Positions 1-64,000 of a stretch of DNA of 64,000 bases are shown here, one piece after another. Each line of letters opens with the position of its first letter. The stretch's first letter is position 1. Under the pieces are notes generated by a model. It was not told the DNA's origin, made no database searches, and worked only from the letters and a program-made list of their open reading frames with translations. This DNA is from Dehalococcoidia bacterium (GTDB lineage: Bacteria > Chloroflexota > Dehalococcoidia > Lucifugimonadales > Lucifugimonadaceae), in contig DUCO01000040.1 in NCBI GenBank assembly GCA_012959765.1, positions 62,001-126,000 of the forward strand. The letters are read 5' to 3'. The position numbers and the translations under genes are program-made.

Positions 1-408
1 TCCCCGCGAAAGCCCTTCTACCTTCTTGTCCCGGTGCTCATAGAGTCCGACTTTATGCAGTATCTCTAAACCGCGATCCAGTGCTTCGTCTTTCGATAGT
101 CCTCGCAGCCGCCCCAGGTACCGAAGAATGCTCGAAACTTTTTCCTTGCGAAGTAGCCCTCGTTCTTCTGGCAGGTAGCCAACACGAGACATGGCGTCGT
201 CGGCTTTCAGACCATCGAGCATCCGTATTTGTCCCGCATCGGGTCGAAGAATGCCGAGGGCGGTTCGAATGGTCGTGGTTTTCCCAGAGCCGTTGGGGCC
301 AAGAAAGCCAAACACATCGCCTTCTTCAACAGAAAATGAGATGTCATCGATGACTGTTTTGTCGCCGAAACGCTTCGTCAGATCTTCTATTTCCAGAGCG
401 TAGGCCAA
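1..408 (-). CDS. ABC transporter ATP-binding protein (N-terminal part, cut by window edge)
   Basis: The first 136 codons of an ABC ATPase are visible; the rest lies beyond position 1. The protein begins MAYALEIEDLTKRFGDK and carries Walker A GPNGSGKTT near residues 39-47, followed by a Q-loop region (GYLPEERGLL) typical of NatA/CcmA-type exporter ATPases. The start is TTG at 406-408: a TAA stop lies directly upstream in the same frame, and AGGA sits 8 nt before the TTG. ATP hydrolysis would drive a partner ABC-2 permease that is probably encoded outside the window. The substrate cannot be told. The signature motif and Walker B are not in view. Confidence 0.9.
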   Translation of the reverse strand, partial: MAYALEIEDLTKRFGDKTVIDDISFSVEEGDVFGFLGPNGSGKTTTIRTALGILRPDAGQIRMLDGLKADDAMSRVGYLPEERGLLRKEKVSSILRYLGRLRGLSKDEALDRGLEILHKVGLYEHRDKKVEGLSRG

Positions 409-460
409 TTAAAGAATCCTGATTTTGCCGAGCCCGTTCAGCGATACGGCTGTTGAACCG

Positions 461-1495
461 CTAGGAGATTTCTTTCATCACACGATCGAGGGCAGAAATG
501 GCGAATTCGTAATCTTCGCTCGATACACCGTAGTGGGTCACGATCCTCAAATCTGAGTCTCCACCGTTGATGTGGACGCCTTCTTCTTTCATTCTGGCAG
601 CGATTTCGTTGCCTGTATGTGCAGGAACATCGAATCTGATGATGTTGGTCTGGATGTGTTCGGGGTCGACAGAAATACCCTTCATCTCTGCCATTCTCGA
701 TGCGATGTGTCGGGCGCTGTCGTGGTCTTCCTGCATCCGGTCGATCATCGAATCAAGTGCCACGATACCCGCCGCCGCCACGATGCCGACCTGTCGCATG
801 CCCGCTCCGAGCATCTTGCGCCATCGATCGGCCTCGTCAATGAAATCTTTTGAGCCAACCAAAACCGAACCGATCGGGCAGGATAGCCCTTTGGAAAGAC
901 AGAACGTTGCGCTATCCATCTGCTCAGTGAGATCGGAAGCTGGAACTCCTAACGCAACCGCTGCGTTGAATATCCGAGCGCCATCGAGGTGAACTTGCAG
1001 GTCCTTTTCGTGTGCAGCATCGGCCATAGCCTTCATCTGCCCAGCGTTCAGGGCACGACCGCTCGATGCGTTGTGGGTGTTCTCAATTGTCAGCAATCGG
1101 GTCGGTGGCTTGTGGTAGTCCCGTGGTTTCACCGCTTCCTGAATCAGGTCCGGCTCCAAAAAACCGAATGCGTCGGTTTTGATCGGATACAGAATCACGC
1201 TGCCCAGCACCATCGTGCCGCCAGCTTCGTTGTTCATGATGTGGCACTGATCGCCTACCAGCACTTCATCGCCACGCTGGCAATGAGCCAGAACCGCAAC
1301 AAGATTTCCCTGTGTGCCTGAAGTCACGAACAATCCCGCTTCTTTGCCCAGCGTGTCGGCGGCCTTTTGCTGCAGCTCGTTCACCGTCGGGTCGTCGCCG
1401 TAAACATCGTCGCCAAGTTCGGCCTCGTACATGGCCCGTCGCATCTCGGGGCTTGGGTGTGTGACTGTGTCACTCCGTAGATCGACTCGGATCAT
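461..1495 (-). CDS. ltaE: Low-specificity L-threonine aldolase
   Basis: A cytoplasmic PLP enzyme of fold type I, 344 residues, that cleaves L-threonine or L-allo-threonine to glycine and acetaldehyde. It opens with the family hallmark DLRSDTVTHPSPEMR and has GDDVYGDDPTV and the PLP-lysine region FCLSKGLSCPIGS near residue 200. The length is normal for the family. The ATG start is preceded by AGGAG at 9 nt. It lies upstream of the ABC ATPase on the same strand with about 50 bp between them, so the two could be cotranscribed, though no functional link is evident. It faces lspA divergently across a 167-bp gap. Confidence 0.93.
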   Translation of the reverse strand: MIRVDLRSDTVTHPSPEMRRAMYEAELGDDVYGDDPTVNELQQKAADTLGKEAGLFVTSGTQGNLVAVLAHCQRGDEVLVGDQCHIMNNEAGGTMVLGSVILYPIKTDAFGFLEPDLIQEAVKPRDYHKPPTRLLTIENTHNASSGRALNAGQMKAMADAAHEKDLQVHLDGARIFNAAVALGVPASDLTEQMDSATFCLSKGLSCPIGSVLVGSKDFIDEADRWRKMLGAGMRQVGIVAAAGIVALDSMIDRMQEDHDSARHIASRMAEMKGISVDPEHIQTNIIRFDVPAHTGNEIAARMKEEGVHINGGDSDLRIVTHYGVSSEDYEFAISALDRVMKEIS

Positions 1496-1662
1496 GCCGT
1501 TGGTTCTCCTGAATGGGGAAAGTTCGTTTTGGAAACTTAGTACTGATATCTATTTCGACCGGCGATTCTATCTGTCGGATGACTCCGCGCCTACGGTCCG
1601 AACGTATACTCGAATAGGACTTTCAGAGCCGACATCCGGCATTAAGAGCAAAATCGACCAAA

Positions 1663-2289
1663 TTGACCACGTCTCCGCCAACCGAATCTAGCAGCAGCAG
1701 CAGGGCGAAATTATCCGATCCAATTCCATGGATCATGATGCTGACCGCCGTCGTTCTCGACCAGCTTACTAAGTGGCTCGTTATTCAAAACCTGGCAGTT
1801 GGGCAATCGTGGCCCGAAACCGGACTCTTCAGGTTTACCCATGCCTGGAACACCGGAACCGCTTTTTCTCTGTTTCAGGGTCAGGGCGACATTCTGACGT
1901 GGGTGTCGCTTGGTGCCGTTGCTGTTCTGACCTGGATCTACCGATCTATCGACAACCCGTCGTGGATGCTACGAGTTGCGTTCGGAATGCAGTTCGGTGG
2001 TGCGATTGGCAACATTATCGACCGCATTCGAATTGGCCATGTGACCGACTTTATCGACGTTGGGTGGTGGCCGGTGTTCAACATCGCCGACTCTTCGATC
2101 GTTATCGGAATCGGGCTGATGATCTTCTACTTCTTGTTCCTCGATAAGGCACCCGAAGACGCCGATTCTGAGGTTGCGGAAGAGGTTGTTACTGAGAATG
2201 CCGCTATAGTTGAGGGTAGTGGGACTGGCGCATCTGGCGAATCACCGGAGCCGGCGGTTGCAAAAACTTCACTCGAACCTAACGAGTAG
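1663..2289 (+). CDS. lspA: Lipoprotein signal peptidase (signal peptidase II)
   Basis: An inner-membrane aspartyl protease that removes the signal peptide from lipidated prolipoproteins. Four membrane segments are recognisable. The catalytic aspartates are D129 in GHVTDFID and D143 in FNIADSS, and the motif GNIIDRIRIGHVTDF is conserved. The 208-residue chain is longer than usual because it has a Ser-rich N-terminus of about 25 residues and a charged C-terminal tail of about 45 residues (Glu/Ala/Ser-rich). The start is TTG with no convincing ribosome site, so an internal ATG at 1732 remains possible. rluD follows 19 bp downstream, a pairing seen in many bacteria. Confidence 0.92.
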   Translation: MTTSPPTESSSSSRAKLSDPIPWIMMLTAVVLDQLTKWLVIQNLAVGQSWPETGLFRFTHAWNTGTAFSLFQGQGDILTWVSLGAVAVLTWIYRSIDNPSWMLRVAFGMQFGGAIGNIIDRIRIGHVTDFIDVGWWPVFNIADSSIVIGIGLMIFYFLFLDKAPEDADSEVAEEVVTENAAIVEGSGTGASGESPEPAVAKTSLEPNE

Positions 2290-2308
2290 CAGAGTTGAGT
2301 AAATCCTG

Positions 2309-3220
2309 ATGGAGTTCACAGTTTCTGGTGAGCAGGCCGGACGAAGGCTCGACGTTTTTCTGGCCGAACAGTGGGACGAAGCCGAGTCACGCTCAGACGC
2401 CCAGCGAACTATCAAAGCTGGCGGTGTTTCTATCGATGGCCGGGTTATTTCCCAAGTATCCGCAAAGCTCAACGAAGGTCAGCTTGTTAGTGTCACATCG
2501 AAGTCCAATGTGGTTGCCAAAACGATCATTGCAAGCAATATTCCCCTGACGGTCGCTTATGAAGACGACCATATCGCTGTTATCGACAAGCCAGTTGGAA
2601 TGACCGTTCACCCCGGTGCTGGACACACCGATGACACGCTTGCGAATGGTGCTGTAAATCGGTGGCCCCAAATCGTTGGAATTGGCGAAGCTGACCGACC
2701 GGGAATCGTTCATCGACTTGACCGCGACACCAGTGGCCTGATGGTCATAGCCCTGACAGAACAGGCGTATACGAAACTCTCCGAGATGATTTTCAACCGT
2801 GAAATGACCCGGATTTACACCGCACTTGTCCACGGCGTGCCCGATTCTCGTGAAGGCGTTATTGATGCTCCGATTGGACGAGATCCGCACAACCGCACGA
2901 AGCAGGCAATCGACGAAAACGGTCGCCCGTCTCGCACGCACTACAAGGTCGAATTCGAAATCGGTGATTTTTCGTTTCTCAAAGTTCAACTCGAAACGGG
3001 CCGCATGCACCAAATTCGAGTTCACCTGAACGCCATTGGTCACGCCGTTGTTGGCGACCAGAGCTATGGCAAACGTGCCAGCTCGATGATCAAGAGCCTG
3101 AATCGCCAGTTCCTCCACGCTTCGAAGCTGGAGTTCGCTCATCTCGTGACTGGCGAGCCGTTGTCGATCGAGTCAAAACTCCCCGCTGACCTGCAGCACG
3201 CCCTCGACTCGCTAGCGTGA
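2309..3220 (+). CDS. rluD: RluA/RluD-family 23S rRNA pseudouridine synthase
   Basis: Converts uridines to pseudouridine in large-subunit rRNA. The N-terminal 60 residues form an S4-like RNA-binding domain (GRRLDVFLAEQW). The catalytic domain follows with the motif HRLDRDTSG, whose Asp140 is the nucleophile, then VHPGAGH and the late motif GRMHQIRVHL. At 303 residues it matches RluD. Family membership is certain, but which of the RluA/C/D sites it modifies is inferred only from the S4 domain and the lspA neighbourhood. Confidence 0.9.
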   Translation: MEFTVSGEQAGRRLDVFLAEQWDEAESRSDAQRTIKAGGVSIDGRVISQVSAKLNEGQLVSVTSKSNVVAKTIIASNIPLTVAYEDDHIAVIDKPVGMTVHPGAGHTDDTLANGAVNRWPQIVGIGEADRPGIVHRLDRDTSGLMVIALTEQAYTKLSEMIFNREMTRIYTALVHGVPDSREGVIDAPIGRDPHNRTKQAIDENGRPSRTHYKVEFEIGDFSFLKVQLETGRMHQIRVHLNAIGHAVVGDQSYGKRASSMIKSLNRQFLHASKLEFAHLVTGEPLSIESKLPADLQHALDSLA

Positions 3221-3284
3221 TAGCCATGGTGATTCGTAGTTACTAACGTTCCCTATCGCCCCAGTCGCTGCTAAAGTTTTTCGA

Positions 3285-4796
<1,512 letters not shown>

Positions 4797-4818
4797 CCAC
4801 TTGCTGGCAATACCCAGA

Positions 4819-4848
4819 TTGACCTCGTACTGGGCTACTACCTATACT
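4819..4848 (+). promoter_or_regulatory. Sigma-70-type promoter for rpsU
   Basis: TTGACC at 4819-4824 and TATACT at 4843-4848 are separated by 18 nt. The site lies just after the gltX stop and 56 bp before the rpsU start. This gives rpsU its own transcription start in addition to any read-through from gltX. Identified by consensus match only. Confidence 0.6.
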
Positions 4849-4904
4849 GGAAGATAGCGCATCTGCAATTCAGATGAATTTTTCAGGTCGGTTACGAATC
4901 TATC

Positions 4905-5129
4905 GTGGTCGCCAAATACGAATCAGGAACACCGTTGGTAGAACTACGAATCAACGAAGGCGAGAGCTTCGAAGGCTTTCTCCGACGCTTCACCAAGCGT
5001 GTACAGCAGGAATCAATCATTTCTGAGGCTCGCCGACGACAGCACTTCGAGCCGCCTTCCATCACTCGAAAGAAGACTGCAGCAGCAAAGCGACGCAAGA
5101 GCGTCAAGGCAACGCTGAAAAACATGTAG
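4905..5129 (+). CDS. rpsU: 30S ribosomal protein S21
   Basis: A small basic ribosomal protein, 74 residues, that binds near the platform of the 30S subunit during initiation. It shows the family pattern VELRINEGESFEGFLRRFTKRV followed by a Lys/Arg-rich tail (KKTAAAKRRKSVKATLK). The start is GTG, giving MVAKYESG. An upstream ATG at 4874 is out of frame. A strong terminator follows, so rpsU forms a short transcription unit of its own. Confidence 0.95.
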   Translation: MVAKYESGTPLVELRINEGESFEGFLRRFTKRVQQESIISEARRRQHFEPPSITRKKTAAAKRRKSVKATLKNM

Positions 5130-5174
5130 TCAGAAATCAAAGCTCACCTGTGGGTTTTGATTTGTACGCGATAG

Positions 5175-5204
5175 CACCCCGTTTATTTCGGGGTGTTTTT
5201 GTTT
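5175..5204 (+). terminator. Rho-independent terminator after rpsU
   Basis: A perfect 7-bp stem CACCCCG / CGGGGTG with a TTTATTT loop, followed by TTTTTGTTT. It separates rpsU from purQ. Confidence 0.9.
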
Positions 5205-5366
5205 AACGCTTCTGCTCCCTGGCAATAAGCCGTTAATTTCACATCCGCTTAACAATTAACCCCGCCTAGGCGGTGATTTTGTGGGCGGGAGAGGTGACAA
5301 TAGATTTCACACTCGCAGAGCGAGTTTCGGATCGACCCAATTGCCTGCCTTGATGGAGCATCTAAA

Positions 5367-6068
5367 TTGAAGTTCGGGATTGTTGTGTTCCCCGGTACCT
5401 GGAGCGAGAAGGACACCCACCACGCGGTTTCTGGTGTGTTGGGTCAGGAAGCCGAGTACATCTGGCACGATGACGAAGCGCTGGACGACTTCGATGCGAT
5501 CGTGCTTCCCGGTGGATTTTCGTACGGCGACTTCCTACGTTCTGGCGCTATCGCCAGCCACTCACCCGTTATGGGCGCCGTAAAGGCGTTTGCGAATCGT
5601 GGCGGTCCGGTGATCGGCATCTGCAACGGCTTTCAAGTTCTTTGTGAATCGGGGCTTTTGCCCGGCGTGCTGATGCACAACGACCACCTTGAGTTCCGGT
5701 GCATCTGGACCGATCTCAAAGTGGAAAACGACTCCACGATATTCACGTCGGATGCAACCAAGGGCCAAACGCTTCACATCCCAATGTCGCACGGTGAAGG
5801 CAATTTCCAGGCCGACGATGCGACTATTGAACGGCTCGAAGGTAACGGGCAGATAGTGTTCCGGTACGCCGATGCCGAGGGAAACGTCACCCCCGATATC
5901 AACCCCAATGGCTCGGCCAACAACATCGCGGGAATCGTCAACGAACGTGGCAACGTGATGGGGATGATGCCGCACCCTGAAAAGGCCTGCGAGCAGCTCA
6001 TCGGCGGCGATGACGGCAACATAATTTTCAGATCGATGATCGACAACATCGTCGCTTCACTGGCGTAA
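5367..6068 (+). CDS. purQ: Phosphoribosylformylglycinamidine synthase, glutaminase subunit PurQ
   Basis: The class I glutamine amidotransferase subunit of FGAM synthase, feeding ammonia to PurL in the fourth step of purine synthesis. The nucleophile is Cys86 in GICNGFQVL; the partner His and Glu are in MPHPEKACE near residue 211. The length of 233 residues is that of the stand-alone small subunit. The start is TTG with GGAG 9 nt upstream. purL follows 55 bp downstream. The third subunit, PurS, normally encoded just upstream, does not fit in the 162 bp between the rpsU terminator and this start. Confidence 0.96.
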   Translation: MKFGIVVFPGTWSEKDTHHAVSGVLGQEAEYIWHDDEALDDFDAIVLPGGFSYGDFLRSGAIASHSPVMGAVKAFANRGGPVIGICNGFQVLCESGLLPGVLMHNDHLEFRCIWTDLKVENDSTIFTSDATKGQTLHIPMSHGEGNFQADDATIERLEGNGQIVFRYADAEGNVTPDINPNGSANNIAGIVNERGNVMGMMPHPEKACEQLIGGDDGNIIFRSMIDNIVASLA

Positions 6069-6123
6069 CCGATCAGGTAACAACTCTTCCAAAGTTTTTC
6101 AGCACACGGAACTATTCATTCAT

Positions 6124-8334
6124 ATGACGGTAAGCCAGGAAACACTCGACGAAATCGCCCTTAGTCGCTCCGAATACGAAGCGATAATTGATCGACTGGG
6201 CCGAGAACCAAACTCACTCGAACTGGGACTGTTCGGTGCGCTGTGGTCGGAGCACTGCGGATACAAGCACACCAAGGCGCTGCTTCGCACACTGCCATCC
6301 TCTTCCGAGCGACTTCTAGTTGCTCCCGGTGCCGAAAATGCCGGTGTTATTGATCTGGGAGACGGTCTCGCAGTTGCCTTCAAGATCGAGTCGCACAATC
6401 ACCCGTCTGCCATCGAGCCTTTCGAAGGCGCAGCTACTGGCGTTGGCGGGATTATTCGTGACATCTTCGCAATGGGCGCACGCCCAATCGCCCTCCTCAA
6501 CTCACTTCGATTTGGCCAGCCCGACGACGCCCGAACTCGTTATCTCATCAACGGCGTAATCGGTGGTATTTCTTCCTACGGCAACTGCATCGGTATTCCC
6601 GACGTGGGAGGCGAGATATTTTTCTCAGACACCTACAAAGGCAACCCGCTGGTCAATGCCATGTGCGTGGGCCTGATCGAAGACGGCAAGATGGCGAGCG
6701 CTTCGGCTAAAGAGCCCGGAGACTTGCTGATTCTGGTTGGTGCAGATACCGGTCGCGACGGTATTCACGGAGCTTCTGGTCTCGCATCGAGAGCCTTCGA
6801 AGAGCAGGCCGAAATGCGCTCGGCCGTTCAGGTCGGTAACCCGTTCCTTGAGAAGGTGCTGATCGAAGCGTGCATCGAGTCGCTCGATCTGCCGGGTGTT
6901 GTTGGACTTCAAGACTGTGGTGCAGCTGGCATCACATCGGCAGCTATCGAAATGGCAGAGCGTTCCGGGATGGGCCTGAAGCTGCTGATCGACGAAGTTC
7001 CACGACGCGAAGAAGGCATGACACCTTACGAGGTGATGCTCTCGGAATCTCAAGAGCGAATGCTTCTCGCGGTTACACCGGGACTTGAGGGTCCGGTGTT
7101 TGAGCTGTTTGAAAAGTGGGACCTCGACGCCACCGTTATCGGCGAGTTCGAGTTGGGCGAGGATGTCCGCATTTACGATGAGGGCGAGGAAGTTAGTTCG
7201 ACTCCGGTCATCACCCTGACCGATGCTCCCGAGTACAAGTTCACCGGTACCAAACCCGACTGGTTGGAAGTCCTTCAGAACGTCGATCTTTCAGCAACTC
7301 CTCTGTCAACTGAATCGCCAGCAAGCACGCTGTTAAAAATGCTTGCTTCCCCAAATATCGCCTCGCGATTCCCGATCTACCAGCAGTACGACTATCACGT
7401 CCAAACCAACACGGTTGTCGAGCCCGGAGGCGACGCCGCTGTGCTTCGGCTGAAGGGCTCGAAGCGTGGCATTGCGGTATCGACCGATTGCAATGGCCGG
7501 ATTTGCTATTTGGACCCGGAAGTCGGCACAGTCATCGCAGTCGCTGAAGCCTGCCGGAACCTCTCGGTTACTGGTGCGGAGCCTGTAGCGCTCACGGACG
7601 GCCTCAACTTCGGTAACCCGGAAACTGCCGACGTACAGTTCCAGCTCACCGAGTCGATCGCGGGCATGAGTCGTGCGGCCGAAGCGTTCGGCATCCCGAT
7701 CGTCAGCGGTAACGCCAGCCTTTACAACCAGTCGAACGGAATCGATATTTTCCCGACTCCGATCATTGGCTCACTCGGCCTGCTCGAAGATGTCTCAAAA
7801 CACTCAACCGCCGGGTTCAAGTCAGCAGGCGATGTGATCGTTTTACTCGGAACTGACTCGGCGTGGGACGATATCGATGGTCTTGCTGGAAGCGAGTACC
7901 TCGATTTGGTTCACGGTAAGGTCGAGGGCCAGCCACGAATCGATCTCGATCTCGAAATTCGAACCCAGGCGATGTGCCGAGAAGCTATAGCGAACGATCT
8001 TGTGGCTTCTGGTCACGATGTTTCCGACGGTGGAGTTGCGTGCGCAATCGCCGAGAGTGCGATCATCGGCGGCATTGGTGCGGTAATCACCGAAGCACCC
8101 GGCGACCGATGGGACGCAGCGATGTTTGGCGAGACTCAGTCGCGAATCGTGCTGAGCGTGACGAGCGAGAACCTGAGCGCTGTCGAGGCTCTCGCAGCAG
8201 CCCAGAACATTCCAATGGTGGTCGTAGGCACAGTCGGCGGCGATTCGGTGTTGTTCGGCGATGATGTTGCAGTCTCCCTCGACGATGTCGGCGACGCCTG
8301 GAAAAACGGCTTCAACCGGGCGACCTCAGACTGA
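6124..8334 (+). CDS. purL: Phosphoribosylformylglycinamidine synthase, synthetase subunit PurL
   Basis: The ATP-dependent subunit of FGAM synthase that converts FGAR plus ammonia to FGAM. At 736 residues it is the short bacterial/archaeal form, which works as a complex with PurQ and PurS. Features include SEHCGYKHTKALL near residue 40, FKIESHNHPSAIEP around 90, and two AIRS-like halves with the glycine-rich segment LQDCGAAGITSA and later VSDGGVACAIAES. It is in the purQ unit, and a HAD phosphatase gene starts 6 bp after its stop. Confidence 0.96.
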   Translation: MTVSQETLDEIALSRSEYEAIIDRLGREPNSLELGLFGALWSEHCGYKHTKALLRTLPSSSERLLVAPGAENAGVIDLGDGLAVAFKIESHNHPSAIEPFEGAATGVGGIIRDIFAMGARPIALLNSLRFGQPDDARTRYLINGVIGGISSYGNCIGIPDVGGEIFFSDTYKGNPLVNAMCVGLIEDGKMASASAKEPGDLLILVGADTGRDGIHGASGLASRAFEEQAEMRSAVQVGNPFLEKVLIEACIESLDLPGVVGLQDCGAAGITSAAIEMAERSGMGLKLLIDEVPRREEGMTPYEVMLSESQERMLLAVTPGLEGPVFELFEKWDLDATVIGEFELGEDVRIYDEGEEVSSTPVITLTDAPEYKFTGTKPDWLEVLQNVDLSATPLSTESPASTLLKMLASPNIASRFPIYQQYDYHVQTNTVVEPGGDAAVLRLKGSKRGIAVSTDCNGRICYLDPEVGTVIAVAEACRNLSVTGAEPVALTDGLNFGNPETADVQFQLTESIAGMSRAAEAFGIPIVSGNASLYNQSNGIDIFPTPIIGSLGLLEDVSKHSTAGFKSAGDVIVLLGTDSAWDDIDGLAGSEYLDLVHGKVEGQPRIDLDLEIRTQAMCREAIANDLVASGHDVSDGGVACAIAESAIIGGIGAVITEAPGDRWDAAMFGETQSRIVLSVTSENLSAVEALAAAQNIPMVVVGTVGGDSVLFGDDVAVSLDDVGDAWKNGFNRATSD

Positions 8335-8340
8335 GCGCTG

Positions 8341-9198
8341 ATGACACCTACCCAAACCAATGTTTCGTCGCTGATCGAACGCTACGACGCGCTTTTCTTC
8401 GATTCGTTCGGTGTACTCGTAGACGGCGTTGACGCGCTGCCCGGTGCTGTCGATCTGATTGACCGCATGAACGCCGAAGCCGTGGAGTACTTCGTGGTCA
8501 CGAATGATGCATCGGCGTCGCTCGCCGGCCAAATCAAAACGTTCACCCGGCAGGGACTTGCCGTACCGGTCGAGCGCATCGTCAACTCAGGCGGTCTGAT
8601 CACCGGGTATTTCGAACAGAACGACCTGCAAGGCACCCTAACGCTTGTGCTTGGAACACAGTACGCAAAGGACTATACGACAGCCGCCGGCGCCAGACTC
8701 GTGGAACTCGACGGTGAGACCGAACCCAACGTTGTCGTAGTTGGTCACAGCGGTCCACATGACTGGGAATCAACACTCGAATCGCTGCTCTCTCTGTTCA
8801 GCAGAAGGTACACCCAAGATAATCCCGTACGACTCGTACTGCCAAATCCCGATTTCATCTATCCAAACGGACCCGGCATGTACGGGTTTGGTGCCGCTGC
8901 GTTCGTTGATCTTCTCGAACAGGCTTTAACGCGACTTCACGGAACCCACGAATCTCTGGTTGCATCTAAGTTAGGTAAGCCGTACTCACCGATATTCACT
9001 GAAGCCGTAAAGCGAGCAGGATCTGAAAACGTCGTGATGATCGGCGACCAGCTGGAAACCGATATTCTGGGTGCGAACCGTGCAGGCATAGATTCGGCAG
9101 TCGTTACTACTGGAATCAACCGCCGCACTACAGCCGACGAGTTCGATGAAGTTGCCGATGATCTGACTCCTCGGTATATCCTTGCTTCTCTGGTATAA
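8341..9198 (+). CDS. HAD-IIA family hydrolase (NagD/TIGR01459-like phosphatase)
   Basis: A 285-residue haloacid-dehalogenase-type hydrolase, probably a small-molecule phosphatase. Motif I is FFDSFGVLVDG with nucleophile Asp21; the usual second Asp of DxD is replaced by Phe, as in HAD-IIA members with a D-x-W/F-G-V motif. The C-terminal motif MIGDQLETDILGANRAG supplies the Mg-binding acids. The cap region lies between (VNSGGLITGYF). It starts 6 bp after purL and is probably translated from the same mRNA. The substrate is unknown; a nucleotide or sugar phosphate is an inference from family and context. Confidence 0.85.
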   Translation: MTPTQTNVSSLIERYDALFFDSFGVLVDGVDALPGAVDLIDRMNAEAVEYFVVTNDASASLAGQIKTFTRQGLAVPVERIVNSGGLITGYFEQNDLQGTLTLVLGTQYAKDYTTAAGARLVELDGETEPNVVVVGHSGPHDWESTLESLLSLFSRRYTQDNPVRLVLPNPDFIYPNGPGMYGFGAAAFVDLLEQALTRLHGTHESLVASKLGKPYSPIFTEAVKRAGSENVVMIGDQLETDILGANRAGIDSAVVTTGINRRTTADEFDEVADDLTPRYILASLV

Positions 9199-9288
9199 AA
9201 TTACAAAATAGAAGAACGTTAAATAGATAAATCGACGCGAGTGCCTGATGGCGCTCGCGTTTGCTTGTGGTTCCAACGACGAACAAAA

Positions 9289-9699
9289 ATGCCAACATAC
9301 GTTTACAAGTGCGCTGATAACGGCCACATTTTTGAATTAGTCCAAAAGTTCAGTGCCGACCCCGGCGCCGACTGCCCAACCTGCGGCAGTCAGTCGAAGC
9401 GTCAGATATCTGCACCCACCGTTATCTACAAGGGCTCGGGTTTTTACACCACCGACTACGGGTCCGGTTCGGGCAGCAAGTCATCGAACGGCAGCAACTC
9501 AAGCAAGAGCAGTTCTTCTAGCTCCGATTCTTCCGATTCGTCGTCATCTTCCTCTTCTTCTGATTCTGATTCTGATTCTGGGAAGAAATCTTCAGATAAA
9601 AGCACCAGCAGCGATAGCAGTAGCAGCAGTGATAGCGGAAGTTCGCGCTCGCACGGCGGCGGAAGCCACTCGCACGGCGCTGGCAGCCACACCCACTAA
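9289..9699 (+). CDS. FmdB-family zinc-ribbon protein with Ser- and His-rich tail
   Basis: A small putative regulatory or zinc-binding protein, 136 residues from ATG 9289. The N-terminus MPTYVYKCADNGHIFELV is the FmdB/CxxC-CxxC-SSSS signature. The first knuckle is altered: Cys8 is present but the second cysteine is Asn11, with His13 close by. The second knuckle CPTC (29-32) is intact. From about residue 62 the chain is almost all Ser, Asp and Gly, ending in a His/Gly/Ser tail (SHGGGSHSHGAGSHTH) that could bind metal. Upstream codons to 9241 are open but do not resemble the family. dtd follows 19 bp later. Confidence 0.8.
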   Translation: MPTYVYKCADNGHIFELVQKFSADPGADCPTCGSQSKRQISAPTVIYKGSGFYTTDYGSGSGSKSSNGSNSSKSSSSSSDSSDSSSSSSSSDSDSDSGKKSSDKSTSSDSSSSSDSGSSRSHGGGSHSHGAGSHTH

Positions 9700-9718
9700 C
9701 TAAGGGTTCCAAGCTGAA

Positions 9719-10189
9719 ATGCGCGCCGTAATCCAACGGGTAAATCGAGCCTCGGTAACTGTCGACGACGAGGTCACCGGGTCGATAGATCGTGGACTGT
9801 GTCTGTTGATCGGGATCACCCACGAAGACACCGAAGACGATCTCAAGTACATCGTCGATAAGACTCTAAACATGAGGATATTCCCTGATCCAAACGGTGA
9901 TTCGGGGTTCGACGAGTCGGTTCAGGATATTGGTGGCGGACTGCTGCTGATAAGCCAGTTCACTTTGTACGCCACCACACGAAAAGGTCGACGGCCGGGG
10001 TTCACCGAGGCGGCTCGACCTGAGATAGCACAGCCGATGTTCGATCAGCTTATCGACGCGTTTAGGTTCAGTGGCCTGAGAGTTCAGACCGGCGTGTTTG
10101 GGGCGATGATGAACGTCGAGATCGAGAACGCAGGGCCGATGACGATCATGCTGGATTCAGCGGATAGGAACGCCCCAAGGCGGGGGTAG
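9719..10189 (+). CDS. dtd: D-aminoacyl-tRNA deacylase
   Basis: A homodimeric editing enzyme that removes D-amino acids (and glycine from tRNA-Ala) from mischarged tRNAs. It begins MRAVIQRVNRASVTVD. The family motif SQFTLYATTRKGRRPGF is present near residue 80 and the Gly-cisPro motif appears as NAGPMT near residue 139. At 156 residues it has the usual length. The gene is the last of the plus-strand run from purQ and converges on a lipoprotein gene. Confidence 0.95.
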   Translation: MRAVIQRVNRASVTVDDEVTGSIDRGLCLLIGITHEDTEDDLKYIVDKTLNMRIFPDPNGDSGFDESVQDIGGGLLLISQFTLYATTRKGRRPGFTEAARPEIAQPMFDQLIDAFRFSGLRVQTGVFGAMMNVEIENAGPMTIMLDSADRNAPRRG

Positions 10190-10197
10190 CGGCTAGC

Positions 10198-11799
10198 CTA
10201 CTGCGGTGACCAGCTGGCTATTGTTCCTTTGCCGACGCTTACCGGCTCTTCGATCCCGGCAGCATCCAGCACCCAAATCTGAGAATCAAACGTCTCTGGC
10301 AGATCGATGGCACCATCTGGCTTAAGCACTTCTTCTACGTCCAGAATCGCACCGCTAATCACGATATGTGAACTATCGGGCGACCAGATGTTGTGCGATT
10401 CGGCGTACTGATCGAAGAACACCTGAACGAACAGGAATTGATCCGACGCAACTTGCGTAACTAGAGGGGTGAGCGCACCCGAGTCGACATCGATTACTGA
10501 CCAGATGTGTGCCAGGTCAATCTCGCCAGAATCTTCGATAATCGCCAGTTTTGAGCCATCGGGCGACCACCAGAAAGCTCTGGCTTCACCTTCGTGAATA
10601 ACCCGCTCCGATCCATCGCTGAAGTTGTATATCGACAGCGTGTGGAACGCCGCTCCAGAAGACCTTGCAATCGCCAGATTCTGGCCGTCTGGCGACCAGC
10701 CAAGTCCAACCCGCGTATCGCCCTCGCCAACAATTTTGCTGGTACTCAGATCACTTATATCCGTGATTACTATCGAGGTTCTGCCAGCAATGGTTTCGAT
10801 ATGAGCGAACGACTTACTGTCGGGCGACCACGCCGGTGAATTGAACGAAACAGAGCCTGTTCCAACCGCTTTAGGAATTCCACTGCCCGTCCCATCCACC
10901 TCAATCAGGTAAAGTCCGGCATCCTGATGCACGAGAATCGATGATCCATCGGGAGCCCAGTTGATGTAGAGCGGAGCACCGAGCGCAATCCCCTTTGGCG
11001 CCTCTCCCGAGTACGACCCCAGCAGCATGCTGCCGATCCCGAATTCGCCACTGGTAGTAAACGCTATGCGATCCCCTATCGGAGACCATGCCGAGAAATG
11101 AGGCACGCCGGGGCCTACTCCGCTTTGAGAAGTGGGGTCGATAGCCAGTGTGACAATAACACCGTTTCCATCGGCATCAGCCCGATGAAGCGAGCTCTGG
11201 CTAACAGCAGCTCCAACAACCAGGAAAGAAGAAAACAGCACGCTCCCGCCTTCTGGCGACCATACCGGGAAGGTGTAGCGAAACTGGCCGTCCACAACAG
11301 AACCGTCGCCGATCGTTGCCAGACCCGTCCCGTCAGGATTCACTGTGAATATCGATCCCTGACCGTCTTCGAAGGCTATGCGGTTAACAGGGCCTTCAGC
11401 GATTGCTCGCTGCGGTATCGGCACCGCGGTTGGGAGTGGAGTGGCTGTTGCCGTCTGGGTCGTCGGGGCGGTATCGCCGAACATGGCGAGCTGTGTGGCT
11501 GCAATCGTTGTAGCTGAAGCTGCCTGCTGCTCAAGTATGTCTGCCATCATCTGCTGTCGCTCGGGCTCGAACGCAACCCACGTTGCTGTGGCATCGGCTG
11601 GGGAGAAAGTCACCGTGGGTTTCGCGTCGTCGCCCGATGTCGATTCGGTGCAAGCAACTATCACAACGGCAATCGCCGCACCCAGCAGAGCGATTGCGAT
11701 CAGACGGCGGTGGAATGGCAATGGGAAAAATACTTTTTGTTCAGGAGATGAAAACGCACGACGTGCGCTACTACGTGGAAAACGTGTTGTCGGGTTCAT
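10198..11799 (-). CDS. Lipoprotein with TolB/WD40-like beta-propeller repeats
   Basis: A probable exported lipoprotein of 533 residues. After a basic N-terminus a hydrophobic segment (LIAIALLGAAIAVVIVAC) ends in a lipobox-like cysteine. The rest is built of PD40/TolB-type repeats marked by WSPDGS, WSPDSK and similar blades, spaced about 45 residues, so a beta-propeller is expected. The ATG at 11799 has GAGG 4 nt upstream and is preferred to the GTG at 11817. It follows nadC by about 40 bp, yet nothing ties it to NAD synthesis. Binding partner unknown. Confidence 0.8.
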   Translation of the reverse strand: MNPTTRFPRSSARRAFSSPEQKVFFPLPFHRRLIAIALLGAAIAVVIVACTESTSGDDAKPTVTFSPADATATWVAFEPERQQMMADILEQQAASATTIAATQLAMFGDTAPTTQTATATPLPTAVPIPQRAIAEGPVNRIAFEDGQGSIFTVNPDGTGLATIGDGSVVDGQFRYTFPVWSPEGGSVLFSSFLVVGAAVSQSSLHRADADGNGVIVTLAIDPTSQSGVGPGVPHFSAWSPIGDRIAFTTSGEFGIGSMLLGSYSGEAPKGIALGAPLYINWAPDGSSILVHQDAGLYLIEVDGTGSGIPKAVGTGSVSFNSPAWSPDSKSFAHIETIAGRTSIVITDISDLSTSKIVGEGDTRVGLGWSPDGQNLAIARSSGAAFHTLSIYNFSDGSERVIHEGEARAFWWSPDGSKLAIIEDSGEIDLAHIWSVIDVDSGALTPLVTQVASDQFLFVQVFFDQYAESHNIWSPDSSHIVISGAILDVEEVLKPDGAIDLPETFDSQIWVLDAAGIEEPVSVGKGTIASWSPQ

Positions 11800-11838
11800 T
11801 GCGCCTCGGCCGACCACTGGATTCTCGCTCAGGTCGTG

Positions 11839-12699
11839 TTAGGCGTGCTCGGTCTCGTAATCGAGCGAGATGTCCAGTGCTCGTGGCGAATGAGTGAGAG
11901 CACCGATGGAAATAATATCGACACCGCTTTGAGCAACCGCGGCAACGTCATCCAGTGTTATCCCCCCAGAGGCTTCCACTGTGCAGTTTGCTGCTATCTG
12001 GTCGACTGCCAGGCGCATGTCATCTGGCGACATATTGTCGAGCATCACGATGTCGGCACCAGCCTTGGCTGCTGCGATGGCGGCGTCTATAGATTCGACC
12101 TCGACTTCGATTTTCACCGTGTGAGGTGCCCTTGCCCTGGCACGTTTTATCGCCTGTGCAAGGCTCACGCCCTCTCCTGCCAGTGCGGCAAGGTGGTTGT
12201 CTTTGATTAGCACGCCATCGGTCAGGTTCATGCGGTGGTTACGACCTCCGCCGACCGTTACCGCGTACTTGTCGAGCAGGCGAAGTCCGGGGGCAGTTTT
12301 ACGGGTGTCGGCGATCGAAGCCGATGTTCCCTCGGTAGCCTGAACGTATTCACTGGTGAGGGTGGCGATACCGCTCATTCGCTGGAGGAAATTCAGAGCT
12401 GTGCGTTCGGCTGTGAGAATCGACGCCATCGATCCCGAGATGGTTGCAACCGATTCGCCACCTTCCACGCGATCTCCATCGAGCAGGCGTTGTACGAATA
12501 CAAGATTCGGGTTCACACGGCGAAACGCGGCGGCTGCCACATCGAGACCAGCAAGTATTCCTGCCTCTTTCGGAACGAGCGAAGCCCGTGCTTCCAGATG
12601 AGGTGGGATTAGAGCTGCTGTTGTGACATCAGCACCTACAGAATCCTCCGCCAGCGCACGATCAATAATTACGTCGAGTTCGCTGGGAGTTGGAAGCAT
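11839..12699 (-). CDS. nadC: Nicotinate-nucleotide diphosphorylase (quinolinate phosphoribosyltransferase)
   Basis: Converts quinolinate and PRPP to nicotinate mononucleotide, CO2 and PPi, the third step of de novo NAD synthesis. The 286-residue chain has the PRPP- and quinolinate-binding region TRKTAPGLRLLDKYAV, followed by GGGRNHRMNLTDGVLIKDNH, and the barrel motif VEVESIDAAIAA. The end shows EASGGITLDDV and IGALTHS. It lies 46 bp downstream of nadA on the same strand. Confidence 0.96.
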   Translation of the reverse strand: MLPTPSELDVIIDRALAEDSVGADVTTAALIPPHLEARASLVPKEAGILAGLDVAAAAFRRVNPNLVFVQRLLDGDRVEGGESVATISGSMASILTAERTALNFLQRMSGIATLTSEYVQATEGTSASIADTRKTAPGLRLLDKYAVTVGGGRNHRMNLTDGVLIKDNHLAALAGEGVSLAQAIKRARARAPHTVKIEVEVESIDAAIAAAKAGADIVMLDNMSPDDMRLAVDQIAANCTVEASGGITLDDVAAVAQSGVDIISIGALTHSPRALDISLDYETEHA

Positions 12700-12745
12700 T
12701 CAGGTTCTCTGGAAGTGGAGCGGAAATTCTTGCGAGGTGGTCGAT

Positions 12746-13960
12746 CTATCCGGCGAGGTCGAGCATCCGTTTCAGGGCAACTTCTGCGTTGCGCTGAGTT
12801 TCGGGCTCGACTTCGATTCGGTTGATTGCCAGACCGGCCATGATGCCTTCGAGAACCCACAGCACGTATGCCGGGTGAATTCGGTACATCGTGGCACACG
12901 GGCAAACGACAGGATCAAGACAGAAAATATCTTTATCGGGATTCTCAGCCGCCAATCGTCGAACCATGCTGATCTCGGTGCCAACTCCCCAGGATGATCC
13001 AGCCGGAGCTTCGGAAATCTTCTGAAGAATTAGTTCGGTTGAGCCGTACATGTCGGCTGCCGCAACAACTTCCTGGGTGCACTCGGGGTGAACGATGATC
13101 GTCGTCTCGGGATTGCGTTCTCGCGCCGCCTCGATCTGACCGACCGTAAAGCGGGTGTGAACCGAGCAGTGACCCTTCCAGAGTAAAACCCTCGCGTCTC
13201 GGATCTGCTCGTCAGTCAGGCCACCCTGAGGTAGGAAGGGGTTCCATACTTCCATATCGTCTTCGGATATGCCCCTGGCAATAGCGGTGTTGCGTCCAAG
13301 ATGCTGATCGGGGAGGAACAGTATCTTCTCGCCACGTTCCAGCGCCCAGTCGAATGCCTTATCGGCGTTCGAAGATGTGCAAACGAGTCCGCCGTTTTTG
13401 CCGCAGTGAGCTTTGATCGCTGCAGCAGAGTTCATATAAGTGATCGGGATAACCCGTTCAGTGCTGCCGAGAACCGATTCGATATCGTCCCAGGCATCTT
13501 TCACGTCGCCAGCGGTTGCCATATCGGCCATCGAGCAGCCAGCCGCCATGTTGGGAAGCAGCACGTTCTGGTCGCTGGAGGTGAGGATGTCGGCTGTCTC
13601 AGCCATGAAGTGAACGCCACAGAAGATGATCCACTTGGCGTCTTTCGTCTCGGCTGCCATTTTCGACAACTTGTACGAATCACCAGTGAAGTCGGCGTAC
13701 TTAATTACGTCGTCGCGCTGGTAGTGGTGCCCGAGAATAACGGCCTTGCTGCCGATTTCGTTTCGAGCGAATTCGATACCTTCAGAAATCTCTTCGGGAG
13801 AAAGTTTCAGATAGCGAGTTGGCACTTTCTGCCATCGAACGCCAGCTTGAAACTCTTCTTCGAGAGTTTTGGTTCGCAGATTGCCGTCAGTCTGGCAAAA
13901 AGCCGACTGTTCCAGCTCCGTAATCGGAATAGTGGTCTGCTTTGTGAACGCAGTCGTCAT
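12746..13960 (-). CDS. nadA: Quinolinate synthase
   Basis: A [4Fe-4S] enzyme that condenses iminoaspartate with dihydroxyacetone phosphate to quinolinate. Likely cluster cysteines are in IIFCGVHFMAE, HPECTQEV and VVCPCATMYRI; the substrate site GHHYQRDDV is at about residues 78-86. The 404-residue length includes an N-terminal extension of about 50 residues. Its start overlaps the miaB stop by 4 nt (ATGA), indicating translational coupling. Iminoaspartate would come from NadX encoded divergently nearby, as no nadB is visible. Confidence 0.96.
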   Translation of the reverse strand: MTTAFTKQTTIPITELEQSAFCQTDGNLRTKTLEEEFQAGVRWQKVPTRYLKLSPEEISEGIEFARNEIGSKAVILGHHYQRDDVIKYADFTGDSYKLSKMAAETKDAKWIIFCGVHFMAETADILTSSDQNVLLPNMAAGCSMADMATAGDVKDAWDDIESVLGSTERVIPITYMNSAAAIKAHCGKNGGLVCTSSNADKAFDWALERGEKILFLPDQHLGRNTAIARGISEDDMEVWNPFLPQGGLTDEQIRDARVLLWKGHCSVHTRFTVGQIEAARERNPETTIIVHPECTQEVVAAADMYGSTELILQKISEAPAGSSWGVGTEISMVRRLAAENPDKDIFCLDPVVCPCATMYRIHPAYVLWVLEGIMAGLAINRIEVEPETQRNAEVALKRMLDLAG

Positions 13961-15291
13961 ACGACCGGTACCTTTTCCTTTATCACCCTGGCTTCCACAT
14001 TCGGCAAATCTGCTTCGAGTGAAAATGGTGAACTATCGGTTATCTCAACGAGAACAATGTCGCCTGCCTGCGGAACAGGCACGCCCAACCCATCGGGCAC
14101 GTTCAGATATATAAGTTTATCGCCTCTATTCCGGCCGTGCAGCCTATCGCGCTTACGACCTTCTACGAGTACGTCATATTTCTGGCCGACAAGAGTAGCG
14201 TTATTTCTGGACTGAATTACTCTCTGCAGCTCGTCAACAGCTACTTTACGAGCCTTCTTGACGGCACGTTCGACATCATCGGTCATCTTTCGTGAGGCGA
14301 AAGTGCCTTCCCGGTACGAGTATTCGGATATGTGAACTTTTTCGAATTCAACTGCTCTCAGAACGTCCATCGAACGCTCGAACTGCTCGTCGGTTTCGCT
14401 TGCAAACCCTACGATGAGATCGGTTGTGAGGCTTACTCCGGGGATCATTTCCTTTATCAGAGCCACTTTTTCGAGGTACTGGTCAATCGTGTATCCACGC
14501 CTCATGTTGGCAAGAATCGTGTCGTCACCAGCTTGGAACGGCAGGTTGATTGTTTCGCAGACTTTGGGCAGATCTCGAACTGCTTCGAGTATGCGAATCG
14601 ACATATCGTTCGGATGTGATGTGAGGAATCTGACCCGTTCAAGACCATCGATATCGTTTACCTGTTCGAGCAGATCGGCAAGGTCGATACGGGGTCGCAG
14701 GTCGTGGCCGTACGAGTCAACGTTCTGTCCAAGCAGCGTGATGTCCTTCACACCTCGGGCGACCATCATTTCGGCTTCGTGGATGATCTCGAAGGGAGAC
14801 CGACTGTTTTCTCGTCCTCGGCGATAAGGGATGATGCAGAAGGTGCAGAACTTGTCGCAGCCGTGGACGATAGGAATAAACGATGCGACGTTGGGGTTTT
14901 CGGGCACTGCCCCGCTCAGGCAACCTTCGGGATCAAGACCGTGTCGCATACCTGCGGTTTCGAGAATCGGCTCGAATTCTTGCGGTCTCGCCCAGACATC
15001 AACGTATGGGAAACGGCGCTTGAGTTCGGATTGTTCCGGGCCAACCATGCAGCCCATCACCGCGATCATGCGGTCGCTGTTGCCCTTCATGCGCTTTCCG
15101 AGTCGGCCGAGCATGCCGGTTGCGGTGTCCTCGGCGGATTGGCGCACGACACAGGTGTTCAGGACGACGACATCGGCATTTGCCATGTCGTCGGTTGACT
15201 CGAACCCCATATTCGTAAAGCCGCTGGACAAGCGTTCAGAATCAGATGTATTCATCTGACAGCCGACGGTCCAAACGTGATAACTGGGCAA
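13957..15291 (-). CDS. miaB: tRNA-2-methylthio-N6-dimethylallyladenosine synthase
   Basis: A radical-SAM methylthiotransferase that adds the 2-methylthio group to i6A37 in tRNAs. The N-terminal domain carries three cluster cysteines (VGCQMN, NTCVVRQ, MGCMVG). The radical-SAM motif is CDKFCTFC, followed by YRRGRENSR. A C-terminal TRAM domain (VLVEGRKRDRLHGRNRG) closes the 444 residues. It is the first gene of a miaB-nadA-nadC run; two of the three products are iron-sulfur enzymes. A palindrome lies 10 bp upstream of its start. Confidence 0.95.
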   Translation of the reverse strand: MPSYHVWTVGCQMNTSDSERLSSGFTNMGFESTDDMANADVVVLNTCVVRQSAEDTATGMLGRLGKRMKGNSDRMIAVMGCMVGPEQSELKRRFPYVDVWARPQEFEPILETAGMRHGLDPEGCLSGAVPENPNVASFIPIVHGCDKFCTFCIIPYRRGRENSRSPFEIIHEAEMMVARGVKDITLLGQNVDSYGHDLRPRIDLADLLEQVNDIDGLERVRFLTSHPNDMSIRILEAVRDLPKVCETINLPFQAGDDTILANMRRGYTIDQYLEKVALIKEMIPGVSLTTDLIVGFASETDEQFERSMDVLRAVEFEKVHISEYSYREGTFASRKMTDDVERAVKKARKVAVDELQRVIQSRNNATLVGQKYDVLVEGRKRDRLHGRNRGDKLIYLNVPDGLGVPVPQAGDIVLVEITDSSPFSLEADLPNVEARVIKEKVPVV

Positions 15292-15301
15292 TCTAAAAAC
15301 T

Positions 15302-15322
15302 ATTCGCAGTCAAAGTGCGAAT
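15302..15322. promoter_or_regulatory. Inverted repeat upstream of miaB (candidate operator)
   Basis: ATTCGCA, a 7-nt spacer, then TGCGAAT: a perfect 7-bp inverted repeat directly upstream of the miaB-nadA-nadC genes. It shares its ATTCG/CGAAT half-site with a second palindrome on the nadX side of the same intergenic region, which suggests one regulator acting on both. No protein is assigned. Confidence 0.4.
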
Positions 15323-15469
15323 CTGGCCAGAAGGCAGAATTTGCTTCCAGCCCGAGCGCTATTTTGTGAGTGAATTAACCAACCAATAGCTGTACAGGAT
15401 ATCCCGACAACGGGCCCCGCACCATAAATCGAAGGCTGGTTTACGCAGTAATGTGCCCATAACGGGTAT

Positions 15470-15485
15470 GATTCGTCGGCGAATC
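15470..15485. promoter_or_regulatory. Inverted repeat upstream of nadX (candidate operator)
   Basis: GATTCG-TCGG-CGAATC, a perfect 6-bp inverted repeat 26 bp before the nadX start. It overlaps a -10-like TATGAT at 15467-15472, a position suitable for repression. It shares the ATTCG/CGAAT half-site with the palindrome next to miaB. Confidence 0.4.
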
Positions 15486-15511
15486 GGAACCGCGGGCTGA
15501 AGGCTCATTCG

Positions 15512-16384
15512 GTGTCACAGAAGATCAGTGGAGTATCGAACTTAGTGCCAGATCAAGTAAATGTCGGACTTATTGGAACCGGATCATTGGGTTCAGAGCT
15601 GGCGCGAGCAGTTGCCAGAGGCGATGCGGGTTCGGCGGTGATCGTTGGGCTTTTCGATGAATATGCACCCGGCCGATCGGCGCTGGCGCAGGAGCTTGGT
15701 TCGAACGGTGGTTCCGCTCCTACCGAGTTCGATGACGTTGCTGATCTGATCGCACTTCCAGGGCTTGATCTGGTTGTGGAGTGTGCGTCGCAGGTAGCCG
15801 TATTTGCGCACGCCGAGAACGTATTAGCGGCTGGCAAGTCGATGCTGGTGATGAGTTCGGGGGCGCTGGTTGACGCTGATTTCATGCGGAAGGTTTCGGC
15901 TGCTGCCGCAAAGTCGGGCGCGTCGATCTACGTTCCATCGGGTGCTGTTGGCGGCATCGACACTCTGAGAGCTGCAAAGCCTCTTCTTGAATCGGTGACA
16001 ATTGTTTCCACCAAAAAGCCAATCGCACTTAGCGGTGCGCCGGGATTCGCTGATTGGGAAGATGTTGAGATCACTGAACCGACGGTAATTTTTGAGGGAT
16101 CGGCCACCGAGGCGGTTGAGCTGTTCCCAGCGAACGTAAATGTAGCGGCGACAGTGAGCCTGGCGGGGATTGGACCTGATGCTACGAAGATCAAAGTTGT
16201 TGCCGATCCTGATTCACCGGGCAACGTTCACGAAATCAACGCTGTAAGCAGAGCCGGGAAGTTTTCGTTCAGGTTCGAAAACAAGCCACACGAAACGAAT
16301 CCCAAGACGAGCTTCTTAGCGGTGCTGTCAGCAATCGAAACTCTGCGATCGATCTGCGATCCGGGGCTGCGAATCGGGACATAG
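15512..16384 (+). CDS. nadX: L-aspartate dehydrogenase
   Basis: Oxidises L-aspartate with NAD(P)+ to iminoaspartate, supplying NadA without the flavoprotein NadB. A Rossmann motif VGLIGTGSLGSELA is near residues 18-31; VVECASQ, VPSGAVGGID and the C-terminal PHETNPKTS (with the conserved His) are characteristic of aspartate dehydrogenases. The 290-residue length is slightly above the usual ~265 because of an N-terminal extension. The start is GTG with GAAGG 8 nt before it. It is divergent from miaB-nadA-nadC. Confidence 0.92.
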   Translation: MSQKISGVSNLVPDQVNVGLIGTGSLGSELARAVARGDAGSAVIVGLFDEYAPGRSALAQELGSNGGSAPTEFDDVADLIALPGLDLVVECASQVAVFAHAENVLAAGKSMLVMSSGALVDADFMRKVSAAAAKSGASIYVPSGAVGGIDTLRAAKPLLESVTIVSTKKPIALSGAPGFADWEDVEITEPTVIFEGSATEAVELFPANVNVAATVSLAGIGPDATKIKVVADPDSPGNVHEINAVSRAGKFSFRFENKPHETNPKTSFLAVLSAIETLRSICDPGLRIGT

Positions 16385-16481
16385 AGTTACCGTTCACCAG
16401 CACTTTCATGTCGAACTCAGTTGGAGGCCCTGTCGCAGATAGGTGCGACCAAATGCGATTGCGCGTCGAGAGTTTGCGGTC

Positions 16482-16512
16482 CTCCCCCGAACCGGGGGAG
16501 TTAGAGGGGGAG
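16482..16512. repeat. GC-rich hairpin repeat
   Basis: CTCCCCC-GAACC-GGGGGAG forms a perfect 7-bp stem and is followed by TTAGAGGGGGAG. A related element with the same GGGAG...TTAG...GAGGGGGA tail occurs at 59413-59459. There is no T-tract, so it is more likely a dispersed palindromic repeat than a terminator. The remaining gap between nadX and the tRNA gene shows no gene. Confidence 0.5.
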
Positions 16513-16608
16513 ACTGCAGCTCGCGACCAAGCACGAATGTGCAACCGGAGCTAACGAAAAGACGCGCGACCAAGTCGTCCGACGACGCCCGGAGCACAAC
16601 GAAAAAAG

Positions 16609-16701
16609 TGGCGGAGGGTGCGGGATTCGAACCCGCGAGGAGGCTCAACACCCCCAACCCGCTTAGCAGGCGGGCGCACTAGGCCACTATGCGAACCCTC
16701 C
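16609..16701 (-). tRNA. tRNA-Ser (anticodon GCT)
   Basis: A complete class II tRNA of 93 nt with encoded CCA. The acceptor stem pairs GGAGGGT with ACCCTCC, discriminator G. The anticodon arm has CCCGC-CTGCTAA-GCGGG, giving anticodon GCT for AGC/AGU codons. A long variable arm (GGGGGTGTTGAGCCTCC) confirms serine. The T arm is GCGGGTTCGAATCCCGC. Confidence 0.97.
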
Positions 16702-16806
16702 GCGGAAGATGTGCCAGTGCGATCTACATTCCAATATAACTTCACGCTCCCCTATCGGCAAAGGAGTTTTACGTGAGTCTCGTGGTATATCGATAGCTAA
16801 TTGTGG

Positions 16807-17592
16807 CTATTTGATGAGCCGACGTCTCAGCAGGTAAATGGCGATAGGCCAGATAACTGCCGTTAGCGCAATCAGATACAGAGCAGCCCACAGGTGCGTG
16901 ATGTTGAGTTCCGCAAGTGCGAACCCTCGTCCAATGTGAACTGCCGACGTTAGGGGCATCGCCCAGGCAATCGGTTCTACCCAGTCGGGAAGAATCGAAA
17001 TCGGGAAGAATGAACCCGAGAAAAAGAACATCGGAGTGGCGACCAGCGTGAACACCAGCGTCAGAAACGTCGTGTGTGGTGCGACCGCCGAAAACAAGAA
17101 GCCCATCGCGCCAAACGTAACTCCAACCATGATCGCCGGAATAATTATTCCGATGGCTTCCCAGTTGTCCAGCCAACCGAAAAGAGCGGCGACTATTGCC
17201 GTTCCGGTAACCGTCATGATCGATCGCGTCACCGCCCACAGAATGTCTCCCATTGTGATCTCGGTGATCGTTATCGGAGTTGTCAGCGCCGTTTCGTAAA
17301 CATCGTTGTCAATTCGGCTGTAAGCATTCCACGATGTTTCGAATAACGCGTGAAACATTGCGTTACCGACGATCAAACCCGGCGTCACGAACTCGGCATA
17401 TGAAACCCCAGAGTCCATCGATCCGACGAGTCTGCCTACACCAAATCCAATAGCCATCAGCATAATGACCGGTTCGATCAGCACCCATGTGATTACAAAT
17501 TTCCAGTACCGCACAAACGAGACCGCGTGACGCAGCCAGAGGCCGGTGACGCTTCGGCGTCGGATACCTGGAGTTGGGATTGCGAGGTTCAT
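16807..17592 (-). CDS. ABC-2 type transporter permease
   Basis: A polytopic inner-membrane protein of 261 residues with about six hydrophobic segments, for example ITWVLIEPVIMLMAIGFGVG and VFTLVATPMFFFSGSFFP. The overall pattern is that of NodJ/DrrB-type exporters. It starts 2 bp after the ATPase gene on the same strand, so the two form one export system. Candidate substrates include lipids, polysaccharides or drugs; nothing in the sequence decides. Confidence 0.87.
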   Translation of the reverse strand: MNLAIPTPGIRRRSVTGLWLRHAVSFVRYWKFVITWVLIEPVIMLMAIGFGVGRLVGSMDSGVSYAEFVTPGLIVGNAMFHALFETSWNAYSRIDNDVYETALTTPITITEITMGDILWAVTRSIMTVTGTAIVAALFGWLDNWEAIGIIIPAIMVGVTFGAMGFLFSAVAPHTTFLTLVFTLVATPMFFFSGSFFPISILPDWVEPIAWAMPLTSAVHIGRGFALAELNITHLWAALYLIALTAVIWPIAIYLLRRRLIK

Positions 17593-17594
17593 TG

Positions 17595-18560
17595 TTAGTC
17601 TCTCAGCTCTCGTCCAGTTATCGCCAAAAACGCATCTTCGAGGTTGCCAACACGGTAGGAGATTCTTACACCCTCGATATCGGTCAACTCTTCTAGATCA
17701 GGACGATCGCCGTTCTGGCCGATGACACTGACGAGCGCTCCCACTTCCCGGAAAGATATTTCCCGACCGCTCAAATAATCCCGCACAGTACGTATAGCAG
17801 CTGGTGCCACTCGCAATTGAGTAACCTCTTTGGGTGCGTGGCGTACGATCATCTGATCCGGAGTGCCCTCATCGAGGATCTTGCCGTGATCCATGATTGC
17901 CAGTCGATCACACAGAATTGTTGCCTCTTCCATGTAGTGAGTCGAAAGCAGCACGGTTACACCGGCGTCTTTGAGGACCGCTAATTCTTCCCACACCCGG
18001 TTTCGGCTTTGCGGGTCGAGACCCGTAGACGGCTCATCCATGACGATGACTTTTGGACTGGTCATCATCGAACGTGCAATCGCCAGACGTCGTTTCATTC
18101 CACCGGAAAGTTCGTATGTGTTCGACTTTGATCGATCACGCAGTCCGAAAAATTCGAGCACTTCATGGGTGCGATTCTTGGATTGTTTTCGTGAAAGACC
18201 TGCCAGGAACCCGAATAGAAACAGATTCTGATAAACGGTCAACCCGCCATCGAGTCCATCATGCTGGGTTACAACGCCCATCACTTCTCGCACGGCACGG
18301 TTGTCTTTCACAACATCGATATTCAGAACGTTTATCGCACCGGAATCAACCGGTGAAAGCCCCGCGAGCATCTGCATCGTAGTGGTCTTGCCGGCACCGT
18401 TCGGGCCAAGTAGTCCGTAGGTCTCGCCCGGTTCAACTCGAAACGTGATCCCATCGACCGCAGCGATATCGCCATAAAGCTTGCGAATGTTTTCCGCAGA
18501 AATGACAGAGCCATCTGCATTTCGCGTTACGCCGTTATTTAGATTCGAATCTTCGGTCAC
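17595..18560 (-). CDS. ABC transporter ATP-binding protein (NodI/DrrA type)
   Basis: A 321-residue ABC ATPase. Walker A is GPNGAGKTTT near residues 54-63, the signature is YELSGGMKRRLAIARSM, Walker B is KVIVMDEPSTGLD, and the switch histidine is in LLSTHYMEEA. The last 90 residues are the DrrA-type C-terminal extension. It partners the permease encoded immediately downstream. Confidence 0.9.
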   Translation of the reverse strand: MTEDSNLNNGVTRNADGSVISAENIRKLYGDIAAVDGITFRVEPGETYGLLGPNGAGKTTTMQMLAGLSPVDSGAINVLNIDVVKDNRAVREVMGVVTQHDGLDGGLTVYQNLFLFGFLAGLSRKQSKNRTHEVLEFFGLRDRSKSNTYELSGGMKRRLAIARSMMTSPKVIVMDEPSTGLDPQSRNRVWEELAVLKDAGVTVLLSTHYMEEATILCDRLAIMDHGKILDEGTPDQMIVRHAPKEVTQLRVAPAAIRTVRDYLSGREISFREVGALVSVIGQNGDRPDLEELTDIEGVRISYRVGNLEDAFLAITGRELRD

Positions 18561-18613
18561 GTTTCCTCTTCACGTCGATTTTTCGGCGATACGCAAGCAC
18601 GCCCATCCCAGAA

Positions 18614-19468
18614 TTACTCGGCGGGCTTCCCGGCCCCGGGGGTCTCGCCAATCCACACTTCGCCGCCCTCGAATAGTTCCTTCTTCCAGATCGGAACAAT
18701 CTCTTTAAGCCGATCTACAAAGTAGAGAGCCGACTCAAACGCTGGGCGCCGATGAGCCGATCCAACAGCGACAACCATGCTTGTTTCGCCGATATCGACC
18801 CGTCCCGTGCGGTGAGCGATGGCAATCTTGCCAAGTTCCCACTTGTCTCGCATCTCGCTGATTATCTCGGCGATCTTGATTTCAGCCATCGGCTGGTACG
18901 CCTCATAGTCGAGCGTGATGACCTTGCGACCCTCGTTGTGGTCACGAGTGATGCCCAGAAAGGTCACCACGGCACCGTCTACTCCGGTCGTTACGAACTC
19001 GGTCAGGGGCCCTTCGTCCAGCCTTCCGGGAGTAATGAACACCCAGTCGGACTCGGTTTTGATATCCCCTGACCCACCGCTTACCGGTGGGATAAGTGCG
19101 ATTTCATCTCCGCCTTTTACCGGCTGATCACCTTTTACATACTCGCCGTTCAGCGCCAGCATCACCGATGTACCCGGTTCGGGGTCACGAGGCGACGCTT
19201 TTCTTGCGGCGATCACAGCGTCATCGACCGTCATGCCCGCGGTGGCAGTAATACGCACAGAACGAGTGCCTGCGCGCTCGCGCAGCACTGCGAAGTACAG
19301 AACATTGATGTCTGAGAGTTGTTGATCGTCGTTGGGCAATGGAAGCTTCGGATGCCAATAGCCAGCGGTCAGATGATCGTACGCAGGCTTAGTTGCGAGT
19401 TCGATGCGAATCAGGTTACCGCCGAACTGATCCAACTGGTGGCGATGCGTGTCACCAGAACTGATCAC
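18614..19468 (-). CDS. MoaD-MoaE fusion, molybdopterin synthase
   Basis: Both subunits of molybdopterin synthase in one chain of 284 residues. Residues 52-132 are a ThiS/MoaD ubiquitin-like domain (INVLYFAVLRERAG ... IPPVSGG) ending in Gly131-Gly132, which is normally the free C-terminus that carries the thiocarboxylate. Residues 138-284 are MoaE, with HRTGRVDIGE, SAHRRPAFE and the catalytic-lysine segment PIWKKE. The GTG start at 19468 gives about 50 residues before MoaD that match nothing I recognise; a TTG at 19337-19339 would start just before the domain. For activity the Gly-Gly must be freed by cleavage, as reported for mycobacterial MoaX. Confidence 0.85.
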   Translation of the reverse strand: MISSGDTHRHQLDQFGGNLIRIELATKPAYDHLTAGYWHPKLPLPNDDQQLSDINVLYFAVLRERAGTRSVRITATAGMTVDDAVIAARKASPRDPEPGTSVMLALNGEYVKGDQPVKGGDEIALIPPVSGGSGDIKTESDWVFITPGRLDEGPLTEFVTTGVDGAVVTFLGITRDHNEGRKVITLDYEAYQPMAEIKIAEIISEMRDKWELGKIAIAHRTGRVDIGETSMVVAVGSAHRRPAFESALYFVDRLKEIVPIWKKELFEGGEVWIGETPGAGKPAE

Positions 19469-19540
19469 GTTTACGGGCGAATTAGGTGAGTTGGGTTCAG
19501 GTACCAGAAATGCTAAGAGTGCGAATGAACTAGAATCCCT

Positions 19541-19569
19541 TTGACCTGCAACGTAATCGCAAATACAAT
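19541..19569 (+). promoter_or_regulatory. Sigma-70-type promoter for rpsP operon
   Basis: TTGACC at 19541-19546 and TACAAT at 19564-19569 with exactly 17 nt between them, 108 bp before the rpsP ATG. This is the best promoter match in the window and fits a strongly expressed ribosomal operon. Confidence 0.7.
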
Positions 19570-19677
19570 TTTAGGTCGATTGTGTTGAACTCTTGCCCAA
19601 GGCACGTGCATGTGCAGGAGTCTGACTACTTCCTTTTTCCGCCGTCTCCCTAATTACGGCACGGAGTGATATTCCGA

Positions 19678-20202
19678 ATGGTTCGAATCCGACTAAAACG
19701 CGTTGGTGGCAAGAAGCACCCGTTCTACCGAGTAGTTATAGCTGATCAGCGTGCAGCCCGAGATGGCGCATTCATTGAGCAGATCGGCACCTACGATCCC
19801 TTCCCAGACCCACCTGAAATCAAGATCGACGAAGAGAAGGTCACCAAGTGGATCAAGGATGGCGCACAGCCATCTGAGTCAGTTACAAGTCTGCTGCAGA
19901 GTATCGGCTTTCTCCCGAAGGTCTCAACCCCTGCGCCGGTAGAAGAAGCTCCTAAGGCTGCCGCTAAGCCGGCTAAGAAGGCTGCCGCCAAGCCGGCGCC
20001 GAAGGCTGCTGCCACTGCGACCGCTGTTGCGGAAGCACCTGTAGCGACTGAAGAAGAAGCACCTGCTGACGAAGCCGTTGCCGAAGAAGCACCTGTAGCG
20101 ACTGAAGAAGAAGAAGCACCTGCTGACGAAGCCGTTGCCGAAGACGCACCTGCTGAAGAAGCCGCTGCTGAAGAAGCCGAAGAGGAATCAACCAGTGGCT
20201 GA
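19678..20202 (+). CDS. rpsP: 30S ribosomal protein S16 with long acidic C-terminal tail
   Basis: Residues 1-80 are a standard S16 ([20 protein letters not shown] ... IGTYDPFP). S16 is usually 80-90 residues; here the chain runs to 174 because of a Lys/Ala/Pro stretch followed by an acidic Ala/Glu/Pro repeat tail. ATG 19678 is chosen because family members begin MVRIRL; GGAG lies 11 nt upstream. The stop overlaps the khpA start by 8 nt. khpA and rimM follow, but trmD and rplS, often in this operon, are absent here. Confidence 0.93.
20032..20142 (+). repeat. Tandem repeat coding for the S16 tail
   Basis: Two near-identical copies, 20032-20085 (54 bp) and 20086-20142 (57 bp, with one extra GAA codon), encode [18 protein letters not shown]. 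In-frame duplication explains the length of the tail, and the copy number could vary between strains. Confidence 0.85.
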
Positions 20203-20491
20203 AGCCGGCAACGACGCAGCATCTGAAGAAGTCGACGTCGACGACCTATCGCCGATCGATTCGATGCGGGAGATGATTGAATACATCGCCCGTGCACTCG
20301 CCTCGAACCCGGATGCAGTTTCTGTAACCGAAGAAGAAGACGGCGACCGTATCTTCCTTCACCTTCACGTCGACGATCAGGACAAGGGCAAAGTTATCGG
20401 CCGTGACGGTCGAGTTGCCCAGTCGATGCGCTCCCTGCTCAGGGTTGCAGCAGTCAAGGCCGACACCCGTGTCAGCCTCGAAATCGACTAG
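20195..20491 (+). CDS. khpA: KH-domain RNA-binding protein KhpA
   Basis: A 98-residue single-KH-domain protein. The KH signature is [18 protein letters not shown] (GxxG loop GRDG) near residues 63-80, preceded by an acidic N-terminus. GTG at 20195 overlaps the rpsP stop by 8 nt, so translation is probably coupled. An earlier in-frame ATG at 20135 would lie deep inside rpsP and is less likely. In other bacteria KhpA pairs with KhpB/EloR and binds many RNAs; the location between rpsP and rimM is the usual one. Confidence 0.88.
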
Positions 20492-20526
20492 CCTGCCCTT
20501 TTGGCAGTGCTAACACTTCCACAACC

Positions 20527-21072
20527 ATGACCGATTTAAACAGTCGTTCCGAATCTTCCGATGATGATTTGGTTGTGGTGGGTCGCGTTCGCCGTCCAAC
20601 CGGCATTAAAGGCGCTGTGCTTGTAGAGGTCTACTCCGGCGTGCCCAATCGCTTCGCCGTCGGTGATGTCGTTCTGGCCGAAGGCAAAGAGTACGAGATT
20701 GTCGAAATCGGCAAATCAGGCAACTCAGCGAAGCTTACTTTTGCATCGATCAACTCGATCGAGAAGGCCGATCCGCTTCGGGACCTCGAACTTTCGGTTC
20801 CTGCCGAATCGCTTCCCGAAAACCCGCCAGGCATTTACTACCACTACGAAATCATTGGCATCAACGTGGTTACGAACGATGGGAAGCCGCTGGGAACACT
20901 CAACGAGATTCTCGAAACCGGCAGCAACGATGTGTTCATAGTGTCCGAAAAGCGCGCCAGGGGCGAGAAGAAAGCTCCCGAGATACTCATTCCGGTGCTC
21001 GATGGCGTGATCGTCGAGGTCAACAAAGAGACCAACACGATGACGATCGACTTACCCGAGGGAATTCTCTAA
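20527..21072 (+). CDS. rimM: Ribosome maturation factor RimM
   Basis: A 181-residue 30S assembly factor that binds S19 and helps 16S rRNA 3'-domain maturation. The N-terminal beta-barrel begins VVVGRVRRPTGIKGAVLVEVYS, and the PRC-barrel half has YYHYEIIGINVVTNDGKPLGTLNEIL and ILIPVLDGVIVEVN. About 15 polar residues precede the domain. It follows khpA by 35 bp. Confidence 0.93.
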   Translation: MTDLNSRSESSDDDLVVVGRVRRPTGIKGAVLVEVYSGVPNRFAVGDVVLAEGKEYEIVEIGKSGNSAKLTFASINSIEKADPLRDLELSVPAESLPENPPGIYYHYEIIGINVVTNDGKPLGTLNEILETGSNDVFIVSEKRARGEKKAPEILIPVLDGVIVEVNKETNTMTIDLPEGIL

Positions 21073-21150
21073 AGCCGTTAGTTTTCGGTAAACTTGGTTC
21101 CTCAGATCACTCGGATCACGCAACACATCACTCAGAGGATGGAAGTCTGA

Positions 21151-21912
21151 ATGTCAGGTCACTCTAAATGGAGCACGATCAAGCACAAAAAGGGCGCTGC
21201 CGACGCTAAACGTGGCCAGCTCTTTACGAAGCTCACAAGGGAAATCATGGTTGCAACGCGCAACGGTGATGCCGATCCCGAAATGAACTTCCGCCTCCGA
21301 CTGGCTGTTGATACCGCCAAGACGCTGAACATGCCGAAAGACAACATCGAGCGTGCTATTGCACGTGGCTCAGGTGTTGGTGACGACGCTGCGATTCTCG
21401 AAGAGATCAGCTACGAGGCGTACGGTCCCGGTGGCGCTGGAATCATCGTTCAGGCACTGACCGACAACAAGAACCGAACCGCCGCCGAAGTACGCGCAAA
21501 GATCACACGAGCAAGCGGCAATCTGGCTGGTGCGGGTGCGGTGTCGTGGAACTTTGAAAATAAGGGTCTGATCACTGTTAAAGTGCTCGAAGGCGACCCT
21601 GATGACATCGCCCTTGAAATAGTGGATGTCGGTGCAGAGGATGTTGAAGTTGACGGTGATCTCGTTCAGGTCACTGCCCCTTACGAAGAGTTCGCACAGG
21701 TAAAAACAGATGTCGAAGCTCTTACTGGTATAGCCGTAGAAATGGGTGAAGTAGCGCTCGTTCCGACATCGCTTGTGCCGCTCGACGATAAGGCTGCGAT
21801 GCAAACCCTCCGCCTTCTTGATGCACTCGAAGAACTCGATGACGTTTCGAAGGTTTACTCAAACGGCGATTTCTCCGACGAAGTCATGGAAAAGTACGCC
21901 AGCGACGACTAA
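21151..21912 (+). CDS. yebC: YebC/PmpR-family protein (TACO1-like)
   Basis: A 253-residue YebC-family protein with the invariant start MSGHSKWSTIKHKKGAADAKRGQLFTKL. Further matches are NMPKDNIERAIARGSG and YGPGGAGIIVQALTDNKNRT. The family was described as transcriptional regulators; more recent work ties it to relief of ribosome stalling at proline-rich stretches. It closes the rpsP unit and is followed by a hairpin terminator. Confidence 0.94.
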   Translation: MSGHSKWSTIKHKKGAADAKRGQLFTKLTREIMVATRNGDADPEMNFRLRLAVDTAKTLNMPKDNIERAIARGSGVGDDAAILEEISYEAYGPGGAGIIVQALTDNKNRTAAEVRAKITRASGNLAGAGAVSWNFENKGLITVKVLEGDPDDIALEIVDVGAEDVEVDGDLVQVTAPYEEFAQVKTDVEALTGIAVEMGEVALVPTSLVPLDDKAAMQTLRLLDALEELDDVSKVYSNGDFSDEVMEKYASDD

Positions 21913-21916
21913 CCGG

Positions 21917-21935
21917 CCGGCTTAGCCGGGTTTTC
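21917..21935 (+). terminator. Probable Rho-independent terminator after yebC
   Basis: CCGGC-TTA-GCCGG stem followed by GTTTTCT, 5 bp after the yebC stop. The stem is short but GC-rich. Confidence 0.65.
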
Positions 21936-22091
21936 TGTCCGACCAATCGCAAGCTACGAAACGATGCACCGGCAGGACTCACGCGTCCAACATCACTTCG
22001 CGTTGCGCACATCTGTTGGGGCATAATAAATTAAAGGTGCTCGAATTTCTGTAGTTGAAGTTTTTAGCGCTTCGAACGGAGTAATCACCCG

Positions 22092-23003
22092 ATGACCGCA
22101 GCGATTAGTACGGCGAGTCTGACGAAGTTCTATGGAGAACATCGTGGGATTCTGGATGTGGATCTTGAGATCAATCAAGGCGAAGTATTCGGATTACTGG
22201 GTCCGAACGGAGCAGGTAAAACAACCTGTATTCGTGTCTTCCTTGACTTCATTCGACCTACGTCTGGCACGGCAACGGTGTTGGGTTTGGATTCTCGATC
22301 CGACTCAGTAGAAATTCGGAAAAAAGTTGGCTATCTGCCCGGCGACTTCGTTACCTACGAGAAGCTAACCGCGCATGAACTGCTCGAATATTTCGCCAAT
22401 CTTCGAGGCGGAAATTTAAACAAGGCGCGCCTTTTGGCTGAAAGATTCGATCTGGATCTTTCGCGAAAAATCGGTGAACTTTCTCGTGGTAACCGCCAGA
22501 AGGTCGGGCTTGTCCAGGCGTTTATGAGCGATCCAGAATTGCTGATACTCGACGAGCCGACAACGGGTCTCGATCCGTTGCTTCAGCAGGAATTCCACAA
22601 GCTAGTTCTAGAAGAAGTCAAAGACGGCAAAACGCTGTTCATTTCCTCCCACGTTCTTTCAGAAGTCGAAATTATTTGCGATCGGGTCGGCATTATTCGT
22701 GAAGGTTCGATGATCACCGTCGAGGAAATATCGGCTCTACGCGAACGGGCGCTTACGCGAGTCAAAATCGAGTTCGCTGATTCAGTGGTTCCTGCTGACT
22801 TCGAAGCCGTTGAAGGGGTCGCCGACGTTTCTGTCACCGACCACACGCTCACATGCCACGTGATCGGCAGTGTCAATTCGCTCATCAAGGCGGCGGCAAA
22901 ACACACGGTGAACCGAATCGAATCAGCACAGCCCGGCCTAGAAGAAGTCTTCCTCGCCTACTACAGCGATGACCAGGGGAAGGGGGATTCTGATGCTGCG
23001 TAA
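22092..23003 (+). CDS. ABC transporter ATP-binding protein
   Basis: A 303-residue ATPase. Walker A is GPNGAGKTTC near residues 40-49, the signature is ELSRGNRQKVGLVQAF, Walker B is LLILDEPTTGLD, and the H-loop is ISSHVLSEV. The C-terminal 80 residues resemble the BcrA/NatA-type extension. Its stop overlaps the start of the permease gene, so the two form one exporter. Confidence 0.9.
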   Translation: MTAAISTASLTKFYGEHRGILDVDLEINQGEVFGLLGPNGAGKTTCIRVFLDFIRPTSGTATVLGLDSRSDSVEIRKKVGYLPGDFVTYEKLTAHELLEYFANLRGGNLNKARLLAERFDLDLSRKIGELSRGNRQKVGLVQAFMSDPELLILDEPTTGLDPLLQQEFHKLVLEEVKDGKTLFISSHVLSEVEIICDRVGIIREGSMITVEEISALRERALTRVKIEFADSVVPADFEAVEGVADVSVTDHTLTCHVIGSVNSLIKAAAKHTVNRIESAQPGLEEVFLAYYSDDQGKGDSDAA

Positions 23004-23790
23004 CGTATTTCTGAAGACTCTTAGAGACGCAAAGAAATCGATCCTCTACTATACGATCGGATCAGCAGCACTGGGCCTGTACGTTACGCTGTTCTATCCG
23101 ACCATTCGTGATGCGACTGGATTCGCCGATTTTTTGGAGCAGCTTCCCGAAGCGATGCAGGCGATCATTGGCGATGCTGAGACTTACACAACGGCTGAGG
23201 GATTTCTGAACGCCGAAGTGTTCACGTTTATGGGGCCGATGGTGTTCGGCATATTCGCCATCATTGCCGGAATGGCTGCGATAGCGGGGGAAGAAGAATC
23301 GCACACACTCGATCAACTGCTGGCTAACCCGATTTCCCGCACCAGTGTGCTGCTCCAAAAGGCAGGAGCGTTGATGATCGGGCTCTTGATGCTTTCGATC
23401 GGGCTGTTGATCGGTCTGATCAGCGGGTCAAAGATCGCCGGGTTTGACCTGGCGATAACGGGAACAATTCTGGGCATCATCAGCCTATACATGCTCGGTG
23501 TGACGTTTGGACTGATAGCCCTCGCGGTCGGTGCATCGACCGGTCGCAAAGGGCTGGCTGGTGGTATTGCGGCAGCAGTCGGAGTGGTCGGGTTTTTACT
23601 CGACACATTCCTGTCGGTCGTCGATGCACTCGATCCAGCACGATTCATATCGGTGTTCTACTACTTCAACAACAACGACGTGATCATCAACGGCATCAAC
23701 GCTGTGCACTTCCTGACGCTGGTGGGAATCGCCGCTCTGGCTGTTGCTATCGCGGTGTGGAGATTTGAACGAAGGGACCTCGCGAACTAG
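22993..23790 (+). CDS. ABC-2 family permease
   Basis: A 265-residue membrane protein with about six transmembrane segments (for example GPMVFGIFAIIAGMAAIAGEE and IGLLMLSIGLLIGLISGS) and the motif AGEEESHTLDQLLANPISR common in NatB/EcsB-like permeases. ATG 22993 follows AAGGGGGA and overlaps the ATPase stop by 11 nt. Substrate unknown. Confidence 0.87.
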   Translation: MLRNVFLKTLRDAKKSILYYTIGSAALGLYVTLFYPTIRDATGFADFLEQLPEAMQAIIGDAETYTTAEGFLNAEVFTFMGPMVFGIFAIIAGMAAIAGEEESHTLDQLLANPISRTSVLLQKAGALMIGLLMLSIGLLIGLISGSKIAGFDLAITGTILGIISLYMLGVTFGLIALAVGASTGRKGLAGGIAAAVGVVGFLLDTFLSVVDALDPARFISVFYYFNNNDVIINGINAVHFLTLVGIAALAVAIAVWRFERRDLAN

Positions 23791-23870
23791 TTTCGTTCGT
23801 AACCAACTAGCAGTACAATTTTCAGGTTGTATTTCAGCTTTTTATGGGGCAGATCGGATTCGAATACTAG

Positions 23871-24065
23871 ATGTGTAGAGCTACTGCTGGCCCTTTGCTG
23901 GCGATGATGGGTGTTGCGGGCACAGCAGCCGGGGTTGGACTTGCGATCGTGCGCGAGCGACTCGATCGAAGAGCCGACACCCGCGCAATGAAGGAAGCGG
24001 CTGAAGAGCAGGCTGCGAGCGATTCTGAATCCAGCTCAACTGATGCTCCCACTGACCGCGACTAA
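23871..24065 (+). CDS. Small single-pass membrane protein, unknown
   Basis: A 64-residue frame: one hydrophobic segment ([19 protein letters not shown]) then a charged Arg/Glu/Ser/Asp tail. Codon third positions look like those of neighbouring genes and the amino-acid order is that of a plausible N-out or N-in anchor with a cytosolic tail. It converges with the next gene, the stops overlapping by 4 nt. I do not recognise a family, and a chance frame remains possible. Confidence 0.4.
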
Positions 24066-26146
24066 CTGAGCTGTTCGATCAACTCGGCGACGCTGGTCAC
24101 GGGCAATTTGCAAGCGTAGTTCTCACACACGTATGCCGTGGCTTTGCCATTGATCTGTTCTCTGCCCTCTAGCAGTGGCGAGTCATTGCTTTCTCCAGAT
24201 TCACCGTTTCCCCCAGCAAGTACCGTGTTGGGAGAGAACGATCCGTGTAACTCGCGCTTCATCTCGACGATTCCTGTGTCGTCAGAATCGCCGATTAACA
24301 CTACTTCCTGTGATCCAGATCGCAAGAAATCGACTGCACTGAGCCAGGAAGTAACGGCAGCTGGCGCCTGCTCCATGTGAAGTATCAACGCCTGCATCGA
24401 AGCCTCGGCCTTGCGGGCGTATTCGCTGTCGCCGGTGAACACGCTTAAGCGCAGTAAAGCCATCGCCGCAACCGATCCGCCACTTGGCACCGCATTGTCG
24501 AGCACATCACGAGGGCGCACGAGTAACTTTGAATGCTCAAGCGACGTGTCGTAGAACACCTGCCAGTCGGAGTCCCAGAAGCGTTCGATCATCTGGTTCG
24601 CCAGTCGCTGCGCCTCATCGACGTACGAGTAGTCGAATGTTGCCTCATAGAGCGTCAACAGAGCATCTATCAGGTAAGCGTGGTCGTCCAGATACCCGAG
24701 TATTCGTGCTTCGCCTGCTGAGCCAGAGTCAGAATGAGAATCAGAAGCATCGGTCGCTTTCCATGTGTGGAGCAATCGACCCTCGGAGTCTTTGACCTGA
24801 TCGAGCAGAAGACGTGCATTTTTCTCGGCGACAGCGACCCAATCGTCGTTTTCCAGTACCGCCCCGGCCTCGGCGAATGCCTTGAGCATTAGTGCGTTCC
24901 ACGATGTGAGGATTTTGTCGTCGATACCGGGTGCGACTCGCTTCGAACGTTCTTCCAGCAGTAACCCTTTGACACGCTCGATATCGGCGATCATGTCTGC
25001 TGGTTCCTGCCCTGAGCGAGAAAGAAACTCTTCACGCGACATCGGCAAATACAGAATATTCGACTCTTCGAAATTGCCTTCTTCGGTAACGCCCCAATAC
25101 GCCTTCGCCAACTCAGCGTCGGTCGAGCTCAGTAGCCTGTCGATTTCGTCTGAGGTCCAGACGAAGAACTTTCCTTCAACACCCTCTGAATCGGCATCAG
25201 ATGCCGAATAGAACCCACCCGCAGCGTGGGTCATCTCCCGTGATACGTACTCCAGAGTTTCTTCGACGATTCGTTTGAACAGCGGTTTCTTCGTCGCCTG
25301 ATACGCATGCAGATACAGAAGCACGAGTTGGGCGTTGTCGTAGAGCATTTTTTCGAAGTGAGGTACAAGCCAGATTTCGTCGACTGAGTAGCGTGCAAAC
25401 CCTCCGCCTATCTGATCGTATATCCCGCCATGTGCCATCTTTTCCAAGGTGAGAGTCACGATGTCGAGCACCTGTTTGCTGCCCGTTCGCTTCCAGTACC
25501 TGAGCAGCAACTCGTAGATCATCGGCTGTGGGAATTTCGGAGCGCCCTGCGACCCGCCATTTTCAAGATCGGCGTTTCCAACGAGATGGGTAAAGCTTCC
25601 AAAGATCAGTGATTCATCAACACTGCCTTCGTTTTTGCGGGGAGTCGACTGCTCACGAATCGAATCGACCACTTTTTGCGAGTTCTCAAGTAGCTCGTCA
25701 CGCTTGTTGGCATAAGCGTCAGATATAGCACCCAGAATGCGTGGGAAGCCAGCCATGTTGGGTCGATCTTCGGGCGGAAAATACGTTCCACCAAAGAACG
25801 GGTGTCCGTCGGGAGTGATGAACACTGTAAGCGGCCAACCGCCTGATCCGGTCATTGCCTGAACCGCCGTCATGTAGATCGAATCGACGTCCGGTAATTC
25901 CTCGCGATCGACCTTGATGTTCACGTAGTTGGCGTTCATGAACGCCGCAATCGACTCGTTTTCAAACGATTCGTGGGCCATGACGTGGCACCAGTGGCAA
26001 GAGGAATATCCGATAGACAGCAGAATCGGTTTGTTGAGCAGAGTTGCGGCTGCAAACGCCTCGTCGCCCCAGGGATACCAGTCGACCGGGTTGTCCTTGT
26101 GCTGGAGCAGGTACGGACTTGTTTCGTTTGCGAGACGGTTGGGCAT
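24062..26146 (-). CDS. YyaL/SPATA20-type protein (DUF255 thioredoxin-fold plus glycosidase-like barrel)
   Basis: A 694-residue protein beginning [26 protein letters not shown], the family hallmark. The thioredoxin-fold part has CHWC in [16 protein letters not shown] near residues 48-51, with [13 protein letters not shown] and FFGGTYFPP. The remainder is an (alpha/alpha)6-barrel resembling N-acylglucosamine epimerases, with [17 protein letters not shown]. The precise activity of the family is unsettled; a thiol-redox role is inferred from CxxC. It lies downstream of another thioredoxin-like gene on the same strand, 156 bp apart. Confidence 0.9.
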
Positions 26147-26239
26147 TTGTTTCCTGCGGCCTATGGCCGGGTGTTTGTTTTAGCTAGACGGATGGGTGGA
26201 AGTTCAACGCCCCAGTGGCGAATCATCGGTTTGATGCAG

Positions 26240-26272
26240 CCAGAGTCCAGCAAGATGTGTTCCGGACTCTGG
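26240..26272 (-). other. Perfect 9-bp hairpin between the NHL and YyaL genes
   Basis: CCAGAGTCC and GGACTCTGG flank a 15-nt loop, 30 nt after the stop of the NHL-repeat gene and 94 bp before the YyaL gene. No T-run follows on the minus strand. It may mark an mRNA processing or attenuation point between the two redox genes; this is inference. Confidence 0.45.
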
Positions 26273-26302
26273 TAGGTGAATAGTTGAGCACGGTACCGGG
26301 CT

Positions 26303-27811
26303 TCATAAGCCGTTTAATTCGAGAGAGTAAACCTCACCAGTGTCGAATTCGAAAACTTTGATTTTGTGATTATTCGTGTCGGCGATGAACATTTTGTTGC
26401 CGGTCACAGCAAGCCCTGCAGGTTCACTGAATTGTGCAATCGACGAGTTGCCATCGACATCGCCCTGTTTGCCTGAACCAGCAACGGTGCTCACCTGAAG
26501 TGATCCGATAGTGATGGACTTAATTTTGTTGTTGTAGGAGTCTGCAATGTAGATAGTGTCGTTGTGAACAACCAATCCCTGGGGGTGCTGCAGCAACGCC
26601 TCTTTACCGACAGCATCACGATCGCCAAAGTCGAAGAGCCCGGTGCCCACCAGCGTTACCACCCTGCCCTCTTCTGCAATCGCTGACACCCGCACCGAGC
26701 TCGTTTCGCTATCGACGAAGAACACAGCGTTGTTCGACACATCGATTCCGTACGGTTGAGCGAGGCGGGCTGCGTCCTTCAGATCGTCAACAATATCCTC
26801 GCCGCCATCGCCCGCGAATGGCGCTACTTCTCGCTCATCAAGATCCATGGTCCAGAGTTGATGGAATCCTGCCATCGCTATGTAAAGAATGCCGCTTTCG
26901 AGCGACAGATCGTACGGCGAGTTGAGCGGTACTTTTAGAGCGTTCCCGCCCTTGTGACGGTAAAGCGACTGCTCACCTGTGCCAGCTATCGTTTCGGCTG
27001 TACCTGCTACCAGATCAACACGAACTATCGTGTGGGTTCCGGCGTCGGCGACATACAACGTATCGCCATCGATCACCGTTCCCTGCGGGTTTTCGAACAA
27101 TGAATCATTAAATTTGAGCGAGCCATACACGCCTCTGTTATCACCGCTGGCGAGCGGTGATTCACCGTTACCTATGATCGACTCAACGTTGCCTTCGAGA
27201 TCGGTAACAACCAGACGGCGATGATTGGAATCGGAAATCACCAATCGTCCACGCTCGCCATCAGTCGAGATCTTTCCCGGGAACGAAAGCTGGGTGTCGG
27301 CACCCGATTCCAGTTGTAGCGCGAATGGACCGCGCTTGAACAGTCCTGAAGACTCGTGCTCTTCGATCATTCCGGCCAGCACCTGGTCGAGCGCGTCGAC
27401 GGGGAATTCACCTTCGTGTCGCCCGATGACCTTGCCAGAGGGGTCGAGGAACATCAGGGTTGGCCATGCTCGGGCGGCGTACGACTTCCATATCTCGAAA
27501 TCAGCGTCGTTCACCACCGGATGCCCAATGCCGTATCGACGCACTGCCTCGCGCACGTTTTCCGATGATTTCTCGGCGTTGAATTTCGCCGAGTGCACAC
27601 CCACCACCGTCAGCACATCAGCGTACTTTTTCTCCAGCTTCCGCAACTGCGGAAGTACGTGCATGCAGTTAATTCAGCAATAGGTCCAGAAGTGGAGAAT
27701 TACGAGTCGGCCAGCCAGATCGGCGAGTGTGAGGGTCGATTCCGTGTTGAACCACTCGAGATTCTCAGGAAACTGCGGGGCATGAATGGTGCCTTCATAT
27801 CGAGTCGCCAA
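26303..27811 (-). CDS. NHL-repeat thioredoxin-like protein, probable selenoprotein (in-frame UGA at 27674-27676)
   Basis: An NHLRC2-like redox protein: an N-terminal thioredoxin fold followed by an NHL beta-propeller (ENPQGTVIDGDTLYVADAGTH, LQHPQGLVVHNDTIYIADSYNNKI, SEPAGLAVTGNKMFIADTNNH). From TTG 27809-27811 (AGGGGG upstream) the frame reads APQFPENLEWFNTE ... LADLAGRLVILHFWTYC, then TGA, then INCMHVLPQL. Relatives have Cys-Cys-Ile-Asn-Cys here, so TGA replaces the second Cys and would be Sec46 paired with Cys49 (UxxC). A downstream hairpin fits a SECIS. Without Sec insertion, translation could start only at ATG 27664, losing the first thioredoxin strand and active site. With Sec the protein has 502 residues. 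Confidence 0.82.
27638..27655 (-). promoter_or_regulatory. Candidate bacterial SECIS hairpin
   Basis: In the mRNA, CUUCCGC-AGUU-GCGGAAG forms a perfect 7-bp stem with a 4-nt loop whose second base is G. It starts 18 nt after the UGA, placing the loop 25 nt downstream of it. That geometry fits known bacterial SECIS elements (short apical loop with a G in the first two positions, close behind UGA inside the coding region). Confidence 0.7.
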
Positions 27812-27932
27812 AGCCTGCCCCCTATCGCCGAAATTAGTTGTTGCCCCAGAAAATTAGCGCGCTCAATTGTTGCACGGCAGATGGCCGAAAGCACAAGTCA
27901 AATTCAGGAAATACTTGCGTTAGTGGCTGCCA

Positions 27933-28868
27933 CTACTCGATATCGATGTACACCGGCTGGGTCCAGGCTTTTGTGCCTCTGGACGAGTAGACAGTTGCAC
28001 GAACGTACCCATCGAGCCTCGTTGGCCTGTAAGACGGCGAGTTGCTGGTCGATTCGTACAACAGTCGTCCGTGCGATCCTGTGAAAAGCGTTGTGTACTT
28101 CGCCTGAATGCCATCGCTGGGCGTGGTTTCTGGGTCGATGTCAATCTTGATTTCACGGGTGTTCGAAACCATGTCGCCAATCGTCACGCCCGTTGATGCG
28201 TAGAAATCGCCGTCCGACATCGCATCGAGAATATCTTGCTGACTCAGCGTGGCCGCTTTGACTTGAATCCAGCCCCTGCCGGGATTTGAAAGATTTGGAC
28301 TGAACTCGTTTACATAGTGGTGCGCGTCGTCAACCGCAATGCCCCACACACGCTTGCCATTGCTGAGCAGGCGGTCCCAAATCCCAGCAGTGCTCGCTCT
28401 GCCACCGCCACCGGTATTGTGTGTTTCGGGGTGGCCGTTGAACACTTCCATGAACTTGTAGCCGTCAACCTGCATCATCGCACCATCATCGAACGCCCAT
28501 CGGAAGTTCGGGTGATTGATCGACGCCATGCCCCCAGCAGCGATGATCGCATCGACGTTCGCTTGCATCGCGGTCACGATGTCGGTCGAGTTCGAGGCTT
28601 CAACCAACTCGTTCACACCGTAGCCGTTTACGTGCACCGGCCCGGTCGATTCTCGAGAAGTTACCTCTTCGCCTCGAACCAGTAACGGCCATTTGGCTTT
28701 CTCGGCGTCACTACCCTCCAGAATCGTCAGGTGATTGTGGTCGGATAGGCACAGCCAATCGTATCCGTGTTCGTGATACCACTCGGCAACATGCTCTGGC
28801 GAATCGTCGCCATCGCTGTTCGTCGTGTGGGTGTGAAGGTTGCCTTTGAACCAGGTTTTTGTAGTCAT
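27933..28868 (-). CDS. PHP-domain metal-dependent phosphoesterase
   Basis: A 311-residue PHP protein. The first metal motif is NLHTHTTNSDGDDSPEHV (His-x-His) near residues 11-28, followed by YDWLCLSDHNHLT, INHPNFRW and WGIAVDDAHHY, together giving the His/Asp/Glu set of the trinuclear site. The C-terminal 90 residues are a beta-sandwich-like tail. The overall form resembles CehA/PHP hydrolases. Substrate not known. It is followed by the NHL selenoprotein gene with 121 bp between them, same strand. Confidence 0.85.
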   Translation of the reverse strand: MTTKTWFKGNLHTHTTNSDGDDSPEHVAEWYHEHGYDWLCLSDHNHLTILEGSDAEKAKWPLLVRGEEVTSRESTGPVHVNGYGVNELVEASNSTDIVTAMQANVDAIIAAGGMASINHPNFRWAFDDGAMMQVDGYKFMEVFNGHPETHNTGGGGRASTAGIWDRLLSNGKRVWGIAVDDAHHYVNEFSPNLSNPGRGWIQVKAATLSQQDILDAMSDGDFYASTGVTIGDMVSNTREIKIDIDPETTPSDGIQAKYTTLFTGSHGRLLYESTSNSPSYRPTRLDGYVRATVYSSRGTKAWTQPVYIDIE

Positions 28869-28950
28869 CGCCAGATATTACAGATCATTTCGCCCAACTG
28901 AACCCGCTAACGTCGTTGACAGCGATCATTCATGACGAGAGACTCCGGCA

Positions 28951-29643
28951 ATGTCTCAGGCCGCATCTACAAAAAGTCCCCAGTTGCGCACGTTATTCCC
29001 AGACTTCTGGAGGATAGACAGTTTGGTTCGCGCCGAGGTTACTGAGCTTTCTGATGAGGTGTTGGACTGGACATCGGATCGGTGGGGATGGTCGGGTTGG
29101 AGCATTCGGCAGCAGGTGAGTCACATGGCGTCGGTGCCGCTCAGGTGGATCATCTTGAAGTGGGGCGATCAACTTTTCGAGGGTGATATGCCGATGTCAG
29201 CGGAACGATTTGCTACGTTCAATTCTGTTGATTTTGATCGACGGCTCGATGATCGAGTGTTCTGGGAGATCGACGACATTCTTGGCGCTATGGACGAGGC
29301 GATTGGGATTTCAAGACAGGTGTTGATCGACAACACGGTTGAGTGGGCGCGGACGGTTGTCGTTCAACGCCGGCTTACTGACCAGTGGGCATTGATGCGC
29401 ACAGTTCACCCCGATGGCATTTCGGCGAATCATGAGACGGGTGAGATGACTGGAATGGATTTGGTGGCGACGTTCCGCCACATCCAAAACGAGTTCTACA
29501 CACATTTATTTAACCTTCAACGGGCTAAGATCGCCCTTGGAATCGAGCCAATCGTGAAGATGCCAGACGGCGGATATCACACAGCCGATGGCTGGGAGTC
29601 CGACCTTCCCGAGTTCGGCGCGGCACGGGCAAGTATCGAATAG
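28951..29643 (+). CDS. DinB-superfamily protein
   Basis: A 230-residue four-helix-bundle protein of the DinB/YfiT type. The helix GWSGWSIRQQVSHMASVPLRWI near residues 43-65 has the conserved WSxRQ-xxH pattern, and a later helix MTGMDLVATFRHIQNEFYTHLF supplies two more histidines for a possible metal site. Such proteins include thiol-dependent transferases and stress proteins; the function here cannot be assigned. The next gene begins 43 bp downstream. Confidence 0.7.
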   Translation: MSQAASTKSPQLRTLFPDFWRIDSLVRAEVTELSDEVLDWTSDRWGWSGWSIRQQVSHMASVPLRWIILKWGDQLFEGDMPMSAERFATFNSVDFDRRLDDRVFWEIDDILGAMDEAIGISRQVLIDNTVEWARTVVVQRRLTDQWALMRTVHPDGISANHETGEMTGMDLVATFRHIQNEFYTHLFNLQRAKIALGIEPIVKMPDGGYHTADGWESDLPEFGAARASIE

Positions 29644-29685
29644 ATGGTTCGCTGGTTAATTTACTGAAACTGGGAGTTCAAAGAG

Positions 29686-30600
29686 ATGGCAAAACGAAAA
29701 GTATTGATGACCGGGGCGAGCGGGTATATCGCCTCGCTGATACTTCCGACCATGCGTGACCACTTCGACATGACACTGGCTGACGTATCGGACACCGACC
29801 GGGACGGTAATAAGATCGAGGGTGTTCAGATCGCTGATTTCATCGATCCTGATCGATCGAAGTACGCACATCTTTTCGAAGGCATAGACGCCGTGATTCA
29901 CCTGGCGTTCAAGCCACATTCGCCTCGTGGTGCGGAATCAGAAAAGGATCCAATTGATCGCTTCGACAATGAGCACGAAAACGTTCAAATGGCGAACAAT
30001 ATCTATCGTTCAGCCTATGACGCAGGGGTTCGTCGGCTCGCCATTGCCAGTTCGAACCACGCTGCCGACTGGTATGAGCACTCACTGATTCATGATCGCA
30101 AGATGGACATGGTTCGACCTACCGACCCCCCGATTTCCGACAATTTTTATGGCTGGGCGAAGGCCGCATACGAGCTTCTGGCGTTCCCCTATGCGTGCGG
30201 GATTTTCGGCAGGAAGCTTGAGACCGTGATGCTTCGAATTGGGTTCACTCGGCCAATCGTAGCGGAGCAATATCTTGGCGCAGCGTCGATGTCCGAGCAG
30301 ACCGCTGGCGGTATCGCCGAGTTCAAGCGAAATCTTGGGGCGTTCATCAGCCCACGCGACATCACTCAGCTTTTCACCAAGGCAATCGAAGCCCCAAATA
30401 TCGAGAACGAGCACGGCGTGCCATTCGTGGTTGCCTACGGCTGCAGCGACAACACCCGGCGGTTCTGGTCGCTGGAGACAGGGCGAAAATATCTCGACTA
30501 CCAGCCTGAAGACGACACCGAAATTCTGTATGCCAAAGAGGTTGCTCAGCTAATTACCGGTGCCGACACAAATGTACGAGGCGGCAAGGTCGGGATTTAG
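29686..30600 (+). CDS. NAD-dependent epimerase/dehydratase, uronate-dehydrogenase-like
   Basis: An extended short-chain dehydrogenase of 304 residues. The NAD motif is TGASGYIASLI near residues 9-19; the catalytic pair is YGWAK (Tyr and Lys) near residue 156 with the upstream Ser in ASSNHAADW. IDAVIHLAF is the usual NNAG-equivalent strand. Overall it resembles uronate dehydrogenases, which oxidise galacturonate or glucuronate to aldarolactones. An SMP-30 lactonase, a glucarate-dehydratase-like enzyme and an HpcH aldolase elsewhere in the window fit that role. Confidence 0.8.
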   Translation: MAKRKVLMTGASGYIASLILPTMRDHFDMTLADVSDTDRDGNKIEGVQIADFIDPDRSKYAHLFEGIDAVIHLAFKPHSPRGAESEKDPIDRFDNEHENVQMANNIYRSAYDAGVRRLAIASSNHAADWYEHSLIHDRKMDMVRPTDPPISDNFYGWAKAAYELLAFPYACGIFGRKLETVMLRIGFTRPIVAEQYLGAASMSEQTAGGIAEFKRNLGAFISPRDITQLFTKAIEAPNIENEHGVPFVVAYGCSDNTRRFWSLETGRKYLDYQPEDDTEILYAKEVAQLITGADTNVRGGKVGI

Positions 30601-30696
30601 CGGCGGAGAGTTTCTACTTCTCTGTCGACTAGCCGGAATTCCCTGAACGCTGAACGGTTGCGGGTGCTACTACTCGCAGAACAGCCGAGAGTCCTA

Positions 30697-30719
30697 AAAG
30701 AAAACCCGGCTAGCCGGTT
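30697..30719 (-). terminator. Rho-independent terminator after the DEAD-box gene
   Basis: On the minus strand AACCGG-CTAG-CCGGGTT, with one bulged G, is followed by TTCTTTT. It begins within the stop codon region of the helicase gene. Confidence 0.65.
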
Positions 30720-32481
30720 AGTAGAAGGAGAACTGGCGGCGGATCATTTTGTCTTCACCGATCTTGATGACGATCTGCTCATGCAGTTCGAAATCCCACT
30801 CGCCGATGAAGCTGATCGCCGTGCCCCGCTTACCCATACGCGCCGTACGCCCGATTCGATGAACGTACTCTTCGATGTTCTCGGGCATGTCGTAGTTAAT
30901 GACGTGCGAGATCGTCGGTATATCGAGTCCACGAGCAGCCAGGTTCGTCGCAACCATCATTCGCAGGCTACCGTCACGGAAGGCGTTCATCACACGGTTT
31001 CGTTCGCTCTGCGACATTCCACCGTGGATGCCTTTAATGGCGAACCCTTCTCCCGCAAGACCTTTAGATAACCGGTCGACACCGACCTGCATTTTGCGGA
31101 AGATCAGGACCTGTGAACCCTCGGTAATATCGTCGAGAATCTCCATGATTCCGTCGGCTTTGTCCTGCGACGCCACGTCATAGAAAATCTGGTCGACCTC
31201 ATCGACAGTTTCAAGTCCCTTGGTGCTGGACACCAATTGAATCCAGCGAGGATCGTCGAGGTACCGGCGGATTAGACCACGGATGAATCCGGGAATAGTT
31301 GCCGAGAAAAGTGCCGTCTGGCGGGTGCTTGGCGTTCGTTTGAGGATGAACTCCATGTCATCGGCGAAACCGATATCAAGCATCTCGTCGGCCTCATCGA
31401 GCACAGCCATGCGCACATATCCAAGATCGAGAATTCGACGGTTCATCAGGTCTTTGAGTCGCCCTGGTGTGCCAACAACAATCGACATGCCACGCTCGAG
31501 TGCATTGATCTGTTTGTTGATGGGTTCACCACCGTAAACAGCGACAACACCGATGCCACGATCACGCCCGATGAGTGACAACTCTCGTTGAACCTGCATA
31601 GCCAGCTCTCGGGTCGGTACAAGAACAAGGCCCTCCACGTCGCGGGAATCGGGGTCGACAAAGTTGCTCATCGGAATACCGAAGGCTGCGGTTTTTCCTG
31701 AACCCGTAACGGCCTGTGCAACAACGTCTCGTCCTTCAAGAAGCCATGGAATAGATGCTTCCTGGATTTCCGAAGGCTCGTCGTAGCCCATGTTTTGAAT
31801 GGAATGAATGATCGTCTTTTCGAGCTCGAGTCCACCCCACTCATCAGTTCCCTGGAGATCGGTTACGACTTCTGGCTGGCGAACCTCGGGCTGTGCCTCT
31901 CGATCACGGCGTCGGGTTGGTCGACCACGAACTGGCGTCCCAGAATCGTCCTGGCTTTCTCTCGGTTGGTCCCGTTCGGTTCGGTTCTCATATTTGTCGT
32001 AACGACCTTCGTTTCGTGAGCTTGAGTCACGTCGAGATTCTGAAGGTGAATCGTCACGGTTCTGTCGCACCGGGCGGTCGTCGCGACGGTCACGAAAGTC
32101 TTCTCGTGGACCATGATCGCTCGGGCGATTTCGCCTGCTACCTCGATTCACGGTCGCATCGCTCTGCGGCTCACGTCTTCGGTCATCACGAGGTTCGGAC
32201 TCGCGGCGAGATTCGGCTCGTGGCGTTTCGCGACGTGAAGTTTGGCGGTCGCTCGAACGGTCGTCCTGTCGATCATCACGCTGCCTCCCGCTCTGGGCTT
32301 GGCGCGATCCTGCAGCTCGTGCACGAAATTCAGCTAATTCTGATTTTCGTTCACTTTTGGGTGAATCGTTCGAACGTGACTCGCTGCGTTGGCGTCGGTC
32401 TGCGCCCTCTGATGAAGGTCGTTTTCGTTTTTGCGGTCGTTCAGATGATGAACTGTCAGATCTTGAGCCGGGTTTATTCAT
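30718..32481 (-). CDS. DEAD-box RNA helicase with long Arg/Ser/Asp-rich N-terminus
   Basis: An ATP-dependent RNA helicase of 587 residues. The core from about residue 213 has the Q motif, AVTGSGKTAAFG, PTRELAMQ, TPGRL, VLDEADEML, SATIPGF, ARGLDIP and HRIGRTARMG. The chain ends at the core. The first ~205 residues are disordered, rich in Arg, Ser, Asp and Glu (RRDRE, RDDR, SESR). Bacterial DEAD proteins more often carry such a segment at the C-terminus. The frame stays open for about 80 codons above the ATG with similar composition. Likely roles are ribosome assembly or RNA decay. Confidence 0.9.
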   Translation of the reverse strand: MNKPGSRSDSSSSERPQKRKRPSSEGADRRQRSESRSNDSPKSERKSELAEFRARAAGSRQAQSGRQRDDRQDDRSSDRQTSRRETPRAESRRESEPRDDRRREPQSDATVNRGSRRNRPSDHGPREDFRDRRDDRPVRQNRDDSPSESRRDSSSRNEGRYDKYENRTERDQPRESQDDSGTPVRGRPTRRRDREAQPEVRQPEVVTDLQGTDEWGGLELEKTIIHSIQNMGYDEPSEIQEASIPWLLEGRDVVAQAVTGSGKTAAFGIPMSNFVDPDSRDVEGLVLVPTRELAMQVQRELSLIGRDRGIGVVAVYGGEPINKQINALERGMSIVVGTPGRLKDLMNRRILDLGYVRMAVLDEADEMLDIGFADDMEFILKRTPSTRQTALFSATIPGFIRGLIRRYLDDPRWIQLVSSTKGLETVDEVDQIFYDVASQDKADGIMEILDDITEGSQVLIFRKMQVGVDRLSKGLAGEGFAIKGIHGGMSQSERNRVMNAFRDGSLRMMVATNLAARGLDIPTISHVINYDMPENIEEYVHRIGRTARMGKRGTAISFIGEWDFELHEQIVIKIGEDKMIRRQFSFY

Positions 32482-32800
32482 CGAGGTAGTGGATTTGGTG
32501 GAATTTGGAGTGCGGTTGGCGGCTGTACGTTTGCTAGTTCGTGAATTCGATTCAGTAGATGTTGATTCGTCGTTCTCGTTGCCGCGACCGATCAGACTTT
32601 TCAGTCGGCCTAGAGTGCCCAGTGTTCTGGTGCCCTTCTGATGGTGGGAGTTTTTCGTGAATAGGAATGTATTACTTGGTTCTAGTGTACGACTTCACGG
32701 AAGGATTACGACAGCCGGTAATTACCCATCGACGATTCGATCAAACTCGGTTGAAACGTAAACAGGTAGTTGTGCTGCGTTTTTCGCTAGTGTGGGTGGC
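32482..32800. other. Intergenic region between helicase and regulator, with open frame continuing the helicase
   Basis: On the minus strand the helicase frame remains open from about 32694 (a TGA) to its ATG. The conceptual peptide (RTLGTLGRLKSLIGRGNENDE, then Thr/Ser/Lys/Asn-rich) looks like protein and blends into the helicase N-terminus. No ATG, GTG or TTG is in frame; AAGGG followed by CTG near 32610 is the only start-like context. No other gene or RNA is seen. Confidence 0.4.
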
Positions 32801-33988
32801 ATGAGTAACAACCAAATTGAATTTTCGCTCGACGCGCCCGCGACAGCCTCTGATAAGTGGATCCAGCCGTGGATGACGACGTACTCCGAGAACTGGATCG
32901 GGTACTCAGTGGCGATTATCGGTAGTTTGGCGTTGGTGACACTCGCCGCACTATTCATTGGCAACGTGTGGGCAGTTGGAGTTCTGGCACTGGCTGCTCT
33001 GGCGATTGGTGTCGCATCTCATTTAGTTCAGTCGAAGCAGGTCGCTGATTCGACACTGGCGGTACACGCTCTCGAAGAACGGCTCTCCGGCGAGGCGAGT
33101 GCCAGCAGAATTCTTGGCGGAATCAAAGTGTTAAACGGTGTCGACTCGATGAGCTCAGATGCCCGGCTCGCCACTGCTGCCCGCATGGCAACAGATTATC
33201 CGGCGGCTGTGGTGTTCAACCTGCGTGACGCACACGGCGTCCTGGCTCCATCAAACTGGAGTTACGAAGGTCAACTTTCCCAGATACGAGAAGAATTCGA
33301 AGCTATCGATAGTGATCTACCCGGCGCCTCTGCCGCGCGACAGGGATCAGCAATCGTTATGTCGGCTTCTGATCCAGATTGCCAATCGTTGCCAGCATGG
33401 GCAGAACAGGCGGGATTTATTCAGGGAATTGTCGCTCCTATTTCTCGTGGACTCGACACGACCGGGATCGTGTACGTTCTGAACAAGTCGACCGCACTGC
33501 CAACGCTAAACGAAATCGAGCAGCTTGAGTTGATCATCAGTTTTGGGTCGGGCGTTTCTGGTGTTCGAGGAAACTCCGCTTCAGACTCGCAGCAACAGCC
33601 GTTCAGGGTGGTAGAAAAATCTTCAGCTTCTCCCGCGAGAAACACACCCACCGCTCCAATTCGTATGGCGGGGTTCGCCTTGAATCTTGAGTTCGAACGA
33701 ATTGAGATGGACGGTACTCAGATCTCTCTTTCTCCAACCGAGTTCCTTTTGATGCACGCCCTGGCCTCGTCTCCCGAAATACCCGTTTCGCCGGTTGAGC
33801 TGATGGATCGGTGTTGGACGAAAGACCCTCGTCCCGCCGACAACGCGGTCGATGTGGCTATCTTCCGATTGCGCAAGAAGTTGAACAAAACGGTTTCGGG
33901 TAAGGGTTTGATCAAGACCGTTCGAGGCAACGGTTACATGTTCGTGCCGCCGTCGGTTGATGCCGGTACAGCCGCAGTGGCTGACTAG
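32801..33988 (+). CDS. Membrane-anchored one-component regulator: two TM helices, GAF-like domain, OmpR-type winged helix
   Basis: A 395-residue protein. Two adjacent hydrophobic helices lie at about residues 35-75 (GYSVAIIGSLALVTLAALFIG, VWAVGVLALAALAIGVA). A predicted coiled linker leads to a region of about 150 residues with GAF-like alternation (AAVVFNLRDAHGVL ... GIVAPISRGLDTTGIVYVLN). The last 105 residues are a Trans_reg_C winged helix (ISLSPTEFLLMHALASSPEIPVS ... VDVAIFRLRKKLN ... IKTVRGNGYMF). There is no receiver Asp or kinase. It is therefore a probable membrane-tethered transcription factor. ATG 32801 is preferred to GTG 32792. Confidence 0.8.
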   Translation: MSNNQIEFSLDAPATASDKWIQPWMTTYSENWIGYSVAIIGSLALVTLAALFIGNVWAVGVLALAALAIGVASHLVQSKQVADSTLAVHALEERLSGEASASRILGGIKVLNGVDSMSSDARLATAARMATDYPAAVVFNLRDAHGVLAPSNWSYEGQLSQIREEFEAIDSDLPGASAARQGSAIVMSASDPDCQSLPAWAEQAGFIQGIVAPISRGLDTTGIVYVLNKSTALPTLNEIEQLELIISFGSGVSGVRGNSASDSQQQPFRVVEKSSASPARNTPTAPIRMAGFALNLEFERIEMDGTQISLSPTEFLLMHALASSPEIPVSPVELMDRCWTKDPRPADNAVDVAIFRLRKKLNKTVSGKGLIKTVRGNGYMFVPPSVDAGTAAVAD

Positions 33989-34013
33989 CTTTCGACGCGG
34001 ATCGGGTTTGTGG

Positions 34014-34154
34014 CGATTTCCTGAGTGAAGTCATCGGAGTCGAAGGGTTTCGATTGATTCAACTGTCAATGAAGCGATTAACAGTTAACTGCCTACGTTT
34101 GATGTTATGCCCAGCGAGGTCCCTCCACTCCGCTTCGCTACGATCGGGAAATCG
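34014..34154. repeat. Dispersed imperfect-palindrome repeat, copy 1
   Basis: About 141 bp between the regulator and FtsZ-like genes. The outer arms, CGATTTCCTGAGTGAAGTC and the complement of CTACGATCGGGAAATCG, pair imperfectly over about 38 bp, leaving a variable centre of about 60 bp. Related copies are at 39302-39440, 43392-43511 and 61963-62090. No open frame is present. Confidence 0.8.
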
Positions 34155-34183
34155 AGTTGTACTCCGGTGACAAGTGCCCGCTT

Positions 34184-34224
34184 AAAAAGAAAACGCCGCA
34201 CCGAGACGTTTGGTGCAGCGTTTT
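34184..34224 (-). terminator. Rho-independent terminator after the FtsZ-like gene
   Basis: On the minus strand a stem of AAAACGC(T)GCACC with GGTGC(G)GCGTTTT closes a 9-nt loop and is followed by CTTTTT. It ends transcription of the FtsZ-like gene. Confidence 0.8.
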
Positions 34225-34291
34225 CGCCTGCCGATCATCAGATCGGGTCCGCCAGAAAATAGTTGGAACGCCCGGCGGTGGGCTTCGTTTA

Positions 34292-35356
34292 CTATCCGAT
34301 CGGCAGCAGCATCGGACCACGCTTACGAACTGGTGCCGCGGTGTCGAATATCGACACGCTCGGCCTGTCCTCTCGTTTGCCCAGACCAATTATCGGGGTT
34401 GTACTGTCCAGAGAATTTGAATCCGCACCAATGCCGGCAAGAACGACAGTCACCCGGATGCCCTGGCCCAGATCAACTCGACGATCACTCGATACGTGCA
34501 CATCAGCACCCCGACCTATCTGCCCACGCACTGCGGTGACAGCTTCGGCGACCTGACCCAGCGACAGGCCAATGCCGCCTTCAACATGAATCACTGCCGA
34601 TTTGGCACCGGTCACCCGAATTTCTGTTCTTCCAAATGCGTTCACCATGGCTGTGCGACCGGCGTGCACACCTTCAGCGGAGCCGGAGAGGACCAACGAA
34701 TCACCAGCACCCCTGAGCGACAACTGAACCGCAACAAACCGATCTGATGAGGCGGTAAGAGCGGTTGTGAACGCGTAGACGGTATCGGCAATCTGCCTGT
34801 CAGCTTCCTGGAACGCGCCGTTCAGCGACCCGTTGCCTCCAGCTAGTTTCGAGAGATCGTTGTTGTTTACCGTGACCACTGCATCGGCAGTGCTCATTAA
34901 CCGATCGTGCGCATTGTTTGCTGACTGGTTTCGGAAACGTCCTTCGAATTCGAACGGCATGTTCACCGCAGCGATTACCAGCGCACCGGCGTTTAGGGCG
35001 ATTTCGGCGATCAGTGGCGATATGCCAGATCCGGTGCCACGTCCAAGACCAGCAAGAACGATCACCACGTCGGCACCGATCACGAAGCTTTCAACGTCGG
35101 CTTCCACTTCCCTCAACAGCTTTGCGGCTGCCACCGGGTCACCACCGCTGCCAAAGCCGTTCCCCAGCGACAATGTGGTTGCCGTTCCGATAAGGGCGTG
35201 TGCGGCTGATCCGGTGTCGATTGCCAGCAGGCTCATGTCACCAGAGCTCGACAGAGTTTCTGCAACACGACTCAGCGAGGAACAACCTGCGCCACCAATG
35301 CCGACCACCCGTACGTCGAGGCGTTTTACTGAGTTCTTTACGCTGAGCTTCATCAT
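34292..35356 (-). CDS. Divergent FtsZ/tubulin-family GTPase lacking the T7 catalytic loop
   Basis: A 354-residue FtsZ homologue. The GTP-binding half is clear: VRVVGIGGAGCSSLSRV (T1), LLAIDTGSAA (T2-T3 region), LAGLGRGTGSGISP (T4, residues 103-114; usually GGGTGTG) and NMPFEFEGRFR. Where FtsZ has the T7 loop NxDxxD needed to hydrolyse GTP across the subunit interface, this protein has SDRFVAVQ (about 204-211) with no such acids. The C-terminal peptide that binds FtsA/ZipA is also absent. ATG with GGGG 8 nt upstream. It may bind GTP without efficient hydrolysis or cap filaments; a canonical ftsZ must be elsewhere. Confidence 0.83.
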   Translation of the reverse strand: MMKLSVKNSVKRLDVRVVGIGGAGCSSLSRVAETLSSSGDMSLLAIDTGSAAHALIGTATTLSLGNGFGSGGDPVAAAKLLREVEADVESFVIGADVVIVLAGLGRGTGSGISPLIAEIALNAGALVIAAVNMPFEFEGRFRNQSANNAHDRLMSTADAVVTVNNNDLSKLAGGNGSLNGAFQEADRQIADTVYAFTTALTASSDRFVAVQLSLRGAGDSLVLSGSAEGVHAGRTAMVNAFGRTEIRVTGAKSAVIHVEGGIGLSLGQVAEAVTAVRGQIGRGADVHVSSDRRVDLGQGIRVTVVLAGIGADSNSLDSTTPIIGLGKREDRPSVSIFDTAAPVRKRGPMLLPIG

Positions 35357-35425
35357 CGTTTGTATCCCCTTATTTCGGGATGCTCACCATAATTTTCTGG
35401 GTGGTCATCCCTGACCGGATATATA

Positions 35426-35492
35426 AATTAGCACGCTCGTTCTAATAATTGGAAGGGGTTTAGAACACTTATTCCGAACAAGCGTGCTAATT
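35426..35492. promoter_or_regulatory. Long inverted repeat in divergent promoter region
   Basis: AATTAGCACGCTCGTTC (35426-35442) and GAACAAGCGTGCTAATT (35476-35492) are complementary at 16 of 17 positions. Nested inside, GTTCTAA (35439-35445) pairs with TTAGAAC (35460-35466). The location between the divergent FtsZ-like and nuclease genes suggests an operator shared by both. Confidence 0.55.
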
Positions 35493-35549
35493 CACTCGTT
35501 TACAGGTAAGTGCCAGTTCAGTTATGAGTTCTAACGCCGGTGGGCGATG

Positions 35550-35581
35550 ATCTATTTCTCACGAAATCCCGAGAAATAGAT
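35550..35581. promoter_or_regulatory. Perfect 11-bp inverted repeat overlapping a start codon
   Basis: ATCTATTTCTC and GAGAAATAGAT flank ACGAAATCCC. The right arm runs into the ATG (35580) of the downstream gene. It could be an operator for autoregulation or an mRNA hairpin that hides the start codon. Confidence 0.55.
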
Positions 35582-36305
35582 GTCCACTTCAATCGAACTT
35601 CCAGATAAATCGCCCGCGTTCGACAACTTTAAGAACGGAAACGAAACAGCAGTCACCTATTCGCTGAAGTGGGCTGCATGGAAGTGGCTGTGGGAGGTTG
35701 CGGAGTGTCGAGTGGTTGGCTTTGAAGTAAGACTTGAGGGTCCGTTTGGGCGAATAGCCGACGTTGTTGGGCTGGGTCCTGAGAATCGGGTTTTCCTGAT
35801 CGAAGTAAAGTCGAGTCGATCGGATTTACAGAGGGATGACAACAACGACAGGACGCAGAAGAAGCTGAGGCAGAAGGCCAAGTCACTTGATGAGGCGGAA
35901 GAGCTGACCCGCACTGTGTTGGCCGAGGCACGAGTGGCACGCGCAGATGCTGACACTGCCACCCACTCCCGAGTGGTCGAAATGGCTCGGTCAGACGTTC
36001 AGGTCATTTCGAAAAAATCCGAATCGACGAAAAAGCGAATCGAAACTCTATCGACCAAATTCCATGATCCCGCCTACCTACGTTGTGCCGACTACCACTA
36101 CATCATGACGCCCGACAGGATGATCCGCACGACAGAACTTCCCGAACAGTGGGGGTTGTTAAACGAAAGCGCTGAGATGGTTGTTGAGGCACCGTTCAAG
36201 CAGGTGAAGCGGGTGACTCAGCATGTGTTGCGGGCCATAGCGCGGGCGAACACGCGTGACCTAATGAAGGCGTGTGAGGTCGATGTTCAACGTGAGCCGG
36301 TGTGA
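35580..36305 (+). CDS. PD-(D/E)XK nuclease-fold protein, MmcB-like
   Basis: A 241-residue protein. Asp in GRIADVVGLG and the pair in FLIEVKSSRSDL (Glu-x-Lys) near residues 60-82 form a D...ExK site typical of the PD-(D/E)XK fold, as in MmcB-like DNA repair proteins. A long charged helical segment (residues 80-160) is inserted after the core, and DYHYIMTPDRMI follows. A role on DNA is inferred from the fold. The ATG start is embedded in an 11-bp inverted repeat and has no clear ribosome site. It converges with the aminotransferase gene, 6 bp apart. Confidence 0.7.
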   Translation: MSTSIELPDKSPAFDNFKNGNETAVTYSLKWAAWKWLWEVAECRVVGFEVRLEGPFGRIADVVGLGPENRVFLIEVKSSRSDLQRDDNNDRTQKKLRQKAKSLDEAEELTRTVLAEARVARADADTATHSRVVEMARSDVQVISKKSESTKKRIETLSTKFHDPAYLRCADYHYIMTPDRMIRTTELPEQWGLLNESAEMVVEAPFKQVKRVTQHVLRAIARANTRDLMKACEVDVQREPV

Positions 36306-36311
36306 ATCGAG

Positions 36312-37472
36312 CTACAGCATCCTGCGCAAACGTTCGATCGCTTCTGTCAGGTTCTCCCGAGAGTTGGCGAACGACACTCGAATGTAGCCATCGCCGAACT
36401 CACCAAAGGCGGTTCCGGCAAGCAGTGCTACTCCAGCTTCGTACATCGCCTTCTCGGCGAAGTCCTTCGAGCTCAGTCCGGTTCCACGAATGTTCGGGAA
36501 TGCGTAGAAGGCTCCCTTTGGAGTTACGCAGGTGACACCAGGAAGCGAGTTCAGACCTTCGACAATAAGGTCTCGTCGAATCGTGAACTCTTCCATCATC
36601 GCAACAACTGAATCCTGCGGACCCTCAAGCGCGGCGATAGCTGCCATCTGGCTGAAGACTGATGTGCAGGAAACGCTATTGGTCATTAGTCGGGTAACAG
36701 GCTCAACGAGGAATTCTGGGAAGATCCCGTAACCGAGTCGCCAGCCTGTCATGGCATAGCTCTTCGAGAAGCCGTCGAGAATTACTGTGCGCTCGCGCAT
36801 GCCCGGGAACTTCGTAATAGAAACGTGTTCCTCATCGCCGTAGTACATGTCCTTGTAGATCTCGTCGGCCATGACGGTTAGGTCATTTTCGACAGCCATC
36901 TGGGCGATCTTCTCGAGATCGGATTCAGGAATCACGCTACCGCACGGGTTGTTGGGGGAGTTAACGATCATCAGCTTCGTTTGAGGTGTGATGAGCGATC
37001 GAAGGTTTTCGATATCGGCGTTATAGCCGGTCTCTTCGTTCAGCTGCATCGGAACGGGTGTACCGCCCATATACCGAATCATCGATTCGTAGATCGGGAA
37101 ACCGGGGTTCGGGTAGATAACCTCGTCCCCCTCTTCGATCAGTGCCATGATCGTGAAGAACATAACCGGCTTACCACCGGGAGTCACAATTACGCTGTCG
37201 GCGGATACGTCGTAGTCCTGTCGCTCGGTCTGGTGCTTTGCGATTGCCTCGCGAAGTTCAATCTGCCCGGCGGATGCGCCGTAGTGGGTGAAGCCATCAT
37301 CGAGCGCCTGCTTGGCGGCGTCTCGAATGTGTTCGGGGGTGTCGAAATCGGGCTCGCCAATTTCCAGGTGAATGATCGATTTTCCCTGACGTTCCAGTTC
37401 CTTAGCTTTGGCGAGGGTTTCGAACGCGGTTTCGGTACCCAGATTTGCCTGTCGAGATGCGAGCTGTGTCAC
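36312..37472 (-). CDS. Class I/II PLP-dependent aminotransferase (aspartate/LL-type)
   Basis: A 386-residue fold-type I aminotransferase. It has IHLEIGEPDFDTPEHI, the substrate-binding NSPNNPCGSV near residue 165, and the PLP lysine in DGFSKSYAMTGWRLGYG. The final Arg is in YIRVSFANSREN. The family includes aspartate, aromatic and methionine-related aminotransferases; the exact amino donor is not decidable from sequence alone. Confidence 0.9.
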   Translation of the reverse strand: MTQLASRQANLGTETAFETLAKAKELERQGKSIIHLEIGEPDFDTPEHIRDAAKQALDDGFTHYGASAGQIELREAIAKHQTERQDYDVSADSVIVTPGGKPVMFFTIMALIEEGDEVIYPNPGFPIYESMIRYMGGTPVPMQLNEETGYNADIENLRSLITPQTKLMIVNSPNNPCGSVIPESDLEKIAQMAVENDLTVMADEIYKDMYYGDEEHVSITKFPGMRERTVILDGFSKSYAMTGWRLGYGIFPEFLVEPVTRLMTNSVSCTSVFSQMAAIAALEGPQDSVVAMMEEFTIRRDLIVEGLNSLPGVTCVTPKGAFYAFPNIRGTGLSSKDFAEKAMYEAGVALLAGTAFGEFGDGYIRVSFANSRENLTEAIERLRRML

Positions 37473-37722
37473 TGTGGCGCGGCCTATTCAACTATGTCGT
37501 AGCAATGGCTAAAACGGTTCCGACGATCAATAGTTGCTGATGCAAGTCAACTTCGATCAATTACGAAAACCGCAACAAGGTAAAAATTCTCTTCCAGCGC
37601 CGTAGGCATGTCAACATCTGATACGACAGACTCGCGCCTAGCGTGAACCGATATTTACGATCATCATGGGTGTTTAGTCGGAACGCATCGACAAAAACTG
37701 AGAATCGGAGCCTCAATTTCTA

Positions 37723-38493
37723 ATGGCGCAACCTCAAAAGAATCGAATGAAGAACCTCATCAAGTCGGGAAAACCGGCATATGGGGTATCGGTCCAGTTT
37801 CCATCGGCCGAAATTGTCGAGATGATCGGCGAGTTGGATTTCGACTGGGTGATGCTCGATGCGGAGCATGGTTCGATTACGCCCGACAACATTGGTCCGA
37901 TGATCATGGCAGCTGAGATTCGAGGGATCACGCCGATTGTTCGGCCCGAGAAGAACGACCCGGCGGTCATCAACAAGTATCTGGACCGTGGAACGATGGG
38001 CGTTCAGGTGCCTCATGTGAACACTGCCGATGAGGCACGGGCGGTTGTCGAGGCGTGCCTGTATCACCCCGGCGGCATGCGTGGACTCGGCGGCGGGCGC
38101 ATGGCCGATTTCGGTTGGGGATCGCCGACCACTGAGTATGTGAAAGACGCCAACCGAGAGATGCTGATCTGTGTGCAGATCGAAGATATTGCTGCGGTTG
38201 AACATTTGGACGAGATACTCAAAGTTCCCGACATCGACGTGTTCTTCATTGGACCGACCGACCTCGCACAATCGATGGGACACCCCGGCGACAACGGTCA
38301 CCCGGAAGTGCAGAAAGTGGTCAAGGAAATCTTCGACAAGATTCACGCAGCCGGTCACGCTTCAGGCACCCCAGGCGCAGCCGAGCAGGCGATTAAGAAC
38401 ACCGAAGCTGGCGTTCTTTACCACTACACGCACATCCCAACCTTCATGAGCACCTACGGCCGCCAGTTCATGGAAACCGTCGGCCGGGTTTAG
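37723..38493 (+). CDS. HpcH/HpaI-family aldolase (keto-acid lyase)
   Basis: A 256-residue class II metal-dependent aldolase with a TIM-barrel related to HpaI and GarL (2-dehydro-3-deoxyglucarate aldolase). It shows DWVMLDAEHG near residues 37-46, ITPIVRPEKNDP, MRGLGGGRMADFG, the metal Glu in CVQIED and Asp in FFIGPTDLAQSMG. It would split a 2-keto acid into pyruvate and an aldehyde. It lies 14 bp before a methyltransferase gene. An aldarate-pathway role is inferred from other genes in the window. Confidence 0.85.
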   Translation: MAQPQKNRMKNLIKSGKPAYGVSVQFPSAEIVEMIGELDFDWVMLDAEHGSITPDNIGPMIMAAEIRGITPIVRPEKNDPAVINKYLDRGTMGVQVPHVNTADEARAVVEACLYHPGGMRGLGGGRMADFGWGSPTTEYVKDANREMLICVQIEDIAAVEHLDEILKVPDIDVFFIGPTDLAQSMGHPGDNGHPEVQKVVKEIFDKIHAAGHASGTPGAAEQAIKNTEAGVLYHYTHIPTFMSTYGRQFMETVGRV

Positions 38494-38507
38494 GGAATTT
38501 TCGAATC

Positions 38508-39290
38508 GTGACGATGGACTACGTAGCTTGGGCCGAGTGGTACGACATTTTTTATGCTGCTGCCGATCCGGGTGATATCGAGTTTTACCACGGGCTTTGC
38601 AGGGCTTCGGGCGGCCCGATTCTGGAGATCGGGGTTGGCACGGGTCGCCTTGCCTTACCGCTTGCGCAGGAGGGGATGGAGATTGTCGGGATCGATCTTT
38701 ACGAGTCGATGCTCAAGGTCGCCCAGCAGAACGCTCTCGATGTCGCCCCGCTTGCGGGTAGCTTGAAACTCGTTCAGGCCGACATGAGGGACTTCGACCT
38801 GAAGCGCCAGTTTCCGGTTGTGATGATTCCTGCAAGAACTCTGCTTCTGGCTACTTCAGAGGAAGAGCAGATTCAAACGCTGTGCCGTGCTGTTCAGCAT
38901 CTGGCTCCTGACGGAACGTTGGCGTTCAACATGTTCTATCCTGACCCCGAAATGCTTGCCGACGACCCCGACGAAGAGTTTCTGCTGGAGGTTGTCGAAA
39001 AGACGGATGGCGGTCGTTATGTACTAACAGCGAAGAATCATTTCGACCTTGAATCTCAGATCAACCACGGCACGCAGATCGCCGAGGAACTCGACCCCAA
39101 GGGCGAGGTTTTACGGCGACAGGAGCTGGAGGTTGTTGTGCGATACCTCTACCCCGAGCAGATTATTTCCATGTGTGACCGAGTGGGACTTGAAGTGATC
39201 GAGATGTGGGGCGATTTCGAGGGCGGCGAGCTTAACGAGGAAAGCGACGAGATTGTCTTAATCGCTCGGCACGCTGATCCGGCCAATTAG
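38508..39290 (+). CDS. Class I SAM-dependent methyltransferase
   Basis: A 260-residue Rossmann methyltransferase: motif I ILEIGVGTGRLALPLAQ near residues 41-57, acidic motif II GIDLYESML, and LVQADMRDF for motif III. The C-terminal region contains the beta-strand pair typical of methyltransferase domain 25 proteins. GTG 38508 or ATG 38514 may start it. The substrate is unknown; its pairing with the aldolase may only be transcriptional. Confidence 0.85.
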   Translation: MTMDYVAWAEWYDIFYAAADPGDIEFYHGLCRASGGPILEIGVGTGRLALPLAQEGMEIVGIDLYESMLKVAQQNALDVAPLAGSLKLVQADMRDFDLKRQFPVVMIPARTLLLATSEEEQIQTLCRAVQHLAPDGTLAFNMFYPDPEMLADDPDEEFLLEVVEKTDGGRYVLTAKNHFDLESQINHGTQIAEELDPKGEVLRRQELEVVVRYLYPEQIISMCDRVGLEVIEMWGDFEGGELNEESDEIVLIARHADPAN

Positions 39291-39301
39291 TTTCTTCAAT
39301 C

Positions 39302-39440
39302 GCATTTCCCGCGTGAAGTCTGCGGAACCGAGGGATCTCGACAGATTCAACTAGTATTGAAGATCACCACGGTAAATTCCGCATATGAGTGTGATTTCAC
39401 GCGAGATCCCTCCGCTGCGCTTCGCTTCGGTCGGGAAATC
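39302..39440. repeat. Dispersed imperfect-palindrome repeat, copy 2
   Basis: About 139 bp between two convergent genes. The left arm GCATTTCCCGCGTGAAGTC and the right arm, ending TTCGGTCGGGAAATC, are imperfectly complementary over about 38 bp, including an AGGGATCTCG / CGAGATCCCT block. The unrelated centre is about 60 bp. It fills the gap of about 170 bp. Confidence 0.82.
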
Positions 39441-39459
39441 GGATTCAGCTGGCCCGACC

Positions 39460-40425
39460 TTAAAACCCGGCGGTCTTATCGCAGATGTCCTGTAGCGGCT
39501 CGCCTGCTGCAAACAGCCGGAGGTTCGCCTTGAACGCCTGCCGTCGCATCTCGTATAGCTCGGGCGTAAGTGCCGACGAGTGAGGTGTAAGAATCACGTT
39601 CGGCAGAGTCCACAGGCGTGAATCGTCGGCTAACGGCTCAACCGCAGTGGCATCCAAAGCAGCACCGGCGAGATGACCCGACTCCAGCGCATCGCACATC
39701 GCATCTTCGTCAACAATCTCGCCACGAGAAATGACGATGATGTAGCTGCCCTCGGGCATCATGGCGATTCGTCGAGCGTCGATCGAGTTGCGAGTGGTAT
39801 CGAGTACCGGCGCGGCGATAACCAGGAAGTTCGACACACGAGCAAGATCGTCTAGCTGATCAAGATCCCAACATTCCTTCACGTTCTCTGGCACATTCGA
39901 AGGGAACGGGTCGACTGCGTAAGTCGTCGTGCCAAATACAGAAACACGCTCTGCAATCGCCCGACCTATCGCGCCAAGCCCGAATATGCCAACCGTGGTT
40001 CCGGTCAGTTCCGTAATACGTGAAGCGTACTTCTCGGTATCCCACATCTTCTTCTGGCGATCTTCAAACGCCTCCTGAAAACGGTGAGTAAGCCCGACCA
40101 TGGCGCCAACCACGTGGTCTCCCATCGAAGTAACGTGGGTTCCGGGTGCGTTGGTGATTGGGACATCGGAGTCGACGATGTTCTGGTAGGCGACTATCTT
40201 GTCGATCCCCATGCCGGGGCATGCGATCCACTTGAGTTGTTCGGCGGCGGCAAAAGCATCGCCGCTCGGCCAGCCGAAAAAGGCGTCGGCATCGCGAATC
40301 ACATCGACATGATCGGCGGGATCGCAGGCAACAACAAAGTCGATATCAGGGAACGAATCGATCAGTTCGTCAGCGTACTGAGTTCCTACATGATCGGTTC
40401 CAATAACAACTTTTAGATTCGCCAT
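39460..40425 (-). CDS. D-2-hydroxyacid dehydrogenase (NAD-dependent)
   Basis: A 321-residue two-domain dehydrogenase that interconverts a D-2-hydroxyacid and its 2-keto acid. The NAD motif is VGIFGLGAIGRAIAERV near residues 143-159; the catalytic Arg and Glu are in ISRGEIVDED and AVEPLADD, and His is in LTPHSSALTPE. The neighbours do not reveal the substrate (glyoxylate, hydroxypyruvate or another). Confidence 0.9.
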   Translation of the reverse strand: MANLKVVIGTDHVGTQYADELIDSFPDIDFVVACDPADHVDVIRDADAFFGWPSGDAFAAAEQLKWIACPGMGIDKIVAYQNIVDSDVPITNAPGTHVTSMGDHVVGAMVGLTHRFQEAFEDRQKKMWDTEKYASRITELTGTTVGIFGLGAIGRAIAERVSVFGTTTYAVDPFPSNVPENVKECWDLDQLDDLARVSNFLVIAAPVLDTTRNSIDARRIAMMPEGSYIIVISRGEIVDEDAMCDALESGHLAGAALDATAVEPLADDSRLWTLPNVILTPHSSALTPELYEMRRQAFKANLRLFAAGEPLQDICDKTAGF

Positions 40426-40521
40426 CTCTTAACCCCGCTAGATTTGTTGCAGGTGCGAATGGTGTCATAACAGGCATAATGCGCCAATGGCTGTTCGAAG
40501 AAAATCAGCCACTAATACCCA

Positions 40522-41169
40522 ATGACCAGCTCCAGATTTCAACCAGGCGATCACATCACGCTTCGAAACGTGTTTCGAGGACGGGTTCAAACTGTGTACC
40601 CATCGATCGTGGTTACTGATACTCCCGAACTCATCGCAACGTGGATGCCAGTCGATACGCCAGTGCTCAATGGAGTGACCGGCGACAAGCCCGACCCAAG
40701 CGGGCGGCGAGAGCATCTGAGCGCCGATCTCATGGTCGAACAGTCATGGACCATGGTGCCACGAAGGTGGCACACGGCCGTCACGTTGCGCCTGAAAAAC
40801 CCAAGGGCGATGTGGTCGCTTTGGGTTTTCTGTAATGCCGGGATGACTGATCTCAAAGCCTGGTATATCAATATCGATGCTCCATATAAGAGGACCCGGT
40901 TCGGGTTTGATACGTGGGATATGTTCCTCGATATTGTTGTGCAACCTGATCGCAAGACATGGGTGTATAAGGACGAAGAAGAGTTCGCCGAGGCTATCGA
41001 TGTCGGCATCTTCTCTGAAAGCGATGTGGCCGAGATCCGTGCCACCGCGGATCAAGCGTTAGAGCTAATAAAGGCAAACCACCCTCCGTTCGACAATGTG
41101 TGGGCGAACTGGCGGCCCGACGTTCTGTGGGAGATACCAAAGCTGCCTGACGATTGGGAGACGGTTTGA
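40522..41169 (+). CDS. DUF402 (FomD-like) protein
   Basis: A 215-residue protein with the DUF402 core: YINIDAPYKRT, FGFDTWDMFLDIVVQPDRKTWVYKDEEEFAEA (about residues 110-155), whose conserved Asp/Lys residues form the family's metal- and nucleotide-binding site. Members hydrolyse nucleoside diphosphates or CMP-linked intermediates (FomD). The substrate here is unknown. uvrB starts 73 bp downstream. Confidence 0.82.
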   Translation: MTSSRFQPGDHITLRNVFRGRVQTVYPSIVVTDTPELIATWMPVDTPVLNGVTGDKPDPSGRREHLSADLMVEQSWTMVPRRWHTAVTLRLKNPRAMWSLWVFCNAGMTDLKAWYINIDAPYKRTRFGFDTWDMFLDIVVQPDRKTWVYKDEEEFAEAIDVGIFSESDVAEIRATADQALELIKANHPPFDNVWANWRPDVLWEIPKLPDDWETV

Positions 41170-41242
41170 GCTAGCGCGGCAGTCGTACCATTCGGTGCCA
41201 CCCTTCATCGAGTTGGCCCAGTTCCCGCGGTAGAATTCCGAT

Positions 41243-43327
41243 ATGCCAAACACCGACGGCCGATTCGAAATCGAAGCCAGCTTCCAACCCACGGGTGACC
41301 AGCCCACGGCGATTCGCGATATCGCAGGTGGGTTGATGGGCGAACTGAAGCACCAGACGCTCCTCGGTGTGACCGGATCGGGCAAGACCTACACGATGGC
41401 GAAGGTCATCGAGGAGGTGCAGCGCCCCACCCTCGTCATTGCCCACAACAAAACTCTCGCCGCACAGCTGTCGTCGGAGTTTCAAGATTTCTTCCCGAAC
41501 AACTCGGTGCAGTACTTCGTCAGCTACTACGACTACTACCAGCCGGAAGCCTATATTCCCCAATCCGACACCTTTATCGAGAAGGAGTCGGATGTAAACG
41601 AGGAGATCGATCGGCTGCGCCACGCCGCTACTCGTGCGTTGCTCACACGTCGTGACACGCTGATCGTTGCCAGTGTTTCGTGCATCTACGGTCTCGGCTC
41701 ACCCGAGGAATACCGATCTGTCGTACTGAACCTGCGCAAGGGAGAAGAGCCCGGGCTTCGCAGGGTAGTTCGCAAACTGATCGACATGTACTACGAGCGG
41801 AACGACATGGAGATGGTCCGAGGTCGGTTCCGACTTCGCGGCGACACGCTGGAAATCATGCCGGCGTACGAAGAATTGGCAGTACGCATTCAGTTCTTCG
41901 GCGACGAAATTGAACGGATCATTGAGCTCGACCCGCTGACCGGTGAGGTTCTTGCCGAGCTCGATCACATCGATATCTTCCCCGGCAAGCACTTCGTCAC
42001 TCCTGAAGACGAGATGAAAGAGGCGTTGAAAGACATTGAGGAAGAGCTGGGCGAGCGGTTGGATGTTTTGCGGTCGAGCGGCAAATTGCTCGAGGCCCAG
42101 CGTCTGGAACAGCGGACTAACTTCGACCTTGAGATGCTGCGAGAAACAGGCTCGTGCCCCGGTGTTGAGAACTACTCACAGCCTCTGGGGAGGCGACCTC
42201 GCGGATCGGCACCGTGGACATTATTGGACTACTTCCCCGACGATTTCCTGATTTTCATCGACGAGTCGCACATCACGCTGCCCCAGATCGGCGGCATGTA
42301 CAAAGGCGATGTAGCTCGCAAGACCAACCTGGTCGACTACGGCTTCCGACTGCCCTCCGCCATGGACAACCGACCTCTGGCATTCGAGGAGTTCGAGGAG
42401 CGCGTGAACCAGATCGTCTATGTATCTGCCACGCCGGGTCCTTACGAGGCGGCGCACGAGGAACTGCGCACTGAACAGATCATTCGACCTACTGGACTTA
42501 TCGATCCAGAGATCATTTTGATGCCTTCGGAAGGCCAGATCGACGATCTGCTGGAGCGCATTCAGGCGACGACTGCCAAGCACGAGCGGGTGCTGGTAAC
42601 GACGCTGACGAAGCGGATGGCAGAAGAGCTTTCCGACTATTTACGAGAGCTGGGTGTGCGCGTGCAGTACCTGCATTCGGAGATTCAGACGATGGAACGA
42701 GTCGAGATACTGCGGGATCTTCGGCTCGGGGTGTACGACGTTGTGGTTGGAATCAACCTGCTGCGAGAAGGTCTCGACCTTCCAGAGGTTTCGCTGGTCG
42801 CTATTCTCGATGCCGATAAAGAGGGTTACCTGCGGTCCAGTACGTCGCTGGTGCAGACCATTGGCCGGGCAGCGCGCCACGTCGAGGGCAAAGTGGTTAT
42901 GTACGCCGACAGGGTGACCAAATCGATGCAGTTCGCAATTGACGAAACGGCTCGTCGGCGTGAGATCCAGAGGGCGCACAACGACGCCAACTCGATCGTC
43001 CCGACCTCTATCGTGAAGGAAGTAAAAGACATCACGACTCGGATTCGCCAGGTCGCTGAGGCAAAAACGCCGTACATCACTCCAGCATCACTTCCGAAGA
43101 ACGATCTTGTGCGTCTCGTGAAAGATCTAGAACGACAGATGAAGACCGCAGCTCGGGATTTGGAGTTCGAAAAGGCAGCTCTGCTGCGTGATCAGGTGGT
43201 TGATCTTCGCAAGGTACTGGTTGATCTGGGCGATTCGAAAACGGTTGATCCCGAGCCAGAGAAGATTGTCGAGCTAGCTCCCACATCCGAAGACGGCGTT
43301 CCAGAAGAACTGGTTGGGGCTGACTAG
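41243..43327 (+). CDS. uvrB: Excinuclease ABC subunit B
   Basis: The damage-verification helicase-like subunit of nucleotide excision repair, 694 residues. Walker A is [10 protein letters not shown] near residue 38; the beta-hairpin region is [24 protein letters not shown] appears in [11 protein letters not shown]; helicase motif VI is [12 protein letters not shown]. The C-terminal UVR motif (about residues 625-660) contacts UvrC. No LexA-like box of the GAAC/GTTC kind is seen in the 73 bp upstream. Confidence 0.97.
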
Positions 43328-43391
43328 AGTTTTGGGCTGTTCTGTGCGTAACTCGGAGAGACGCATCACCAGTCATCAATACGCGCCCAGC

Positions 43392-43511
43392 TAATTTCCC
43401 GAGCGGAGTAATCGGAGCCGAGGGATGCGGGGAATGGACGCACACTTGCCGAGGAGAAGAGTACTCACCGTCACCCCTTCGCCGAAGATCCCTCCACAGG
43501 AGTCGGGAAAT
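43392..43511. repeat. Dispersed imperfect-palindrome repeat, copy 3
   Basis: About 120 bp downstream of uvrB. Left arm TAATTTCCCGAGCGGAGTAA..GAGGGATGC, right arm GAAGATCCCTCCACAGGAGTCGGGAAATA; shorter than the other copies because part of the right arm is missing. No open frame. Confidence 0.78.
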
Positions 43512-43605
43512 ATGACACCGTTCGTCCTCAAACTTGCCTCGCTTCAAAGTTAATGTTGTATTTGTGTAATCAAGTAATCAAGAAGCAATTACCCGAGGCA
43601 ACGCC

Positions 43606-44130
43606 GTGACCACCGATAACGCAACTATCCAGAGCTGGTTCGAATCTCATATCGATGAGACATGGGCGGCCGAAAAAATCACCATCAAGTCGGACGACGA
43701 TGAGATTCTGGCGATCGTGAAGGTCGCAACGGAAGACAGTAAACTCCCTGAAGAAGCTGACGCAAAAGAAATCTCGCTCAAGCGAATCGCCAGGGGTTTC
43801 CGAAAGAACACCCGGCAGACCCGCATGGCAGTCGCCGAGCAGGCGCAGGAACTGTTCGAGCGAAAAGTTTCGTGGGGAGTTCAGACCGGTGACGACACAT
43901 ATCTGTTCACCCACGTAACCGCCCCGGCAATGACCCGACTGCGCATGAGCGAACGTGAAGTTCTCGACACACTTGTGAACTCTGGGGTCGCCGCATCAAG
44001 AAGCGAAGCGCTCGGATGGTGCGTGAAGTTCGTTCGAAACAACGAAACCGAATGGCTGGGTAATCTTCGCGAAGCCTTCAAGTCGGTCGAGAAGGTTCGC
44101 GAAGACGGGCCTTCAATCACAAAATTCTAA
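43606..44130 (+). CDS. Unknown protein with possible ribbon-helix-helix-like C-terminus
   Basis: A 174-residue acidic/basic protein I do not recognise. The centre (KRIARGFRKNTRQTRMAVAEQAQELFERKVSWGV) is helical and basic, followed by a short beta region with YLFTHVTAP. The end, LRMSEREVLDTLVNSGVAASRSEALGWCVKFV, has the shape of a ribbon-helix-helix or small helical DNA-binding unit. The GTG start has GAGG 7 nt upstream. It lies 111 bp before the DUF59 gene. A DNA-binding role is only a suggestion. Confidence 0.6.
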   Translation: MTTDNATIQSWFESHIDETWAAEKITIKSDDDEILAIVKVATEDSKLPEEADAKEISLKRIARGFRKNTRQTRMAVAEQAQELFERKVSWGVQTGDDTYLFTHVTAPAMTRLRMSEREVLDTLVNSGVAASRSEALGWCVKFVRNNETEWLGNLREAFKSVEKVREDGPSITKF

Positions 44131-44241
44131 TATCTTCACGCAATAATTCCTTACCTCTCTGGTAGACTTATGCCCACGTCAATACGATCTAAATTTGGGC
44201 ACCCCAGACAAGAAAAAATTTCTGAGGTAGCGGAGTCAACG

Positions 44242-44550
44242 ATGACTGAAGAACTAGAACAGGGAACCGTTCTCGAAGCACTACGAGACGTTTACGACCC
44301 AGAAATCCCGGTCAACGTTGTCGATTTGGGGCTGATTTACACCGTGGAAGTCTCCGAAGGTGATGTCCATGTCGAGATGACGCTTACGGCTCCCGGTTGC
44401 GGAATGGGGCCATACATCGCCCAGCAGGCCGAGTGGCGAATCGCCGAAATCGACGATGTTGAAGATGTTCAGGTCGACGTTGTTTTCGACCCGCCGTGGA
44501 CTCCCGACATGATCACCGAAGATGGCAAGCGCCTTCTCGGTATCGACTAA
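44242..44550 (+). CDS. DUF59/MIP18-family iron-sulfur assembly protein (SufT-like)
   Basis: A 102-residue SufT/PaaD-type protein. It shows LRDVYDPEIPVNVVDLGLIYTV and the reactive-cysteine motif LTAPGCGMGPYI, near residue 58. Members help deliver Fe-S clusters. ATG 44242 follows GGAG by 7 nt and is preferred to the ATG at 44170, whose extra 24 residues have no counterpart. The next gene is an Mrp-like ATPase; in many bacteria the two domains are fused in one protein. Confidence 0.88.
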   Translation: MTEELEQGTVLEALRDVYDPEIPVNVVDLGLIYTVEVSEGDVHVEMTLTAPGCGMGPYIAQQAEWRIAEIDDVEDVQVDVVFDPPWTPDMITEDGKRLLGID

Positions 44551-44626
44551 GCAAACCTAATTTCACAAGTTCTCGCCCAGACGTTTTGTCGCGGCTAAAA
44601 ATCCCGGTATCCCTTTAGATAGAAAA

Positions 44627-45448
44627 ATGTCGTCACCCAGAAAACTGACTCCCGCAGAAGAAGCCCGACTCGCACAGGTGCGAGCTAATTTCCAAGAGCG
44701 CCGAAAGGTATCGGAATCGCTCGAAGGAATCGGCACCCGCATCGGGGTGTATTCAGGCAAGGGCGGGGTTGGCAAGACGACCGTTGCGACGAATCTAGCG
44801 GTAACGCTGGCGGCTCAGGACAAAGCAGTTTCGCTGTTCGATTGCGACATCGACTGCCCGAACGTAACCCGCGTTCTACGTATTTCCGAAGGTCCGGTGC
44901 AGAACGGCGAAAAGCTAATTCCGCCTTCACGCTTCGGTGTGAAAGTAATGTCTATGGCGTTCTTTCAGGACAACGAAGACGAGGCGATCGTCTGGCGGGG
45001 TCCGATGATTCACAACGCGATCAACCAGTTCCTTCACTCGACCGAGTGGGGCGATCCCGACTACATGATCGTCGATCTTCCTCCGGGGACTTCTGACGCC
45101 CCGCTCACCGTGATGCAGACGCTTAATCTCGATGGATTCGTGATCGTCACGACCCCACACGAACTGGCTGTCCTCGACGCAAAACGCTCGATCAACATGG
45201 TAAAGAAGATGAACCTGAAAGTTTTTGGTATCGTCGAGAACATGTCGGGTGGAGTGTTCGGCACAGGCGGCGGCGAGGCACTCGCTGAAGAGATGGAACT
45301 CCCGTTTCTGGGAACCACCACGTTGAGTGCCGACTACATGAATTCGCAGAAGCCAGCGGCGCTTGAATCGGATGCCGTTGCAGCCGAATACGCTGTCATT
45401 GCTGAGAATCTAAAGGCACAGATAGCGGCCATAAAGACCCAGGCTTAG
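44627..45448 (+). CDS. Mrp/NBP35-family P-loop ATPase lacking the CxxC motif
   Basis: A 273-residue MinD/Mrp-type ATPase. The deviant Walker A is GVYSGKGGVGKTTVATNLAV near residues 36-55; MIVDLPPGTSDAPLTVMQ and VIVTTPHELAVLDAKRSINM are Mrp signatures. Canonical Mrp/ApbC has ENMSxxxCPxC before the GGG loop; here the text is VENMSGGVFGTGGGEAL, so the cluster-binding CxxC is deleted. Cysteines occur instead in FDCDIDCPNVTR. A role as Fe-S carrier with the DUF59 gene upstream is likely but cluster binding is in doubt. Confidence 0.87.
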   Translation: MSSPRKLTPAEEARLAQVRANFQERRKVSESLEGIGTRIGVYSGKGGVGKTTVATNLAVTLAAQDKAVSLFDCDIDCPNVTRVLRISEGPVQNGEKLIPPSRFGVKVMSMAFFQDNEDEAIVWRGPMIHNAINQFLHSTEWGDPDYMIVDLPPGTSDAPLTVMQTLNLDGFVIVTTPHELAVLDAKRSINMVKKMNLKVFGIVENMSGGVFGTGGGEALAEEMELPFLGTTTLSADYMNSQKPAALESDAVAAEYAVIAENLKAQIAAIKTQA

Positions 45449-45469
45449 ACCTCTACTCGGGCGCCTGCT

Positions 45470-46345
45470 CTATAGCGCTTTGAGCAGCATCGCTGCGATC
45501 GAATCTTCCAGCGACCGGTTCTTATCGAACGTTCCGACTCGCTCGTGCCCAATCGACGAATCAGCGATTGCCTGAAACGTTTCAGCCGCTCCTGTGTGAA
45601 TCGCCGGGCTTGTACCTGCCTCAGCGAACGTAGCGGCAATCTCTTCCATCTCGCCAATCCAGCGGAACGCCTTTGTCGAAATCGAATTGACGCCTTTCAT
45701 CCCGGCAAGAGTTCCGCTCTGGCTCATCTCCAGCTCGTGAATCAGGTCTCCGTACAGGCCGAGTGATTTCGCAGTCATAAGTGTCGATGCGTAAAGTGCG
45801 GCAGTGCCTTTCGAAAGCGCTGCGTAAACCATCTTCAAACCCGAGGCATGCCCAATCGGCCCATCCATCACGGGCACTTCAATGCCCTTACCATCGAGCT
45901 CGCCAAGAACTGGAGCATGCTCGCCTGATGCATAGATTCTCGGGACGGCACCGTTTCGAGGCGTTCCACCGATAATCCCGGCATCAATGAACTTGCCGCC
46001 GGCAGCCGTGATGATCTCGCCGATCTTGACTCCGGTAGCTGGTGACACGGCGTTGCAATCGGCAACGACCACCTTCGTGTCGGTTCTGACCATCGCTTCA
46101 GCTACGTCTTGAGCGAACGAACTGGCTTCCGATGGCACGAGGATAGAGAGGATCAAATCGCTGGCTTTCACGACCTCGTCGAGCGAGCCGGCATCCTCGA
46201 TTCCCTGCTCGGCGGCACGGGTCCTGGACGATTCGCTGCGACCGTCGAGCGCGGTTACTACTCGGTAGCCGTGTTTGGCCAAAACGCCTCCGACTCCGCT
46301 GCCCATATCGCCAGGACTCATCACTCCAACGGTTTCAACTGCCAC
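45470..46345 (-). CDS. NAD(P)-dependent oxidoreductase, 3-hydroxyisobutyrate-dehydrogenase superfamily (DUF1932)
   Basis: A 291-residue two-domain dehydrogenase. The NAD motif is VGVMSPGDMGSGVGGVL near residue 6, then ADCNAVSPATG. The C-terminal all-helical domain has GLKMVYAALSKGTAALYA, with the catalytic Lys, and matches the DUF1932 type. GTG 46343-46345 with GAGGAG 8 nt upstream is clearly the start. Substrate unknown; tartronate-semialdehyde-type reduction is possible. Confidence 0.85.
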   Translation of the reverse strand: MAVETVGVMSPGDMGSGVGGVLAKHGYRVVTALDGRSESSRTRAAEQGIEDAGSLDEVVKASDLILSILVPSEASSFAQDVAEAMVRTDTKVVVADCNAVSPATGVKIGEIITAAGGKFIDAGIIGGTPRNGAVPRIYASGEHAPVLGELDGKGIEVPVMDGPIGHASGLKMVYAALSKGTAALYASTLMTAKSLGLYGDLIHELEMSQSGTLAGMKGVNSISTKAFRWIGEMEEIAATFAEAGTSPAIHTGAAETFQAIADSSIGHERVGTFDKNRSLEDSIAAMLLKAL

Positions 46346-46429
46346 GAAAATATCTCCTCTAGTTAGCCTGCATCGATAGCAGTTTGCCGAATATCGCACG
46401 CATTGTCATCTTGATTCAACACTCGCTCA

Positions 46430-46467
46430 TGAACAAAGAAAGCGCCCGGCCAAAATGACCGGGCGCT
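46430..46467 (-). terminator. Rho-independent terminator after the SelA-like gene
   Basis: AGCGCCCGG and CCGGGCGCT form a perfect 9-bp stem around a 9-nt loop; on the minus strand TTTCTTTGTT follows. Confidence 0.85.
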
Positions 46468-46506
46468 TATTTCGAAAACTATCTGACGTATTCCAGCTGT
46501 TGGGAA

Positions 46507-47658
46507 CTATCCCTTGGCGAGAGCCGCTATTGCGTTACCAACGAGTTCGGGCTCGCCTTCACCCATGCCGAAGACATGAATCTCAAGCCGTGGTGCTGTG
46601 AGCGACACACGAGTCCAGATCGAAGGATCGCCATCACGCAGCTTCTCAACAAGATCGTCGTTAGTGAACCCGACTATATCGGGGTCGACACTCACGAAAA
46701 CACCGAACGGCTGATGCGCTTTGATGTTGGTATTAAGCGATGCGGTCACACCGGGAATACCTTTCAGCGGCTTCAGAATAGCCTGCGACTGGGTTTCTGC
46801 CATCGACAGACGATCTTCGTGGTTCAGTGTCAACCACCGTCCTACAGCGGCGACGACCCCCATGATTTCCTGTCGGTCAATCTTCTGCGGTCGACCAATT
46901 CCACGGATACGTCGGCCTTCATAACCAACAAATGAGTGGCGACTTATGGCGTCGATCACTTCCTTGGTGCCGAGTGCGAAGCCTGTCGAATGCGGTGCGC
47001 CCATGTACTTGGCTGCGATGCACTGGAAATCGGCTCCCATTTTCACGTACTTGCCGAAGTTCTCCAGGGGATATATCTGCCCTGCGGCATCAACGGAAAC
47101 AGGCTTACCGGCTGCGTGGGTGATCTCGATCACCTGTTCAAGTGTTAGCACGTTGGGATCTGTCGGGTTCTGTTCGTAAACAACATAGTGAACGGCGGCT
47201 GTGGAATCGGAAATGGCATTTCGAAGATCGTCTTCGGTGGTGCCATTTTCATCACCGAACTCAACGAGCTTCGCTCCGGCAAATTCCAGACAACGGTCGT
47301 ACCAGTAGCGCTGACGCTTCTGGATAAGAATCTCGTTCGGCATGCCCGTTGTGTCGGGCAACTGCTCGATCTTGTCGTCATCGGTTCCGGCCATGAACGC
47401 TGCGGTCGCGAGGGTCAAAGCAGACCCCGCTCCAGAAGTAATGTACGCAGCCGGCACTCCCAGCATTTCGGCAATTCGATCACCCGCTACCTGCTCAAGT
47501 TCGATCAGTGGGACATAAGCAGAGTCAGCCGCATCCATGGCAGCTTTTACTTCAGCGACGGGCGTTGAACCGCCGAGTAATGTCACGCTTCCAGTCGCGT
47601 TCACAACTGGCTTCGCACCCATTTCTTTGTAGATCGATCCCCAGTCATTCGTAGTCAC
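46507..47658 (-). CDS. SelA/DgaE-like PLP-dependent enzyme
   Basis: A 383-residue fold-type I PLP enzyme related to selenocysteine synthase and to D-glucosaminate-6-phosphate ammonia-lyase. Key segments are PVVNATGSVTLLGGSTP, AAYITSGAGSALTLATAA, KLVEFGDENGTTEDDL, VSVDAAGQIYP and the lysine in CIAAKYMGAPHSTGF. It lacks the N-terminal tRNA-binding domain of true SelA, so a role in Sec synthesis is unlikely. GTG at 47656-47658 has AAGGA upstream; an ATG at 47679 is less well supported. An elimination or amino-sugar-acid role is inferred. Confidence 0.8.
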   Translation of the reverse strand: MTTNDWGSIYKEMGAKPVVNATGSVTLLGGSTPVAEVKAAMDAADSAYVPLIELEQVAGDRIAEMLGVPAAYITSGAGSALTLATAAFMAGTDDDKIEQLPDTTGMPNEILIQKRQRYWYDRCLEFAGAKLVEFGDENGTTEDDLRNAISDSTAAVHYVVYEQNPTDPNVLTLEQVIEITHAAGKPVSVDAAGQIYPLENFGKYVKMGADFQCIAAKYMGAPHSTGFALGTKEVIDAISRHSFVGYEGRRIRGIGRPQKIDRQEIMGVVAAVGRWLTLNHEDRLSMAETQSQAILKPLKGIPGVTASLNTNIKAHQPFGVFVSVDPDIVGFTNDDLVEKLRDGDPSIWTRVSLTAPRLEIHVFGMGEGEPELVGNAIAALAKG

Positions 47659-47900
47659 ATCAGGTTCCTTTTCGAACATTGATCAGACATTAGAATTCGC
47701 TCATTTCAGCGAACTCGCCACCTTGCTGATCGGTTGCGGAGGCAAATATACCCTCGAAGCACGCTGCTCGCACCCATTAGCGGAGTATTGATTGGTTTTA
47801 GTGCGTTCGAAATGGCGTGGGCGAGATAACATGCGCAGTCACATGTTCACAGTTGATCATCCTGTGAATAGTGGGGTGTCTACCGGAGAATGAGCGGGAA

Positions 47901-48500
47901 ATGGCCGAGCTCGAAACAGTCGCAGTAAAGTTACAGTCAGGGGTAGAAGTACAGGTCGACTCCTGGACGAACACGGCTGCGGAAAACCCGCTGGTGATCG
48001 TTGCGCCCGGTACTGCTACCGACGATTGGAACGAGTTCGCTTCACTTCTAACCCCTTCCCACGCTCCGGTTCTTGCACACGTTTCATCGGCTCTGGAATT
48101 GCTGCATTTCATATGGGAGATCGGGGAGCCGGTGGCGTTGCTTTCGCAAGGAGATGTGGCGGCAGGTTGGGTTAGCGATCTGGTGGCTTCATCACCGGCA
48201 GCTGCCACTTCGATAACGATATGCGACGGCGAGATTTCAGCGGATCAGATTAAAGGCATGCACGCCATATCGACTCTGATACTGCGGGGCAGGCAGGGCC
48301 AGTTGCTGACTCACGAAGCAGCTGTTGCGATGTATGAATCTTCCCGACATTCAACACTTGCGGAACCTGAGAACTGCGGCGACTTTCCTGCGAAAGACAC
48401 CGCCGATGCCGCAGCTTCGGCGGTGAACTGGTTCCTCGCTGGTTCAGGACGCGGTGATAACGAGTTTTCGGAAGCAGAGCCGATCGACCCGAAGTCGTAG
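47901..48500 (+). CDS. Alpha/beta-hydrolase-fold protein, degenerate
   Basis: A 199-residue protein with a compact alpha/beta-hydrolase pattern: LVIVAPGTATDDWNEF, then a nucleophile-elbow-like VALLSQGDVAAGWVSDLVAS, and a late LILRGRQGQLLTHEAA with the catalytic-His-type position. The classical GxSxG is not intact (L-x-S-x-G), so activity is uncertain. ATG 47901 follows GAGCGGGAA. The gene converges with an SMP-30 gene 24 bp downstream. Confidence 0.6.
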   Translation: MAELETVAVKLQSGVEVQVDSWTNTAAENPLVIVAPGTATDDWNEFASLLTPSHAPVLAHVSSALELLHFIWEIGEPVALLSQGDVAAGWVSDLVASSPAAATSITICDGEISADQIKGMHAISTLILRGRQGQLLTHEAAVAMYESSRHSTLAEPENCGDFPAKDTADAAASAVNWFLAGSGRGDNEFSEAEPIDPKS

Positions 48501-48524
48501 GGCTCAGCCTGCCAGCCAGTCACA

Positions 48525-49412
48525 CTACTTCGAAGCTAACAACGGCAGCCCATCCACACCGATGTGGTGGCGTTCGAGAGTCCCGGCATCCTTGACAGTT
48601 ACGTAGATATCGCCGCTTCTTTTTGGGCCAAACGCAACGTTAGTCGGCTGCTCCCCACCTACCGGAATCCGCTCTACTACATCGCCGTTCGTATCGACCA
48701 CAGTCACATCGCCCTGCCCGACCACTGCGCAATACAGGAAGCCGTTTTCGCCGACAGGCAGACCGTCTCTGCCCTTAAACCCGGCAGGCCGCGAGCGGTC
48801 AACAAGATCGGCGAAATCCTCGCGTCGGCCGAGCGTTCCGTCCTTGCGCCAGTCGTACCGATAGACGAGTCCACTCACGGTAGCCGTCACATATAACGCC
48901 TTATCAGCCCCAAACGCCAGTCCGTTTGCAAAGGCAAGCCCGTCATCGAGAAGCGTTGCCGACATGTTGGATAAATCGATACAAAATACCCTGCCATCGA
49001 TTGGGTAGTCCGTGCGCCCCTCATCAAGCGCTGCCTGAAAAGCTGGACGATGTACGCCGGAGTCGGTCATGTAAAGAGCACCGTCTGGACCAAACGCAAG
49101 GTCGTTCGGAAACAGGAATTCGACACCGTCGCCTTCGGTCATCGCAACCTCAGACTCCCCATCCAAACCAACCCGCAGCAACGACGGTGGGTTCATCGAT
49201 TCGGCGACCCACAGTGTTCCTTCAGAGTCTTGGACCATCCCGTTGGATCGACCAGTCTGAACGACAATTCGCTTTGACTGGCCATCGGGAGAGATCACCG
49301 AAACATGACCCGTCTCCGGGCTCATCTCAACGACGCCCCAACTGCCATCCGGAAGAGGTACCGGTCCTTCGGGTTCACCCAATCCACTATGAAATATCGT
49401 TCCGGTACTCAT
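48525..49412 (-). CDS. SMP-30/gluconolactonase-family protein
   Basis: A 295-residue six-bladed beta-propeller lactonase. The metal Glu is in GEPEGPVPLPDGSW near residue 14, with FPNDLAFGPDGALYMTDSG supplying Asn and Asp. Members open sugar lactones such as gluconolactone or aldarolactone. A second family member is at the right end of the window. A link to the uronate-dehydrogenase-like gene at 29.7 kb is inferred. Confidence 0.87.
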   Translation of the reverse strand: MSTGTIFHSGLGEPEGPVPLPDGSWGVVEMSPETGHVSVISPDGQSKRIVVQTGRSNGMVQDSEGTLWVAESMNPPSLLRVGLDGESEVAMTEGDGVEFLFPNDLAFGPDGALYMTDSGVHRPAFQAALDEGRTDYPIDGRVFCIDLSNMSATLLDDGLAFANGLAFGADKALYVTATVSGLVYRYDWRKDGTLGRREDFADLVDRSRPAGFKGRDGLPVGENGFLYCAVVGQGDVTVVDTNGDVVERIPVGGEQPTNVAFGPKRSGDIYVTVKDAGTLERHHIGVDGLPLLASK

Positions 49413-49733
49413 TTACTCGCGCCTTCAACAAATCAAAAACTTCCGAATCTGGCAGCAATATAAATCAATGCTGAGCAACGACAAACTACTATTCACCGGC
49501 CAGGCGTGAATTACCGGCTGATTCCGATGTAGCCCAACTGCGAAGGATGTTGTACTTTTAACAGGTTGGCTTGCGAACATAGGGCACACGTCCCAAACGT
49601 TTTGTTCGAAAAACCAACATTTAGCACAGTTCGTGTGACGGCAGTTTCGTAACGTAATACGGGGCTGGGTCGGCATGCCGATCCGCTGTAATCAGCGCAA
49701 AACCTACCGTCGGACGCACAAGGTGATGACAAA
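49413..49733. other. Intergenic region upstream of rplI
   Basis: A 320-bp divergent region between the SMP-30 gene and rplI. No open frame or known RNA is recognised. It contains the 12-bp self-complementary TCGGCATGCCGA at 49670-49681, 53 bp before the rplI start, which might fold in an L9 leader. No convincing -35/-10 pair was found. Confidence 0.4.
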
Positions 49734-50450
49734 GTGAAAGTTCTATTTCTAGAGGATGTACGTCCTACCGCACGCGCCGGTGACGTAAAGGAAGTCAAGA
49801 ATGGCTTCGCACGAAATTACCTCATCCCACAGGGCTTCGCAGTTCAGGCTACCGAGCATGAGCTACGACGAGCCTCAAAGCTGCGAGAGCAGGCTGAAGA
49901 TCGACGACTTGTTGAAGCCAAAGATTGGCAAGACGTCGCCGACGCGCTCAAGGACCAGAAGGTCCGAATCGAAGTACGAACAGGCCCAACCGGCCGCTTG
50001 TACGGTTCCGTTACCAACACGATGATTGCCGCCAAGCTTGGCGAAATGACCGAACGTGAGATCGACCGCAAGGGTATTCAAATTCCTGCACCGATCCGAG
50101 CCGTTGGTGACTACAAGGTCCCGGCACGCTTCGTTGAGGGCGTTTCAGCAACTATCGTTGTTGAAGTTGTCGCCGACGATGCTTCTATCGAGCTGAACAA
50201 GCAGATGGAAGAAGCGGTATCGCAGATGACTGATGAGGACACCAACGTTCTCGACCCGTCGTTCGAGGATGTTCTGGCCGCAGCCGAAGCGGAGATTGAC
50301 GCTACAGCTGCCGAGGATTCTGAAGTCGAGAGTGAAGACGGTGAAGGCGACGAAGCTGAATCTTCTGAAGAAGCTTCCGAAGACACTTCTGACAATAGTT
50401 CCGACGATTCTGATGACGCTGACGATTCCGAAGAGAAATCTGAAGAGTAG
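49734..50450 (+). CDS. rplI: 50S ribosomal protein L9 with long acidic C-terminal tail
   Basis: Residues 1-148 are standard L9, starting MKVLFLEDVRPTARAGDVKEVKNGFARNYLIPQG. A further 90 residues are an acidic Ser/Glu/Asp tail (EVESEDGEGDEAESSEE ... SDDADDSEEKSEE) not present in typical L9. The start is GTG. A strong terminator follows before dnaB. The rplI-dnaB order is common in bacteria. Confidence 0.94.
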   Translation: MKVLFLEDVRPTARAGDVKEVKNGFARNYLIPQGFAVQATEHELRRASKLREQAEDRRLVEAKDWQDVADALKDQKVRIEVRTGPTGRLYGSVTNTMIAAKLGEMTEREIDRKGIQIPAPIRAVGDYKVPARFVEGVSATIVVEVVADDASIELNKQMEEAVSQMTDEDTNVLDPSFEDVLAAAEAEIDATAAEDSEVESEDGEGDEAESSEEASEDTSDNSSDDSDDADDSEEKSEE

Positions 50451-50476
50451 TCCAGTAATCTCCCAGAGATCGCTAA

Positions 50477-50513
50477 ACGGCCCGGGGCAAGCTGCTCCGG
50501 GCCGTTGCATTTA
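50477..50513 (+). terminator. Rho-independent terminator after rplI
   Basis: ACGGCCCGG and CCGGGCCGT form a 9-bp stem with an 11-nt loop, followed by TGCATTT. The T-run is short but the stem is strong. Confidence 0.75.
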
Positions 50514-50549
50514 ACATGCCGTTTTTCACCCAAATTAGTGAGTTGAACT

Positions 50550-50583
50550 GAGTTGGGGAAAACTTGTGGAGAAATGTGGATAT
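50550..50583. promoter_or_regulatory. DnaA-box-like cluster upstream of dnaB
   Basis: GAGTTGGGGAAAAC is followed by TGTGGAGAA (50565-50573) and TGTGGATAT (50575-50583). Each nonamer differs by one base from TGTGGATAA, the complement of the DnaA box TTATCCACA, and they are one helical turn apart. It could regulate dnaB or form part of an origin. Only these two boxes were noticed. Confidence 0.45.
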
Positions 50584-50687
50584 CTTCGATCCGAAATCGG
50601 ACATTTTCAGCCGCTTTTTCCCAGCAATGTGATTGTATATTCCAGACATATCTTCACACACATACTCTAGGCCACGTACTCCGCTAA

Positions 50688-52100
50688 ATGCAAGCTGATC
50701 GACTCCCACCACATGATTTAAGCGCCGAGGAATCGGTTCTCGGCTCTATCTTGATTGACGGCATGACGATCACCCAGATCGCAGGCTTTCTTTCCGCCGA
50801 TGACTTCTATCGGGAGATCAACAGGCAGGCGTTCGAGGTCTGCTTCGACCTCTTCCAGCGTGACGAGGCGATCAATCAGGTAACCGTCACCCACGAGCTC
50901 GACAACCGCGATCTGCTCGAATCGGTTGGCGGTGCTTCGTATCTATCTCACCTCGTCGAAGTCACGCCCACGTCGGTGCACATCAAGCACTACGCCAATC
51001 TGGTGCACCGTACTGCCACCATGCGCAGGCTCATCGCTGCGGCTGCTGAAATTTCCGACATCGGCTACAACGACGATCCCGATGTCGACGTGGCGCTTTC
51101 GGCGGCTGAAGATGCTCTATTCAGTATCAGACAGGGTTCACAAAACCGTGATTTCGTGCCACTGGTCGATTCACTAACTCCTTATCTTGAAGAATCATCC
51201 CCACTAGATCAGGTCGACGGCCAGCAGAGCACATCGCCCATCGTCACCGGGTACAGACGGCTCGACGAGCTTCTTGTTGGTGGCTTACAACGATCCGACA
51301 TGGTGGTGCTTGCTGCCCGCCCGTCGGTTGGTAAATCGATGTTGGGCTTGAACTTCACGCTGAGTGCTGCGAAAGCCGGATTCAAAGTGGGAATCTTCTC
51401 GCTCGAAATGGGGCGCGATCAGATTGCCATGAGGCTCTTGGCGGCTCAGTCGAGAGTGAACATGCAACAGATTCGAAACCGAATCCAGTCACCCAGCGAA
51501 GAAGATCAGGTGATCAACTCGATTGGTCTGCTTTCTGACCTCACGATCTACATCGATGACACACCGTTCCAGACCGTCGCTGAAATGCGCGGCAAGGCGC
51601 GTCGTTTGCAGATGACCCACGGACTCGACTTTCTGGTTGTCGACTATATGCAGTTGATCAACGGTGGATCGAGCTTTGGCCGGGAAGGCAACCGTGCGCA
51701 AGAAGTCTCCGAGATTTCACGGCAGATGAAGGGCATGGCGAGAGACCTTCATATCCCGGTGCTCGCAATTTCACAGCTGAGTCGTGCGGTTGAACACCGA
51801 ACGTCTCATCGGCCGATGCTTTCGGATCTGCGTGAGTCGGGTTCGATTGAGCAGGATGCCGACGTTGTGATGTTTATTCACAGGGAAGACAAGTTCACGA
51901 CTGAAGATGAGTGGAACAAGTCGAATCCGACTCAGCCATTCCCCCGCGACCGGGCAACGTTGATCATCGCTAAGCACCGAAATGGCCCGACCGATGAGGT
52001 CGAAATGAGAGTGCGTGATTCGGTTGGTATTTTCGAAGAGTTGTCGTTCTCGCCGCAAACGTCGCAATCGTATGCACCGTCATCTGGAGTAGCACGGTGA
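50688..52100 (+). CDS. dnaB: Replicative DNA helicase DnaB
   Basis: A hexameric 5'-3' helicase at the replication fork, 470 residues. The N-terminal domain begins QADRLPPHDLSAEESVLGSIL. The RecA-like C-terminal domain has Walker A AARPSVGKSMLGLN near residue 206, Walker B FLVVDYMQLING and the arginine-finger region. Its stop overlaps the start of the DnaD-like gene by 4 nt (GTGA), so helicase and loading factors are translationally coupled. Confidence 0.96.
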   Translation: MQADRLPPHDLSAEESVLGSILIDGMTITQIAGFLSADDFYREINRQAFEVCFDLFQRDEAINQVTVTHELDNRDLLESVGGASYLSHLVEVTPTSVHIKHYANLVHRTATMRRLIAAAAEISDIGYNDDPDVDVALSAAEDALFSIRQGSQNRDFVPLVDSLTPYLEESSPLDQVDGQQSTSPIVTGYRRLDELLVGGLQRSDMVVLAARPSVGKSMLGLNFTLSAAKAGFKVGIFSLEMGRDQIAMRLLAAQSRVNMQQIRNRIQSPSEEDQVINSIGLLSDLTIYIDDTPFQTVAEMRGKARRLQMTHGLDFLVVDYMQLINGGSSFGREGNRAQEVSEISRQMKGMARDLHIPVLAISQLSRAVEHRTSHRPMLSDLRESGSIEQDADVVMFIHREDKFTTEDEWNKSNPTQPFPRDRATLIIAKHRNGPTDEVEMRVRDSVGIFEELSFSPQTSQSYAPSSGVAR

Positions 52101-52828
52101 AGGACGGATTCCCACGCGGGGTTCAGTTCACACCAGTACCAGATCCACTCCTAGCCTCGCTACTGGAAGAGATCGACTCACTAGGTGAGCTTAAAGTGGT
52201 ACTGCGCGCGGTTCATGCGTTGCACAAACAGCGAAAAGTGCCGGCGTCGATTCCGTTTAACGAGCTTTATTCAGATCGCACGGTAGCTGCCATGCTGGGC
52301 GTTTCAGGCGATGAACTAGAACGAACGGTCGATACCGCTGTGGAGTCGGCAATTGATCGCGGAATTTTTCTGATTGCAATCAGCGATCACGGAAACCGAG
52401 GCATTTATCTGAACACCGAGCCGGTCAGACGGGCATTGGCACGGCAGGGAATTGATTTCTCAATAAAAACCGTCGAGACGGCCGAAACCTGGCCCGACAC
52501 CGAAGCTGCGCTTCCGAAGCAAGACGCTGTAACGTTTTACGAACAGAACATCGGCACTGTGACTCCGATCGTCGCCGATAACCTGCACGCAGCGCTGGAA
52601 GAACACCCGGAAGACGAGGTTCGACTAGCGATTCGAAAGGCCGCAGAGGCCAATGCACGGAGTTGGAACTACATAGCTGCAATTCTTCGCCGCTGGGCAG
52701 AGGAAGGCAGACCCGAGGAGCTTGATGATGGACGGGATGGAACCGCTGAACGAGATCTTCAAGAGGATCGGTCAGACCAGTTCTACGAGGAGTACCTTGA
52801 GCGACAGCGAGCTAGAGGAGCTAACTAG
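52097..52828 (+). CDS. DnaD-domain replication initiation protein
   Basis: A 243-residue protein. The N-terminal 110 residues form a winged-helix-like unit (YSDRTVAAMLGVSGDELERTVDTAVESAIDRGIFL). Residues 155-215 match the DnaD/DnaB2 domain: VTFYEQNIGTVTPIVADNLHAALEE ... WNYIAAILRRWAEEG. DnaD proteins remodel DNA and help load helicase in Firmicutes. GTG start overlaps dnaB. The 3' end overlaps the loader gene by about 100 nt in another frame. Confidence 0.85.
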   Translation: MKDGFPRGVQFTPVPDPLLASLLEEIDSLGELKVVLRAVHALHKQRKVPASIPFNELYSDRTVAAMLGVSGDELERTVDTAVESAIDRGIFLIAISDHGNRGIYLNTEPVRRALARQGIDFSIKTVETAETWPDTEAALPKQDAVTFYEQNIGTVTPIVADNLHAALEEHPEDEVRLAIRKAAEANARSWNYIAAILRRWAEEGRPEELDDGRDGTAERDLQEDRSDQFYEEYLERQRARGAN

Positions 52829-54167
52829 CGCCGAGATTCACTGCGATATCTGCAATGACAAGCGCTGGTTCGTGGTGGCTCCAGAAGAAAATGCGCCGGC
52901 TTCAGCCCGGACGGTGATCCCGTGTCAGTGCCAGGAGCGAGTCTGGGGCGTTAAGTCGGCAGACCGAATCAGGCAGTACTCCGATCTTGGCCCGCTCGAA
53001 CGCCTGACATTCGGTACTGTCGAACTTGGCACCCGCGATACATTCTCGGAGCCGTCTAGCTTTAGAGACGCATATCACGCGGCCCAGAGGTTCGTTACCG
53101 ACATGCAGGGTTGGCTGGTGCTGTGTGGCCCTTCTGGCACGGGCAAAACACATCTCGCAGCCGCTGTCGGCAACGCGCTGGTCGAAGCCGACCAGCCTGT
53201 TCGATTTGTTTCCGTACCCGACCTGCTTGATCACTTACGTTCAGCGTTCGACCCTGCGGTCGGCGCTCAATACGACGAGATTTTCCTTCAAGCAATCGAA
53301 GCGCCGGTTCTTATTCTCGACGATCTCGGTGCGCAGTCAGCAACTGCGTGGGCCGACGAAAAACTGGATCAGATCCTCACCCACCGCTATAACCGTCGAC
53401 TGCCGACTCTGGTCACAACCGGCATTCCGTTTGCGGAATTGGGTGATCGTCTGCGAACACGTTTGGGCGATCCGTATTTTTCGACCGTGGTGAACATCAA
53501 AGCCGGAAGCGGGATGTCCGACATTCGTGAATCCGGGCTTGAGCCGCGACTTGCAGAGTTGATGACTTTCAAAAGTTTTACGAAGGGTGCAACGGGCGCT
53601 ACGGCTTCGCAAAAACGATCTCTGTCCGAAGCACTTGCAGCTGCCAAAGTGTTCGCAGAACATCCTTCGGGGTGGCTGTATCTGGCTGGGCCAACCGGTG
53701 TTGGGAAAACACATCTTGCTGCTGCGATTGTGAGCGAAAGTATTGCGCAGGGTCGAGACGTGATGTTCCGTTTTGTACCTGATTTGCTCGACGATCTTCG
53801 TCGGTCTTACGGGCCAGCTGGCGGTAAATCTTTCGATCACACATTCAGCCAGGTTCGAGATGTCGAGATCCTTGTTCTAGACGACTTCGGGGCAGAAGCG
53901 TCGACCGCGTGGGCTGAAGAAAAGCTGTATCAACTGATCGTCCACAGGCACGACTCGATGATGCCGACGGTTTTCACGAGCCGGAGCGCTCTGGAAACAA
54001 TTGGCGGGGCTAACAATCGAGGTGAGTCTCGTTATTCCGATGCGATTATTTCTCGACTCAGCGACGCAAATGTGGTTGCTGAGAGATACCTTTCAGCACC
54101 AGATTTCCGACACCGTGGCGCAACTCCTCGACCTCGTTCGTCGACTCGAAAGTCTTCACGCAAGTGA
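52728..54167 (+). CDS. Helicase loader-like protein with two DnaC/DnaI-type AAA+ domains
   Basis: A chain of about 479 residues. The N-terminus has a zinc-ribbon-like set of cysteines, CDIC and PCQC (39, 42, 66, 68), as in DnaI/DnaC. Two AAA+ modules follow: Walker A GPSGTGKTHLAA (134-145) with Walker B LILDDLGA, and Walker A GPTGVGKTHLAA (321-332) with LVLDDFGA. Each also has the DnaC-like W-A-(D/E)-EKL segment and a late RTRLGD or SRLSD arginine motif. Loaders normally have one AAA+ module. ATG 52728 has GAGGAG 7 nt upstream. Its stop overlaps the HIT gene by 4 nt. Confidence 0.87.
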   Translation: MDGMEPLNEIFKRIGQTSSTRSTLSDSELEELTSAEIHCDICNDKRWFVVAPEENAPASARTVIPCQCQERVWGVKSADRIRQYSDLGPLERLTFGTVELGTRDTFSEPSSFRDAYHAAQRFVTDMQGWLVLCGPSGTGKTHLAAAVGNALVEADQPVRFVSVPDLLDHLRSAFDPAVGAQYDEIFLQAIEAPVLILDDLGAQSATAWADEKLDQILTHRYNRRLPTLVTTGIPFAELGDRLRTRLGDPYFSTVVNIKAGSGMSDIRESGLEPRLAELMTFKSFTKGATGATASQKRSLSEALAAAKVFAEHPSGWLYLAGPTGVGKTHLAAAIVSESIAQGRDVMFRFVPDLLDDLRRSYGPAGGKSFDHTFSQVRDVEILVLDDFGAEASTAWAEEKLYQLIVHRHDSMMPTVFTSRSALETIGGANNRGESRYSDAIISRLSDANVVAERYLSAPDFRHRGATPRPRSSTRKSSRK

Positions 54168-54832
54168 GTTTCGAGCTGCCGAATGCCGGCGCTGAGAACT
54201 GCGTGTTCTGTTCGATCATCTCCGGCGATTCTGAAGCAAGCTGGGAAGCCAAACCCGGTGCCGGTTCTGTCGTGTGTTTTCACAATCGGCTCAACTGGGT
54301 GCGGGTGATGTTGTTGGTAGTGCCAACACAACATATGACGCAGCAGGAATTCTGGGCATCTTCTGCCCTAAGAGAAGCAGCCGAAATGGCCGTTGATATG
54401 GGGGATGAACACTGTGGTCACGAGGGGTATCGAGTAATCGCCAACTTCGGATTACAAGCACATCAGAGTGTTGAGCATGCCCATCTGCACGTCATCTCTG
54501 GACCTTCACGTATGATAGAAAACGGCGTCGGACAATCAAGATTGAATCTCTCAAGTGACCTCATAGTCGACGAGTTCGAAGTTGACGAGACACCGTTCGC
54601 CGCACGGATTTCACCAGCCGGCCCGTTATCTCAGAGAGACATGTGGAAGTCTGACCGGATCATGGAAGCGGCGAGTTCGGCTCGTGAGGTTGCGAGACGG
54701 TATTCCCCCAACGGATTCCGACTGATGTCCAGCTTCGATCCTTCAGCCGAAGGCAGCAAGCCAGGGTCGAACGCGTCAGGCCTGTTTCTGCTTGGCGGCG
54801 GTCAACTGGGGCTATACGGAAGCGCGTACTAA
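54164..54832 (+). CDS. HIT-superfamily protein with C-terminal extension
   Basis: A 222-residue protein. A HIT domain opens with ENCVFCSIISG and ends with the catalytic triad HAHLHV near residues 106-111. This domain usually ends the protein at about 115-140 residues; here roughly 100 further residues follow, with FRLMSSFDPS and a glycine-rich FLLGGGQLGLYG that may be a degenerate second half, as in GalT. It would hydrolyse or transfer nucleotides. GTG start overlaps the loader stop, so it is the last gene of the dnaB unit. Confidence 0.8.
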   Translation: MSFELPNAGAENCVFCSIISGDSEASWEAKPGAGSVVCFHNRLNWVRVMLLVVPTQHMTQQEFWASSALREAAEMAVDMGDEHCGHEGYRVIANFGLQAHQSVEHAHLHVISGPSRMIENGVGQSRLNLSSDLIVDEFEVDETPFAARISPAGPLSQRDMWKSDRIMEAASSAREVARRYSPNGFRLMSSFDPSAEGSKPGSNASGLFLLGGGQLGLYGSAY

Positions 54833-55314
54833 ACGTATCGAGCGGAAGCCATCGTTCCAACCGCAACGATTACCAGCACTGCGTTCAGATATCCGAGTAG
54901 AGAAAGCCCACGTCGGTACTTCGCAAGCTGATCATCGGAAGCCTCACCAGATTCCAGTCCTCTGCGCAGACGAGTTGTAAAAGCACCAGCCCAACCCGAC
55001 ACCACAAAAGCCGCTACAGAAGCGATAAGACCGACCAGAATCATCGTGCCCCAACCGCCGTTTCCGAGATCAGAAACACTGCGAACAGGTGTAAGAGAAA
55101 CCAGAGCAAAGCCCGTCACCATCGTGACTATCGCAGCACCCGTAATCCACAGGCTATTCAACTTGCTGGTCCGGTTCAGCAGTTGCCGTTCGAGATCGGC
55201 TGAAGTAGACCTGACAGCCGGTTCGAGTAACACCGCCAGATAAATCGCCGTGCCCACCCAAAACGTTCCCGCAATTATGTGAATAATCCGGGTAATAACT
55301 AATCCGACGTCCAA
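54829..55314 (-). CDS. Four-helix membrane protein, CopD/DUF2269-like (paralogue A)
   Basis: A 161-residue integral membrane protein with four hydrophobic helices. The first contains TRIIHIIAGTFWVGTAIYLAVLLEPAV, whose His and following W-V-G are typical of CopD/DUF2269-type helices and could hold heme or metal. It lies 20 bp after a paralogue with the same layout; the two probably form a heteromer. It converges with the HIT gene, stops overlapping by 4 nt. Confidence 0.75.
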   Translation of the reverse strand: MDVGLVITRIIHIIAGTFWVGTAIYLAVLLEPAVRSTSADLERQLLNRTSKLNSLWITGAAIVTMVTGFALVSLTPVRSVSDLGNGGWGTMILVGLIASVAAFVVSGWAGAFTTRLRRGLESGEASDDQLAKYRRGLSLLGYLNAVLVIVAVGTMASARYV

Positions 55315-55334
55315 TTCGATCTTTCTATTATCGG

Positions 55335-55835
55335 CTATACGTACCGAGCAAGAGCCATGGCAGCAACCGCTATCAATACAAGCAACGACGCTATTTTGGC
55401 GAGGATAATCGCCCGATCGCGGTACTTGACCATATCAGCGGCCTGCTCAGGCGAAGGCGAGCCTTGAAGGCTAACACCAATATCGGCCATCTTCTTGTTC
55501 GTTAGCCCTGCAAAAATTCCTAAACCGTAGCCAACCACAGCGAGCAGAAATCCAAGCCAGATCATCGTTCCCCAGTTGGTCGACCACAGGACATCGAACA
55601 GCGAATCCCGAACTCGGAACGCCATAATCACGCCAAAAACGATCGTCATTATTGCTGAACTGTGCAGCACAATCATCATCGGTTTAAGCATGTTGGCCAT
55701 CAGCGCAGGGGCATGTGGTGGTCCTGTCTTTGCCATTGCGGGCTGAAGAACGAACGCTAGAAAAATTGCGGCTCCAACCCACGTGGCCCCCGGCACGATG
55801 TGCAGCACTCTCAGAATTGCGATCTCTGTGTCCAC
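55335..55835 (-). CDS. Four-helix membrane protein, CopD/DUF2269-like (paralogue B)
   Basis: A 166-residue membrane protein with four hydrophobic helices and the same helix-1 motif as its neighbour (LRVLHIVPGATWVGAAIFLAFVLQPAM). The last helix ends ALARYV, compared with SARYV in the paralogue. A tandem duplication is evident. Function unknown. Confidence 0.75.
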   Translation of the reverse strand: MDTEIAILRVLHIVPGATWVGAAIFLAFVLQPAMAKTGPPHAPALMANMLKPMMIVLHSSAIMTIVFGVIMAFRVRDSLFDVLWSTNWGTMIWLGFLLAVVGYGLGIFAGLTNKKMADIGVSLQGSPSPEQAADMVKYRDRAIILAKIASLLVLIAVAAMALARYV

Positions 55836-55895
55836 GGTTCCCCTCTCCCCCGAACTTACCTTGGAATTTCCGAACCTAAGTTTTCGAAGCGAATT

Positions 55896-57134
55896 CTACC
55901 ATCTTGGCTTTGAATATAGGGGGAAGTTGGGCATGTCCCATTCCCCATATCGCGGGCTCGCACTTGGATCCATATCGAGAATCATCTCTTTTCGGTTGCT
56001 GGCAGGCCCTCCGCTCAGTAGTGCTTCGTGTCGTTCAGCAAGCGCATCTTCATCGATTTCGACGCCCAACCCCGGGGCATCCGGAACCGCCATGAAGCCG
56101 TCTTTGAACTGGAGTTTTCCACCCTTGATGATGTCGCCATCTTCATCGGTCCACGGGTAGTGGCTGTCAGCCGGGTAGATCAGTTCTGGCGTTGCAGCGC
56201 AGGCGTGGAGCATCGCTGCCTGCGACACGCCGAGCGAGTTGTTGGAGTGGCCGGAAAGTCCCCATCCCATCACACGGCACAACACACCGGTCTCCTTGTA
56301 AGCAAGAATTCCGCCCCAGTGGTGGTGGTCCCCAAGAATCACGTCGATGCCTTCAAGTTGAGCGTTTGGCTTTACGTGTGCGAACGCTGATACGCACATG
56401 TTCGAGGCTGTAGGAATATCGGTGTGCTTCTTGAGTTCGGCATGATCGGCTATCGAGTCGGTCGGGTCTTCGAGATACTGAGGTTCATACTGCTCGATCT
56501 CTTTTACCACTCGTATCGAGGTTTCTATGGACCACACAGCGTTCGGGTCGATTCGAATCTCATAGCCGTCCTGTTTCGGGAACCGTTTTCGCAGCAGCCG
56601 GAACGTTTCGATATCTGTGTCCGGGTCAAAATACCCGCCCTTGATCTTGAGCGCCTTGAAGCCGTACTTCTCAACGAACTCTTCGGCCTGCCTTACGAAT
56701 CCTTCAGGATCGAGGGCTGCACCAGTTGCAATCTCGCCCTGCCCGTTCTCATCGGCGAACTTGTAGAACAGGTAGGCAGCCCACTCAACTCGATCACGAG
56801 CACGGCCGCCAATGTAGTCGCACACCGGCATTCCGGCCTGCTTCGCTGCGGCGTCGAGCATGGCTGTTTCCACGGCGGCCCAGGCTTCCGGTGTGCCCTT
56901 CCAGAGCAGTCGCGCTTTCGTCATTTGACGAGGGTCGTACCCCTCGATCCAACTGCGGTTCGCCTCGATGTCCACAGTGTGGTCAGACGATGTTTCTCCA
57001 GCGCCTGTGTAGCCGCCGGTCGTTTCGATCTGGACTATCGTGCGTACCCGATACGATTCGTGGACGCCAGTGCTGTTGAGCAGCGGTTGGTCGTGCGTGG
57101 CGACCGGTGTGACGATGAGTTTGGATATTTTCAT
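55896..57134 (-). CDS. Enolase-superfamily dehydratase, glucarate-dehydratase-like
   Basis: A 412-residue acid-sugar dehydratase. The barrel shows KIKGG (base lysine), RIDPNAVWS, QYLEDPTD and a third ligand region, then SNMCVSAF, DHHHWGG and the His of GLSGHSNNSLGVS, the GlucD pattern of a Lys/His-Asp active site. GlucD converts D-glucarate (or L-idarate) to 5-keto-4-deoxyglucarate; the exact substrate is inferred. ATG 57134 (GGAAG upstream, MKISKLIV) is preferred to 57155. It is divergent from a second enolase-superfamily gene. Confidence 0.87.
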   Translation of the reverse strand: MKISKLIVTPVATHDQPLLNSTGVHESYRVRTIVQIETTGGYTGAGETSSDHTVDIEANRSWIEGYDPRQMTKARLLWKGTPEAWAAVETAMLDAAAKQAGMPVCDYIGGRARDRVEWAAYLFYKFADENGQGEIATGAALDPEGFVRQAEEFVEKYGFKALKIKGGYFDPDTDIETFRLLRKRFPKQDGYEIRIDPNAVWSIETSIRVVKEIEQYEPQYLEDPTDSIADHAELKKHTDIPTASNMCVSAFAHVKPNAQLEGIDVILGDHHHWGGILAYKETGVLCRVMGWGLSGHSNNSLGVSQAAMLHACAATPELIYPADSHYPWTDEDGDIIKGGKLQFKDGFMAVPDAPGLGVEIDEDALAERHEALLSGGPASNRKEMILDMDPSASPRYGEWDMPNFPLYSKPRW

Positions 57135-57179
57135 GTGTGAATCTTCCAGATACAACTAGATATGGCGATGCGCAGATTC

Positions 57180-57258
57180 TGACAGGCGCGAGTCAGCTGT
57201 CAACGCCATTTTCGGCTCAGCATGCGTCGATCTGTGCATCTGAATCGTTGACACAGAT
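57180..57258. promoter_or_regulatory. Two inverted repeats in the divergent enolase-gene promoter region
   Basis: TGACAG (57180-57185) with CTGTCA (57197-57202), and ATCTGTG (57230-57236) with CACAGAT (57252-57258). Both are perfect. They lie between two divergent sugar-acid genes and could bind a substrate-responsive repressor. Confidence 0.4.
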
Positions 57259-57323
57259 TTCAGCTTGGCGCACCATCGCCCGGTCAGTTCTCACTAGATC
57301 GCACTCAGACTCCGAATATTTCC

Positions 57324-58475
57324 ATGAAAATCACGAACGTTACCGTCTTCCCACTTGTTAGCCAGCGCCCCGAGCTTCGGGTCGGCAAGCCCATTCACCC
57401 CAGCTGGTGGGGCTATGACCAAACTCTCATCCGAATCGACACTGAAGGTGGAATATCCGGCTGGGGTTGCACCGGCGTGAGATGGGAGATGGCCGAAGCT
57501 ACCAAGAAGGTTCTTTGGCCACATCTGATCGGCGAAGATGCGCTGCAGCCCGAGTCGGTTACTGAACGCTTGCACCAGTGGACGTTCTGGTACGGACGCG
57601 GCGGGGCCGTAACGAGCTACATCGGTGCAGTAAACCACGCGTTGTGGGACATTCTGGGCAAGCACACCGGGCTTTCCATATCCCGTTTGTTTGGCGGTCG
57701 CTACGTGGAAAAAGTGAAGCCGTATGCTTCGATGTTGTTTTCGTGGCCGGTCGACGAGATGGTGGAGAGTCTTGAGTCAGGGTTAGAAAAGAACTTCCGG
57801 GCGTTCAAGCTTGGGTGGGGCACTTTCGGTCGGGAACGCGATCTCAAGCACGATGAAGAGCTTGTTCGCGTAGCTCGTAAAACCATTGGCGACGATTCAG
57901 AGTTGATGGTCGATCCCGGTGGATCGGACGTCTTCTGGCACGGTGATTTCAAGTGGGCTGCCGAGGCGGCGAAGATGCTCAAGGATTACAACGTTTCGTG
58001 GTTTGAAGAGCCATTGCGCGCTGATGACATCGAGGGCTACAAGCGGCTTACGGAAATCTCGCCTGTACGAATCGCTACCGGTGAAGTAATTCGAGGTCGC
58101 CTGAACTTCGAGCCGTTCATTACCCAAAAGGTCTGCGATATTTTGCAGCCTGACCAGACGATTTGCGGCGGACTGAGCGAGTCCAGAAAGATCTGGCAGG
58201 CAGCCTACGACAACAACGTTCAGGTAGTGATGCACGGCTGGAACACCGCTGTTGGAGCCGCCGCCGATCTTCAGCTTTCGGCTTCAATGCCGAACGGCAG
58301 GTATCTCGAATACTGGCACCCGGCTCCCTATGTAAGCGGCATTCTGGCAGAGCCGATACTGCTCGACGAAGACGGCATGCTTCCGATTCCTGACGGTCCC
58401 GGACTTGGAATCGAAATCGATGAAGACGCCGTAATAGCCCATGGCAAAGGCGCCGAAGACTACGGCGCGCTGTAG
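57324..58475 (+). CDS. Enolase-superfamily protein, mandelate-racemase/MLE type
   Basis: A 383-residue protein. Metal ligands are Asp in MVDPGGSDVFW, Glu in WFEEPLRADD and Glu in IATGEVIRGR; the His general base is in VVMHGWNT. The second-strand base motif is FKLGWGT, so the second Lys of KxK is a Gly. It begins MKITNVTVFPL. Members racemise or dehydrate acid sugars. A creatininase-like gene follows 51 bp downstream. Confidence 0.86.
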   Translation: MKITNVTVFPLVSQRPELRVGKPIHPSWWGYDQTLIRIDTEGGISGWGCTGVRWEMAEATKKVLWPHLIGEDALQPESVTERLHQWTFWYGRGGAVTSYIGAVNHALWDILGKHTGLSISRLFGGRYVEKVKPYASMLFSWPVDEMVESLESGLEKNFRAFKLGWGTFGRERDLKHDEELVRVARKTIGDDSELMVDPGGSDVFWHGDFKWAAEAAKMLKDYNVSWFEEPLRADDIEGYKRLTEISPVRIATGEVIRGRLNFEPFITQKVCDILQPDQTICGGLSESRKIWQAAYDNNVQVVMHGWNTAVGAAADLQLSASMPNGRYLEYWHPAPYVSGILAEPILLDEDGMLPIPDGPGLGIEIDEDAVIAHGKGAEDYGAL

Positions 58476-58526
58476 CTCGGATTTCAACCAACAAATTAAT
58501 TCTGGGATAGACGAACGGAGACCTCG

Positions 58527-59378
58527 ATGGCGATAAATGGCAAGTGGCGATACGAAGATCTGACCTTGCCCGAGATGAATCAGGCTGTTGAAGCCGGATT
58601 AATTCCGGTGTTGCCGGTTGGAACGATGGAGCAACACGGACCACACCTGCCTGTGAAGATGGATCGCTGGACCGCAACAGAGGTCGCTCGCACCGCCGCC
58701 GAGCAGCATCAGGATCGTCTGCTGTTAATGCCCCCGGTGGCTTACGGCTATACAACGCACGTCATGGATTTCCCAGGGTCGGTCACGATTCACCACGAGA
58801 CCTTCATCCGCTACATCGTCGACATCTTGAAGTCGCTCGCCTATCACGGATTCAGTCGGATCATCGTTATCAACGGTCATGGCTCGAACATGCCGCCGCT
58901 CGACCTTGCGTGCCGGAGCGCCAACATCGAGACCGACGCCAACGTTGCACTAACGTCGTGGTGGAATCTGACTGCGGTCGACCCCGAGTTTATGAAGACG
59001 TGGCGTGAGTCAGGGTTCCCGGGCGGGTGTGCGCACTCTGGCGAGGCCGAAACCTCGTTGGCACTACACATGAACGCCGATCTGATTCAGATGGACAAAT
59101 CGGTGAACGAAGAGATCAAATTCCACGAGCACAAATCGCCGTACCAGTGGGTCGATTTGTGGGCAGCGGGGCCGGTTTCGGTTACTTCTTGGACCAGTGA
59201 ATACACCGAATCTGGTGTGTGCGGTGATGCTTTGCTGGCGACTCCCGAGAAGGGGAAGATGCTGTTCGATGAGGCTGTGAAGAACCTGATCGGATGGTCG
59301 GACGAGTTCTACTCACGTGAGCTGATGACTCGCAAAGACCACCACACAGCACAGCCGTTGTCGGATCTGCCGGGGTAA
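58527..59378 (+). CDS. Creatininase-family amidohydrolase
   Basis: A 283-residue metal-dependent hydrolase. The site is formed by GTMEQHGPHLPVKMDRWTATEV (Glu, His, Asp), INGHGSN and the late Glu of HSGEAETSLAL, as in creatininase and MftE. It would cleave a cyclic or linear amide, or a lactone. It shares the strand and spacing of the mandelate-racemase-type gene, so a common catabolic route is likely. Confidence 0.85.
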   Translation: MAINGKWRYEDLTLPEMNQAVEAGLIPVLPVGTMEQHGPHLPVKMDRWTATEVARTAAEQHQDRLLLMPPVAYGYTTHVMDFPGSVTIHHETFIRYIVDILKSLAYHGFSRIIVINGHGSNMPPLDLACRSANIETDANVALTSWWNLTAVDPEFMKTWRESGFPGGCAHSGEAETSLALHMNADLIQMDKSVNEEIKFHEHKSPYQWVDLWAAGPVSVTSWTSEYTESGVCGDALLATPEKGKMLFDEAVKNLIGWSDEFYSRELMTRKDHHTAQPLSDLPG

Positions 59379-59412
59379 ATGGCGGGTGGCACATTTTGTA
59401 TTGCGGTTGACG

Positions 59413-59459
59413 GCCTTCTCATCCCTTCTCTCTGGGGAGAAGGTTAGGTTGAGGGGGAA
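59413..59459. repeat. Hairpin repeat, second family
   Basis: CCTTCTC and GGGGAGAAGG with TTAGGTTGAGGGGGAA following. It shares the GGGAG-TTAG-GAGGGGGA tail with the element at 16482-16512. Non-coding. Confidence 0.5.
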
Positions 59460-59500
59460 TGCCGACGTTGGAATTCAGTCAACACCGTGCGCGACACCGC

Positions 59501-59565
59501 CCCAGATCCTTCGACTCCGATGACGGAGTTTATCCCGATGGAAATCGGGGCTCAGGAAACGGGAC
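59501..59565. repeat. Degenerate relative of the dispersed palindrome repeat
   Basis: CCCAGATCCTTCGACTCCGATGACGGAG resembles one arm of the repeat (AGATCCCTCCACT...), and CTCAGGAAAC ends near a reduced terminal motif. An inner CCCGAT-GGAA-ATCGGG hairpin is present. Confidence 0.5.
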
Positions 59566-59574
59566 GACCCATGA

Positions 59575-60570
59575 TTAATCAAACGTAATACCTACCTTCA
59601 CAGCGCCGTCGTTTCGTTCGTTGGCGATGCTGAACGCTCGGTCGATTTCGGCGATGTTTACCCGATGCGAGATGATTGGCTCGACGTCGATCTCGCCCGA
59701 GCTAATTAGGCGTTCTGCTTGGGTGTAGCTTGTTAGGTTTGGTTCGTCTTGTGATCCTAGGACGGTGAAGACGTTGGCGCGGCTTTTGAACATTTGGGAG
59801 TAGTCGAACGGCACCGGATTTTCGGACTCGGGGAGGCCGAAAAGGACCACTTGTCCCTCGTTGCGGACGAGATGGAACGCCTGTGAGAGTGTTGGGGTGG
59901 ATCCAACGGCCTCAATGACGAGGTCAGCACCGGCTCCATCGGTCATGTCTTTCACGGCTTCAACCGCTTTGTCACATGTGACATTTATGGTCTGATCGAC
60001 GCCGTACCGTTGGCCCAACTCTCGACGCCACTTTAATGGTTCGATCGCTATGATTTTCTCAGCACCGAGTCGGCTCAAAATGAAATCCCAGAAAAGTCCA
60101 GCACTCCCCTGCCCAACCACGAGGCAGGTCTGACCTTCGAGGGATGCTGGGAGTCGCTTTGCGGCGTAGATGACCGTGCCAAGCTGTTGGGCAAGCGTGA
60201 TCGAATCGAGGTCAACATCCGGATCCAGCTTAAGTACGTGGGCGTCATCTACAGCCTGAAAATCGGCGAAGCAGCGAGAATTCCAGATATGGGGTGTCGT
60301 AAGGACGATGTCGCCTTCGTTGAAGTGATCTGAGCGAGACTCGATAACCTCGCCGACGGCTTCGTGTCCGGGGTGGCCTGCCATCGCCGGGAAGGCGTGC
60401 ATCGCCCAGCCGGTGTTAACCATGTGCAGATCGCTACCGCAGATCGAAGCAGCCCTGGTTCGCACCAGAACCTCGCCGGTGTCCGGTCGAGGAATATCGA
60501 CTTCGTCACACCGAACAACGCCGCGCTCTACAGCAACTGCGGCTCGCATCTTGTCGCTCGAACTGGGCAT
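59575..60570 (-). CDS. Zinc-type alcohol dehydrogenase (MDR family)
   Basis: A 331-residue medium-chain dehydrogenase. The catalytic zinc Cys is in ASICGSDLHMV, with GHPGHEAVGEV (His, Glu). The NAD(P) motif is CLVVGQGSAGLFWDFI. The four-cysteine structural-zinc lobe is missing. The ATG at 60570 shares one base with the stop of the GH4 gene (TAATG), so the pair is translationally coupled and likely acts on the same sugar. Confidence 0.87.
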   Translation of the reverse strand: MPSSSDKMRAAVAVERGVVRCDEVDIPRPDTGEVLVRTRAASICGSDLHMVNTGWAMHAFPAMAGHPGHEAVGEVIESRSDHFNEGDIVLTTPHIWNSRCFADFQAVDDAHVLKLDPDVDLDSITLAQQLGTVIYAAKRLPASLEGQTCLVVGQGSAGLFWDFILSRLGAEKIIAIEPLKWRRELGQRYGVDQTINVTCDKAVEAVKDMTDGAGADLVIEAVGSTPTLSQAFHLVRNEGQVVLFGLPESENPVPFDYSQMFKSRANVFTVLGSQDEPNLTSYTQAERLISSGEIDVEPIISHRVNIAEIDRAFSIANERNDGAVKVGITFD

Positions 60571-61856
60571 TACGAGTAGGCGGCCAGTTCGGTGCCGTGG
60601 GCGTTCCACATCTCGTCGAACATCTCTCGAATTTCACCGAGTGACAATACGGCCGAAGTCAGCGGGTCGAGAGCGACTGCATGGAAAGCGGCTTCTTTGT
60701 CGCCATCGAGAATCGCCTGAGTTGCCATCTGTTGAACCGCCTGGTTCGAGCGACTGAGTGCGGCTAGCTGTCCCGGAAGTTCGCCTACAGCCATGGGGTG
60801 GAATCCAAGCTTGTCGATAAGAATAGGCACTTCAACCGAACTCAGATCGAGCAGGTTGTCGATAAGGCCTTCGTTCGGCACGTTGCCGTTGATCACGGTT
60901 GGGCGATCAGACTCCATCGCTTCGATGATCCGGCACGCGTATTCCTCGGATCGTCCAGCAGTAAGTCGTTTGTCAGTGTTGGCGTCTTCGAGCAGTTGTG
61001 TGTAGTGATCGTCCACCCGGGCCGTTCGACGCTGAAGATCCTGTCGAATCTGGTTCAGGTTGAAATCTTCGATCACGTTCTCATTTGTACGGAAATACGG
61101 CGTGTACTCCGACATGTGCCGCGTCGACTCTGTAACGAAGTAGCCGAACTGCTTCATCACTTCGAACCGAACCGTGTCCCGTGAAAATATCTCCGGGTTT
61201 TCCATCGCTTCGAAAAGCTGTGGATAGGCATCCTGCCCATCCACTTCGAACCGCAGGAACCATGCCAAGTGGTTGATACCGGCGACCCAGCCTTTGACTC
61301 GATCTTTGGAAACGCCAATGTAGTCGGCGAGATCGGCGGTGGTGTGCTGAACGCTGTGGCACAGGCCGATAGTTGGGACATCGGTCGCCTCGGCTATGGA
61401 CCAGCAAGCGATTGCCATTGGGTTGGTGTAGTTGAGCAACGTGGCGTCCGGTGCGACATCCTCCATGTCTTCACATATGTCCATGAGAACTGGAGCGGTT
61501 CGCAATGCTTTGAACACTCCGCCAGGCCCAACGGTGTCTCCGACCGACTGGTCGACGCCGTACTTCAGCGGAATCGCAATATCTCGCTCGAAGCTATCGC
61601 CAACGCGGATGGTCGTCAGAACGTAGTCGGAACCGTCGAGAGCTTCACGTCGATCTGGCGTGGTTTCGATCTTGATGTTGGTACCGGTGTCGCGGGCGAG
61701 CTTGTTTGCGAACTTGCTCATGAGTGCGAGTCGCTCGGGGTCGGTGTCCATCAAAGACACTGTCGCATCGTCGAGTTCAGGAACACAGACGATGTCCTGC
61801 AGCAACCTTCGTGCGAATACCACGCTGCCGGCACCGATGAGTGAAATTTTTGCCAA
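60570..61856 (-). CDS. GH4-family glycosidase (alpha-galactosidase/glucosidase type)
   Basis: A 428-residue NAD- and Mn-dependent glycosidase that works by oxidation-elimination. The NAD motif is ISLIGAGSVVFARRLLQDI; LLNYTNPMA and the metal Cys in LCHSVQH are family marks, with GINHLAW holding a further metal His. The start is TTG. The closest subtype seems MelA-like (alpha-galactosidase), but the glycoside is not certain. It lies upstream of a dehydrogenase in one unit. Confidence 0.88.
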   Translation of the reverse strand: MAKISLIGAGSVVFARRLLQDIVCVPELDDATVSLMDTDPERLALMSKFANKLARDTGTNIKIETTPDRREALDGSDYVLTTIRVGDSFERDIAIPLKYGVDQSVGDTVGPGGVFKALRTAPVLMDICEDMEDVAPDATLLNYTNPMAIACWSIAEATDVPTIGLCHSVQHTTADLADYIGVSKDRVKGWVAGINHLAWFLRFEVDGQDAYPQLFEAMENPEIFSRDTVRFEVMKQFGYFVTESTRHMSEYTPYFRTNENVIEDFNLNQIRQDLQRRTARVDDHYTQLLEDANTDKRLTAGRSEEYACRIIEAMESDRPTVINGNVPNEGLIDNLLDLSSVEVPILIDKLGFHPMAVGELPGQLAALSRSNQAVQQMATQAILDGDKEAAFHAVALDPLTSAVLSLGEIREMFDEMWNAHGTELAAYS

Positions 61857-61962
61857 GATCTTCGTCCCTTTGAGTAGCTCGCGAGCGCGGCGTTAATTGA
61901 ACCGATACGGCAAGCTAGCACAGGATGTGATGCGCGACCAGAGAAAGATGGTGGCACTAGAT

Positions 61963-62090
61963 GAATTCCTGAGCGGAGTCATCGGAGCGGAGGGATCTGG
62001 GGTAGGCGCGCGTTTGGTGAGCACTCGCTGTGCGAACTCTCGCGACCCCGCCAGATCCCTCCACTGCGCTGCACTTCGGTCGGGAAATTA
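61963..62090. repeat. Dispersed imperfect-palindrome repeat, copy 4
   Basis: About 128 bp. Left arm GAATTCCTGAGCGGAGTCATCGGAGCGGAGGGATCTGG (positions 61963-62000) and right arm CCAGATCCCTCCACTGCGCTGCACTTCGGTCGGGAAATTA are largely complementary. The centre contains GGGTAGGCGCGCG...CCCCG. It occupies the gap between the GH4 gene and the ceramidase-like gene. Confidence 0.82.
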
Positions 62091-62119
62091 GGTGTCGGCA
62101 TTCTTGATCTGTAGATGCG

Positions 62120-63190
62120 TTAGCTGGCCCCAAGCTCCCGCAAGATAGCGGTGCCGCGCTTGATTGCACGGGCATCGAAGGTCGCTTTGTCGTCGAACAT
62201 TCCGCCTGAAAGGTTGACCGAAACAAACGTATTTGAATGAGTTAGCTCACGTCGGAAGCGGCGTGCGAACTTGTTCGGCTGTGGTCTGTCGGTCGAGACG
62301 AAGTATGCGTCGCCGATCCGCATAACCTGAATGCCCGACAGTTCATCGTTTCGAATATCAACTTCCACGTTTCGTCGCTGAGTCGTTTCGGCGGCACCGT
62401 TGGCTGCCTGGGTTGCGAGTAGCAGTCCCATCGCGTGGACATCCTGTGGTGATCGTTCAGCGTGAGTTGGCTCGGGGTTGTTATCCCACCAGTCGTAGGG
62501 GCGAATGTCATGAGACGGCGCCTGAGAAAACAGCGTGAGTCCTCCGCCGTTTTGCTCGATCGCCCAAGAAGCGTATCCGGGGTAGTCGGCTGTCCACATT
62601 GTCGATTCGCCAAGAATTGTTGCCGGGCAGGCGAAGTTCAACACCCGAGCGATGCCCGATCCGTCGGCACGGTTTATAGCCATTACGAAAAGGGCTGCGT
62701 TTCCGGGTCGACCCGGACCCTCGATGAACGTAGATACATCGGGCAGCAGAGTTCCTTTAGAACCCATCGAAGCTGGTTCCAGAGAACCCACGGCCATTCG
62801 CGCGGCTCCGGCGATCTGCTCGGGGAGATAGGCGGCATAGCGGGCGTACTGTGGATCGTCACGCCATAACGGCGGGCTTGATGCGTTGCCAGTGGTGGTT
62901 AGCCAGACTGAGTTCGCGTCGCCTCCGGAAGCAGCACCCGCGGCTGTTTTAATCGAACCGGAAATCCCGGTCGACAGTCCCCACACATCGAGGCTGACAA
63001 GGATCACACGAGTGCCGTTCGATTCGAGAACGATAACCCGTGCAAGCAGGTCGTCCAGCACGCCAGTCGATTCACGAGCGCCATGCTCGGGGCCATCGAT
63101 AACGAACCCGACTGGAGGGGTGATTACTGCCCTGCCGACTCCCGCCCGGAATAATCCGGGGTCGGTTTTGCCAGCCATTTCCAGAACCAT
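62120..63190 (-). CDS. Neutral/alkaline ceramidase-like protein
   Basis: A 356-residue protein related to the N-terminal domain of non-lysosomal neutral/alkaline ceramidase. It shows FRAGVGRAVITPPVGFVIDG and LLARVIVLESNGTRVILVSLDVWG, then an SVWLTTTGNASSPP segment. It lacks the C-terminal Ig-like domain and no signal peptide is seen, so it is probably cytoplasmic. Related genes are often in sugar- or amide-catabolic loci in these bacteria; ceramide as substrate is not implied. ATG 63190 has GATGGG upstream; 63178 is an alternative. Confidence 0.72.
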   Translation of the reverse strand: MVLEMAGKTDPGLFRAGVGRAVITPPVGFVIDGPEHGARESTGVLDDLLARVIVLESNGTRVILVSLDVWGLSTGISGSIKTAAGAASGGDANSVWLTTTGNASSPPLWRDDPQYARYAAYLPEQIAGAARMAVGSLEPASMGSKGTLLPDVSTFIEGPGRPGNAALFVMAINRADGSGIARVLNFACPATILGESTMWTADYPGYASWAIEQNGGGLTLFSQAPSHDIRPYDWWDNNPEPTHAERSPQDVHAMGLLLATQAANGAAETTQRRNVEVDIRNDELSGIQVMRIGDAYFVSTDRPQPNKFARRFRRELTHSNTFVSVNLSGGMFDDKATFDARAIKRGTAILRELGAS

Positions 63191-63335
63191 TCAAACACCC
63201 ATCTCAAGTCGAATCGAAATACTAGATAACGATATTAGCTGTTGAATAGCGCCTATCGAGTGCCAATCTCGATTACGAGTGATAGTCTCCGCTCCATTCT
63301 CGATCGGTTGCATGGAACGCAGAGGTTGCTCGCAG

Positions 63336-64000
63336 ATGCCAGACTTTGAAATATTCGATGACGAGTTCCAGCAGATTCTGGGCCAGAACTCAGGCCCGGG
63401 CCTGAAGTTGCTGGCAGAAGGCCTGGCGTTTGCGGAAGGCGTTTGCTGGGTTCCGCGCCTTAACAAGGTGATCGTCAGCGACATTCCAAACGACCGGATA
63501 GTTAGCTGGAGTGAGTCGGAAGGCTTTGGCATCTACAGGGAGCCGTCAGGGCGTTCGAATGGGAACACCGTTGATCGAGAGGGTCGGGTTATTTCTTGCC
63601 TCACGAAGGGGCGTACGGTAGTTCGCGGAGAGGATGACGGCACGATGACCACACTCGCTGAATCCTACGGAGATGGCAAGCTGACATCGCCCAACGATGT
63701 TGCGGTGAAATCGGACGGATCGATCTGGTTTACCGATCCCGACTACGGTTTTCTCGATCCAACGGTCGGGCATGCCGACAGTCTCGAACAGGACCGAAAC
63801 AGGGTGTACCGGATCGACCCTGACACTCTCGAAGTAACCATGGTGAGTGAAGACTTCGACAAGCCAAACGGCATAACGTTCTCGCCCGACGAATCGGTGC
63901 TCTACGTCGGTGATACGGGTCGCACGCACGGCGAGTTCCGGGCGCACAATCTGATGGCTTTCGACGTTGCTGGCAAGACGCTGGAAAATCCGAGAGTTTT
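63336..64000 (+). CDS. SMP-30/gluconolactonase-family protein (3' end outside window)
   Basis: 221 codons of a beta-propeller lactonase are visible. It starts MPDFEIFDDEFQQILG, has the metal Glu region LAFAEGVCWVP near residue 34, SPNDVAVKSDGSIWFTDPDYG (Asn/Asp ligands) near residue 117, and KPNGITFSPDE. GAGG lies 11 nt before the ATG; an in-frame ATG at 63312 is also possible. It is divergent from the ceramidase-like gene, 145 bp apart. Confidence 0.88.
   Translation, partial: MPDFEIFDDEFQQILGQNSGPGLKLLAEGLAFAEGVCWVPRLNKVIVSDIPNDRIVSWSESEGFGIYREPSGRSNGNTVDREGRVISCLTKGRTVVRGEDDGTMTTLAESYGDGKLTSPNDVAVKSDGSIWFTDPDYGFLDPTVGHADSLEQDRNRVYRIDPDTLEVTMVSEDFDKPNGITFSPDESVLYVGDTGRTHGEFRAHNLMAFDVAGKTLENPRV

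Follow-up and report, generated by a model that had tools for sequence, protein, structure and literature searches.

Human NHLRC2 combines a thioredoxin (Trx)-like domain with a six-bladed NHL propeller, to which an extra C-terminal beta domain is added (6gc1; PMC6107167). Its CCINC motif is found where the first helix begins, near the propeller and juxtaposed to a cis-proline that faces it (PMC6107167). The lumenal Trx-NHL part of Arabidopsis SOQ1 (7djj, 7djk) contains the same two domains and the same motif, within a protein that also carries HAD and transmembrane parts. Full-length bacterial Trx-NHL proteins with the CCINC site occur in Planctomycetota, Acidobacteriota, Armatimonadota and other groups, and are referred to here as Cys-type. 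Mice cannot live without NHLRC2, and mutations in it are found in FINCA disease; in plants, photoprotection is controlled by SOQ1. An established reaction for the NHLRC2/SOQ1 family is not known to us, and thiol-disulfide exchange activity was itself inferred in PMC6107167. The relevant passages of that paper do not discuss selenocysteine (Sec) forms; the matches to "selen" shown there refer to selenomethionine.

Known selenoproteins with a Trx fold and a UxxC motif make up a second set of related systems. The catalogued families Trx-like 1, Prx-like 3/"Redoxin family protein" and thiol-disulfide isomerase-like (PMC2398784, PMC13188914, PMC1088965) have a bacterial SECIS element (bSECIS) directly downstream of the UGA, but no NHL propeller is named for any of them, and the 2022 list gives no domain for the "Redoxin family protein".

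The DNA analyzed here, called the window below, is a stretch of 64,000 nucleotides (C40:62001-126000) from a 2.63-Mb genome that is 92% complete. Comparison with named relatives placed this genome in the Dehalococcoidia, within the genus of Candidatus Lucifugimonas (SAR202) and next to Candidatus Lucifugimonas marina JH1073. A putative Trx-NHL selenoprotein gene of 502 codons occupies positions 26303..27811 of the minus strand, with an in-frame UGA at 27674..27676 where relatives encode the second Cys of CCINC. We consider it very likely (probability about 0.94) that this UGA is read as Sec in this bacterium, and very probable that many of its Chloroflexota relatives do the same, although selenium insertion remains inferred, without protein or selenium data.

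The fold is shown by comparison. The protein matches the Pfam models NHL, Thioredoxin_8, AhpC-TSA and Redoxin, and its AlphaFold model (pLDDT 91.8) has SOQ1 (7djk, TM 0.90) and NHLRC2 (6gc1, TM 0.88) as top PDB matches over the full length. Sequence identity is 41% to SOQ1, the closest solved structure, 36% to human NHLRC2 (phmmer 1.5e-94) and 45-50% to the bacterial Cys-type proteins. A Trx-like domain followed by a six-bladed NHL propeller, the architecture expected of this family, is present. So are the expected CC(I/V)NC motif and conserved cis-Pro, except that Sec takes the place of the second Cys (C-U-I-N-C); Pro117, which corresponds to the NHLRC2 cis-Pro, is invariant (alignment A3). 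NHLRC2 and SOQ1 differ in having Cys at the Sec position and SOQ1 also in its photoprotection role, whereas the bacterial Cys-type genes have TGC or TGT in place of TGA and lack the hairpin described below.

Reading frame and codon conservation at the UGA

The frame starts at a TTG codon (27811, minus strand), continues through LVILHFWTYC-TGA-INCMHVLPQL and meets no further stop before the terminal TGA at 26305-26303. In two orthologues (L030 and L042) an in-frame stop directly precedes the equivalent of the TTG codon and leaves this start alone, which supports TTG 27811. Standard ORF calling instead begins at a misleading ATG (27662..27664, first base 27664) four codons behind the UGA and yields an ORF at 26303..27664 of 453 amino acids from which the active site is lost. 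An earlier note, made from the sequence alone, had described both the open frame and the truncated call, and had recognized NHLRC2-type proteins with Cys-Cys-Ile-Asn-Cys as relatives; these claims held.

Under one alternative, translation really ends at the UGA, the 45 codons upstream represent a remnant or a leader, and synthesis from ATG 27664 gives a propeller that lacks the active site. The standard ORF call gives exactly this product, and the ATG is close behind the UGA. However, the 44 codons upstream of the UGA show the divergence pattern of coding DNA, with proportions that match those downstream of the UGA: third positions account for 64% of changes, with 940 synonymous versus 516 nonsynonymous codon differences. 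Moreover, the motif FWTYC-U-INC is retained in more than 120 genomes, and Cys, found in reverted lineages, is the sole replacement observed at the UGA codon. A true stop is therefore very unlikely, and comparison shows the frame to be coding on both sides of the UGA.

Conservation of the codon was followed from the lineage of the window to other phyla. Within the lineage family, each long match covering the site has exactly one TGA, and 43 distinct TGA orthologue sites were read. A long match is found in 135 of the 250 genomes examined from the order, namely 122 with TGA, 11 with Cys and two that do not cover the site; a further 49 TGA loci were fetched, and all 49 have TGA at the same codon. 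The codon position was confirmed in every locus that was read. The TGA form also occurs in further orders belonging to the class (f60, f96 and f99; f-codes, including f2, f137, f140 and f174 below, are group labels of this analysis), and within the phylum Chloroflexota it is present in 52 of the 72 genomes that have the gene. By contrast, a cross-phylum scan of Cys-type homologues from many phyla found TGC or TGT at the TGA column in all 69 sequences read. The exchange of Sec and Cys is thus shown by comparison, and an in-frame UGA aligned with the Cys of homologues, one criterion for a selenoprotein, is met.

A sequencing or assembly error could have turned TGC or TGT into TGA by a single base change. 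This is all but excluded, since 122 genomes of the order, each assembled independently, share this TGA, and one of them is the closed genome of the isolate JH1073 (L059). One order-level copy (G177:C349:8665-10125) contains a TAG besides the TGA, reflecting gene decay or an assembly error.

Our scan of named genomes used search patterns that contained Cys and was therefore biased against TGA copies, so that the distribution of Sec and Cys forms was taken from the genome searches instead. No unbiased survey of Sec forms outside Chloroflexota stands behind this distribution.

The hairpin behind the UGA

Inside the coding sequence, a hairpin (CUUCCGC-AGUU-GCGGAAG; 27638..27655, minus strand) starts exactly 18 nt downstream of the UGA. 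It satisfies the published bSECIS model (PMC13188914, 2026), which allows a loop of 3-9 nt with G in its first two bases, a stem of 4-16 bp, a distance of 16-37 nt between UGA and loop, and a minimum free energy of at most -7.5 kcal/mol: here the loop has 4 nt (AGUU) with G second, the perfect stem 7 bp, the apical loop lies 25 nt behind the UGA, and the hairpin folded alone has -10.4 kcal/mol (z -5.7). In the 63-nt native context of the window's own sequence, the minimum-energy fold slightly favors another pairing. The case for the hairpin therefore rests on conservation and comparison, not on folding energy.

This comparative evidence separates Sec from Cys forms. At codons +6 to +13, synonymous codon identity among Sec forms is 0.93, compared with 0.44 for the whole gene; none of the other of 494 windows along the gene scores as high, while in Cys homologues the value is ordinary and not raised. 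All seven pairs can form in 117 of 127 distinct Sec sites but in none of 93 Cys sites. In the phylum-wide alignment the covariation score is 0.314 versus 0.160 for shuffled alignments, none of 500 shuffles reaching the observed score, and four hairpin pairs show double compensatory changes. Covariation is clearest for the pair at columns 27-34, which is mostly G-C and becomes C-G where CCG..CGG changes to CCC or TCC..GGG. A structure that covaries in UGA forms and is absent from Cys forms, a further criterion for a selenoprotein, is thereby met.

In the family of the window, the hairpin may be extended by two base pairs with one bulged base (UA...C-UG; 27635..27657, minus strand). AU is found here in 43 of 43 sequences and UG or UA in 42 of 43. 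The last two bases of codon +6 are always TA, with V, I or L as the encoded residue, because the UA..UG step across the bulge is kept.

The hairpin could also be a by-product of the conserved PQLRK motif, with Sec inserted through some other signal. In support of this view, CAG TTG CGG AAG encodes conserved residues, conserved QLRK might, in principle, account for some of the constraint at the nucleotide level, and the alternative fold of the window's sequence is slightly more stable. Against it, synonymous positions are frozen in Sec forms only, in Cys homologues the corresponding codons specify different residues and the hairpin is missing, and in three sequences (L261, L262 and L275) the CCG..CGG swap changes Arg to Gly and yet keeps the pair. 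We regard this explanation as very unlikely. Conservation and covariation of the hairpin are shown by comparison; that it acts as the bacterial SECIS for this UGA is very likely on the same grounds, without readthrough data.

Selenocysteine machinery and the history of Sec and Cys forms

The genome contains selB (320 bits; cut-off 242), selA (511 bits), selD (371 bits) and a tRNA-Sec with a UCA anticodon, so that the joint presence of selA, selB, selD and tRNA-Sec, another criterion for a selenoprotein, is met; the machinery is shown by this comparison. The selD gene (G000:C46:97712-98638, L019) contains an in-frame TGA of its own and is itself a Sec gene. Behind its UGA lies the hairpin CUUGCCCA-GGUCU-UGGGCAAG, which shares with that of the Trx-NHL gene a GU in the loop, but differs in the loop (GGUCU instead of AGUU) and in the distance of the apical loop from the UGA (32 instead of 25 nt). 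A genome-wide search with a covariance model of the Trx-NHL hairpin had this locus as its sole match (9.5e-15), the next reaching 19.7 bits with an E-value of 1.3; the model is therefore gene-specific and uninformative on other SECIS elements.

In the proposed mechanism, SelB with Sec-tRNA(UCA) would decode the UGA at 27674-27676, directed by the SECIS hairpin 18 nt downstream. Alternatively, a suppressor or an altered code could allow the UGA to be read as Cys, Trp or another standard residue. Homologues do have Cys at the site, and near-cognate misreading of UGA is known to occur. However, UGA is an ordinary stop in 8 of 49 long ORFs of the window and also terminates the Trx-NHL gene itself, indicating a standard genetic code, and the genome has tRNA-Sec(UCA), full selABD and a covarying hairpin of SECIS form behind the UGA. 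Readthrough with a standard residue is accordingly very unlikely.

The remaining claims of the earlier note can be judged on these results. The perfect 7-bp hairpin that it had reported 18 nt behind the UGA, with AGUU as its loop, was confirmed; the bSECIS check it proposed gave a hairpin that meets published constraints and covaries, and the proposed alignment of the TGA column gave Cys in relatives. It had also stated that no selA, selB, selC or selD lies in the window, which is correct, selA being located 3.75 kb beyond the window's left edge within the same contig, and it had named selA, selB, selD and tRNA-Sec(UCA) as genes to look for in the rest of the genome, where all are present. Neither absent Sec machinery nor a sequencing error, its two grounds for refutation, applies. 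Its central claim that UGA 27674-27676 encodes Sec is supported by these computational checks, with selenium insertion still inferred.

Presence of selB was considered as a predictor of the Sec form and proved weak because selB is near universal in the genomes examined. Cys forms and selB occur together in several genomes (f2, f140), so that selB alone has no power to predict a Sec form. Only a one-way statement can be made: genomes with TGA but without a selB match are all incomplete (56-89% complete), and none is among those at least 90% complete. Two order-level relatives that are more than 90% complete (G245 and G150) have a Cys form and no selB match, which fits loss of the whole Sec system.

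A quick tree, many of whose inner branches are weak, was built without the site and hairpin columns. One Chloroflexota clade (SH-aLRT 99) contains 58 Sec and 13 Cys forms, a Sec form (L262) falls among Cys forms outside this clade, and the whole tree requires at least nine changes of state between Sec and Cys. The simplest reading, which we regard as likely, places Sec at the base of the large Chloroflexota clade and invokes repeated reversion to Cys. Two Cys-type sequences (L255 and L271) from large Chloroflexota genomes of f140 retain the AGUU loop and still form six of the seven pairs. These hairpins are probably fossils, apparently decaying SECIS elements left after reversion from Sec to Cys.

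Redox site, neighboring gene and significance

In our reading, Sec would replace the second Cys of CCINC in a cytoplasmic Trx-fold oxidoreductase joined to a six-bladed NHL propeller, a homologue of human NHLRC2 and of the lumenal part of plant SOQ1. The cytoplasmic location is inferred, no signal peptide being seen by eye, and the same holds for disulfide or selenenylsulfide reductase activity and for the substrate, for which the propeller is predicted to form a cleft.

The earlier note had proposed a Cys-Sec-x-x-Cys motif, which needs to be refined. Residue 45, directly before Sec, is Ala or Gly in f60, f174 and f137 (for instance Ala in f60 and Gly in L247 and L262), so that Cys is not required there and the conserved pair is U46 and C49 (U-x-x-C). 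For the same reason, a selenenylsulfide between vicinal Cys45 and Sec46 was ruled out as a general mechanism. U-x-x-C is the likely catalytic pair, an inference without activity data, in which, by established thioredoxin chemistry, the selenol of Sec46 would attack and the thiol of Cys49 would resolve.

A gene for a YyaL/SPATA20-like protein with a Thioredox_DsbH (DUF255) domain, identified by Pfam, lies 156 nt downstream (24062..26146, minus strand). Such a gene adjoins the Trx-NHL gene in six further loci (L153, L154, L156, L157, L139 and L145) and is located near the Cys-type gene of L066. Conservation of this neighbor in many genomes of the order suggests a linked function and gives a lead to a shared pathway.

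In seven genomes of genera g2 and g3 of the same family (L278-L284), a separate thioredoxin-like gene of fewer than 200 aa contains an in-frame TGA within the motif WTYT-U-[YR]-N-C and looks like another selenoprotein. Single-sequence folds of these seven loci gave no clear common hairpin, and no TGA copy of this gene was among the matches in the genome of the window.

We found no previous description of an NHL selenoprotein in the sources consulted. None of the 119 prokaryotic selenoprotein families listed in PMC13188914 contains an NHL domain, and NHL is not mentioned in the main text of PMC9312934, PMC2398784, PMC1088965, PMC12013277, PMC5029168 or PMC5330540. Searching the literature for a selenoprotein together with NHL, NHLRC2, SAR202 or Chloroflexota gave nothing relevant, selenium is not mentioned in the Candidatus Lucifugimonas paper (PMC10444878), and no NCBIfam model for the full protein scored over its cut-off. 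The protein matches PF08534 at 9e-9, and PF08534 with UxxC also characterizes the catalogued "Redoxin family protein", with no direct comparison to a catalogue representative; it is possible that short metagenomic reads of this gene are contained in the broad classes Trx-like 1 or Prx-like 3. Protein family and decoding mechanism are each known, and it is their combination that is apparently unlisted in the selenoprotein catalogues examined. A bolder reading, which we consider likely, is that of an uncatalogued selenoprotein family: the Sec form of NHLRC2/SOQ1 Trx-NHL proteins, which was already present in the ancestor of a large Chloroflexota clade and repeatedly reverted to Cys, leaving fossil SECIS elements behind.

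If correct, this would add an apparently unlisted selenoprotein family to the marine SAR202 clade, which has a cultivated strain, and one whose gene is truncated by standard gene calling. Several independent reversions from Sec to Cys with decaying SECIS elements would make the Chloroflexota useful for studying selenoprotein loss. For the family as a whole, Sec at the second Cys together with tolerance of Ala or Gly at the first argues for redox catalysis and indicates the attacking residue. The second Cys of CCINC would then be identified as catalytic in a family with an essential human disease protein among its members.
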